This document shows, piece by piece, positions 1 to 43,155 of a stretch of DNA of 43,155 bases. Numbering within the stretch: position 1 is the stretch's first letter; each line of letters starts with the position of its first letter. The stretch is from an uncultured Hyphomicrobiales bacterium. Lineage in GTDB: Bacteria; Pseudomonadota; Alphaproteobacteria; Rhizobiales; Beijerinckiaceae. Under the pieces are notes generated by a model that did no database searches, was not told the DNA's origin, and was given only the letters and a program-made list of their open reading frames with translations. The stretch spans positions 1 through 43,155 of the forward strand of contig CAIZGQ010000401.1 of assembly GCA_903932565.1 (NCBI GenBank). The letters run 5' to 3'. A program made the position numbers and the translations under genes.

Positions 1-395
1 GCCGGCGAAGTGCCAGCGGACGAGGGCGTGAAGACGTTTTTTTCCTGTTCCCGCGTCAGGTACGGATAGACGTATTGCGCTTGAAGCCGGGACAGGATGG
101 TGGGATCGGTCAACAGCGCATCGATGTTTTCACGCGTCAGCGGCGCGGCCTGCCCATCGGGGCCGCCGACGCCTTCCCAGGCGACGATCGCGCGGCGGCA
201 CAGTTCGCGGCAGAACGCATCGAACCCGGCATCCCTGGCGAAATCTTCGACCGGATGGGTGGCCTCGGTCAGCGCCTGGCGGGCGGCGCTGACGGCCGAG
301 GGGCCGATGGGGCGCATCAGCACCCGCAAAGGGTTTTCGCCTTCGATCAACGTCAGCCATGCTTCGGCGGTGTGTGTGGTGGCCAGCTGATACAT
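1..395 (-). CDS. Tail assembly chaperone (gpG-like), truncated by the window edge; 0-frame [61 protein letters not shown]...
   Basis: ATG at 395-393 overlaps the TGA of the tail tube gene (ATGA); open to base 1; sits between tail tube and (across the ends) tape measure; contains A_AAA_AAC slippery heptamer at 36-42. Confidence 0.75.
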   Translation of the reverse strand, partial: MYQLATTHTAEAWLTLIEGENPLRVLMRPIGPSAVSAARQALTEATHPVEDFARDAGFDAFCRELCRRAIVAWEGVGGPDGQAAPLTRENIDALLTDPTILSRLQAQYVYPYLTREQEKNVFTPSSAGTSP

Positions 396-1663
396 CAGTA
401 GCCTACGACGTCGTTTTTCAGCGTGACAACCAGCGAGTTGCCGCTGCTGCCCGTCTTGATAGGAAATGAAACTTCGACACCGCCAGGGCCGGTAACTGGA
501 CGCTTCGCCTTTGGAAAATAGGCGCCATTGATCTGAAAATCCACCGACTGGCCATTGCCGATGACCCAACCAAAGTTGATCGTGGCTGCCGTCTGGTTCT
601 GCGCATAGTTGAGCAGCGTCTGATCCTGAAAGCGGACCTTCAATGTACCTTCCATCGTGACCACGCCCGGATCGGCGCCGCCGATGCGGCCATCGTTGCG
701 GATGACTTCCAGTTTGGCCATATTGTTGGCGTACATGAATTCGGCATCAACAAGCGCGCCAAGCGCCGTGCCGTTGAGGTTCACATATCCGGTGGCCATG
801 GCAAATCGCAGCGCCGAAAGTACGCTTGGGCTGACGCCTGCTGCTGGCACGTTGGTAATCGTTTCGCCCTGGCCGATGACATCAAAATCGGCCGACAGCA
901 ACCCGCCACGCTGCATCTTGACCGACAGTTTGTTGACTAGGCAGCCATAGTTGGTGCCCCACACTGGCGTGGTCAGATCGGGATAGCCAATCTCCATCGA
1001 CAGCGACGGCAGCAGCGTGGCGCCAGAGGTGAACACGTGAGTGTTGCCACCCCCCAGCAGCGTGGGTGCCGACAGCGTGACATTGGCGGTAGCAGTAGCG
1101 GCCAGGGCAACACTGTTGGCCGTGGTGCCCGCTGTTTTTGCCGTGATCGTCAGAACTGCGCCGCTGGCCGCATAATTCTGGGTTGCCAGCGCGCCGGTGG
1201 CGGCGGCCAGATATGTCTGCAGCGCAGCGACGGTGGCGGTAACGCTGGCGCCGATGTTGACCTGCGCGCCGGTAGCGCCGCTTGTGACGAAGGTGATGGT
1301 GACGCCATTGATGGTGATCGTGCTGGCGGCTGCCGGCTGTGCGGTAAAGATTATCGTGCCGGATGCCGTACCGGTGGCGGCAGTCGTGATGGGCTGTGCC
1401 AGCAGACCCTTCAGCCACAAGCCAATATTGCGCAGATCGAGCGGTACCGAAACTTTGCCAAGGTTATCGACAATATCGAAGATCGGTGCTTGCGCATCGC
1501 GGCCGAGGCCGAGGATATCATTTTCCAGCGTGTTCTGGGTTTCGCCCATGTCGCTGCTGCGAAACGGGATGCGAAACCAGTTGGCACCCGATGCCGGCGG
1601 GGTGCCATACGTCGATTCAAAAGCGGCGTTGAGCAGCGCGTTGGCGCCCTGTGCACGAGGCAT
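395..1663 (-). CDS. Phage tail tube / major tail protein with inserted Thr/Ala-rich Ig-like domain
   Basis: 422 aa, position after tail terminator; start [23 protein letters not shown]; insert [25 protein letters not shown]... Confidence 0.75.
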
Positions 1664-1691
1664 GGCAGACTCCTATAGGTGCTTCGGCGGC

Positions 1692-2144
1692 CTATGCCCC
1701 GAGCGGGTTGTTCACGACGTATTCGGCGACGACATCGAAGTTGGCGATGCGAACCGGGACGGAATTGATCACATCATCGCTCGACACGGTGGCGGCGGTG
1801 ACATCGAGAAATTGGCACAATCCCGACAGCGACCGATTGGCGACGACGGCAGCGCCGATCGCCGTTCCAGCAACATCAAGTGCGACCTCGATCGCAGCGC
1901 CATTGCTGGCGCCGACGGGCAACAGGATCTCCACCGGAATGCGGTGGGTATAGATGTAGGTTAGCGGCGACATTTCCATTTCAGGATCACCGGGGTCACC
2001 CGGATCGCCGATGATCATGCCGTCAGCAGGAATGCGTTCGGGCTTCATCGTGTCGGCGGTAAAGCCTCGCACATCAAAGCCCGGGCATGCGGCAGCGACA
2101 AGCGACTGGACTGCCGACAGCACCTGCAGGCGCTTGCTAGTCAT
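1692..2144 (-). CDS. Tail terminator-like / minor tail protein
   Basis: 150 aa, synteny between tail completion and tail tube. Confidence 0.55.
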   Translation of the reverse strand: MTSKRLQVLSAVQSLVAAACPGFDVRGFTADTMKPERIPADGMIIGDPGDPGDPEMEMSPLTYIYTHRIPVEILLPVGASNGAAIEVALDVAGTAIGAAVVANRSLSGLCQFLDVTAATVSSDDVINSVPVRIANFDVVAEYVVNNPLGA

Positions 2145-2755
2145 TGGCCGATCCTTTTGTCGATCGCAGCAGGAATGGTCGCTGCCACCTGATTGACATG
2201 CGCCTGCACCTCGATGCGTTTTTGCCCAGCCACCATCGGGACGAACGTATAGAGCAGCACCAGATCGCGCTTTTTGGTGCCGCGTTTGCGCACGCCCTTG
2301 ATATTCAGGCTTTGATCGAACAGGCCGAGCAAGTGGCCAGCTTTGCCTGGAATGACGATGATCGGGCGGCCCAATTTGGCCTGAACCGCCGCCACCGTCA
2401 GCCGCGCGCCCTTTTTGCCGGTGATGCGCCGCGCCGCGTCAGTCGGCACCGCCAGATAGCGGTGCCCATTGATCGGTACGACGGCATTACCGCTGTCGAA
2501 GAACTGCACGATTTTTGGTGCCTTTGACCAGATGAACCCCGTTGGGCTGATGGAATTGGCCTTCTCCGGGTAGATCTTGCTGCGCCAAGTATTGGCAACG
2601 CGACTGCCCAACCCCACAGCCTGCGCCTCCGCCCGCAAGGCGAGTTTCAGCGTGTTGGTGGCATCACGCATCGCGCCGGTGATAGCTCGGCCAAGCGCGT
2701 GTTCGGCGCCGCCGGCCTTTAACAGCGTGCCGCCCATTTTGACTTTGGCATGCAT
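2141..2755 (-). CDS. Tail completion/neck protein (DUF6441-like)
   Basis: 204 aa, overlaps neighbours by 1-4 bp, synteny. Confidence 0.5.
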   Translation of the reverse strand: MHAKVKMGGTLLKAGGAEHALGRAITGAMRDATNTLKLALRAEAQAVGLGSRVANTWRSKIYPEKANSISPTGFIWSKAPKIVQFFDSGNAVVPINGHRYLAVPTDAARRITGKKGARLTVAAVQAKLGRPIIVIPGKAGHLLGLFDQSLNIKGVRKRGTKKRDLVLLYTFVPMVAGQKRIEVQAHVNQVAATIPAAIDKRIGQ

Positions 2756-3072
2756 CAGACTGGATCTGACGCAGCCTGGATGATCCAGGACATGCCTTCA
2801 TCATCGAGCAGGGGTGCGGCTAGCACGTACAGGTTTTCAGCACCGATGACGATCGTGTCGCCGGTGACGGGTTGCGGGATAGCCGACACGGCGATTGTCA
2901 GGCTGTCGCCATCACGCATCGTTGCACCGAAGCTGTGGTGCGATTCCTCGCCCCGATGCGTGCGGATGGCGCGCGTGGTATATGATCCGCCTGCCATTGG
3001 CAGGTATGTCACCGCCACCGAGCCGGCCGCCGATAACAGGACGGAGAGCGCGGTGGCGAAAGGATCGGACAT
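2755..3072 (-). CDS. Head-tail joining protein (start probably MSDPFATAL; ORF track extends to 3117)
   Basis: Synteny after decoration protein; small beta-rich protein. Confidence 0.45.
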   Translation of the reverse strand: MSDPFATALSVLLSAAGSVAVTYLPMAGGSYTTRAIRTHRGEESHHSFGATMRDGDSLTIAVSAIPQPVTGDTIVIGAENLYVLAAPLLDDEGMSWIIQAASDPV

Positions 3073-3076
3073 CAGC

Positions 3077-3403
3077 TTAGAACTGGCCGGACAGGATAAC
3101 CTGAACAGTGGCGTCACCCGATGCCTGGGCCGTCAGCGCGGCGCCGACTTTGGTGTTACCGCTGGCTGTGGTGGTCAGGTTCTTGTTGGTGTTGTCCCAG
3201 TAGAGCGCAGCGCCCTGTGTAATGGCGCCGGTTGCCTTTGGCAGTGTGAACACGCCGAGGCGCGAGAGCTGGACGGTAGTGTTGATGGCTGCCGGAGCCG
3301 AGGCCACGCCGAAGATCACACCGACCAACGCGCCATCGCCCGAATTGAGATTATAGGGGGCAAGAACGGGAACGACTTTGCCGGGGAAAAGGAAATTACG
3401 CAT
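3077..3403 (-). CDS. DUF2190-like capsid decoration protein
   Basis: 108 aa MRNFLFPGKVVPVLAPYNLNSGDGALVGVIFGVAS...GAALYWDNTNKNLTTT typical of DUF2190. Confidence 0.65.
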   Translation of the reverse strand: MRNFLFPGKVVPVLAPYNLNSGDGALVGVIFGVASAPAAINTTVQLSRLGVFTLPKATGAITQGAALYWDNTNKNLTTTASGNTKVGAALTAQASGDATVQVILSGQF

Positions 3404-3444
3404 GGGATTGATCCCTTCGATTGGTGAGGTTCATGCAGCCGGAT

Positions 3445-3654
3445 TTAGGCGGCCGGTGGTTCGGGTGCCGGTTCGACTGCGACGTCAGCAGCAGCGGCGA
3501 GCGCGGCTTCGAATTCGTCGGTGACGTCTTCGACCTGACCATCATCGATCAGGCGCTGCGCTTCGACTTCGTCATCGAGCATAAGCACACCGGCATCGGG
3601 ATAAACCAGCTTTCCGTACACAGCGACCGGCTGTTTCAGCGAAAGATATTTCAT
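3445..3654 (-). CDS. Small acidic virion-associated hypothetical (MKYLSLKQPVAVYG...)
   Basis: Located between MCP and DUF2190 genes; ORF track extends to 3684. Confidence 0.45.
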   Translation of the reverse strand: MKYLSLKQPVAVYGKLVYPDAGVLMLDDEVEAQRLIDDGQVEDVTDEFEAALAAAADVAVEPAPEPPAA

Positions 3655-3750
3655 GGGTAGAACTCCCATCGGGGCGCCGATCACAGCGCCCCGGGTTGCG
3701 ACGTGGCAATCCTTGTGGGGCCGGAGCGCGCGATATACGCGCCGGCCTTA

Positions 3751-5859
3751 TCAGGTGCCGGGGTTGTAGAAGGCCGAGCGCCAGTTGATGGCGCCGACGC
3801 CATAGTCGAGGCGCACCTTGAATTCGGTACCATCCACGCGCCAACCCACGCTGTTGTCGAGAAACGGCTCCTCGATGCCGTTGAGGAATACCACCTCGAT
3901 CGCTGGCGCCATTTCCTTGTCGGCGAAGAAGTACCAGCCATGGCCGCTGGTGCCGACATTAAGGCGTGCCGAACCGACGATATCGCCGACCAGGCCCGCC
4001 ACCTTGTTGGGCACCTGAAACTTGCTCGATACCTCGACGTCATAGGGCGCGCCGATGATGACCTTTGCCTGACCTTCGTCAAACAGCGTGCACAGCAGCG
4101 TTTCGGGGCGAATATCGAGGATTTCGTTGCCCGACGGATCGAGCTGGCTAGCCATCGAAATGCGCGCCGCATCGAACGCCGCAACGCCGATCAACGCCGC
4201 AGCCGGTGCCGATACGCCTCCAGGCAGAGTCCACGAGCCACCAGCGATGTTGCGGTGGGCGGTCGAGAACAGCGCATTGCCGTCGTACATCGTCGGGTTG
4301 GACACCAGCAGCGCGTAGACGTCCTTTTCGATCGTGAGCTTGGCCGCGCGGCCCAGATCGCTGGCGAGCGTAACGAAGGCGCCCATATCGTCATTGATGA
4401 TCGCCTGGCGCGACAGGCTGATGATGTTACCTTTCGTGCCCGCGCTGATCTGCTGCTTTTCGCCGTCAGGAATGCCCTTGTTCTTGAATTCGCCCTGATC
4501 GGTGAGCGAATCGAGCGAGCTGAATGTGCCGCGCAGATAGCGGTTGGACGGACGGAAGTCGGTGACAGTGCCTGTGCCCGCAAACCGCGACCAGGTGTCC
4601 GGCGTGACCTGATAAGCCGCCTGCAGCACTTTGTTCATGGTGTTTTCGAGCAGGATCGGGAAATCGCCTGCTCCCTGGCTGATGGCGTTGCGCATGGTGA
4701 ACGCTTCGCCGATGTATTGCGCCGGATCGCGGCTGATGTCTTTTGCACCAGAGCGTACTAGGGCTTCGCGAGCAAGATCCCGCAAGCTGATGCCAGCGAA
4801 TTCACCCGGCGACAGATCGAGTTTTTCACCCCGTGCCGATGCGGCCTTTGTCACGGCAGCTTTCATGCCGGACCGCACGATCAGCCAGTTGGTCGCGCCC
4901 TGCAGCCACTTGTCGCGTTCGTCGGCGGTGATGGTGATCGCGCCACCGGGGGCGCCGGAATGGTCGCCTTCGTTGCGGGCGGCGAGCACATCAAGGATGC
5001 TATTGCGTGCAGCATCGATCGAGACGCCGGTATCGATTAGGCCCTGAATGGTGGCATTGTCGATGCGATGTTTTGTGCCCAGTTCACGGATAGATGCCGC
5101 GCGCGCGCGTTCGTTGGCGACGGCCATTGCCGAGGCCGACGCGGCAGCCTGAGCAGTCTGGTCTGCAATACGATTGGCTTCCGCAGCAGCGGCGGCCGCA
5201 ATTTCTTCTGGTGTCATGGACTTGCCTTTCGGATTGACAGGGGGGCGCGCCGGCTGATTGCCGGCCATTGCCAGTGCTGTGCCGGCAATGAGCCGGTGGT
5301 TTGGGGCCTTGCGGAACCCAAATTTGGTGATGTTGACGGCATTGGATGCGCTGGGCGCGGTGCCGATGGTGCTGCAAAAGCCCTGCGCCAGCGCGGTGGC
5401 GGCATCGAGCCAGGTTTCATCGTCCATCATGGCGGACAGCGCAGTGACATCGATACCGGTGCGCGCGGCATAGATGTTGACGATCGTGGTTTTCAGGCGG
5501 TCGAGCTGATCGGCGGCATTGCGCAGATCCTGCGCATCACCGCAGGCGACATCCCACGGGTTGTGGATCATCAGCATCGCGTTGGGTGCCATGATGATCT
5601 CGTCGCCGGCCATCGCCAGCACGCTGGCCATCGATGCGGCCAGGCCATCGATGCGGCAGGTGACTTTCTTGCCCGCCGACTGGGCGCGAGCGAGCGCGTT
5701 GAAGATCGCCAGCCCTTCCATGATCAGGCCGCCGGGGCTGTTGATGGCGAGCGTGATATTGCCCGGCGCCGCATCGATCTGCGGCACCAGCGTGGCGGCA
5801 TCGAGCCCGGCCCAGTCGTCACCGACCGCGCCGTAAATCATCACGGTGGTTTCATCCAT
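3751..5859 (-). CDS. ClpP-like (S14/S49 superfamily) prohead protease fused to major capsid protein
   Basis: 702 aa; N-term NSPGG, GLAASMAS (Ser nucleophile), MIHNPWD (His); C-term about 400 aa capsid-like region. Confidence 0.8.
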   Translation of the reverse strand: MDETTVMIYGAVGDDWAGLDAATLVPQIDAAPGNITLAINSPGGLIMEGLAIFNALARAQSAGKKVTCRIDGLAASMASVLAMAGDEIIMAPNAMLMIHNPWDVACGDAQDLRNAADQLDRLKTTIVNIYAARTGIDVTALSAMMDDETWLDAATALAQGFCSTIGTAPSASNAVNITKFGFRKAPNHRLIAGTALAMAGNQPARPPVNPKGKSMTPEEIAAAAAAEANRIADQTAQAAASASAMAVANERARAASIRELGTKHRIDNATIQGLIDTGVSIDAARNSILDVLAARNEGDHSGAPGGAITITADERDKWLQGATNWLIVRSGMKAAVTKAASARGEKLDLSPGEFAGISLRDLAREALVRSGAKDISRDPAQYIGEAFTMRNAISQGAGDFPILLENTMNKVLQAAYQVTPDTWSRFAGTGTVTDFRPSNRYLRGTFSSLDSLTDQGEFKNKGIPDGEKQQISAGTKGNIISLSRQAIINDDMGAFVTLASDLGRAAKLTIEKDVYALLVSNPTMYDGNALFSTAHRNIAGGSWTLPGGVSAPAAALIGVAAFDAARISMASQLDPSGNEILDIRPETLLCTLFDEGQAKVIIGAPYDVEVSSKFQVPNKVAGLVGDIVGSARLNVGTSGHGWYFFADKEMAPAIEVVFLNGIEEPFLDNSVGWRVDGTEFKVRLDYGVGAINWRSAFYNPGT

Positions 5860-7402
5860 TGTTGGGTTTGCCTTTTGCGTCCATCTGCGCGAGCGTCAGC
5901 GCCGCAACAGGATTGCCGACTTGGGTGACCTGGCCGGGGTCGCAATCGAGCACGAGGCCCAGTTCTTTCAGCCGGGCAAAATCGTGGGCCAGTTCTTCGA
6001 GGAAATCGTCGGGATCTTCGCCGCGTTCGCGCGCCGCGCCGCTGATCGTCTGTTGGCCCGAGCGGATCGCATCGCGGATGGCGGGAATTTCGGTTTCGGG
6101 CGACATCATCGGGAAACGTGGCGGCGACCAGCGAATGGTGACGCCGGTGTTGTCCATGCCCTGCATTTCCCAGGCATCGAGCAGCCAGCGACCGGCCGGT
6201 TCGCACAATTGCGGGATCAGCACGGTGGTCTGGATTGCCTCGATCGACTGTTTGAAATCAAGCCGGCCGATACGCCCCGAGATAAAGCTGACGTTCGACA
6301 GATCGCCGGTCATCACTTCATAGGGCAGGCCCAGGCCCGCCGCGATCGCCTGACGGCTGACGCGCGAAAACGGTTCGTAATCGCCCACGGTGGGTGGGTT
6401 GGAGAATTCGACAGTGCTGCCGGGCGGCAAATCCTCGATCACGCCCGGTTCGATGGCAAAGCTGCTGGGATCGATATCCAGAGCCTGGCCGTTCGAATCG
6501 AGCGTGGCCTGACTGTCACCATCGGGATCGCCGATGCGAAAGGCGGCAAAGCACGCGGCGATTTTCTGACGCACCAGCTGCGCGTCTTCGAATTCGCCGT
6601 AATCCTTGATGCGCACGATGACCGGCGCGAACCATGATTCGCCGTGAACCGCGCCAGGCCGGTGCGTGCGATAGATGTGGGCGATGTCTTCAGCCGGGAT
6701 CAGTTTGACATCCAGCGTGACGGGCACGACCGACCCGGGGTGTTTGGACCACAGCCAGTATCCGGTGCGCCGCCCGATCGCGTCAAAATCCACGCCCTGG
6801 ATACGCACTCCGCCGTTGTCGAGCGGCAGCGATGTCAGCATATGCATCCAGTCGGGTTCCAGCACTTGCAGCTGGAACGGGGCGGGCAGGCGATCGCGCT
6901 TTTTGCGCCAGCGACGGCGCACCAGAACTTCACCCGATACCACCATCGTCTGGGCGGCGAGCAGCTGCAGGCCGTAAAGATTGTGGCGGCCATCGGCGTC
7001 GCAGGCGGTGCTTTCGAAATGGGCGCGGGCCAGTTCGGTAAGCGCCTTGTCCTTCACGCCGTTTTTATAGACGTGAAAACGGATGCCGTTACCGACCATG
7101 TATTGCGCCAGCTTTGACGCGGCATTGGCGGCATAGGCATTGTTGCGGACAACTTCGCGGCCGATGCCGCGCAGCGCCTGGATCGCTGCCGGGTGCAGTT
7201 CGGCATTGCTGTCGCGGCCATTGCGGCGCCAGGATTCGGTGCGGCGGCCATACGATGCGCCATCGTATTCGGCACGGGCACGCATGGGCGGCCGGGGCGC
7301 GCGGGGCACTGTGCCGGGCACGCCAGTCAGCCACCGCGCCAGGCGGGTCATGATGCCGGGTGGTGGCGCCACGTGGTTAGAAGCCGGACCGGAAGCTGGC
7401 AA
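5852..7402 (-). CDS. Phage portal protein (lambda family)
   Basis: 516 aa; between gpW and protease/capsid; YDGASYGRRTESW...RNNAYAANAASKLAQYMVGNGIR. Confidence 0.85.
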   Translation of the reverse strand: MPASGPASNHVAPPPGIMTRLARWLTGVPGTVPRAPRPPMRARAEYDGASYGRRTESWRRNGRDSNAELHPAAIQALRGIGREVVRNNAYAANAASKLAQYMVGNGIRFHVYKNGVKDKALTELARAHFESTACDADGRHNLYGLQLLAAQTMVVSGEVLVRRRWRKKRDRLPAPFQLQVLEPDWMHMLTSLPLDNGGVRIQGVDFDAIGRRTGYWLWSKHPGSVVPVTLDVKLIPAEDIAHIYRTHRPGAVHGESWFAPVIVRIKDYGEFEDAQLVRQKIAACFAAFRIGDPDGDSQATLDSNGQALDIDPSSFAIEPGVIEDLPPGSTVEFSNPPTVGDYEPFSRVSRQAIAAGLGLPYEVMTGDLSNVSFISGRIGRLDFKQSIEAIQTTVLIPQLCEPAGRWLLDAWEMQGMDNTGVTIRWSPPRFPMMSPETEIPAIRDAIRSGQQTISGAARERGEDPDDFLEELAHDFARLKELGLVLDCDPGQVTQVGNPVAALTLAQMDAKGKPNNG

Positions 7403-7592
7403 ATTTGCGGCGGACGAAGCCCTGCGCGGCCTGCGTCTGAAGCGTCAGTTCATTCGAGATCATGCGACGGGCCAGCAGCATATGATCGAGCGTCTGATAG
7501 CGGACCTCGCGCCCATCGGCGAAGCGCGTCTGCAGCACGCCACTGGCGATGTTTGCATCGAGCGCATCGAGATCAGACTGTTGCCAGGCCAT
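7377..7592 (-). CDS. gpW-like head-tail connector
   Basis: 71 aa between terminase and portal. Confidence 0.65.
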   Translation of the reverse strand: MAWQQSDLDALDANIASGVLQTRFADGREVRYQTLDHMLLARRMISNELTLQTQAAQGFVRRKFASFRSGF

Positions 7593-7593
7593 G

Positions 7594-9738
7594 CTATCGC
7601 CTTCGAGACGGGGAATTCAGGAACGAACCGCGACTGCGGCCCGTGATCGGGTTCACCTTTGGCCGAGGGGCCGAAGGGAATGACGCCGCCACCGGCCCGC
7701 GACCGAGGGGGGTGTCGCTGATCGATGGCGGCGGTGGTGGGACAGGCACAGTGGCTGCGCCTTCCAGCACAAGCTGGGGCGCAGCCTGCACCGGCACCCG
7801 GAACGGCTTCGGTACCCAGCGCATGTCGCTGCGGCTTTGCGCGCGACCTGGCGTCAGGATGACCGCATAGGCGTAGACCAGGTGGTCCCATGTTTCGTTG
7901 CGCGGCCGCAGTTTGGCCCAGCGGCCGGCCTTCAGTTCTTCGGCGGTGATTTCGTCGAAGAATTCATCATCGAGGCCCCGGACTTTGTCGTTCCGTTCGC
8001 GCTTTGGCGCGCCTGGGCGATCGGCGCCGGGAAAGTGGATGTAACCCGGGCCCGGTGTTTCGCGGCGTAGGCGGACATCCACCATGTTCTTGATCTTGTG
8101 GACGTTGGGCATCCACAGTTGCGGGGCGTTGCGTTTCGGCGTGCCCTTTGCTTTCCGATCGACGAATTCAGCCGGCGGCATCAGTTTGGCATTCGGGTTG
8201 TTGCCGCCTTTCAGCAGCACCACTCGCGTTCGTTGTATGCCCCAGCCACCATGGCTGATCGGTTCGGTGGCCTTGTGCCACAGCCGCTTGACCGAGCTGG
8301 TCCAGCTTTCCGACTTTGTGCCGCCGCCGCCGGTGTCGATCCCGACTGCCAGCGGTGGCGGGCTCTGCCCTGATCCGTCGGCCAGTGGCCAGGTCTTGTT
8401 CCACAGCGGCAACAGCGCTTCAGCATGTTCAGGCCGGGAAAACGGCGTCAGCGCGGTCATGCCGTCATCCAGCACATCGATCGACCAGCGATCGATCAGC
8501 CACGATTCCAGCCCGTCACCCCAACCCACCGCAGCGCATTGAAAGCTGCTGGCCTGGACGTCGACCAGGATGACGATAGCTACCACGCCCGGTGGTACGG
8601 TGCCGAGCTGGAACCCGGGCTCGCGCCGTTTGCGCAGGTCGTCAGCCTTTAGCGGCTCCTCACCCGACAGGATCGAGCGGTAATTCTTGCCGGCCGCCGT
8701 GTTGGCGAAGGCCTTCAGCGCGCTTTCGTCCTGGCGCGCTTCCCATTGCAATTGAGCCTCGCGATACTGGCGGGCGCGTTCAGGCCAGGAGCGAAACCCC
8801 AGCAAGCCATCGACCCGGAAGCCGCGGCGGCGTAGGCCTGCAGTTGGCCTGGTCGCGACGAAACCCCGGTTGGGCAGATCGCCGGTGCTGGCCACCAGAT
8901 GGCGTTGCATGTCGGGCATCAGGACACAGCCGCTTTTCGGGCAGACGACGTGCGCCGTTTGCGCGGCGAGATCCGGCGTACCTTTATCGAACCGCAGATC
9001 GCGCATCAGATCCGGCTCAAACCTTTCGCCGCATGACGGGCAGAGTGGCATCAGCCGTTCATCGGTACCGGCAGCAACGAATGCCTCGATATCGCACTTG
9101 CCAGCGTCGCGGGCGGGCGACGACGACACGAACTTTGTATCGCGGCCTTCGAAACTTTCGGCGCGGGCATCGAGCAGACCGACTGGTGAGCCCTGCCCCT
9201 CGATATCCGAATCGATCTGGTCGAAATCATCTAGCCAGCCACGTGGAACGGGGCGGGCGCGGAATTGTGAAGCCACCGGCCAGACCGAAGTGAGGATCAT
9301 GGCGCGGAATTGCTTCAGAAAGATATTGTCGGCGCCGACCGTGCCGAGCTGCTCGCCCTTCAGGATCGGCGTGGTGGAAATCATTGGCGCGATACGGCGC
9401 ACCACGAAATCCTGCATCAGTGTCTTGTCGGGCTGGCAGACCAGCACGTCGGCCGGGTCATGTTCGATCGACCAGCCCAGCCAGGCGAGGCCGATTTCCG
9501 ACTTGCCCTGTTGTGCCGGGCCCATCAGGCCAACCTCGGATGTTTGCGGATCGCTTAGCGCATCCATCACTTCCATCTGCCAGGGCGCGACTTCCGGGTC
9601 ATACCCGATGTTTTCGATTGCCCATTGGCTGACGGTCAGGCGCTCTTTCGGGCGCATCAATTTTGCCAGGCTGGCGATGATCCGGCCCGCCGATTCAAAT
9701 GGCGGTATCGGTGTCTTCGTCTCCTGAAAAAGCATCAA
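7594..9738 (-). CDS. Terminase large subunit, GpA type
   Basis: 714 aa; SQWAIENIGYDPEVAPWQMEVMDAL, GPAQQGKSEIGLAW Walker A-like. Confidence 0.9.
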   Translation of the reverse strand: MMLFQETKTPIPPFESAGRIIASLAKLMRPKERLTVSQWAIENIGYDPEVAPWQMEVMDALSDPQTSEVGLMGPAQQGKSEIGLAWLGWSIEHDPADVLVCQPDKTLMQDFVVRRIAPMISTTPILKGEQLGTVGADNIFLKQFRAMILTSVWPVASQFRARPVPRGWLDDFDQIDSDIEGQGSPVGLLDARAESFEGRDTKFVSSSPARDAGKCDIEAFVAAGTDERLMPLCPSCGERFEPDLMRDLRFDKGTPDLAAQTAHVVCPKSGCVLMPDMQRHLVASTGDLPNRGFVATRPTAGLRRRGFRVDGLLGFRSWPERARQYREAQLQWEARQDESALKAFANTAAGKNYRSILSGEEPLKADDLRKRREPGFQLGTVPPGVVAIVILVDVQASSFQCAAVGWGDGLESWLIDRWSIDVLDDGMTALTPFSRPEHAEALLPLWNKTWPLADGSGQSPPPLAVGIDTGGGGTKSESWTSSVKRLWHKATEPISHGGWGIQRTRVVLLKGGNNPNAKLMPPAEFVDRKAKGTPKRNAPQLWMPNVHKIKNMVDVRLRRETPGPGYIHFPGADRPGAPKRERNDKVRGLDDEFFDEITAEELKAGRWAKLRPRNETWDHLVYAYAVILTPGRAQSRSDMRWVPKPFRVPVQAAPQLVLEGAATVPVPPPPPSISDTPLGRGPVAASFPSAPRPKVNPITGRSRGSFLNSPSRRR

Positions 9739-10273
9739 CAGCGCGTTCCATTCGGGCGGCGATGTCGCGGCGATCCTGCTCGATCAGGCGATCAAGCGCA
9801 GCCAGGACTTCCCGCGATACGTGCGTGCGCTTACCGAGCCGATCCGGCAGCGATTTCATTCTGTCAGCGATGAACAGCACCAGGTCGCCAGTGGCGGCGA
9901 TGACCGGCCCTTTGCGCACTAGCTCCCGGCGGCGTTCACCGACCCGGATTGCGGCCAGTTCCTCTTCGAGGATCTGTTTACGATCGGCCGATGAAAGCAT
10001 CGACGGCGCCGTTGCGGCACTGGCGGCATCATCGCCCAGCAGTTCAAAGCCTAGCTGACGGATTTCCGCGTTTCGCGCATCGACCAGCTTGCGCTTTTCG
10101 TCTTCGAGGCCGCGCACAAAGGCGAACGCGTCTTCCAGCTCGATCTCATAGGCGACGCCGTTGCTGCCCCGGGCAATGATGGGGAAGTCTGGACGCTCTG
10201 CCATCAATTTGCGCAGAGTGGGCTCAGACGGCATGCCCGGCATCAAGGCAAGGTCGCCTAGAGAGCCGCGCAT
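9695..10273 (-). CDS. Terminase small subunit (DUF1441/Nu1-like)
   Basis: Immediately upstream of TerL, overlapping; HTH-like N-term; ORF track start 10297. Confidence 0.65.
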   Translation of the reverse strand: MRGSLGDLALMPGMPSEPTLRKLMAERPDFPIIARGSNGVAYEIELEDAFAFVRGLEDEKRKLVDARNAEIRQLGFELLGDDAASAATAPSMLSSADRKQILEEELAAIRVGERRRELVRKGPVIAATGDLVLFIADRMKSLPDRLGKRTHVSREVLAALDRLIEQDRRDIAARMERAVDAFSGDEDTDTAI

Positions 10274-10580
10274 CGTCCGAAACCCAAAGAAAAACAACGC
10301 AGTATGGCGGAATGCCGGACATTCACACGCGTCGCGCTTCGCTTACCCCCATTGCGTTTTGGCCCTGGAAGGACCCATCGGCAGGGGGGGCACACTTGTG
10401 TCACAGCGACATGGTTATCTTCATCCTGTCGAGCAGGGCGGATGCAGTCAGTCATACGCATCGCCGATCGTATATAAAAATAGGCCCAATTTACCCCGGA
10501 GACGAAGGCCCTATATTTTGCCCCGGACTCCGGAATGGGGTTGACACAGTCCACCCGTATAAATCTGCCATTCTGCACCG

Positions 10581-11066
10581 TCAGAACCCCGGATTAAGGT
10601 CTGGTCGATCGAACAGCCGGGTCGCCTCGATCGCACTCAATTGGCGCAGCACACTCTCATACCTCCACCGCAGACCGTCAGTTGTGGTGCCCGACTCGCG
10701 CCCGCCCATCGCCTCCCAAACACGCTCCCAGCGAAACCCGCCCGCACCAGGCCGGGACTTCATGGCCAGCACCACGGCCAGCAGCGATCGCTTGGCAGGT
10801 GCCACTTCCATCATCATGCAATCCGGATTGATGAACACCCGATCGCGCAACCCAACTTCGCGGCGGTTCAATTGCAATCGTGGTCGCGCGTCATTGTCGG
10901 CATAGTCCATGATCCTGTCCCGCACGATGTCAGGCCAGCCATTGCCACCGCGCAGCCATTCATGCTCGCGATCCGGCGAGCGCATCAGATATTCCCACGC
11001 CTCGATCAATGTCTCTTCCATCGCCTCGATCGCCGCATCACGCCTCGCCATATTCCACCCTTTCAA
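10581..11066 (-). CDS. Hypothetical phage protein, possible DUF6362-type HTH protein
   Basis: 161 aa; GGFRWERVWEAMGGRESGTTTDGLRWRYESVL; position before terminase. Confidence 0.45.
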   Translation of the reverse strand: MKGWNMARRDAAIEAMEETLIEAWEYLMRSPDREHEWLRGGNGWPDIVRDRIMDYADNDARPRLQLNRREVGLRDRVFINPDCMMMEVAPAKRSLLAVVLAMKSRPGAGGFRWERVWEAMGGRESGTTTDGLRWRYESVLRQLSAIEATRLFDRPDLNPGF

Positions 11067-11137
11067 AGCACCAAAACCGACCGATTAAGCTCTAAACTGC
11101 CCTGTTTTATCCAATCTCACCGTCGCGCTCCAAAAAT

Positions 11138-11404
11138 GGAGCACTGCCGAAACCACCGCAACACCGACCCTACCAATTGAAAAGACTGACTTTATTATCT
11201 CTTGATAGCTGACTTTGAGAGAAATGGAGCAAATGGAGCATAAAACCGCATACTTTGCCTCGATAACGCTTCACTTTTCCCATGTGGAACGGCGCAGGTT
11301 TTCTGCTCCATTTGCTCCACTCACACAGCAACCCCTTGAAAGGCCTTCACTTTCGCAATGCTCCACGACCATTTTTCGCCAGTTTCCAAACTTCAGGTGG
11401 AGCA
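11138..11404. repeat. Seven TGGAGCA repeats (iteron-like), including a 16-bp inverted repeat TGGAGCAAATGGAGCA / TGCTCCATTTGCTCCA
   Basis: TGGAGCA or its complement at 11138, 11225, 11234, 11304, 11313, 11359, 11398. Confidence 0.75.
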
Positions 11405-11429
11405 CTCCAAACGCACTAACTCCTTGAAA

Positions 11430-13274
11430 TCAGTCAGGCGCAAACGGATCGACATCATCGATAATCGCGTCAGATACGTCGCCAGAACCATCCTCCGGCG
11501 GCCATCGACCGGAGTTGATCGCCTCCACAGTCGCGCCAAACAGCGGCCGCACCTTCACCCACCATTCGCCGTTCGATGTCTTCCGCTCGAACTGCTTGTC
11601 GCGCATGGCGTTGTTGAACCCGCGATTGTGCCAGCCCGCGCCACCACTGGCTTTGCTCCAGGCCTCGTACAGCGCGAACAGCTCGGTAACGCGCACCCGC
11701 ACCACCTTGGCATCGCCACCGACTTCACAGCACTGCGACAGGAACCGCCCCAGCTCATCCGAGTCGTCGCGATAGGCCTGCGTCGCCGCCCGCACCTGTT
11801 CCGGCTCGATCAACTTGTGCTCTTTCCAGTCGCACAGACCGTCCAGCAGCCGGTTCAGGATGCCGCTCGCCTCGTTGTCGCGCATGCGATTGCCCAGGTC
11901 GCTGTCGACCTCTTCTTTGGGAAGCTGCACTGCCCACGGCACCAGCTGCATGCGCCGCCAGATCCCGTCGCTGGCATCCTTGATCTTTGGCCGGTTGTTG
12001 CCGCTGATCGTCATTTTGAAGCTGGGCAGAAACGTGAAAAAGCCCTTGTTCAGATGTCGCGCATCGACAGGATCTTGCCCTGTCACCTGCTTGATCAAAC
12101 CTTCGTTCAGCGTCGAACCCTGCGCAGGTTCGCTTACCCGCAAAAACCGCACACCCGGCAATCGCGCAATGTCAGGCGTGGCCTGGTCGCCACGCTTGCC
12201 AGCGCCGGATTGCAGGAATGATTCGATCGGGATTGACCCGGCATAGTCGCCCGCAATGTGGGCGATCGTTTCGACCCACGTTCCTTTGCCGTTGCGCCCG
12301 CTGCCATAGAAGAACGCCAGCTTTTGCGGCCCTGTATCACCGGTCAGCGACAGACCGCCCCACTGGTGGATAAATCGCCGCATCACTTCATCGGGCTGCA
12401 TCTTGGCGATGAAGTCGTCATATTCCGGGCACTTCGCCGATGGCCGATAGTCCGCGTTGCATACCTTGGTCATCAGATCGGCACGGTCATGCTTGTCGAG
12501 CCGCACTTTCCACCCATTGGTGTGCCACTCGCTCTTGTCCGCCTCGATCTCGGCCGCGGATCTCTTTTCATTGCGCCGGATCAGCCGCAGGGTGCCATTG
12601 CGCACATTGATAGCCATCCGGTCATGGTCGAACGCATCAGGCTTGACCGCGATCATCTCGAAACTTTTGCACAGCGTCGCAATCGCCGCCATGCGCCCGG
12701 CCGCCTCGCTGGTACGCGCCCAGGCCGTCAGCTTTTCCGAAAACATCACCATCTTGTTGCCGGATGAATAGACGTAATCGAGCGCTTCCAGCTTTGCGAA
12801 CCAGTCGGCGCGAATTGAATCATCCAGAAACCCGCGCGGCAGCTTGTCGATCTTGCGCAACGGCAGGCCGTCATCGCCATCTTTCCAGCCACTCGCGCCG
12901 ACAATGCGCGCTTCGTTGCCGATGGCACGGACCGTGGCATAGACCGATTGCATCACCCGCGCTGGCGCCCGGTCTTTTTCTTCGGACAACAACGCCCAGC
13001 GCCTGCCATCCCAGGCAAACCACCCAAATTCGGCACAAAACCGGAAATCGGCACCGAACCGCAAAAGCCAGCGTTCGGCATTGCCAAGGTCAGTCATGGC
13101 GAGCCGTGCGCACCGCGCATCCATTGGCCCATCCATCGCAACGACGATTCGACCGCCCCCCGCACCCCCTGCAAAGCCACTTACAGGTGCAGCGCCATCC
13201 GGAGCATTGCCGTTATTGTCCGCAGGGGGCGCGGGGGTTTGGCCTGTCGCCAATATGTTGCGTTTCCGGGTCAT
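11430..13274 (-). CDS. D5/P4-type primase-helicase (phage/plasmid primase, SF3 helicase)
   Basis: WGGLSLTGDTGPQKLAFFYGSGRNGKGTWVETIAHIAGDY Walker A; start MTRKRN overlaps upstream stop (ATGA). Confidence 0.9.
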   Translation of the reverse strand: MTRKRNILATGQTPAPPADNNGNAPDGAAPVSGFAGGAGGGRIVVAMDGPMDARCARLAMTDLGNAERWLLRFGADFRFCAEFGWFAWDGRRWALLSEEKDRAPARVMQSVYATVRAIGNEARIVGASGWKDGDDGLPLRKIDKLPRGFLDDSIRADWFAKLEALDYVYSSGNKMVMFSEKLTAWARTSEAAGRMAAIATLCKSFEMIAVKPDAFDHDRMAINVRNGTLRLIRRNEKRSAAEIEADKSEWHTNGWKVRLDKHDRADLMTKVCNADYRPSAKCPEYDDFIAKMQPDEVMRRFIHQWGGLSLTGDTGPQKLAFFYGSGRNGKGTWVETIAHIAGDYAGSIPIESFLQSGAGKRGDQATPDIARLPGVRFLRVSEPAQGSTLNEGLIKQVTGQDPVDARHLNKGFFTFLPSFKMTISGNNRPKIKDASDGIWRRMQLVPWAVQLPKEEVDSDLGNRMRDNEASGILNRLLDGLCDWKEHKLIEPEQVRAATQAYRDDSDELGRFLSQCCEVGGDAKVVRVRVTELFALYEAWSKASGGAGWHNRGFNNAMRDKQFERKTSNGEWWVKVRPLFGATVEAINSGRWPPEDGSGDVSDAIIDDVDPFAPD

Positions 13275-13864
13275 CAGGCCGCAATCTGACCTTTGTGCGC
13301 GGCCACGACTGGCAAACCGCCCCACGTCAGGATCTGGCGTAATCGCTCGGCCGCACCATCGTCATCGCATGTCAACGTGACGCCATCGCCCAGCGACCGC
13401 AGCGCGCCGATCGCCTCCCGCGACCAATCGAGCAGGCAAATGCCAGCCCCTGCACCGCGCAGCCATTCGAACGGATTGCCGAACAGCCGCAGCCGCGAAA
13501 CCGTGCCGATCTGCGCCGCATGCAGCCACTCGTCACCCAGCAGCCATCCTTCGCCGTTCAGCAAGTGCCATTCTTCGGGCTCACTCGATCGCACAGCACA
13601 CACATCGATCACCGCACCCTGATCGCGCACGGCCAGCAGCAACGCGATCGTGTCGCCATCCCAGTCAAACATGCCATGATCGCCCAGCGCGATACGCGCC
13701 CGGGCGAGATCGCCGGCGCCAGTCAGCTGCGCCACAAACGGCGCCGGAACACCGATCGACACCAGATGGCGCACGATCGCGAACGGCAGCATCAGCGACC
13801 GATAGCCGAATTCGAGCCCTAGATCGGTCATCACTTCTGGCCATGGCGCGGGAACGTCGTTCAC
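13274..13864 (-). CDS. Toprim-like primase-associated protein
   Basis: 196 aa; GTG start; translationally coupled to the D5 helicase; C-term LTCDDDGAAERLRQILTWGG toprim-like. Confidence 0.5.
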   Translation of the reverse strand: MNDVPAPWPEVMTDLGLEFGYRSLMLPFAIVRHLVSIGVPAPFVAQLTGAGDLARARIALGDHGMFDWDGDTIALLLAVRDQGAVIDVCAVRSSEPEEWHLLNGEGWLLGDEWLHAAQIGTVSRLRLFGNPFEWLRGAGAGICLLDWSREAIGALRSLGDGVTLTCDDDGAAERLRQILTWGGLPVVAAHKGQIAA

Positions 13865-14025
13865 GGTGTTTCGCCCCGATCATCTTCAAGTGGCAAAGCG
13901 ACCTCGCCCGATCGCGCGGCCGGGCCCAGCACACGGTGCAGAAGCTCTGTCACCGCTCGCCGCGCGCCGCGCCGCCCGCGCTTCATCGCCTGGCGACGCC
14001 GGCGCGATTGGTCTTTCCAGCTCAT
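13861..14025 (-). CDS. Small basic protein MSWKDQSRRRRQAMKRGRRGARRAVTELLHRVLGPAARSGEVALPLEDDRGETP
   Basis: 54 aa; start ATG overlaps TGA of the preceding small ORF and stop overlaps GTG of the next (GTGA). Confidence 0.5.
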   Translation of the reverse strand: MSWKDQSRRRRQAMKRGRRGARRAVTELLHRVLGPAARSGEVALPLEDDRGETP

Positions 14026-14141
14026 TGGCCCGACTGCACGCCTAGGATAGCGCGCATCCGATCCATCGTCGCCAGCGCGCGCGGCACATCGGCCCGCGGC
14101 CCCTCGGTCGACAAATCGAGCGCCAGTTCCGCCATCCGCAC
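14022..14141 (-). CDS. Small ORF (V/M)RMAELALDLSTEGPRADVPRALATMDRMRAILGVQSGQ
   Basis: Not in ORF track (under 60 aa); high GC3; TGA overlaps ATG of the 54-aa gene. Confidence 0.4.
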   Translation of the reverse strand: MRMAELALDLSTEGPRADVPRALATMDRMRAILGVQSGQ

Positions 14142-14167
14142 GCAATTCGCGCGCGTCGCGATACACC

Positions 14168-14191
14168 CGCCAGCGCGGTACCGCGCTGGCG
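14168..14191. promoter_or_regulatory. 24-bp perfect palindrome CGCCAGCGCGGTACCGCGCTGGCG
   Basis: Exact self-complementarity read in sequence, 57 bp past the dnaN stop. Confidence 0.8.
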
Positions 14192-14247
14192 CCAATCTCG
14201 GCTTGAACAGACATGAAAACTCCCCTCCAAAACGGGAAAAGCGAACG

Positions 14248-15465
14248 TCAGACCCGAACCGGCATCAGCACATGCACCAGGCGCGGCAGTCCATCGGGCT
14301 GGTCTTTGTCGGCCCCGCTGGCCTCGATCCGCACTGGCGCCTCGCCATCGGTCCACCTGATCACGACATCATCGGTGGCAATCTTGCCCAGCGCGTCGCG
14401 CAGGTATTTGCCGTCGAACCCGATCGCCTGATCGTCACCCTCGCACAGCGCAGGCACTTCTTCGCGCGCATCGCCGAGGTCGGCGTTCACCACGGTCAGG
14501 TCGATCCGGTCTTCGGTGATGTCTAGGCGGATCAACCGCGTGGCCTTGTGCGCCAGCGCCGAAACCCGCGCCACCGCCCCGGCCAGCGCCTCGCGCCCCA
14601 CGGTCAGTTCGCGCTTCGCCGCATGCGGGATCACCCGGTTGTAATCGGGAAAGGTGCCGTCGATCGTCTTGCTGATCAGCTCGATCTCGCCATCATCGGC
14701 CGCCGGCATCGTAAACGACACCAGATTGCCCGCCGCATTGGTCCGCACCACTACGATCGAGTTGGCCGCAACCTTGATCGAATGCGCCAACGCCTTGCCC
14801 AGTTCACCCACCAGGCCACGCGGCACGATCATCGGCGGCCAGGATGCCGCGCCATCGGGCGCATCGATCCGCAACCGGGCCAGTCGATGCCCGTCAGTCG
14901 TCGCCAGATGCAGGTTCAGCCTATCGGGATGCACATAGATCCCGTTCAGATAATATCGCGTTTCCTCGGTCGAAATCGCATGCTCGACGCTGTCGATCGC
15001 ATCACTCAGCACGGCTGCATAAATCTCGAATTCATGCGCCATGTCGCGCAACGTCAGCACCGGCAAATCCGCCGCCGCCAGCGTCGCCAGGCGAAACCGC
15101 GCACGCCCGGCCGAGATCGCCAAGCGTGAGCCCTCAACCGTCAGCGTCACCATGGCATCGCCATCAAATCCGCCCAGGATCGCCAACAACGCCTTGCCCG
15201 GTACCGTCAGCGCAAAAGGCGCGATGGATTTCACCCAGTCGCCGCTATCCGGCCCATTGCGATCGTCGGTCGCACACCGCCGCATCGCCTGCATGTCCAG
15301 ATCGGTGGCAGTCAGATCGATCGCGCCACCGGCCACGGCGATCATCACGTGCGACAACACCGGAATGGTGTCTTTCGTCGCCACTGCGCCGATCACGTCT
15401 TTGACCGCATCCAGCAACCGGATCGCCCGGATGCGCGTCGCAGGTTTCAAATCAGGCTTTGCCAT
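14248..15465 (-). CDS. dnaN: Phage-encoded DNA polymerase III beta subunit (sliding clamp)
   Basis: 405 aa; LTATDLDMQ, ETRYYLNGIYVH, LATTDGHRLAR, DGTFPDYNRVIP, C-term LMPVRV. Confidence 0.88.
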   Translation of the reverse strand: MAKPDLKPATRIRAIRLLDAVKDVIGAVATKDTIPVLSHVMIAVAGGAIDLTATDLDMQAMRRCATDDRNGPDSGDWVKSIAPFALTVPGKALLAILGGFDGDAMVTLTVEGSRLAISAGRARFRLATLAAADLPVLTLRDMAHEFEIYAAVLSDAIDSVEHAISTEETRYYLNGIYVHPDRLNLHLATTDGHRLARLRIDAPDGAASWPPMIVPRGLVGELGKALAHSIKVAANSIVVVRTNAAGNLVSFTMPAADDGEIELISKTIDGTFPDYNRVIPHAAKRELTVGREALAGAVARVSALAHKATRLIRLDITEDRIDLTVVNADLGDAREEVPALCEGDDQAIGFDGKYLRDALGKIATDDVVIRWTDGEAPVRIEASGADKDQPDGLPRLVHVLMPVRV

Positions 15466-15691
15466 TGGTCGCCCCTCCCTTGATCGCCGCAGCCACGGCT
15501 GATGCGCCTTCGTGCAAACCCAGCTCGATCATTTCGATCTGGATCGAGATAGATCGCACGATCTCGATTGCCCGTTCCGCTTCGCCGGGGTTGCGCTCGG
15601 CCACCGTTGCCGCGGCCCTCTGCCGCTGCAGCAGAAACGCCAGCACATCGTTACGCTCCTGCAAGCGCGCGATTTCCATGTGCACAGTCAC
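15452..15691 (-). CDS. Small helical hypothetical protein
   Basis: 79 aa, GTG start overlapping upstream TGA. Confidence 0.5.
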   Translation of the reverse strand: MTVHMEIARLQERNDVLAFLLQRQRAAATVAERNPGEAERAIEIVRSISIQIEMIELGLHEGASAVAAAIKGGATNGKA

Positions 15692-16236
15692 GCCCGAGCC
15701 CCCGATGCTTCGGCAGTCACCCGCCCGGTTTCCAGAATTTTCACGACCCGGCCACCGCGCGTTCCCGCGTTGGGGAGGATCTCCACCCGCCCGACCTTCG
15801 CCAGCTTCTCATAAAGCACGTATCGCGCTGCATCCGCGTCGCGCAGACCGGCCGCCTGGGCCAGCTGCGCATTGCTTGGGCACGGCGCGCCCATATTGGC
15901 CGCGCGCACTAGCGCCAGGAACATCTTCCCCTCGGCCGTCTCGCGCCATTCATCGTTTACCGCGATGCGGCGTGCGCCTTCATCGCCCAGCGCCTGGCGC
16001 CGGCACCGCACCACAAAATACAGCAATTCGCGCGTGGCCTGGTCGCGTCCTTGCACGGGCGAAACCTCGCCCATGGCAATCCAGTCGCGCACAAGCGTCG
16101 GCACTTCGTGCTTTGGATTGAGCGATGGCCCCCGCGCATACAGGTGGCGTTCCCCGGCCCGCGCACCGGCAAACCAGGCTTCCAATTCCGGGCGCGGCAC
16201 ATAAAGCGCGCATTGCACCTGAGCCAATCGTGTCAC
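15688..16236 (-). CDS. Hypothetical with C-terminal winged-helix/HTH-like region
   Basis: 182 aa; SNAQLAQAAGLRDADAARYVLYEKLAKVGRVEI. Confidence 0.5.
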   Translation of the reverse strand: MTRLAQVQCALYVPRPELEAWFAGARAGERHLYARGPSLNPKHEVPTLVRDWIAMGEVSPVQGRDQATRELLYFVVRCRRQALGDEGARRIAVNDEWRETAEGKMFLALVRAANMGAPCPSNAQLAQAAGLRDADAARYVLYEKLAKVGRVEILPNAGTRGGRVVKILETGRVTAEASGARA

Positions 16237-16718
16237 CGCCGAACCCCCTTCACCCCGGATTCCCGGATCGTTGTCAAAGCTTGCCGAAATTGAGAGCTAA
16301 CCCGGTCAAGGCCATCCAACTTACGCAGGATCTGTTCGGCCTCATCAGCATCGATGATCCCGTCGTTGGCGATGTCCTTCGATGTTTCGTTGGCAACTTC
16401 GCCGAGGCGCGACGCCAGCTGCATCACCAACCCGGGCGCGCTGTCCTGTTCAGCCCGGAAATCGATATGGGGAACAAACAAACCGCCCAGTTCACGGGCG
16501 AGCGCTGCTGCGATCGGCGGCAACTCCCCGCGTGACACCGCGATTTCATCGAGTGCAAGCGCACAATCAAGAGACGGAAAAACTGGCCGCGCCAGATTGT
16601 TCCAGTCGCCAACTACCGATCGAGACCGATCAGCCGTCGCGGATGATCCATCGATCCCGCCGCAAACAGAAATGGCAGTGCGGACTGCGCGCTTAATTCG
16701 GCCGAGCGATGGCATCAT
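16233..16718 (-). CDS. CII-like phage regulatory protein (CP76-like); start probably MMPSLGRIKRAV
   Basis: Second gene leftward after Cro; ORF track start 16811. Confidence 0.5.
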   Translation of the reverse strand: MMPSLGRIKRAVRTAISVCGGIDGSSATADRSRSVVGDWNNLARPVFPSLDCALALDEIAVSRGELPPIAAALARELGGLFVPHIDFRAEQDSAPGLVMQLASRLGEVANETSKDIANDGIIDADEAEQILRKLDGLDRVSSQFRQALTTIRESGVKGVRR

Positions 16719-16998
16719 GAGTCCCCCCGGACAAGTTGTTGATATTTCCTGTCGAATTTTCAGCCAAATCGGACGTAACTTCCAAAGGGCGCCCAAATGG
16801 GAACACAACATCCTCAGCGGAAATCACATGCCCAGCGGCACTGACCCTCTCAATCACACCGGGCTGCTTGTGAGCAGGAATACGCCCAGCGGATTTCCAG
16901 CTTTGCACCGTGGATGGCGCTTCACCAATGAGGTCGGCGAAACGCCTGACACCCCCGAGGCGCGAGAAAAGATCGAGCTGACTTGCCATGGTGCGCAC
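16693..16998 (-). CDS. Cro-like HTH protein
   Basis: MASQLDLFSRLGGVRRFADLIGEAPSTVQSWKSAGRIPAHKQPGVIE; divergent from the repressor. Confidence 0.7.
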   Translation of the reverse strand: MRTMASQLDLFSRLGGVRRFADLIGEAPSTVQSWKSAGRIPAHKQPGVIERVSAAGHVISAEDVVFPFGRPLEVTSDLAENSTGNINNLSGGTHDAIARPN

Positions 16999-16999
16999 T

Positions 17000-17054
17000 C
17001 GTACGAATTTGTCGCACGTTTAGCAACGACTAATTCGCACAGATTTTGTGCGAA
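17000..17054. promoter_or_regulatory. CI/Cro operator region: CGTACGAATTTGTCGCAC (17000-17017) and palindrome TTCGCACAGATTTTGTGCGAA (17034-17054)
   Basis: 8-bp perfect inverted repeat with 5-nt spacer, plus related motif in cro-cI divergent region. Confidence 0.75.
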
Positions 17055-17073
17055 CATTTCGCCACACTGGGGC

Positions 17074-17829
17074 ATGGAACACGTAACTTCACGGCTGAAG
17101 GCGCTGCGCGTTCGCGCCAAGCCCAAATTGTCATCACGCGCGCTGGCCGATTTCCTTGAAATGCCGCACTCGACCTATGCAACGTACGAGTCGGCACTCA
17201 AATTCAAAAAGCCGATCCTACCGCTGGATCTCACAAAGCGCCTTGCAGCGATCTTCTCAGAACGCGGCATCCCCGAGCAGGAGACGATGGAACTTGCCGG
17301 GATAACTGGCAAGTTCAGCAGCTTTTCGACCACAGTCGACGCCGAAGATAATAACTGGCTTGAGGTTGAGGGCGCTGTCGCTGCGGGCATCTGGCGAGCC
17401 CAAACAAATTGGCCAGATAGAGAGCGTTACTTAGCGAGATTTGGCCCGTCCCGGTATAAAACCGAAGAGAGGTTCGCGGTAAGAATGGAAGGTCTTTCGA
17501 TGAATCGGACCATCCCACCGGGCTCTGATCTTGAATGCCTCTGGGTGAAGTTTTCCGCGATCCCGCCACGGCCAGGCGACCTTGTTATCGTCGAGCGCCA
17601 CAATCACGATCTGGTAGAGCTGACCTGCAAACGACTCGCTATGGACGGGGAAGACTACATTCTTTTGGCGGAATCCACGGAGCCCGAATTTTCCGATCCG
17701 ATCCATGTCGGCCGCCCTGATAACGGTATGTTCGTTGACGATGAAGTGCGTGTGGTGGGAATCGTCCTGTCTGCGAAACTCAACCTTGCACCAAACAACC
17801 TTGACGATCGGCGATATCATCACAGCTGA
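17074..17829 (+). CDS. CI-like repressor, HTH plus S24/LexA-like autoprotease domain
   Basis: MEHVTSRLKALRVRAKPKLSSRALADFLEMPHSTYATYE; RMEGLSMNRTIPPG (Ser), ELTCKRL (Lys). Confidence 0.85.
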   Translation: MEHVTSRLKALRVRAKPKLSSRALADFLEMPHSTYATYESALKFKKPILPLDLTKRLAAIFSERGIPEQETMELAGITGKFSSFSTTVDAEDNNWLEVEGAVAAGIWRAQTNWPDRERYLARFGPSRYKTEERFAVRMEGLSMNRTIPPGSDLECLWVKFSAIPPRPGDLVIVERHNHDLVELTCKRLAMDGEDYILLAESTEPEFSDPIHVGRPDNGMFVDDEVRVVGIVLSAKLNLAPNNLDDRRYHHS

Positions 17830-17830
17830 C

Positions 17831-17869
17831 TGTGCGAAATTTTCGTTGACACGTACGATTTAGTCGCAC
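17831..17869. promoter_or_regulatory. Second repressor operator region downstream of cI: TGTGCGAA half-site plus CGTACGATTTAGTCGCAC
   Basis: 18-mer at 17852-17869 matches 17000-17017 at 16 of 18 positions; TTGAC -35-like element nearby. Confidence 0.65.
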
Positions 17870-17902
17870 ATTTGTGCTTCCCGTTACCAACGGGAGGCAA
17901 CC

Positions 17903-18142
17903 ATGCTCCACATTCCTGCAGATTTCCCCGCGCCCGGCTCTGACGCATTTCTTGCGCCGACCGGCGAACAGGTGCGCATCCAGCGCCGAAATGACGACGG
18001 CAGCCTGCTGATCAGCCGCTCCAGCACAGTGCCAGGCACTGCCAGCGGCAACATGACTGTCCCTGGTGGCCAGCTTCACGCGAAGCGCATGGACGCAATC
18101 AATGCTGGCCCACATCGCCGGCGGCGGGCGGCGTCACGATGA
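17903..18142 (+). CDS. Small hypothetical protein
   Basis: 79 aa first gene of the rightward operon; ATGA overlap with the next gene. Confidence 0.55.
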   Translation: MLHIPADFPAPGSDAFLAPTGEQVRIQRRNDDGSLLISRSSTVPGTASGNMTVPGGQLHAKRMDAINAGPHRRRRAASR

Positions 18143-18606
18143 CCGCGCCAACCACAGTCGCAGAATTAGCTGCGAGCATCTACCAGACTCGACAACGCAC
18201 TGCCCAGACTGTCGTGCGCAACCGCGGTATGTCGATTGCAGAGGCCGAGAGACATCTGCGGCCTTGGCTTGCGATTGCATGCATCGCCGGTGCTTCGCTA
18301 CCCGAGATCGACGAGTTGATTGCCGATCTCGAAGATATGAGCCGCGCCAGCAAGCATTCAATGTCACCCGGCGCAATCCGATGGCTTGCCGCCGAAGAGA
18401 TCTGCCCGCGGTCAACATGGGCACCGTTGCTGACTAAGGCACGTAATCAGGCGTTTGATCGCTTCCTTGAAGCCGATGCTGAACCTGCACGTTCCACTGC
18501 GGTTAGCCTCCAAAAGGTATGCCTTGCGCTGCAGCACGATGTGAATGGCCACCGCATTCCGGCTTATCGGCATCCATCAACACGTAACCTTGCGATGGCC
18601 GCGTAA
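18139..18606 (+). CDS. Hypothetical phage protein
   Basis: 155 aa; overlaps neighbours. Confidence 0.6.
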   Translation: MTAPTTVAELAASIYQTRQRTAQTVVRNRGMSIAEAERHLRPWLAIACIAGASLPEIDELIADLEDMSRASKHSMSPGAIRWLAAEEICPRSTWAPLLTKARNQAFDRFLEADAEPARSTAVSLQKVCLALQHDVNGHRIPAYRHPSTRNLAMAA

Positions 18607-18698
18607 TGGCTACCCGTGCGCCCCTCATCTCTATCGGACTGATCAGCTTCACCCTATTCTATTTGGCTGAGATCTTGCTGCAGGCCGCCACGCGGTGA
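18606..18698 (+). CDS. 30-aa single-TM micropeptide MATRAPLISIGLISFTLFYLAEILLQAATR
   Basis: TAATG coupling to upstream stop; hydrophobic helix; below the ORF-track cutoff. Confidence 0.5.
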   Translation: MATRAPLISIGLISFTLFYLAEILLQAATR

Positions 18699-18811
18699 TT
18701 GTCCTGCGCAATCTCGCCAGCGTCAGCGCGCGATATCCAAACCTCACTTTCTGCATCGGCCTTGTAGTAGCCGCGCTCGCTGGCTGCGTTGCGGCGAAAC
18801 TGGGTATCTGA
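18695..18811 (+). CDS. 38-aa TM micropeptide (GTG start) ...YPNLTFCIGLVVAALAGCVAAKLGI
   Basis: GTGA overlap with previous micro-ORF; hydrophobic C-term. Confidence 0.45.
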   Translation: MIVLRNLASVSARYPNLTFCIGLVVAALAGCVAAKLGI

Positions 18812-18822
18812 AAGGCTTTCAC

Positions 18823-18924
18823 ATGGTCTGGCTTGCCATCGTTCCAGCAGTCTTTTCAGTCGGCTTTTTCGCTGGCTGCTCTTGGCACACGCATTGGTCA
18901 TTGGATGAACGCAGTGACCAGTGA
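18823..18924 (+). CDS. 33-aa TM micropeptide MVWLAIVPAVFSVGFFAGCSWHTHWSLDERSDQ
   Basis: Overlaps start of the zinc-ribbon ORF; hydrophobic helix. Confidence 0.5.
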   Translation: MVWLAIVPAVFSVGFFAGCSWHTHWSLDERSDQ

Positions 18925-19102
18925 CCCGACCGCCTGGAAGCCGACCACCTGCGAAGATTGCGGCGCCCCGCAGCCAAGCTTTTCTCTGACCGGGCCCATA
19001 GGCCCTTGGCGTTGCTTCACATGCAACACCGCAGCCGCGCCGATCGCGGCTTCCAATCCACAACCGGCCGCCGTAGCCGCACCTTCAGGAATACTGCTAT
19101 GA
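18905..19102 (+). CDS. Small zinc-ribbon-like protein
   Basis: TTCEDCGAPQ...PWRCFTCNT two CxxC pairs; stop overlaps next start (ATGA). Confidence 0.6.
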   Translation: MNAVTSDPTAWKPTTCEDCGAPQPSFSLTGPIGPWRCFTCNTAAAPIAASNPQPAAVAAPSGILL

Positions 19103-20118
19103 ACGCACCGCGCCGTATCGAGCCCGGCCCACAGGTCGGAAATCCACCCAGCTTGGAACAGGTGCCGGTCACGCGCCTGCAGGTCGACCCGACCTATCAA
19201 CGCGCCACTGACAGCGAAGCATCACGCCGCATCATCGCGGGAATGGTCAAGAAGTGGAACTGGACGTTGTGTCAGCCGCTTGTGGTTGCGCGCCGCACCG
19301 ATGGCTCGCTTTGGGTGCTGGACGGCCAGCACCGGCTTGCAGGCGCGATCGAGCGCGGCGACATCCCCTATGTCCCTTGCGTCATTTCATCTTCTCTCGA
19401 CCACGCGGATGAGGCGCGCACTTTCGTTGAGCTGAATACGCGCCGGCAGAAGCTCAGCCAAGGCCAAATCTTTCACGGTATGCTGGCCGCTGGCGATCCG
19501 GACGCCAAACAGGTGCAGCAGCTGCTCAACGACACGGGCTGGCGCGTAATGCGTAACAGCAACACGGCCAGTTATAAGCCGGGCGATCTGGAATGCGCAC
19601 CGATGATCGTCAGAATGCTTGCGGCCAGAGGCGAACCGGCCACGCGCTTCGCGTTGACCGTGTTACGCGCAGCGTGGCCCGACAAGGCGGTTCGGCAATC
19701 TGCGACGTTGATCAAGGCAGTCGTCGAGCTGTTCGACCAGGTCAACGACACAAGCCTGACGGCCGCGAAGCTGATTGCGTCGATCGGATCGATCCTTCCC
19801 GAGCGCTGGATATCCCGTGGCGCAGCACTTCAGGATCATGATCGCGCACTGTCCGCTGTGACTGCCATCGCACGCGCCATGCTTAGCCTGGCATCTGGCG
19901 AAGCACAGCCAAGCTTCACGCGACCAGTCACCGCGGTTTCCCCGCCCAAACTCATCACCAAGCCAATTCCTGCTGCGCGCCCCTTCACGGCGCCGCCGCC
20001 AGAGCGCGTCTTTGGTGCTTCGGGGAAGGGCTGGTGCGCCCAATGCGAGACACTTCGCAGCCGCGAATACGCGGGCGCCTGCACCAACCGCTTTTGCAAA
20101 CTTCGCGGCCACGTCTGA
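19099..20118 (+). CDS. ParB/Srx-fold domain protein (DUF6551-like)
   Basis: VTRLQVDPTYQRATD, DGSLWVLDGQHRLAGAIERG; Cys-rich C-term CAQCETLRSREYAGACTNRFC. Confidence 0.75.
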   Translation: MNAPRRIEPGPQVGNPPSLEQVPVTRLQVDPTYQRATDSEASRRIIAGMVKKWNWTLCQPLVVARRTDGSLWVLDGQHRLAGAIERGDIPYVPCVISSSLDHADEARTFVELNTRRQKLSQGQIFHGMLAAGDPDAKQVQQLLNDTGWRVMRNSNTASYKPGDLECAPMIVRMLAARGEPATRFALTVLRAAWPDKAVRQSATLIKAVVELFDQVNDTSLTAAKLIASIGSILPERWISRGAALQDHDRALSAVTAIARAMLSLASGEAQPSFTRPVTAVSPPKLITKPIPAARPFTAPPPERVFGASGKGWCAQCETLRSREYAGACTNRFCKLRGHV

Positions 20119-20131
20119 ACAGGAGAATTTC

Positions 20132-21514
20132 ATGACTCTTTCCATGTTGCCACTCAACACATTGTGCCTGTCGAGCCTGAACGTGCGCCACACCGAACGC
20201 GATGCCGATATCGCATCGCTCGCCGAAGACATCGCCGCGCGCGGTCTGATCCAGAATCTGGTCGTGGTGCCCGCGCATTTCATGACCGGCGAAGCCACCG
20301 AAGGGTGGGACGACAAATGGGAGGTCATCGCGGGCGGCCGGCGCTTTCAGGCGATGCAGCTGCTGGTGGCCGATGGCCGCCTTGCCGTTGATCATCCGGT
20401 GGCCTGCCTGGTCGAAGATCGCGACGAAGCCCGCGAAATCAGCCTGTCGGAAAATCTGCACAAGGTCAGCATGAACCCGGCCGACGAATTCGCCGCCTAT
20501 CAGGCGATTGTGGACAACACACCCGATCTGAACCGCGACGCGGCCATCGCCAAATGCGCCAAACGCTTCGGCAAGACCGTGCGCCACGTCGAAGGCCGCC
20601 TGCGCCTCGCCAGCCTCTGCCCCGAAGTACTCGACGCGCTGCGCGCCGACCTGATCTCGCTCGATGCCGCCAAGGCCTACGCGGCCACCACCGACCACGA
20701 TCTGCAGCGCAAGGTTTTCGCCGCGCGCGAGCGCGACACATACAGCGGGCACAACGCCAATACGATCCGCTATGAAATCCGTGGCAAGACCCTGCCCCTC
20801 GATGCGCCACTGGCGACCTTCGTCGGCCTGGTCGCCTATCAGGCCGAAGGCGGCCGCATCGAAGCCGAGATGTTCATGGGCGCCGAAGGCCAGCAGCGCA
20901 TCGTCGATGTGCCGCTGCTGAAAAAGCTGGCAACCGCCATGGGCGAAGCCGCCGTGCCCGCACTGGCCAAGGCAGACGGTTTCAAGTCTGGCCTGTTCGT
21001 TGCCGAAACCGCACGCATGGCCCGCATGCCCAAACCGCCCGAAGGTTTCGCGTTGGCGTGGGACAACTGCGATCAACCCAGCAAGACAAAGCTGAAAAAG
21101 TCGATCGCCGTCTATGCCATCAATGCCGAAGGCACCGGCCTCGAACGTATCGGCCGATTGAAGCCTGCGGATGAAACCAAAAAGACTGAAGCCCCGCGCG
21201 ACTGGGAGGCCGAACGCGCCGAGCAAAATCGCATCCGCGCCATCGAGCACAAGGCATCGCAAATGGCCATTCCAAAGTTCGCCGGCACCCCGCTCGAAGG
21301 TATCGCCTTCTACCCCGCGAATGGCTGGAACCGCGATTGCGACGACGATCACGTCTATGTCGAACTGCTGATTAAGGTGTCGATCACCGACATCGAGGCC
21401 CAGCGGGCAGAGGCCGAACGCTTGATCGATGAAGAGGAAGCCGCGGTGCGGCGCGAAAAGCTGATCGAAGTACTGAAGACCGAACGCGAATCGGCCGAAG
21501 CGTCCGAGGTCTGA
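20132..21514 (+). CDS. ParB-like DNA-binding protein
   Basis: SLAEDIAARGLIQNLVVVP, WEVIAGGRRFQAMQLL, ISLSENLHKVSMNPADEFAAY; upstream RBS aggag. Confidence 0.88.
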   Translation: MTLSMLPLNTLCLSSLNVRHTERDADIASLAEDIAARGLIQNLVVVPAHFMTGEATEGWDDKWEVIAGGRRFQAMQLLVADGRLAVDHPVACLVEDRDEAREISLSENLHKVSMNPADEFAAYQAIVDNTPDLNRDAAIAKCAKRFGKTVRHVEGRLRLASLCPEVLDALRADLISLDAAKAYAATTDHDLQRKVFAARERDTYSGHNANTIRYEIRGKTLPLDAPLATFVGLVAYQAEGGRIEAEMFMGAEGQQRIVDVPLLKKLATAMGEAAVPALAKADGFKSGLFVAETARMARMPKPPEGFALAWDNCDQPSKTKLKKSIAVYAINAEGTGLERIGRLKPADETKKTEAPRDWEAERAEQNRIRAIEHKASQMAIPKFAGTPLEGIAFYPANGWNRDCDDDHVYVELLIKVSITDIEAQRAEAERLIDEEEAAVRREKLIEVLKTERESAEASEV

Positions 21515-21516
21515 CC

Positions 21517-21768
21517 ATGTCTGACGGCCCCTTTTGCAAGGATTGTAAGTTCCTGCGGACGTATATCGGTGGCCATCCGCCCGAGTGCTGGCGGCCGACC
21601 AAGCCAGCCTTCGATTTGGTACGTGGCGAAAAATATACTTACAGCTCGTTCGATCCGCACCGCGAACGATCGGGTACGCGCACCTTGTTTGGCCGTCAAA
21701 AGTGCGGGCCGGGTGGCGTGTTCTTTCAGCAAAGCCGCTTTTCGCCGCTGCCACCACCCAGCAAATGA
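21517..21768 (+). CDS. Small Cys-containing hypothetical protein
   Basis: FCKDCKFLRTYIGGHPPECWRP. Confidence 0.55.
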   Translation: MSDGPFCKDCKFLRTYIGGHPPECWRPTKPAFDLVRGEKYTYSSFDPHRERSGTRTLFGRQKCGPGGVFFQQSRFSPLPPPSK

Positions 21769-22394
21769 TCATGCGTTGCGAAGTCCAACTCCACCGCTAC
21801 GCACTGATCCTGACCGATCCGCCATGGGAAACCCTGCTATGGTCGGGCGCCAAGCGCACCCCCACGCAAAAGACCGGCGATGATCATTATCCGGTGATGT
21901 CCGCCCAGGACATGGCTGCACTGCCGATCGCCGAGATCGCCGCCGACGACGCGGTGCTGGCGATGTGGGTGATCGGCAGCCATCTGGATCAGGCGCTTGA
22001 TCTCGGCCGGGCGTGGGGCTTCGAGTTCAAGACCGACCTATTCTATTGGGCCAAGCAACGCCGCCTGCACCCCGACCAGATCGTTCTGTTCAGCCAGGAC
22101 GTCGCACCCGCGCCGATCGGTATGGGGAAATATACCCGCAAACAAGTCGAGCCGTGCCTGCTATTCAAACGCGGCAAAGGCCTACGCGTATGCGACCACA
22201 GCGTGCGCCAGCTGATCGTCGCCCCCAAACGCGAACACAGCCGCAAGCCCGACGAACAATACCCTGCGCTGGAATCGCTGTTCGGCGATGTGCCACGTGT
22301 CGAACTGTTCGCCCGCACCACCCGCACCGGGTGGGACAGCTGGGGCAACCAGACCGACAAATTCACGCCTCAAACATTTCTGGGGGCGGCATGA
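21765..22394 (+). CDS. MT-A70 family DNA N6-adenine methyltransferase
   Basis: ALILTDPPWETLLWSG (DPPW), ATG overlaps upstream TGA. Confidence 0.85.
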   Translation: MIMRCEVQLHRYALILTDPPWETLLWSGAKRTPTQKTGDDHYPVMSAQDMAALPIAEIAADDAVLAMWVIGSHLDQALDLGRAWGFEFKTDLFYWAKQRRLHPDQIVLFSQDVAPAPIGMGKYTRKQVEPCLLFKRGKGLRVCDHSVRQLIVAPKREHSRKPDEQYPALESLFGDVPRVELFARTTRTGWDSWGNQTDKFTPQTFLGAA

Positions 22395-22702
22395 ACGCGC
22401 CCACTACCTTTGATCAGCACGCGGTGACCGCCGAACGCCGCTGGCGGCAGCAACTGATCGCCGATCTGCCCGATGCCGCCAGCTTCGCCCGCGAACTGCC
22501 CGGCCCGATCGCGCTGGCGCTGGCCAATGCCTATTTTGACAAACACGCCCCGGCCTATCGCGCGCGCACGGCACACGATGCGGCCGAGCTGCGCCGCTGG
22601 GGCCTATGCGACTTTCCCAGCGCGCGCAGCAACGGCCTGCTGCTGACAAACTTCGGCGTCACCGTACGCCGCCACGTCCTGAACGATGAGGCAACCCGAT
22701 GA
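22391..22702 (+). CDS. Hypothetical phage protein MNAPTTFDQHAVTAERRWRQQLIADLPD...
   Basis: 103 aa, ATGA overlap both sides. Confidence 0.6.
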   Translation: MNAPTTFDQHAVTAERRWRQQLIADLPDAASFARELPGPIALALANAYFDKHAPAYRARTAHDAAELRRWGLCDFPSARSNGLLLTNFGVTVRRHVLNDEATR

Positions 22703-22893
22703 CTGCACCGGCTCGCTTTACCCAGGCCGATATCACCCGCCTCGTCAAAGGCGTGATGGCCGCTGGCATGGACATTCGTTCGATACGTGTTGCCCCCAAT
22801 GGTGAAATAGTTGTGTCTGCTGCCGCCGAGGAGCAGGTTATCGAATACACCGCGAATCCACTGGACCGGCTCTTGATCAATGGCACCTCGTAA
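22699..22893 (+). CDS. Small protein preceding integrase (possible excisionase/RDF)
   Basis: 64 aa MTAPARFTQADITRLVKGVMAAGMDIRSIRVAPNGEIVV; overlaps int start. Confidence 0.5.
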   Translation: MTAPARFTQADITRLVKGVMAAGMDIRSIRVAPNGEIVVSAAAEEQVIEYTANPLDRLLINGTS

Positions 22894-23986
22894 GGAAAAA
22901 CTGCCCGACAACGTCTCATCGTTTGTCGATCGGCACGGCAAGCGCCGCTATCGCTGGCGCAAGGGGGCGCGCAGCGCTTACCTGACCGCGCACCCCAATA
23001 CGAAAGAGGGCGCGGCAGAACTGGCCGCGATCATCGCCGGCATCGCCGCGCCAAAGCAGGATACCCATCCGCACGGCACTGTGGCCTGGGCCGCCACGCG
23101 CTATTACACGTCGACCACCTTCACCGGCACGAAGGCCCCACAGACGCTGCACAATGCGCGTCAGATCCTTGAAAAGTTTGTGGGTGAATTCGGCAAAGAC
23201 AAAATCGAACACTGGCGGTTCGACCATATCGAGGCGATACTGGCAAAGGCCGCGATCAAGACCAAAAACGACAAGGGCCGCACGATCGGCGGCCCCAGTG
23301 CAGCGATGAACCTGCGCGGAGAGCTGCTGCCGTTTTTCGACTATGGGTTCAAACTGCTGGGAATCACCAAACAAAACCCGGTGGCGCAGGCCGCATCGAT
23401 CTCGGTGCCAAAGGGTGGCTTCCACACCTGGACTGAACTGGAAATCGCGCAGTACCGCAACCACTGGGCACTGGGCACCAAGGCGCGCCTGGCGCTGGAG
23501 ATCTTTCTATGGACGGCACAGCGCCGGGGTGATGCCGCTGCCTTCGGTCGCAAGCACCTGATCGACGGCCATATCGAGGTCACGCCCGCCAAGACCAAAA
23601 ACAGCAGCGGCACAAAGCTGAACCTGACTGCCGCGCCCCAGCTGCTTGAAGCGATCGCCGCGATGGCTGTCACCGGCACCGAGACCTTCCTGGTCAACGA
23701 TTACGGCAAACCGTTCACGGTGGCAGGCCTTGGCATGCGCATGCGCGAATGGTGTGATGCCGCAGGCCTGCCCCACTGCAGCGCCCACGGCCTACGTAAA
23801 GCCGCCGCCCGCCGCGCCGCCGAAGCTGGAGCCAGCAACCAGGAACTAAAAGCGGTTGGCGGATGGACCACCGACCGCCAAGTCGCCGTCTACACCGCCG
23901 CCGTCGAACAAAAACGCATGGCCGAACAAGCCATGGCCCCCGTGATCGCGTTCGATAGGAAGGCGCAAGATGACAAGTCTTCCTAA
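22880..23986 (+). CDS. int: Tyrosine recombinase/integrase
   Basis: AQRRGDAAAFGRKHL, CSAHGLRKAAARRAAEAG (HxxR), GGWTTDRQVAVYTAA (Tyr). Confidence 0.92.
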   Translation: MAPRKEKLPDNVSSFVDRHGKRRYRWRKGARSAYLTAHPNTKEGAAELAAIIAGIAAPKQDTHPHGTVAWAATRYYTSTTFTGTKAPQTLHNARQILEKFVGEFGKDKIEHWRFDHIEAILAKAAIKTKNDKGRTIGGPSAAMNLRGELLPFFDYGFKLLGITKQNPVAQAASISVPKGGFHTWTELEIAQYRNHWALGTKARLALEIFLWTAQRRGDAAAFGRKHLIDGHIEVTPAKTKNSSGTKLNLTAAPQLLEAIAAMAVTGTETFLVNDYGKPFTVAGLGMRMREWCDAAGLPHCSAHGLRKAAARRAAEAGASNQELKAVGGWTTDRQVAVYTAAVEQKRMAEQAMAPVIAFDRKAQDDKSS

Positions 23987-24464
23987 GCACGTATCGGCGT
24001 TCAAAGATCGCCACGGTAAAGTCAGGTACCGTTTTCGCAAAAACGGCCGAAGCCGTTACATTGATGCCGATCCAGGCACGGCCGAGTTTCACACGCAAAT
24101 CGCTGAATGCATGATCGGTGTGATGCCGCCAAAGCAATCGAAGGCCATCAATTACCCCGAGGGAACTTTTTTTTATTTCGTCAGCAACGGCGAAAATGCG
24201 GTCAAGATCGGATGGTCAGGCAACCTGCGCGCGCGAATGGCCGACCTTGCCGTCGGATCAATTCGCACCCTTCGCTTGCTTGCGATAGTATCAGGCGGCC
24301 CAGTAATGGAACGACACTTTCACAAGACCTTCGCCAAGCAGCGAATCCGCGGCGAGTGGTTTGAGCGCAGTCCCGAATTGGATGCTCTAATCGACGAATT
24401 GGCTACCCATTCAAAACTGGATCAAAAGGTTAGCCAAGACACGCTTGCTAACCCTATGAAATAG
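23970..24464 (+). CDS. Integrase-like N-terminal arm domain fused to GIY-YIG (T5orf172/MUG113-type) nuclease
   Basis: LPKHVSAFKDRHGKVRYRFRKNGRSRY matches integrase LPDNVSSFVDRHGKRRYRWRKGARSAY; FYFVSNGENAVKIGWSGNLRARM...MERHFHKTFAKQRIRGEWFE. Confidence 0.82.
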   Translation: MTSLPKHVSAFKDRHGKVRYRFRKNGRSRYIDADPGTAEFHTQIAECMIGVMPPKQSKAINYPEGTFFYFVSNGENAVKIGWSGNLRARMADLAVGSIRTLRLLAIVSGGPVMERHFHKTFAKQRIRGEWFERSPELDALIDELATHSKLDQKVSQDTLANPMK

Positions 24465-24593
24465 AATAATTTTTTGAGGCGCTGGCAGGAGTGGAGGTCA
24501 TGTATGAACCGTTTTAATTCAGCTTCATGGCTTGGCTAACCCCATAAATCCAACCAACGCAATCCTGTGGCATCCCGAACCACTTGGCTAACC
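24428..24593. repeat. attP: CTTGGCTAACC repeats, putative integrase arm-type sites / attP region
   Basis: GGTTAGCCAAG 24428-24438, CTTGCTAACC 24444-24453, CTTGGCTAACC 24531-24541 and 24583-24593. Confidence 0.55.
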
Positions 24594-24653
24594 TCTTGGA
24601 CGCCATTTCGGGCCTTGGGTTGACCGCCGTGCCGGTCGTGGCATCAAGCGAAG

Positions 24654-24836
24654 ATGACCGACGCCGCCGATCTCCACGACCGTCTTGAAGCACTCTATCA
24701 TCGCCTGCGCGAATTTCCTGAAGGCAGCCGGTGCGAGCATGGCGCGCACCTGAAGAACGACGCCTATGTGGCGTTTCTGGATCTGCGGAAGTTGATCGAG
24801 AAAGAGGTATTGCCAGCGCTGGCAAATACAAAATGA
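24654..24836 (+). CDS. Small helical hypothetical protein
   Basis: 60 aa MTDAADLHDRLEALYHRLREFPEGSRCEHGAHLKNDAYVAFLDLRKLIEKEVLPALANTK. Confidence 0.45.
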   Translation: MTDAADLHDRLEALYHRLREFPEGSRCEHGAHLKNDAYVAFLDLRKLIEKEVLPALANTK

Positions 24837-24863
24837 TTTGTTAGATCACTTGTGCCTGAAGTT

Positions 24864-25412
24864 TTAAGGCGCCAAAGACGGTGTCGATTCAGGTGATGGC
24901 ACGGCAACTGGTGAGGCGGCCCTTGCTGCTTGCTCCGCGCCCTTTGATGTCCCTGCAGCCATACCCGCTTGGAATGCGCTCGCGGTAAAACTCATGCCCG
25001 CTAGCCCTACACCAGCAGCTGAATAAGCCAGTGCTCCTAAGGCAATCGTCGATGTAATAATGGCAACCATAATCTGCCATTTCATCGAATGATTATATGC
25101 ATCAGCGGCAACAATCTTTTCGTTTACGGCTGTTATTTGAGAGTTAATCCCTTCAATCTTGCCAATAAGTTTTTCAAATTTAGTGTCAGTGCGCGCTTCA
25201 GATGCAGCGATCTCTGCTTTCAAAAGTCGGTCATCGACAAAAGTCGTCGGGGCAGATGCGCCACTCGCCGCCTGAGGTTTTGTCGATTGAGTCATTTCGC
25301 CCACCTTTATCCCAGAAGAAGGTAAAGCATTCGTCATCACGTAAGCATATGCAGCCATCGATGGGGCCATCGCGACCCATGAAAAACTTATCGAGTCAGG
25401 TCTATTAGCCAT
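24864..25412 (-). CDS. Coiled-coil plus TM membrane protein of unknown function
   Basis: EARTDTKFEKLIGKIEGINSQITAVNEKIVAADAYNHSMKWQIMVAIITSTIALGALAYSAAGVG; ATG overlaps upstream stop; alternative start about 25295. Confidence 0.6.
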   Translation of the reverse strand: MANRPDSISFSWVAMAPSMAAYAYVMTNALPSSGIKVGEMTQSTKPQAASGASAPTTFVDDRLLKAEIAASEARTDTKFEKLIGKIEGINSQITAVNEKIVAADAYNHSMKWQIMVAIITSTIALGALAYSAAGVGLAGMSFTASAFQAGMAAGTSKGAEQAARAASPVAVPSPESTPSLAP

Positions 25413-25731
25413 TGGCGACTTGGCTCGCGATCAAAGCATCCAAGGCGTCAAGGCTCTGCTTCAGATTATCGCAAAATTCTCGGACACTTCTCGTGGGCAC
25501 AACTATGCTTGCAACATTTTTTATGGAGAGATGAAATTTTTCATCCGCCATTGGCAAATAGGTCTGCTCCCGAAAAACAAATAGTGTGAAATCCGGATTT
25601 GGAAAAGCCTGAATGCCAGTTGCCCATTCTCGATTGGTATCGAGACCAAGGGTGAAATCAGGACCCATTTCGTTAAGCTTTGCAACGAGGTCCGGTATGC
25701 CTGCCGGCAAGGAATTTTGATTCTCAGCCAT
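25405..25731 (-). CDS. Hypothetical accessory protein (MAENQNSLPAGIPDLVAKLNEMGPDFTLGLD...)
   Basis: 108 aa in lower-GC region, coupled to 24864-25412; ORF track extends to 25785. Confidence 0.6.
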   Translation of the reverse strand: MAENQNSLPAGIPDLVAKLNEMGPDFTLGLDTNREWATGIQAFPNPDFTLFVFREQTYLPMADEKFHLSIKNVASIVVPTRSVREFCDNLKQSLDALDALIASQVANG

Positions 25732-25827
25732 GCATGATCTATCGAGAGTTATCCCCAACCTGTCAACGAGCGGGATTAATCTCACATGCAGGCCTCAAGT
25801 CCGCAATGGGAATCGACTTTTCTGTGG

Positions 25828-26412
25828 TCAAGGTTGCGGCCCATCATCCGGCACAGCGATTCCGTCAGCTATCCAGCCTTGTGCATCGGCACGCATTTGA
25901 GCTGCGCGGGCTGCTGCGGCGACGATGAGGTCGTCCTCGGCTTTGGGGCGGGCCACCATTCCGGCAACAACAGCGGGTCCGTGAACGCCTTCGACAGCCG
26001 GATCGGCGCTAGGCACACTGGCAGGGCTGACCGGACAGGTCGCTGGTCGCACGATGCTGCGGTGAGTATCAGCAGCAGCGGAAACAGCAGCGAAATAAGC
26101 CGGGGCTTCGTCATCGGATTGACTCGCGATTGCGGCGCTCTTGATCGCCGGCAGTTGATTGATGTGGATCTGGTTGTCGGTTGCGACTTTCTGCGTGGCC
26201 TTGATCTGGGCAATCGTCCGATTTGCCGCATCACGCTCGTCGGCTAGCCGGTCGTTACGCCAGACCAGCACGCCGCACACCGCGGTGATCGCCAGCACCA
26301 GCGCCTGCCACGGGTTGCGGGTGACAAAAGCTGTCGCCCCGGTAAGCGCGATACCGAACAACGAGCACAGCCGGGACCATAATAGCCCGACCAGACCGAG
26401 CAACATGCTCAC
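25828..26412 (-). CDS. i-spanin (Rz-like): N-terminal TM then periplasmic region
   Basis: NPWQALVLAITAVCGVLVWRNDRLADERDAANRTIAQIKATQ. Confidence 0.65.
   Translation of the reverse strand: MSMLLGLVGLLWSRLCSLFGIALTGATAFVTRNPWQALVLAITAVCGVLVWRNDRLADERDAANRTIAQIKATQKVATDNQIHINQLPAIKSAAIASQSDDEAPAYFAAVSAAADTHRSIVRPATCPVSPASVPSADPAVEGVHGPAVVAGMVARPKAEDDLIVAAAARAAQMRADAQGWIADGIAVPDDGPQP
25869..26114 (-). CDS. Embedded o-spanin (Rz1-like) lipoprotein MTKPRLISLLFPLLLILTAASCDQRPVRS...
   Basis: Signal peptide with lipobox-like TAASC, fully nested in the alternate frame of the Rz-like gene, Pro-rich C-term. Confidence 0.65.
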   Translation of the reverse strand: MTKPRLISLLFPLLLILTAASCDQRPVRSALPVCLAPIRLSKAFTDPLLLPEWWPAPKPRTTSSSPQQPAQLKCVPMHKAG

Positions 26413-26609
26413 AGCCAGTGACCGGTCAGCACCCCGCCGAAGAATACCACCACACCCAGGATGATGTGCCCAGTCGGACCGTTCATCTCGGCACGCAGCT
26501 TGGCGACTTCAGCCAGCAGGCCGGATTCCAGCGCCGACAGTTCGCTGGTCATTTCCGCGCGAATTTTTGCAGCTTCTACGCTAGAAGCTTGTTCAAGCTC
26601 AGACATCAT
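26409..26609 (-). CDS. Small coiled-coil protein with C-terminal TM (MMSELEQASSVEAAKIRAEM...HIILGVVVFFGGVLTGHWL)
   Basis: Lysis-region position; ORF track extends to 26657. Confidence 0.5.
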   Translation of the reverse strand: MMSELEQASSVEAAKIRAEMTSELSALESGLLAEVAKLRAEMNGPTGHIILGVVVFFGGVLTGHWL

Positions 26610-26628
26610 GCCTTCCCTTCGTGTTGCA

Positions 26629-27060
26629 TCAGGCGTAGAAAATCGCGCCGCTGACATCGTTGAGCGCGAGCCCGGTTACGGTGCTGTCAGTCAGGCCCTT
26701 AGCGCTGGTTACCGCCCATTTGATTGCGTTGAAAAAGCCGACGCCACCGTCAGGCGATAGCTGGGCAACGCCGCCAGCAGGGATATCGATTTCAAACAGC
26801 GCAGGCGTTGTGCCCATCGTTACAGCGCCGGCGGTGTCGAAAAACTTGACCGAGCGCAGCGACGCGGCAGAATTCTGCAGTACCCAGCCATACATGCGGC
26901 CGGCCGATGTCTTGACCGTGGCCGCGGCCGGGGTGACGGGCGACTGCACGGCTGCGGCCGTATCGTTGCCGACGTCGAACGTTGCAAGCGCATGCTGGCC
27001 GCTGCCGATATCCTTGAACATCAGGCGCACGCCTGCGACGATGGTGGTCTGGTCTGACAT
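26629..27060 (-). CDS. Phage structural/tail-associated hypothetical
   Basis: 143 aa Ala/Gly/Thr-rich beta protein. Confidence 0.5.
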   Translation of the reverse strand: MSDQTTIVAGVRLMFKDIGSGQHALATFDVGNDTAAAVQSPVTPAAATVKTSAGRMYGWVLQNSAASLRSVKFFDTAGAVTMGTTPALFEIDIPAGGVAQLSPDGGVGFFNAIKWAVTSAKGLTDSTVTGLALNDVSGAIFYA

Positions 27061-27070
27061 GATAGTTCCT

Positions 27071-27688
27071 TCAGGTGGTGGTTACTTTGACCGACTGGGC
27101 GGCTGCGATGTCGTGCTCGGCCATCAGCCGTTGCCGAAACCGATTGATCGACCACGGATCGGTGAAGAAGCTATTTGTGTTGTTCTGCGCTTTGTACCCC
27201 GGACCGCCAGGCTGTCCCTTGAGCGTGAACGTGCCTTCGCCACTGATCGACCAATTCGTCGATCCATGGAATGCGATCACGCCATCAAGCACAGCACCTT
27301 TGGTGTGGCTGATCTGGTGTTGCGCGCTCTGACCAATTGCGAAGTGTGTGTTGAAGTCTGCCAGATTCCGCGCGCGGTCCGCATCGAGCAGCTTCTTTTC
27401 ATGCACTCCGCCAGCCTGGCTCTTGTCGAGCGTGATCCGAACGAGGATGTTTGGATCTTCGACCTTCGACCAGATCAAGTCGTTCAGCTCGTCATCGTCA
27501 TAGCCGAACATATTCAGGTGCAGCTCGTGGGTCACGCCCGAGAGCATGAACTTGAGCGCGCCGTGAACGTCATCGAGCCCGACAATCAGCATCAGATGAT
27601 CAGCTTGCCCCGAAGGCAAAGCGCCGCCCCGAACAAACGGCGCCAGATCCGACAGCGTCATGCCTGTAAGCGTCTGAGCATCAGACAT
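27071..27688 (-). CDS. Phospholipase D-family (single HKD motif) protein
   Basis: HTKGAVLDGVIAFHGSTNWS = HxKx4Dx6GSxN. Confidence 0.75.
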   Translation of the reverse strand: MSDAQTLTGMTLSDLAPFVRGGALPSGQADHLMLIVGLDDVHGALKFMLSGVTHELHLNMFGYDDDELNDLIWSKVEDPNILVRITLDKSQAGGVHEKKLLDADRARNLADFNTHFAIGQSAQHQISHTKGAVLDGVIAFHGSTNWSISGEGTFTLKGQPGGPGYKAQNNTNSFFTDPWSINRFRQRLMAEHDIAAAQSVKVTTT

Positions 27689-27851
27689 CGGCAGTGCCCC
27701 CCGTTGGTACGAATGCCATCACGACACCGATGCCGATCAAAATGTAAGAGTACGGAGCAGTCACAGCAGCAGCGGCAACAACAGCCGCGGAAATGCCTGC
27801 CCATGTGCTGCGCTCGGCCAGCCGCGCTTTGACGTAAGAAATGAATTTCAT
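27681..27851 (-). CDS. Small TM protein, holin candidate (MKFISYVKARLAERSTWAGISAAVVAAAAVTAPYSYILIGIGVVMAFVPTGGTADV)
   Basis: Two hydrophobic segments, coupled to downstream gene; ORF track start 27902. Confidence 0.6.
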   Translation of the reverse strand: MKFISYVKARLAERSTWAGISAAVVAAAAVTAPYSYILIGIGVVMAFVPTGGTADV

Positions 27852-27945
27852 GTCGGTTGTCCCTCCGTTTGATGGAAACAGGACGCACGAAAGCACCCGC
27901 AAAAACGCGGGCTGGCAGATCGTGACGTTGATTTAGGTCGTAGGC

Positions 27946-28788
27946 TTAGACGACTGAAATGGTGATGTTTTCGGCCAGCACTTCGCCGGTGCTTGTGTTG
28001 ACGCCGACCTGAATGATCGAACGCGCGCCGGATGTTCCGCCCGATACTGTCACGGTGGCGACGGTGCCGGAGAGGTTGTCGTATGTGACCGCGCACGACC
28101 CGCTAATGACGCTGGCAAACCCGCTCGTGATCGTTTCGCCGGTCAAAAGCTGCGGGCTAAAGTCGACGCCGATGTTCCAGACTTCGACGGCGAGTTTGCT
28201 GGGGGCGAAGATCATCCGATGCTGCGCTTGAAAATAACACGGTCCATTGGTCACGGGCGGAACAGCATAACCAAAAGTGCCAGTCAGCGACGACGTTGCT
28301 CCAAGCGTGGCGGCGAGCGAAACCATACTTACGCTCCCCATCGCACCAGTAAGTGATGAAGATGCGGTCAGATTGGCACCGATCGGCTGCACGCTCGCCA
28401 GCACGCCGGTCAGAGTGGATGTGCCTGTCAAATTGGCGCCGACTGGCTGTATGCTCATCAACACGCCGGTCAGTGACGAAGATGCCGCCAGATTTGCGGA
28501 CAACATAGCTGATCCGCCTAGCGCTCCATAAAGCGCGGATCCGGCTGCAAGTGTGGCTGACAATGGGCTTACGGTCGCGAGCGTGGCCGATAGTGAACTG
28601 GCTGGCGCAATAGAGGCAGATAGCGCATTAACTGTTGCGAGCGTGGCGCTTGCTGACGAACCAGCCTGCAACGATGCAGATACCGTCGTCACTGGCACCA
28701 AGGCGGCAGTTAGCAACGAACTGGCGGCGATCGTCGCAGCGAGATTTGTCACTGTGGACGATAGGTTATTTGAGAATGCAAGCAGCAT
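27946..28788 (-). CDS. Repeat-rich structural protein: about 15-residue Ala/Ser/Leu repeats plus C-terminal globular domain
   Basis: Repeats ASSLTGVLMSIQPVGANLTG / TSTLTGVLASVQPIGANLTA / ASSLSATLATVSPLSATLAA. Confidence 0.7.
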   Translation of the reverse strand: MLLAFSNNLSSTVTNLAATIAASSLLTAALVPVTTVSASLQAGSSASATLATVNALSASIAPASSLSATLATVSPLSATLAAGSALYGALGGSAMLSANLAASSSLTGVLMSIQPVGANLTGTSTLTGVLASVQPIGANLTASSSLTGAMGSVSMVSLAATLGATSSLTGTFGYAVPPVTNGPCYFQAQHRMIFAPSKLAVEVWNIGVDFSPQLLTGETITSGFASVISGSCAVTYDNLSGTVATVTVSGGTSGARSIIQVGVNTSTGEVLAENITISVV

Positions 28789-28885
28789 CGGCTCGCTCCA
28801 TTATGTTTCTGGCCGAAAATACGCCAAGGCGTCAGCGATGCTGATTAACGAGCGCGGTCTATTAGATGACCGCGCTCATCGGGCG

Positions 28886-30382
28886 TTACGGCGAATTAAG
28901 GACTGCGGTTGCGCCAGCGGTTGCAACAGGAGTGAGGGCCGTGTGCCCAGCCTCATTCGCGTGGGTGCCGTCGGCGGTGTAACTGGAATTTGCCTGCTGC
29001 TGACCAGAAACGATTGACCCACCAGATATCCATGGCACGTCGGTGTTAATGAACGTATATCCCATGCTGGCTGCTTGAGATGCGTAGTAGCTATTCCATG
29101 CGATACGGAAGCTGTCAGTTGCGCCCCACGTATCCGGCGCACTATTATTTACCGCCAAGTGCGGCTCAATGATAACTTTCGATTTATACTTTTGCGCCAA
29201 GCTCATCGCGTATCCAAGGTTAGAATACGCTGTTGACACGTTATCCTGCGTTAGCGTTGCGTACGCAGTATCGTTCGGCCCCATTGGTTTTGCCCAAACA
29301 ATTTCGGGCTGGAGGTAATCCATGATGGGAGTAGCGCTCAACATATATTGCGCCGCCGCACCGCTTGGCCATGTCAGAGGGCACCAGCTAATCGTTTTGC
29401 CTGTAGCCGCCGCAGCGGCCATCGCGCCTCGAAATGCGTAGGTATTAGCGTACTCACCCGTAGCGTTGTATTCACCGATGCTGTCTTGCAGATACACGAT
29501 AGTGTGAATGTCGGTGAGCGTGTGAAATTGAACAATGATCAACGGACCGTTTAAGCCAACACTTGGCGTATTCGATCCTTGAAAGTTTATGGTTTTATCA
29601 ACGCCCGTGTCGTTTTGCCCAAGCACGCGCCACATAAGGCCAGCGTTAAACGGGCGGCCACTGTCGATTGCGCTGTCAATTGCCCAGTTGCCCATTGAAC
29701 CAGCAACCAGAGTGACGCCGGGCGAACTTGATGTCGCTCCGCTTATTGGCGTGTATCCAGACGGCGGAAACTGCAACCGGATGTCAACCAACGGCAGTGT
29801 GCCGCCGTCAGTGCGTGCAACGGGAGCACATGGCGACCAGTCAGATACGGTCCAACTGGGGACAGCCGTAGGTGAAGTCACTATGGCCGGAGGAAGGTCG
29901 ACCTCGATTTTGTAACCGAACGTCATTCGGTTAAATGTGTAAGCGCCGGCTGATCCACCGATGTTGAGGAATCCCCCCTTTGTCGATGGCGCAACTGTTT
30001 GGTTGCCGGGATTCGAACCGATAGCGGCTGTAACATTCCCCCCTGATCCCGGCAAACCGGCCTGCCAACCGCCACTTCCAGTGGCCAATGAAAAGGCTGC
30101 ACGTACGCCGGTCACAGCAGATGATGCTGCATTTGCGACAAGAATACGCACCGCATCAAATTGAGCGGGCGCTGCAACTCGAATGTTATAGGTGACGCCC
30201 GTAGTCGCGCAACTTACGTTGCTAGGCGTCAATGCTGCGCTTGTGAGAGCTACAACACTTGGCTTGCCTGAAATAGCCCGGCTTGCAATCCGGTTGTTTG
30301 CACGGCGAGTGCCGCTTTGCGCAGTTCCGGCAATTGTTTTTGCGCTTATCGCCAGCGCGCGGGCGGCGTTATCTACTGACAT
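28886..30382 (-). CDS. Tail-associated protein with SGNH-hydrolase/esterase-like domain
   Basis: YLQDSIGEYN (GDS-like block I) and YTADGTHANEAGHTAL (DGTH block V). Confidence 0.6.
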   Translation of the reverse strand: MSVDNAARALAISAKTIAGTAQSGTRRANNRIASRAISGKPSVVALTSAALTPSNVSCATTGVTYNIRVAAPAQFDAVRILVANAASSAVTGVRAAFSLATGSGGWQAGLPGSGGNVTAAIGSNPGNQTVAPSTKGGFLNIGGSAGAYTFNRMTFGYKIEVDLPPAIVTSPTAVPSWTVSDWSPCAPVARTDGGTLPLVDIRLQFPPSGYTPISGATSSSPGVTLVAGSMGNWAIDSAIDSGRPFNAGLMWRVLGQNDTGVDKTINFQGSNTPSVGLNGPLIIVQFHTLTDIHTIVYLQDSIGEYNATGEYANTYAFRGAMAAAAATGKTISWCPLTWPSGAAAQYMLSATPIMDYLQPEIVWAKPMGPNDTAYATLTQDNVSTAYSNLGYAMSLAQKYKSKVIIEPHLAVNNSAPDTWGATDSFRIAWNSYYASQAASMGYTFINTDVPWISGGSIVSGQQQANSSYTADGTHANEAGHTALTPVATAGATAVLNSP

Positions 30383-30394
30383 ATCAATCGCCCT

Positions 30395-30865
30395 TTACTG
30401 GCTGGCCGAAGCGGTGATGATGGGGGTTGATGCGGTGCCCGCTTTGGTTGCTGTCACATACTGCTTGCCTGCACCGAGAATTTCATATGTCCCGGTCGCT
30501 GAAATGGTGCTGGCAATCGTGCCGTATGTGCCAGACAAGCTCATCACCTGTAGGGGGTATGTCGTCCCACCGCTGGCAACCGAGCCAGCAAATGAAATTG
30601 TATCGCCCCCAGACAGGCTATCGACCTGAACCACCACACTGCCGTAATTGACGAAGCTGTATGGTGTGCCCAGGGTAAGGGCGGAGGCTGACGATACAGA
30701 TGGCTGAACCGAAAGCGGGTTTGCAGCAGAAACATCCCCACCATCAGTATCTCGCGCACCAGTCACAATCTTGATGCGCTGAATATGCGAGCCGCCTGCA
30801 CCGACGGCTTCGGTGTCAATAGTCGCGCCGCCCGCGCCCGAATTAAGTGTTACGCCATCTGCCAT
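30395..30865 (-). CDS. Phage structural hypothetical (beta-rich)
   Basis: 156 aa MADGVTLNSGAGGATIDTEAVGAGGSHIQRIKIVTGARDTDGGDVSAANPLSV. Confidence 0.6.
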   Translation of the reverse strand: MADGVTLNSGAGGATIDTEAVGAGGSHIQRIKIVTGARDTDGGDVSAANPLSVQPSVSSASALTLGTPYSFVNYGSVVVQVDSLSGGDTISFAGSVASGGTTYPLQVMSLSGTYGTIASTISATGTYEILGAGKQYVTATKAGTASTPIITASASQ

Positions 30866-30904
30866 GATCAGCCTCGTTATCTAAAGGGGATTGTGTGCGG
30901 CTGA

Positions 30905-31375
30905 TCAGCTCAGCGACAAAACCAGCGAACCAGCCGGGAAAATTGCCGGATTGGTCGGGCTTACGGCCTGCGGACTGGTAAGATTGCCGAACATAAGCAA
31001 ATCGCCACCGGTGGCAGCATCAAAGATGCCGACCGAGGTAATGGTGCCCCACGACGCGGATGGGTTTGCGAACGTAACGACGGCATTGTTCGATGTCTGG
31101 CCAGACGTGCCAGACGACGCGACGGTCGTTCCAGCCCCCTGCGTCCCGGCCCATGCGGTCAAAGCCGATGTAATGGGCACACGAGAATAATTGGTGCCGG
31201 TGCTGACGACTTCGGTGCCGCCACCTGCCGCAGTGGGTGCAGCGGTGAAAAGCGCAATGTATGTCGTAGCCGGACCAGTGCCAGCTGCTGCGGTTGCGCC
31301 GGTAATGCCGAGCGACTGCGCGCGCAGCAGAAAGTCGATCAGGTGATTTTCGATGAAGTTCGACAAAGCGGCCAT
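30905..31375 (-). CDS. Phage tail-fiber-like/structural protein
   Basis: 156 aa TYIALFTAAPTAAGGGTEVVSTGTNYSRVPI typical of small phage tail/fiber proteins. Confidence 0.65.
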   Translation of the reverse strand: MAALSNFIENHLIDFLLRAQSLGITGATAAAGTGPATTYIALFTAAPTAAGGGTEVVSTGTNYSRVPITSALTAWAGTQGAGTTVASSGTSGQTSNNAVVTFANPSASWGTITSVGIFDAATGGDLLMFGNLTSPQAVSPTNPAIFPAGSLVLSLS

Positions 31376-31376
31376 G

Positions 31377-31928
31377 TTAGTTTCCTCCTAAAATCTGTTG
31401 CAAAATTGGTGTGATGTCGGTGGCGACGGGTTTGACCGGATGATAACCGGGATGGCTGACCGACCGGACAGGGCACCGCATATCAGCGGGCCACTTGCCG
31501 TCGAAAAACAGAGCGGCTTCGCGATTGCGCCGCGCTTGAAGCAGACCGCCGTTGAGATAGTTCGATGTCAGTTCGTGCCGCGCGCGGTCATGATCGCCTG
31601 CAAGCCAATCGTTGACCCAGTGCGCGCGTCCGATGGCCCCGGTGTTCCAATGAAACGACAGAGCTGCGGAAAACTGTGCATCGTTCAGAGCGTGACCCGC
31701 GAACGTGCGATTGATCTGCGGAAGATAGGTCGCGTTGATGTGCGCAATCGTCGCTTTGATGCACACGTCAATCGGAGCGGGCCGGTTCACGTATTGCTGT
31801 ACTTTGACGCCAGCCGCAGCGGTTAGACCGATCGCCCAAGTCCACACGTTGCCGCTGTCGAGATACGCCTCTGGAACCAGCCCTTCCTCAAGTGCGAGGT
31901 AGGCGAGCGAGCGGACTGTCAGGTTCAT
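31377..31928 (-). CDS. Endolysin, GH24 lysozyme family
   Basis: Start MNLTVRSLAYLALEEGLVPEAYLDSGNVWTWAIGLT; DAQFSAALSFHWNTGAIG. Confidence 0.8.
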   Translation of the reverse strand: MNLTVRSLAYLALEEGLVPEAYLDSGNVWTWAIGLTAAAGVKVQQYVNRPAPIDVCIKATIAHINATYLPQINRTFAGHALNDAQFSAALSFHWNTGAIGRAHWVNDWLAGDHDRARHELTSNYLNGGLLQARRNREAALFFDGKWPADMRCPVRSVSHPGYHPVKPVATDITPILQQILGGN

Positions 31929-31929
31929 G

Positions 31930-32250
31930 TCAGTGCACCTGATGCTCTGCGACGTGGCCGTTGTAGACGATGCCTGCGAGCGCGATCGCAATTGCCAGGA
32001 TCACCCCGAACATCCACTTGAAGGCGCGTTCCGCCCCCGTGCGCTTGGCGTTTTCGACCTTAAGCTCGCTGATCTCTTGAGTGAGCAGAGACAGCGCTTC
32101 GTTGGTGGCCTTGAAACCTTCTGTTACAGCCGTTTCAAGCGTGCCGATCCTGTCGCCCAATGACTCCTCCACGCGCGAAATGTCTCGTTGGGCTGCATCG
32201 GCGCGCTCTTGCGCCCGAGCGATCTGTGCCGCTTGATCCGGCATGTTCAT
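31930..32250 (-). CDS. Coiled-coil plus C-terminal TM protein (XhlA-like/holin-associated)
   Basis: 106 aa directly upstream of lysozyme; AFKWMFGVILAIAIALAGIVYNG. Confidence 0.6.
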   Translation of the reverse strand: MNMPDQAAQIARAQERADAAQRDISRVEESLGDRIGTLETAVTEGFKATNEALSLLTQEISELKVENAKRTGAERAFKWMFGVILAIAIALAGIVYNGHVAEHQVH

Positions 32251-32522
32251 TGCGCCGGGCTATCGACGGAGGCTTCGTGATTGGCCGCGCGTGCGCAGTG
32301 GCCTTGACCGAATATCGCGTCGATCAGCTTTTGCGCCTCGATCGCCCAGCCTTTGCCCAATGCCGCCGACATGCCAACCCATGCGCTGATCGTCTCATGC
32401 GCGGATGGGAGGTTGTGACCGGTGACGAGATAAATCGGACTGCGGATCGCGACCTGCACGAGTTCGTCAAGCGCAATAAGGCATTGCAGCGCGACGGCTG
32501 CCAAGCGGTTTAGCAATGTCAT
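32247..32522 (-). CDS. Uncharacterised lysis-region protein
   Basis: 91 aa, overlaps next gene by 4 bp; IDAIFGQGHCARA. Confidence 0.45.
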   Translation of the reverse strand: MTLLNRLAAVALQCLIALDELVQVAIRSPIYLVTGHNLPSAHETISAWVGMSAALGKGWAIEAQKLIDAIFGQGHCARAANHEASVDSPAQ

Positions 32523-32534
32523 GAGGGTCGCCCT

Positions 32535-33083
32535 TTAGACGGTGGTTTTAGATGCCGGTGTCAATGTGGCCATGACAGCGGGCCAGTTGATCTGTGATGC
32601 TTGAGCGATTGCCGCCAGATTGGTTGCGGCACTGACTTTGCGCTTGGCCGCTTCGGCAGTCGCATTGATGAGTGCGCCCGGTGGGACCAGTGCCGCATAC
32701 TCTGTCAGAAACGTAGTTTGCTCTTGCGCAAGCGTCGTTCCGTTGGCGGTGGCCAGCGCAGACAGGAACGGGAACTTGGCGTCTGTCGAGGTGCCGGCGA
32801 CGTAGGTGTCGCACTCCTCTTTGATCGCGATAGCCGTCTGAACCCGGCGCGGGCTTAGGGTGATAAGCGACGATGCAACCGCATCTGCGCCAGCGTCGAT
32901 CTGGGTGCAAACATGAGCCTGAACGGCGGGGATGCTTACCGGCGTCACCCAAAGATCAACCGGCACGAGCATATATATTGCACCGGGCGGGAGCGTCTGA
33001 ATCGCCGTAGTGCCGTCCGGCCCCATGTAGTTGCCGATTTGCGTACCGGTTGTGGCGTCGTAGATGATTGCGTAGTCGGTCAT
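32535..33083 (-). CDS. Small tail-fiber-associated protein (possible fiber chaperone)
   Basis: MTDYAIIYDATTGTQIGNYMGPDG start coupled to fiber stop (TAATG); ORF track start 33116. Confidence 0.55.
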   Translation of the reverse strand: MTDYAIIYDATTGTQIGNYMGPDGTTAIQTLPPGAIYMLVPVDLWVTPVSIPAVQAHVCTQIDAGADAVASSLITLSPRRVQTAIAIKEECDTYVAGTSTDAKFPFLSALATANGTTLAQEQTTFLTEYAALVPPGALINATAEAAKRKVSAATNLAAIAQASQINWPAVMATLTPASKTTV

Positions 33084-36000
33084 TATGCCCTCGTTTGTAC
33101 GACGTTGAGCGAGCAAGCTGTGACTTGGCCCGAAGTGTTTGTAGAATTGCCCGATATTTGAATTTTGAGCGTGAGAGTGGTTGCCGATGAAAGCCCGGTT
33201 AGCGTTTCCTGATAGACGCCAGTTTGACTAATCATGTTGGCAAATGAGAAAGTATCTCCGGTTCCGTTAGTCACCGAGACAAATATGACGCCACTTTGTG
33301 ACGTGCCGCTAATCGGATTTGTGAAAGTCGAGCTTCCGGTTATTGACAACGTGATCTGGAATTTATCAGTCGTGGCAGTCGGCGTAATTGTTAAATTAAG
33401 CAGGTTGTAGCTTGATCCACCGACGCCATTAGTTGTTGTGGAACTTGATGCTGAATAGGTTGTCGATACCGCACCAACGGCGATTTGGCCCGCGTTGACA
33501 GTGTTTTGCGTGGCGAGCGCGCCTTGCAAGTTGATAAATGCGGCAGTGTTCTGACTGGTGACGTCCGCGCCCGCCTGCGCGGGCTTGAGAGAGTCAATTA
33601 GCGTACCCCCTTGATACGCCGCCCCATACGTCGCGTTATCCTGATAAGGCGTGCAAGCAGCGCCACCTTCCAGCTTGATAAGCTTCCATGCGGTGTTGGT
33701 ATTTGTCCAAGTACCTGGACCGTTTATATCCACACACACCCGCGCAAATGCCGCGTTCGATGGTGCGATTTGATTCGGGCAAGCTACATATGTCCAGCCG
33801 TTGCCCGCAGGAACCTGACAGGCCGTGCTAGAGTAACTGATATGCGTATGTGAAGAAGTCTGCCAGTCTATGTAGACGCGAGCATATGCCCCCGTGCCTG
33901 ATAGGTTCCCAGCGAATATCATAGCTGACAAACTGAAAGACGCGTTGGCGTAAACAGGGACGTCTTGATACTGCAATACGCCACCAGTGTTGGTGCCGCC
34001 TACACATTGGAAGAAATAACCCTCGTTGCCGCCTTGGTTATAACCAATAGCAGTTGCGCCTAATTGCGTCCAACCTTGCAAGCCTAGTCGGCCCGTGGGG
34101 TTGTAGATCATATTGGGGTTGGGCGTGATGACATTGGCAGGGGTGACGAGCGTGGTTGTCGCCCACGGACTTTGACTGGTAATCGTCGTGGATTCTGCAG
34201 GTTTAACCGTCCCTGTTGTAAGGGCGGTTTGCAATACCGCGTTGTTAATTGCCTCTGACCCAGTCAGACCCGTAAGGTTGGCTGGCGTTCCGACGATATT
34301 GGAGTTCCAGATTGCGCCGTGTGTGGCGTTGAGGTCTCCAGTGTAACCCAGACCGCCAATGGTTACGGCCCCACCCCCACCACCGCTTAATGCTCCGTTT
34401 GCGCCGAGGGTTATGTTGCTGTTTGCGACTTGTGCCGGTGTCAAACCGCCGACTGCGTTTGAGTTCGCGGCGGTATTGTTGGCCGTGATGTCTGCGCCCG
34501 GCACTGCGTTCGGGCCGGGGCTGAACGCGGGCACGACTGCTTGACCAGTTGTAGCGGGCGTTATCATAGGTTGCCCCATGAACACTTGAATTGCGCCTGC
34601 TCCAGTTGAGACAGCAGATGCGACAATGAAGCAATATATTGCGCCAGATGGGGCTGTTACGATGCCACTTTCATAAACGCCGCCGCCTGTAGCTGCTACA
34701 GATGAACCTACAGGCGATGCGCTAATGTATGTTCCAGATCCGTTATACCAGTTGACTGTAAGATTTGCAGTAGCTGGCTGGCCGTTGCCTAACCCAATAA
34801 TTGCGGAAGCAGCATACGATTTACCAGCAGTTACGGGGCATTGATAAATGCCGTTATATATATTGAAGGACTGGCTGGCCGCAGTTGCAGTTGCAGATGC
34901 CTCGCAATATGTCACTTGCGACGCCGTAAAAGTGGATAATACCGAAGCCGTTGGGGTATTATAAGCGCTTGACCATCCCGTCGTTCCTTTTTCCATCTGG
35001 GAAAAGACGACCATATTCCCATTGCCGGTGGGGACGAGCGCGTTGTTGATCGCCTCGCTGCCTGTCAAGGCGGCAATGTTCGCCGGTGTGCCGGTTACAT
35101 TCGATCCCCATTCGGCACCGTAGGTTGCGTTCAGAGCCCCGGTGTAGCCAAGCCCGCCAATGGTAACTGCTCCACCGCCAGCACCATTCAGTGCCCCGTT
35201 TGAGCCGATGGTTATGTTGCTGTTTGCTACCTGTGCCGGTGTCAAACCGCCGATTGCGTTTGAGTTTGCAGCGGTATTCAAAGAGGTCTGGTCAGCCAAG
35301 CGTGAAACGGGGCCGACTTGATAGGCCGGATAAACTGTCTGCCCTGTTGGCACGATGCTGAGCATAGGACGGGCCGACCATACAGTCTGTGTAGTGGCAG
35401 TTCCTGTATTAAATCGCGTGTTGATTACAGCGTAGCGAACCTTGGAAGTGAAAGTGCCATCAGCGGGAACGACAGCAGACCATTGAGTGCGTGGCCAGCT
35501 TGCGATGTCAGTTGTCGCTCCGTTGATGTTACACGATATGTTTCCGCCATCATTTTCCGCTACATAGGCCCCATTAGCATCAAGCCACGTAATGCAAAGG
35601 TAAGCGACCCCAGCGGTATTCTGTGAGGCAACCGCGCAAGAGGCCATGATGTTTTGGCCCGGTGTGACTGGAATGCCGTAAAGCGTACTGTCGAGCACTT
35701 GCAGGCCATCAAACTGATAGCCAGACGGCGAACTAGAAAATGTCGCTACGCGCTGAATCGCTTTGGCACCGCCAACAGTCGCGATCACGCTATCTGTGGC
35801 TCCGGTTATGACACTAGAGTTTCCACTCCATGCACCACTGAACCCGATAGGGTAAGTACCACTGACCTGCGTAAATTCACTATTGACGATGTGGTTGCTG
35901 CCTGAGGGCAAGTAGGCATTATTGATCGCCTCTGACCCAGACAGACCTGTTAGGTTGGCCGGTGTTCCGACTATATTGGAGTTCCAGATTGCACCCTGAA

Positions 36001-36295
36001 CGCCTACCGGGTTGGCTACGGCGCCGCCGATCGAACCGGTTGTCGGCACGGTAACTTGGCCGACGAAATGGCGGCCCAGATGGCTGGCGCTGTTGACTGC
36101 ATTGGCCAGCACTTTTGTAGCTTTAAGGGTGACAGCGCCGCCCTGGCGGTTGGGATCGTCATAATAAACGTAGACGGTATCGCCATCGGAAATAGCGCTG
36201 GCGTCGTCATACGACGTTAGCACGCCGCCTGTTACCGACACGCTGCGGTCGGTATAAATGCGCGTGTGAGTGGCGATGGTGACGGTGGAAGCCAT
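33083..36295 (-). CDS. Modular tail fiber/receptor-binding protein with repeated linkers
   Basis: 1070 aa; repeats GGLTPAQVANSNIT...GGAVTIGGLGYTG...TPAN...GSEAINNA. Confidence 0.75.
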   Translation of the reverse strand: MASTVTIATHTRIYTDRSVSVTGGVLTSYDDASAISDGDTVYVYYDDPNRQGGAVTLKATKVLANAVNSASHLGRHFVGQVTVPTTGSIGGAVANPVGVQGAIWNSNIVGTPANLTGLSGSEAINNAYLPSGSNHIVNSEFTQVSGTYPIGFSGAWSGNSSVITGATDSVIATVGGAKAIQRVATFSSSPSGYQFDGLQVLDSTLYGIPVTPGQNIMASCAVASQNTAGVAYLCITWLDANGAYVAENDGGNISCNINGATTDIASWPRTQWSAVVPADGTFTSKVRYAVINTRFNTGTATTQTVWSARPMLSIVPTGQTVYPAYQVGPVSRLADQTSLNTAANSNAIGGLTPAQVANSNITIGSNGALNGAGGGAVTIGGLGYTGALNATYGAEWGSNVTGTPANIAALTGSEAINNALVPTGNGNMVVFSQMEKGTTGWSSAYNTPTASVLSTFTASQVTYCEASATATAASQSFNIYNGIYQCPVTAGKSYAASAIIGLGNGQPATANLTVNWYNGSGTYISASPVGSSVAATGGGVYESGIVTAPSGAIYCFIVASAVSTGAGAIQVFMGQPMITPATTGQAVVPAFSPGPNAVPGADITANNTAANSNAVGGLTPAQVANSNITLGANGALSGGGGGAVTIGGLGYTGDLNATHGAIWNSNIVGTPANLTGLTGSEAINNAVLQTALTTGTVKPAESTTITSQSPWATTTLVTPANVITPNPNMIYNPTGRLGLQGWTQLGATAIGYNQGGNEGYFFQCVGGTNTGGVLQYQDVPVYANASFSLSAMIFAGNLSGTGAYARVYIDWQTSSHTHISYSSTACQVPAGNGWTYVACPNQIAPSNAAFARVCVDINGPGTWTNTNTAWKLIKLEGGAACTPYQDNATYGAAYQGGTLIDSLKPAQAGADVTSQNTAAFINLQGALATQNTVNAGQIAVGAVSTTYSASSSTTTNGVGGSSYNLLNLTITPTATTDKFQITLSITGSSTFTNPISGTSQSGVIFVSVTNGTGDTFSFANMISQTGVYQETLTGLSSATTLTLKIQISGNSTNTSGQVTACSLNVVQTRA

Positions 36296-38070
36296 TAGGC
36301 GCTGGCCGTGACGATGTTGGTGCCAACTTCATAGCTGCTGGCGATAATCTGGCTATTGAGCTGGCCCGCCAAGCCATAGCGATACTGATAGAACGGCGAA
36401 TTCGGCAGCACCGGCGTGCTGGTGATATCGCTTAGCATTTCATCCGAGGGCGCTGACCAGTCATAGACCGTGCTCGCGATTTCTCTGATCGTCAGCATGA
36501 TCTGACGCTGCCCATTGACTTGATAACCTTCGACCCGGAACGTGACGGTGGCGCCGCCCAGATGGCGCGTGCTGGTCCAGGTGCCCCAGTCTCCTTCCTC
36601 TATTCCCATATGGCGCGGGCCCAGCGTGATCTGGCCGGTGCGCACCAGACGGCCAAGCCGGCGCTGGATCTCGCCGCAGCGCTGCGCCTGGGTGTTGCTG
36701 GACACAAATGACAACGTCAGCGCGATTTCGCGTTGTGCACCGTCAGCGGTGACGTCGGTTGCCACACGCCGCACCGGAGCTGAATGCTGCTGCCATTTTT
36801 GTGTAGGCTCGACATAGACCGGCACCACCGTGTTGCACCAGGCGTTGTCTGCGATCGAACGGAAAGCCGCGAACGTCATCGGGACGCCAACGATTAGATC
36901 ATCATCAGTTATCGCGAACGTGGTCGACCGTGCGTGGCCGGGCTCGATCTCGACCGATCCGCTCGATTGCAGCACGATACCCGCCACGCAATCGGCAAAC
37001 ATCTTTTCGGTGTCGGCAAACTTGTCGGTGGATTGCACGACGCCCGCTACGGAATAGCGCGGTTCGCTGCCTCCGCTGCGCAAGGCCACAGTTTCATCGC
37101 AAATGTTGGCATAGACAGCAACATTGGCAGCCGGCGCCTCGATAGCTGACAATCCGCGCCCCAGCAGCAGCGCCGACGGATCGGTGACGGCATCATTAGC
37201 AAAGATCCCGCGCGCCCAGTTGTATCGGCACACGATCGGATTGCTGGACCAGATCCAGGTGGTCGGGTCGGTCCAGCGTTGCGAACCTGATCCGCCGGCG
37301 ACAGTGCTGTCGTAGCGAGGATCATAGCACCGTTTGCCCTTTACCACCCAGCTGAACGTGGGCCTTCCGCCCGACCAGACTGGGTTGCTGGAATTCGGAT
37401 CATCAGCCTTGTAGGCTACGACAGCCACTGCGATGCCATCGAAATTGCCTGTCGTTGACCACCCGCCATTTGTGACGACGCCCGGCAGCGTTTGCGACGC
37501 GCTGCCGTTCAGAAACCACACCTGAAGCTGGCCGTTGTATTTCACCGTGCCGGTGGTGGTGACAGTGCTGCCGGAAATAACTTGCGTGCCAGTGACTGTC
37601 TGATCGGGCACGGTACCGCCAGAAAACCCGCCTAACGGGTAAGGGATCAGCTGATCGTTGACATAGAACGACACCAGCCCTTCGCAATAGTGATCGGCGA
37701 TCGCGATGATCGCGCATTCCCAGTCTGTGCCGTAATCGCCGCCCCAGTTAAACGCATCGCACAGCGTCCCGCCAACGGCCGCCTCACCAAAGATAGCGGT
37801 GCGTGGCTGCTCGCCGATAGCGAGCGTGACGATCGCCGCCTGACGGTTGGATTTAGGCGTGCCAACGACAGCGTTGATCAGCGCGCTTACGGCGATGGTG
37901 AACAGGATATCGAGCGCGACTGTCGCAACTGCTGCAGCGGTACCAGTGAGCGCCAGCGCACTGACGATCGCTACGCTGACCGGATCGGCATAGGCAGGCG
38001 TTGTCAGCGTCAGCGAAAGCACCGCGCCAAGCAGAATATGTCGACGCCACATCATGATCCGGAACTCCAT
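36295..38070 (-). CDS. Tail tip/host-specificity (J-like) protein
   Basis: 591 aa; position upstream of fiber; hydrophobic N-term; ICDETVALRSGGSEPRYSVAGVV. Confidence 0.75.
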   Translation of the reverse strand: MEFRIMMWRRHILLGAVLSLTLTTPAYADPVSVAIVSALALTGTAAAVATVALDILFTIAVSALINAVVGTPKSNRQAAIVTLAIGEQPRTAIFGEAAVGGTLCDAFNWGGDYGTDWECAIIAIADHYCEGLVSFYVNDQLIPYPLGGFSGGTVPDQTVTGTQVISGSTVTTTGTVKYNGQLQVWFLNGSASQTLPGVVTNGGWSTTGNFDGIAVAVVAYKADDPNSSNPVWSGGRPTFSWVVKGKRCYDPRYDSTVAGGSGSQRWTDPTTWIWSSNPIVCRYNWARGIFANDAVTDPSALLLGRGLSAIEAPAANVAVYANICDETVALRSGGSEPRYSVAGVVQSTDKFADTEKMFADCVAGIVLQSSGSVEIEPGHARSTTFAITDDDLIVGVPMTFAAFRSIADNAWCNTVVPVYVEPTQKWQQHSAPVRRVATDVTADGAQREIALTLSFVSSNTQAQRCGEIQRRLGRLVRTGQITLGPRHMGIEEGDWGTWTSTRHLGGATVTFRVEGYQVNGQRQIMLTIREIASTVYDWSAPSDEMLSDITSTPVLPNSPFYQYRYGLAGQLNSQIIASSYEVGTNIVTASA

Positions 38071-38441
38071 GCCTGCACCAGCTGGTCGCGAGGCAGGCGC
38101 GAAAGGCCGCGCAGATCAGGCCCGACCAGCGTCATGCCCTCGATCACCACCAGCAGCAGGCCGCGTTCGCCATTGATCGCGCCGATATCGCCGCGATGAG
38201 CATGGGCAATGGGAATTTCGGTCAGCACCGATGACACTGCTGCCGCCAGGCCGCCGCACCGGACCAGTGCGCGCAGCGCACCGCGTTCGGTTTTCCATCG
38301 TCCTATCCCTGCCAGCGGGTTAATGCCGGTCAGCGCAAGCACGGCGCCGGCCGCGAACATGACGCAATCGTTGGTGCCCCATGCAAAGGGCACAGCTTCG
38401 CCGGCCGCGATGTACGCGGCAAGGGATGACAAATCGCGCAT
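38052..38441 (-). CDS. DUF6950-like tail assembly protein (NlpC/P60-like N-term Cys)
   Basis: 129 aa; PFAWGTNDCVMFAAGAV. Confidence 0.6.
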   Translation of the reverse strand: MRDLSSLAAYIAAGEAVPFAWGTNDCVMFAAGAVLALTGINPLAGIGRWKTERGALRALVRCGGLAAAVSSVLTEIPIAHAHRGDIGAINGERGLLLVVIEGMTLVGPDLRGLSRLPRDQLVQAWSSGS

Positions 38442-38444
38442 GGT

Positions 38445-39077
38445 TTACCTGAATCCGTATCCGCCAAAGCTGGCGGGACCGTTAAGCGGGGTCCAGCCAA
38501 GCGTGCTGGCGCTGGTGGGTTTCTGGCCACCCCAATAAAGCGTCTTGTTGCCGGCAAAGCTGACTGCCTGAAACGCATTGTCAGTGCTGCTGATCAGGCG
38601 TTGATCGGCATCGGTGCGCAGGCGCTGGCCCGATCGGCCGAGGCCACGTGCCGCAGTTTCAACACTGGCTGTAATGGTAGACGTGCTGCCGGGAACGTCG
38701 GTAATTGGCATCGTGTCGAGCCGACCGGCAGCATAAATCTGCGCATCGAGCATCGTTTGTCCGGCGCCGTCGAATGTCAGCAGCCACACTTGGCAAACAG
38801 CGCCCTGCAGCCCGGCCGCATTCCATGCTGACAAGACATCGGCTTCGACTCCTGACAATTGCAGCGTGATGTTCTGTTCGCTGGTGCCAAGCGTCGAACC
38901 GGTAATCTGCACCAGCCCACGATCACCGATGCCGTCATAAATTTCGCCATTCAATGTGATCGAGCCATAACCGCCCCATACTCGCACTGGCGGCGTAGTG
39001 CCGATGCGCACCGCGCCAACGCTGATCGCAGTACCGTCCTGCATAGCGGCGATTGCGGCAGTGGCGATCGACTTCAT
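38445..39077 (-). CDS. Tail assembly/hub protein
   Basis: 210 aa; synteny between tape measure and tail tip. Confidence 0.6.
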   Translation of the reverse strand: MKSIATAAIAAMQDGTAISVGAVRIGTTPPVRVWGGYGSITLNGEIYDGIGDRGLVQITGSTLGTSEQNITLQLSGVEADVLSAWNAAGLQGAVCQVWLLTFDGAGQTMLDAQIYAAGRLDTMPITDVPGSTSTITASVETAARGLGRSGQRLRTDADQRLISSTDNAFQAVSFAGNKTLYWGGQKPTSASTLGWTPLNGPASFGGYGFR

Positions 39078-39727
39078 ACCACCAGATCCTGCACAGCGAC
39101 AATCGTGCCGGATTCGATCGGGCCCCGGCGACCGAATGCGCCGAGCGAGGTTTCGCTGGTGACGATCTTCATCAGGCAGGCCGGGTTGTCGAGATGCGCG
39201 ACCGCCCCGACCGGTACCACGTTAGAATTGATCGGTGGCTCGATCGAAGCAGTGGCATAGCCCGTCGATGCGGCAGCGGCAGATTCCAGCAAGCGGTGCA
39301 GTGAGCGCTGATACGTGCCCCAACGAAAATCAACATAATCACCTGCCTTCAATACGAGGCCGGCGGGCAGGCCAGCCAAAGTCAGTATGGCATACCCGTT
39401 TGAATCGATGGTTTGCGACCATCCGCTGCATGTGCCCGAAAAGCCGGTCGGCAGTCCGCCGGCATAGGCCCGCGGCAACAGGCGCGCCGCATCATATCCA
39501 TAGAACTTGTTCTGCGCTCCGCGCAGCGCGGTAATAAACACGCGCCAGGCATCAGACTGGTCGAGACTCATCACACCCAGCGTAACCGTGGTTTTCCACA
39601 GCGGGAAGCCGGCGGTAATACCGCCCAAGCGACCGCCGGATTCGGGCGCAAGGTAATCTACGCGCTGGATTTCGAATACCTGCTGGCTAGCCCAGACAGG
39701 CATGGTCAGGATCGCAGGCAGCGCCAT
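39074..39727 (-). CDS. Distal tail-like protein
   Basis: 217 aa immediately after tape measure. Confidence 0.6.
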   Translation of the reverse strand: MALPAILTMPVWASQQVFEIQRVDYLAPESGGRLGGITAGFPLWKTTVTLGVMSLDQSDAWRVFITALRGAQNKFYGYDAARLLPRAYAGGLPTGFSGTCSGWSQTIDSNGYAILTLAGLPAGLVLKAGDYVDFRWGTYQRSLHRLLESAAAASTGYATASIEPPINSNVVPVGAVAHLDNPACLMKIVTSETSLGAFGRRGPIESGTIVAVQDLVV

Positions 39728-42700
39728 CAGCGTTGGCCCATAGCGCGCTGTTGCGCATCATACACAGTGCGAAACGCGATGCCGGGCATGTCATGCTTGA
39801 ACTGGCGCAGCTCGCTGCGCAGCTGATCGATTTCGCGCGGACCAGCACCCTGGGCGTTGATGGTCACTGGCATATGCAAGACATTTCCGCCCGTACCGCC
39901 CGACAAAGCGGCACGAGTTTCGCCCGCCGTCATCACACCGGCGCCGGATGGCAGGTTGACCAATTCCGGGCCGTTTTCGCCGACCATGGCCATGCCGCCA
40001 GGTGCAGAATCAGTACCCGATGCAAACAGCCCGATCGACGTAGCGCCGCCGCCAAAGCCTTCGCCAGCGACCGCCGATGATCCTATGCCGCCGCCAGCAC
40101 CACCGCCGCCGCCAAGGCCACCAAAAAGTGAACCAAGCAACCCGCCGATCCCGCCACCACCGCCGCCAAGTGTAGGGCTGTTACCGCCGAACAGCATGTT
40201 TTTCAGCGGGTTGATGATTGCCATCTGTTCCAGATCGGTCAGCACTTTGCGGATCACGTTGTGCCAGGTCTGGCCCCAGTGCTCGATGCCATCGGGCGAC
40301 AGCAGCTGATCCACCGCATTGGCGCCGTCGTCCTTTAGTGTCTTAATTGCCTGGGTGTGCTGTTGTACTTGATCGGCCCACTTCTTTTCGGCCTTTTGAC
40401 CCGCCAGCACGGTGTCGATCTGCTGCTGGGTCAAGACAATGCCCTGCTGGTCCAACTGGTTAAGCAGGGTCTGGCGCGCAATGGCGTCTTTATCCATGCT
40501 GTTTTGGGCGGTCGCCAGTTGCGTTGCCAGATCGAGCCGGTGCTGTTCGTTTTCCAGCCAGACTTTGCTATCAGCCGTCTGCTTTGCCAGCGCTTCGGCC
40601 GCCTTAGCATCACCATATCGGCTTGCGTCGGACGCGGCGAAGCCTTGTTGGCCAGCATAATCCTGCGCGTTAGCGCGCGCAATCGCAGCCGGGTCGCGAA
40701 CCCCGGCAAGCTTGGCGCGCAGCGCGCTGGCCGATGCGTTGTCATTGGCGGCGCTGATGGCCATTTCGGCCGCCTGACGAATGGTTGCGGCGTCAGCTGC
40801 ATCCAGCGCCTTTGCATGCGCGGCGATATCGGCTGTCAGATGCTTCAAGGCATCACCTTGCGCCACTGTCGCCAGCGTGACCTCTTCGCGCAGCGCCTTT
40901 TCCCGCGTCAACGTGCGCTGCAGTTGCGATGCGTCGATCGTGCCGGCCTTGACCAAATCGAGCGCGTGGACGCGCGCCGCCGTGTCATCTTCGGTTGCGC
41001 GGATCGACTTGGCCGAATTGGCGATCTGATCCGCCACCATCTTGTTCAGCTCGCGCGCGGCCTGGGCATCGATATCGATACCCTTGCGCGTCGCATCGGT
41101 CGCCGCCTTGCGATAGGCCTCTGCCTTCAAGGCCGCCGCATCGCCCTGCAGATAGGCATCCGCAAGATGCAGCGCGGCGGCGGCCTCAACGTTCATGGCT
41201 TCGGCGTTGCGGCGAGCGGTTTCGGCCTTGGATGCACCCGCACCCTTGCCAGCATGGCCTAGCGCCGCCAGCCCGCGTTCTTCGGAGAGCGTGCGCGCGC
41301 CGGCCTCTGTCACCACCTGGCCCGACGTGGTCGCATCCATCAGCATTTGAGCTGCGCGTTCGCGTTCGGCGCTGTGTGGCGCGGCCTGGCGCAGCATGGC
41401 CCGTGCGGTCTGTTCTTTAATGCGCTTTTGTTCGGGCGTCAGATAGGTGGTGATGGCGTGGTTCAGCGCGTCGATCGTATCGCCGTTGACATGCTGTCCA
41501 GCGGCCTGCGCATCCTTCAGCGTGGCCAGATCCTGCTTCAGCTGTTCCAGCTTTGGCTGCACAGCCGGATCGACACCATATTTAGCGGTGATGCCGCGCG
41601 CCTCCTGCGCAAGAGCATTAGGCCGCGCCGTATTTTCGGGTGCGGAAAGACCGGTCAACTGCTGCTTCCACTGCTCGATCTGCTTGCGGGTCGTGTCGTC
41701 GCTTTGAAACCACTGAACATGACCCGGATTATCCAAAGTCTTTTGTGCGTTGGCGATCTTGTCTGCCAGACTCTTGGCTTCATCAGCCTTTGAATAGTAT
41801 CCAGCGAGGTGCGCAATGGCATCCCCGACCTTGCTGATGCTGTCCGTTGTGACGGACGTCATATCGCGCATCAGCTTTGTGAACGCAGTCACATGGTCAC
41901 CGGCTTTGTCCAGAGCCTTGCCCACATCGCCCAACAGGGCCGACTGAGCATCAGTCAGCCGATTGGCCTCCATCAACTGGTGAATTTCCTCGACCTGCGC
42001 ACCGGTCAGGTAGCCATATTTTTGCGCCAGTTCATCGGCTGCCTTGGCGGGATCAGCCATCGCCTTGCCCAAATCTTCGGCGGCTTTGGTCGTGTCGATA
42101 CCCATGGCATCGGCAAACTTCTGCGTGATCTGGATGGCCTGGCCGAGCGCATCGGCGCTGGTGCGGGTCTGGTGCAAAATCGCCGCTTCGACCTTTTCGG
42201 CGGAGGATACTGAAACATCGCCCGCCTGAGCATTGCCCTGTGCCAGCTTCATCAACTGGTCGCCGGTCATTTGCGAGGTGCGGCCAAAACCAGTCGCAGC
42301 CGCTTCCAACGCGTCCATCTGCGCGCAATACTGATAGGCTGCGGCCGCGCCCGCAATCAGGGCTGCGGTAAAGATACCAGCGCCCACTGCGACCGGGGTG
42401 AACAGCGAACCAACCGTAGATAGCGCCGCACCCATTCCACCTTCGCTCATCGACATAATTTCGACCAGCTTGTGCGATTCGAGCGTCAGCGCGGTGATCG
42501 GGTTGCGGCCAGCGACAACACTGTCACCAAAGCGCAACACGGCCGATTGCGCAGTGATGTATTGCGCGCGGTTCAGGCCGAGGATGCTGCCATGCTCTTT
42601 CATTGCGCCAGTGGTCAGGGCCAGATCATCACGCAGCTTTTTCAGATAGGCATCGTATTGAGCTTGGGTGGTCAGGCCGCCCGCGAGTGCCTTGCTGGCG

Positions 42701-42993
42701 CGGCCGGCCTCTGCATCGAAATTGCGCTGCGGCGCGGCTGTGGGATCGAGCGTGTCGCTGATCCGCTGTGCCGTGGCCGCCATGCGCCGGCGTTCGGCAT
42801 CTTCGGCGCGTTTGGCCGCCGCGACTTCGCGTGCCGAAGCGTTTTCAGCTGCGGTAGCGCTTTTGTCATAGGCGGTGCTTGTCTGTGCCGCGGACTGCTG
42901 CGCCCACGCCGATACCGCCGTCAAATCGCCCTTTACCTGGGCGCTGCCGTCGGTGTTGAGCACGACGGTATAACTGGCGCGGTTATCTGGCAC
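39727..42993 (-). CDS. Tail tape measure protein
   Basis: 1088 aa, GTG start; coiled-coil, hydrophobic segment, Gly-rich C-term with GTDSAPGGMAMVGENGPELVNLPSGAGVM. Confidence 0.9.
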   Translation of the reverse strand: MPDNRASYTVVLNTDGSAQVKGDLTAVSAWAQQSAAQTSTAYDKSATAAENASAREVAAAKRAEDAERRRMAATAQRISDTLDPTAAPQRNFDAEAGRASKALAGGLTTQAQYDAYLKKLRDDLALTTGAMKEHGSILGLNRAQYITAQSAVLRFGDSVVAGRNPITALTLESHKLVEIMSMSEGGMGAALSTVGSLFTPVAVGAGIFTAALIAGAAAAYQYCAQMDALEAAATGFGRTSQMTGDQLMKLAQGNAQAGDVSVSSAEKVEAAILHQTRTSADALGQAIQITQKFADAMGIDTTKAAEDLGKAMADPAKAADELAQKYGYLTGAQVEEIHQLMEANRLTDAQSALLGDVGKALDKAGDHVTAFTKLMRDMTSVTTDSISKVGDAIAHLAGYYSKADEAKSLADKIANAQKTLDNPGHVQWFQSDDTTRKQIEQWKQQLTGLSAPENTARPNALAQEARGITAKYGVDPAVQPKLEQLKQDLATLKDAQAAGQHVNGDTIDALNHAITTYLTPEQKRIKEQTARAMLRQAAPHSAERERAAQMLMDATTSGQVVTEAGARTLSEERGLAALGHAGKGAGASKAETARRNAEAMNVEAAAALHLADAYLQGDAAALKAEAYRKAATDATRKGIDIDAQAARELNKMVADQIANSAKSIRATEDDTAARVHALDLVKAGTIDASQLQRTLTREKALREEVTLATVAQGDALKHLTADIAAHAKALDAADAATIRQAAEMAISAANDNASASALRAKLAGVRDPAAIARANAQDYAGQQGFAASDASRYGDAKAAEALAKQTADSKVWLENEQHRLDLATQLATAQNSMDKDAIARQTLLNQLDQQGIVLTQQQIDTVLAGQKAEKKWADQVQQHTQAIKTLKDDGANAVDQLLSPDGIEHWGQTWHNVIRKVLTDLEQMAIINPLKNMLFGGNSPTLGGGGGGIGGLLGSLFGGLGGGGGAGGGIGSSAVAGEGFGGGATSIGLFASGTDSAPGGMAMVGENGPELVNLPSGAGVMTAGETRAALSGGTGGNVLHMPVTINAQGAGPREIDQLRSELRQFKHDMPGIAFRTVYDAQQRAMGQR

Positions 42994-43059
42994 TCGTCAC
43001 CTTTCAAAGCGGCTGCGGCCCCCGAAGCTCGGCGCCAGGGCTGATTAAGACTGGACTCT

Positions 43060-43155
43060 TTAGACTGAAAACATAAGAATTCCGCGGCAACCGCGAGGGC
43101 TCATGTAATGTTGTTGGCTAAACCACAAAATAAGGCGAAGTCGGCCATAAGAGGC
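43060..43155 (-). CDS. 3' continuation of the -1 frame of the tail assembly chaperone across the window ends (ASYGRLRLILWFSQQHYMSPRGCRGILMFSV*)
   Basis: Frame open when base 1 is joined to base 43155; lies upstream of the tape measure start. Confidence 0.45.
   Translation of the reverse strand, partial: ASYGRLRLILWFSQQHYMSPRGCRGILMFSV

Follow-up and report, generated by a model that had tools for sequence, protein, structure and literature searches.

Results

A predicted arm domain-nuclease chimera overlaps the integrase gene

The window, that is, the whole stretch of 43,155 nucleotides analysed here, is an entire contig from an uncultured Hyphomicrobiales bacterium that carries phage genes (terminase, head protease, primase, tail, tape measure) on both sides of an integrase gene, int, so that attP appears to be unsplit. 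Genes for a ParB-like protein and an MT-A70 DNA methyltransferase directly precede the integrase region (Table 1). Between them and int, a 64-residue ORF overlaps the int start; it has no Pfam match but resembles, by eye, Pam5_33 of Pseudanabaena phage Pam5, which also sits just upstream of an integrase, and is perhaps a recombination accessory factor. At the other end of int, an ORF of 164 codons (hereafter ORF164) starts with ATG 17 nt inside the integrase gene and is preceded, about seven nt upstream, by a Shine-Dalgarno sequence that itself lies within int.

Table 1. Coordinates of the features of the integrase region in the window.
Position	Strand	Feature
20012-21514		ParB-like protein
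21585-22394		MT-A70 DNA methyltransferase
22699-22893	+	Small ORF (64 aa) directly upstream of and overlapping int, unknown family
22880-23986	+	int, lambda-type tyrosine integrase, 368 aa
22901-23044	+	N-terminal arm-binding domain of the integrase (residues 8-55; three strands plus helix)
23957-23963	+	Shine-Dalgarno sequence of the chimera (AGGAAGG), inside int
23970-24464	+	Chimera (ORF164), 164 aa: integrase-type arm domain plus T5orf172/MUG113 GIY-YIG nuclease
23979-24119	+	Arm-type N-domain of the chimera (residues 4-50)
24168-24380	+	GIY-YIG nuclease domain of the chimera (residues 67-137)
24399-24408	+	Arm-type site TTGGCTACCC (1 mismatch), inside the chimera ORF
24428-24437	-	Arm-type site TTGGCTAACC (exact), inside the chimera ORF
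24438-24531		Inferred attP core interval, between the inner arm-type sites
24532-24541	+	Arm-type site TTGGCTAACC (exact)
24584-24593	+	Arm-type site TTGGCTAACC (exact)

The first-pass annotation had proposed, from the sequence alone, that the N-terminus of ORF164 matches that of the integrase over some 34 residues and that the remainder has GIY-YIG nuclease features. This observation is confirmed, and the similarity is in fact longer: in a BLASTP comparison, residues 4-69 of ORF164 aligned to residues 8-70 of the integrase with 30 of 66 identities (45%, E=6e-13), which is not expected by chance. An arm-domain HMM also matched the N-termini of both proteins, and an integrase HMM matched the chimera at 3e-9. 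Among 40 arm domains compared at sheet positions, the closest to the chimera was that of its own integrase (16/24). Residues 69-137 matched two Pfam GIY-YIG families above the curated cut-offs, PF13455 (MUG113; E=3.7e-7, 31.1 bits against 22.3) and PF10544 (T5orf172; E=4.2e-6, 27.6 bits against 20).

Three conditions had been named in advance as fatal to this reading: N-termini without a common fold, missing GIY-YIG catalytic residues, and no conserved co-occurrence with integrases. None of them applied. An AlphaFold2 model of ORF164, computed with 20 rows (pLDDT 85.9), showed strands at residues 8-12, 18-24 and 27-31 and a helix at 38-49, followed by a low-confidence linker and a confident nuclease domain (pLDDT about 94). 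The integrase model showed strands at 12-16, 22-28 and 31-35 and a helix at 42-54, the same order four residues later, as the sequence alignment predicts; however, the alignment used for the chimera included integrase N-terminal rows, thus the two models are not fully independent. A Foldseek search of the chimera model against PDB gave no significant hit (best E 0.26, with lambda Int at rank 4 and E 0.54), which leaves undecided whether the N-domain matches solved arm-domain structures, while a search against viral models returned MUG113/T5orf172 proteins. The catalytic-type residues are present: Y69, K79-I80-G81, R89, E114, H118 and GEWF128-131 are nearly invariant in a 20-row alignment. Nuclease activity itself was not assayed. 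The third condition, co-occurrence, is dealt with below.

The int product is a lambda-type integrase with an N-terminal arm domain: it matched PF00589 (E=4e-12) and a PHROG integrase profile (1e-26), and its AlphaFold2 model matched full-length lambda Int best (1z1b, E=1e-11 over 359 columns). ORF164 is not an excisionase by its domain content, as no HTH family was detected in it by Pfam.

Arm-type repeats at the chimera gene and the inferred attP core

We next searched for arm-type sites near the chimera gene. TTGGCTAACC occurs three times exactly and once as a near copy across the 3' end of the chimera ORF and just beyond; such a set was not reached in any of 40 shuffles. The inner spacing (104 nt) resembles that of two other loci, designated L140 and L142 (loci are given L numbers throughout), where the interval (123 and 111 nt) holds a tRNA 3' end and is plainly an attP core. 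We therefore infer that the attP core of the window lies between the inner sites. A search of the window's own assembly with the att region gave no convincing attB, and no terminal overlap was found when the contig was tested for circular ends.

The closest integrase relative found, L029 (52% identity), has CTTGGCTAACC 10 bp after its int stop and opposite-strand genes beyond it, as in the window, but no chimera. The motif therefore goes with the integrase lineage, and the chimera is an accessory placed between int and attP. A scan of viral contigs for paired CTTGGCTAACC gave a single chance hit inside a structural gene.

Recurrence of the arrangement beside other integrases

To determine whether the architecture is unique, we searched viral contigs and genomes. 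Scans of viral contigs with single proteins were not productive: ORF164 found nothing and the L107 chimera found only itself. Likewise, a search of 296 genomes of the host family showed no second copy with the same arm class, and a class-wide search with the L014 chimera gave only the window genome. Scans with alignments of the nuclease, however, recovered ten more integrase-linked loci in which an integrase-type N-domain is fused to this nuclease: L107, L106, L142, L111 (seven contigs), L120, L101, L014 (Microvirga flocculans), L208, L097 (with an integrase C-terminus just upstream) and L138 (Brucella pseudogrignonensis). One such scan, of genome contigs, gave Microvirga, Brucella and an unrelated Streptomyces hit. 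GIY-YIG hits in the phages CBW1004C-Prop1, P7869, RHph_I1_23 and Mx8 were examined and are not in the integrase arrangement. The nuclease domains of the window, L138 (3878-4405) and L097 (467-910) also matched weakly (best 7e-6) PDC-S57 (PDLC05041), a candidate defence family of PADLOC.

Linkage to int is tight, with gaps after int of -17 nt (window), -14 (L014), -4 (L101, L111 and L120), 10 (L142), 12 (L106) and 75 nt (L107). In two other loci, the genes are linked across attP. In L138, a 65-bp tRNA-Pro repeat marks the prophage ends; the resident integrase was traced to the other prophage end, where int stops about 17 bp from one repeat while the chimera begins 142 bp from the other, so that the order in the circle is int, attP, chimera. 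In L208, GTTACCC boxes lie between int and chimera. In L101 and L014, a tRNA-Arg directly follows the chimera. Arm-type repeats were found at the end or start of the chimera gene in the window, L106, L142, L111, L101, L014 and L208, but L107 gave none. The repeats of L101 and L014 against those of L106 and L142, TTGTCKGAA and AAGTTGRAAC, look related by eye (GTYGGAA) although the integrase N-domains differ; the motif may follow the domain class of the chimera, which was not tested.

Proximity to an integrase was at first taken as evidence in itself, but against a prophage background it is not: among MUG113 loci of the host family, about 5 of 36 examined have an integrase within 1.5 kb, near what prophage density alone could give. 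The argument therefore rests on the domain match. That the layout is an assembly artefact is rejected because isolate genomes show it too. It could also be argued that ORF164 is debris, a decaying second integrase fused by chance to a nuclease remnant, since prophage ends collect gene fragments and the arm domain would be what remains of an integrase. This is very unlikely, given an intact ORF with a Shine-Dalgarno sequence, a confident two-domain model, nearly invariant nuclease residues and the same layout in at least ten other loci, including isolate genomes.

A second group of proteins fuses an HTH_17/excisionase-like domain to the same nuclease and is encoded directly upstream, rather than downstream, of int in L009, L005, L099, L159, L161 and L209. 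The excisionase-type domain is supported in L009 and L161 and only weakly in L099 and L159. This arrangement is apparently also undescribed. The assembly that contains the window carries another element (contig C822; L003, 40-2064) with an xis-like HTH_17 gene, an integrase and an overlapping MUG113 GIY-YIG ORF. In phage Pam5, a GIY-YIG gene lies two genes upstream of an integrase. Pam5_32 (L199, 3964-5058) and XAI96537.1 (L088, 2983-4047) are annotated as hypothetical proteins, but they have the integrase arm domain and the typical catalytic motifs and thus look like unannotated tyrosine integrases.

Match between the chimera N-domain and the resident integrase

In BLASTP comparisons, the chimera matched the N-domain of its own integrase in L107 (1e-12), L106 (6e-17) and L208 (5e-13), as in the window. 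We then scored each chimera N-domain against every integrase N-terminus with shuffled controls. Own-integrase z-scores were 27 (window), 25 (L106), 24 (L208), 24 (L142), 20 (L107), 16 (L120) and 10 (L111), but about 0 to 1 for L101, L014 and L138. Thus, in 7 of 10 testable pairs the N-domain is of its own integrase's type (p=0.00056 by permutation of partners), and our first guess that chimera and integrase always match is rejected. The window, L107 and L208 domains are specific to their own integrase, whereas the other four share one class; in all, at least three arm-domain classes occur. L101 and L014 carry that shared class although their integrases do not detectably, but it cannot be excluded that these integrases have a distantly related N-domain below detection. 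The L138 integrase has a different N-domain, and the L138 chimera domain is closest to that of a Shinella integrase (17/24 sheet positions). These three loci are the best hint that the target can be another element.

Phylogeny of the arm and nuclease domains

In a tree of 42 arm domains (64 columns), the three chimeras with window-type arm domains (window, L107 and L138) fell at three separate places among integrases, and supported branches force three changes. In a tree of 82 nuclease domains (80 columns), seven chimeras formed one supported clade (99/92), whereas those of the window, L138 and L097 emerged elsewhere; supported branches force at least two changes. L107 sits in the clade despite its different arm class, i.e., a domain swap. 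Both trees rest on few columns, but the simplest reading is repeated fusion, with at least two separate events, and domain swapping.

Discussion

The closest precedent is Odn (Gp88), the origin-directed nuclease of Vibrio phage ICP1 (PMC8263062), in which a C-terminal T5orf172 nuclease, with E180 as its essential Glu, follows an N-domain 42% identical to the RepA_N domain of the satellite that it attacks. Odn needs the RepA iterons to cut. ORF164 likewise joins a T5orf172-type nuclease to a domain homologous (45% identity) to a protein that normally binds repeated sites in an essential cis element, and modular swapping of the binding domain is common to both. Odn, however, belongs to a lytic phage and targets a replication origin, whereas the domain found here is an integrase arm domain linked to a temperate phage's own integrase and attP, and no cleavage has been shown. 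In Odn the binding domain comes from the antagonist; here, with its own integrase's class in 7 of 10 pairs and not its type in 3, the data do not tell whether it derives from an antagonist or from the carrier. T5orf172 homing endonucleases of phages also have modular binding domains and are found at gene boundaries (PMC10448857), but those domains are mostly zinc-finger types (CapR, DUF723, DUF4397) or RepA_N, and we found no mention of an integrase arm domain among them. I-TevI of phage T4, discussed in the same work, joins a GIY-YIG nuclease by a linker to a separate DNA-binding domain and can bind without cutting when no cut site is in range; its nuclease is N-terminal, its binding domain is of the HTH type, and it is intron-encoded without a link to an integrase. 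In lambda, the arm-binding domain (1z1b, 5j0n) is only part of the recombinase and no free arm-domain nuclease is known.

We propose, with about even confidence, that ORF164 is an attachment-site-directed endonuclease. In this view, its arm domain brings the nuclease to arm-type sites around attP-like DNA, and during mixed infection or superinfection it most likely cuts the att region of related or nuclease-less phages or mobile elements that use the same class of arm sites. This would block their integration or excision and might also let the nuclease gene spread into attP regions that lack it. Our analysis establishes the fusion, its recurrence with several integrase arm classes, the predicted fold order, the conserved catalytic residues and the arm-type repeats at the gene, whereas DNA binding, cleavage, the identity of the target and self-avoidance are inferred; neither dependence of cutting on the repeats nor interference with a rival was measured. 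In cognate cases, the phage's own attP carries matching arm sites next to the gene, so self-cleavage must be avoided by a means that we did not identify, and no rival element with the target site was found. Own DNA is probably spared because the insertion separates binding and cutting sites, or because no cut motif lies in range; there the protein would only bind, as described for I-TevI acting as a repressor. Interference would explain cognate arm domains, as rivals for the same site share the arm class, and non-cognate ones as well.

Alternatively, the gene may be a selfish homing endonuclease that binds the arm sites of nuclease-less relatives, cuts at the int/attP junction and is copied into the break, its own copy being protected by insertion between binding and cut site. 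T5orf172 proteins are commonly homing endonucleases with swappable binding domains (PMC10448857), homing shares the first step of our model, the gene sits exactly beside the sites its domain should recognise, and several separate fusions and a domain swap are apparent. L029 has int, the motif and lysis genes without the chimera, but at 52% identity in int it does not settle whether the gene is polymorphic at a conserved position: no allele pair from close relatives was found to show precise insertion, and gene conversion was not examined. Moreover, homing does not predict that the binding domain should again and again be of the neighbouring integrase's own class, nor does it explain L101, L014 and L138. 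We consider it unlikely, though not negligible.

A self-regulatory role, in which the chimera competes with the integrase for its own arm sites or nicks its own att DNA to control the integration/excision balance, seems more doubtful still. The translational overlap with int, the cognate arm domain in 7 of 10 loci, the arm sites within the gene and the parallel excisionase-type group are in its favour. However, conserved nuclease residues would be unnecessary and dangerous for pure regulation, the arm domain is non-cognate in three loci, and L029 does without the gene.

The first-pass annotation's reading of a chimera that could be directed to att DNA is supported by homology, predicted fold order, recurrence with several arm-domain classes and arm-type repeats next to the gene. 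Which of the roles it had suggested (att-site competition, homing, or regulation of integration/excision) applies is not settled, although the Odn precedent and the three non-cognate loci favour action on other elements' DNA over self-regulation. It knew of no system with this layout; the design principle is known from Odn, but our literature searches, within an open-access library, found no integrase arm domain joined to a GIY-YIG nuclease. More broadly, and somewhat less likely than not, the data may reflect a widespread and so far undescribed class of att-directed nucleases in temperate phages, in which T5orf172 nucleases repeatedly acquire the recognition domain of recombination proteins (integrase arm domain or excisionase HTH), are encoded beside int and attP, and act as weapons in competition between integrating elements for attachment sites.

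Prophages and integrative elements compete for the same attachment sites, but few dedicated mechanisms for that contest are known. The chimeras would make this contest directly testable in laboratory strains and would give a natural source of arm-site-directed nucleases. A nuclease that copies the integrase's DNA reader would strike the one sequence that a rival of the same type cannot lose without losing integration. It would extend the Odn principle, mimicry of the target's own DNA-binding protein, from replication origins to att sites, and from one phage/satellite pair to many temperate phages, by repeated invention.
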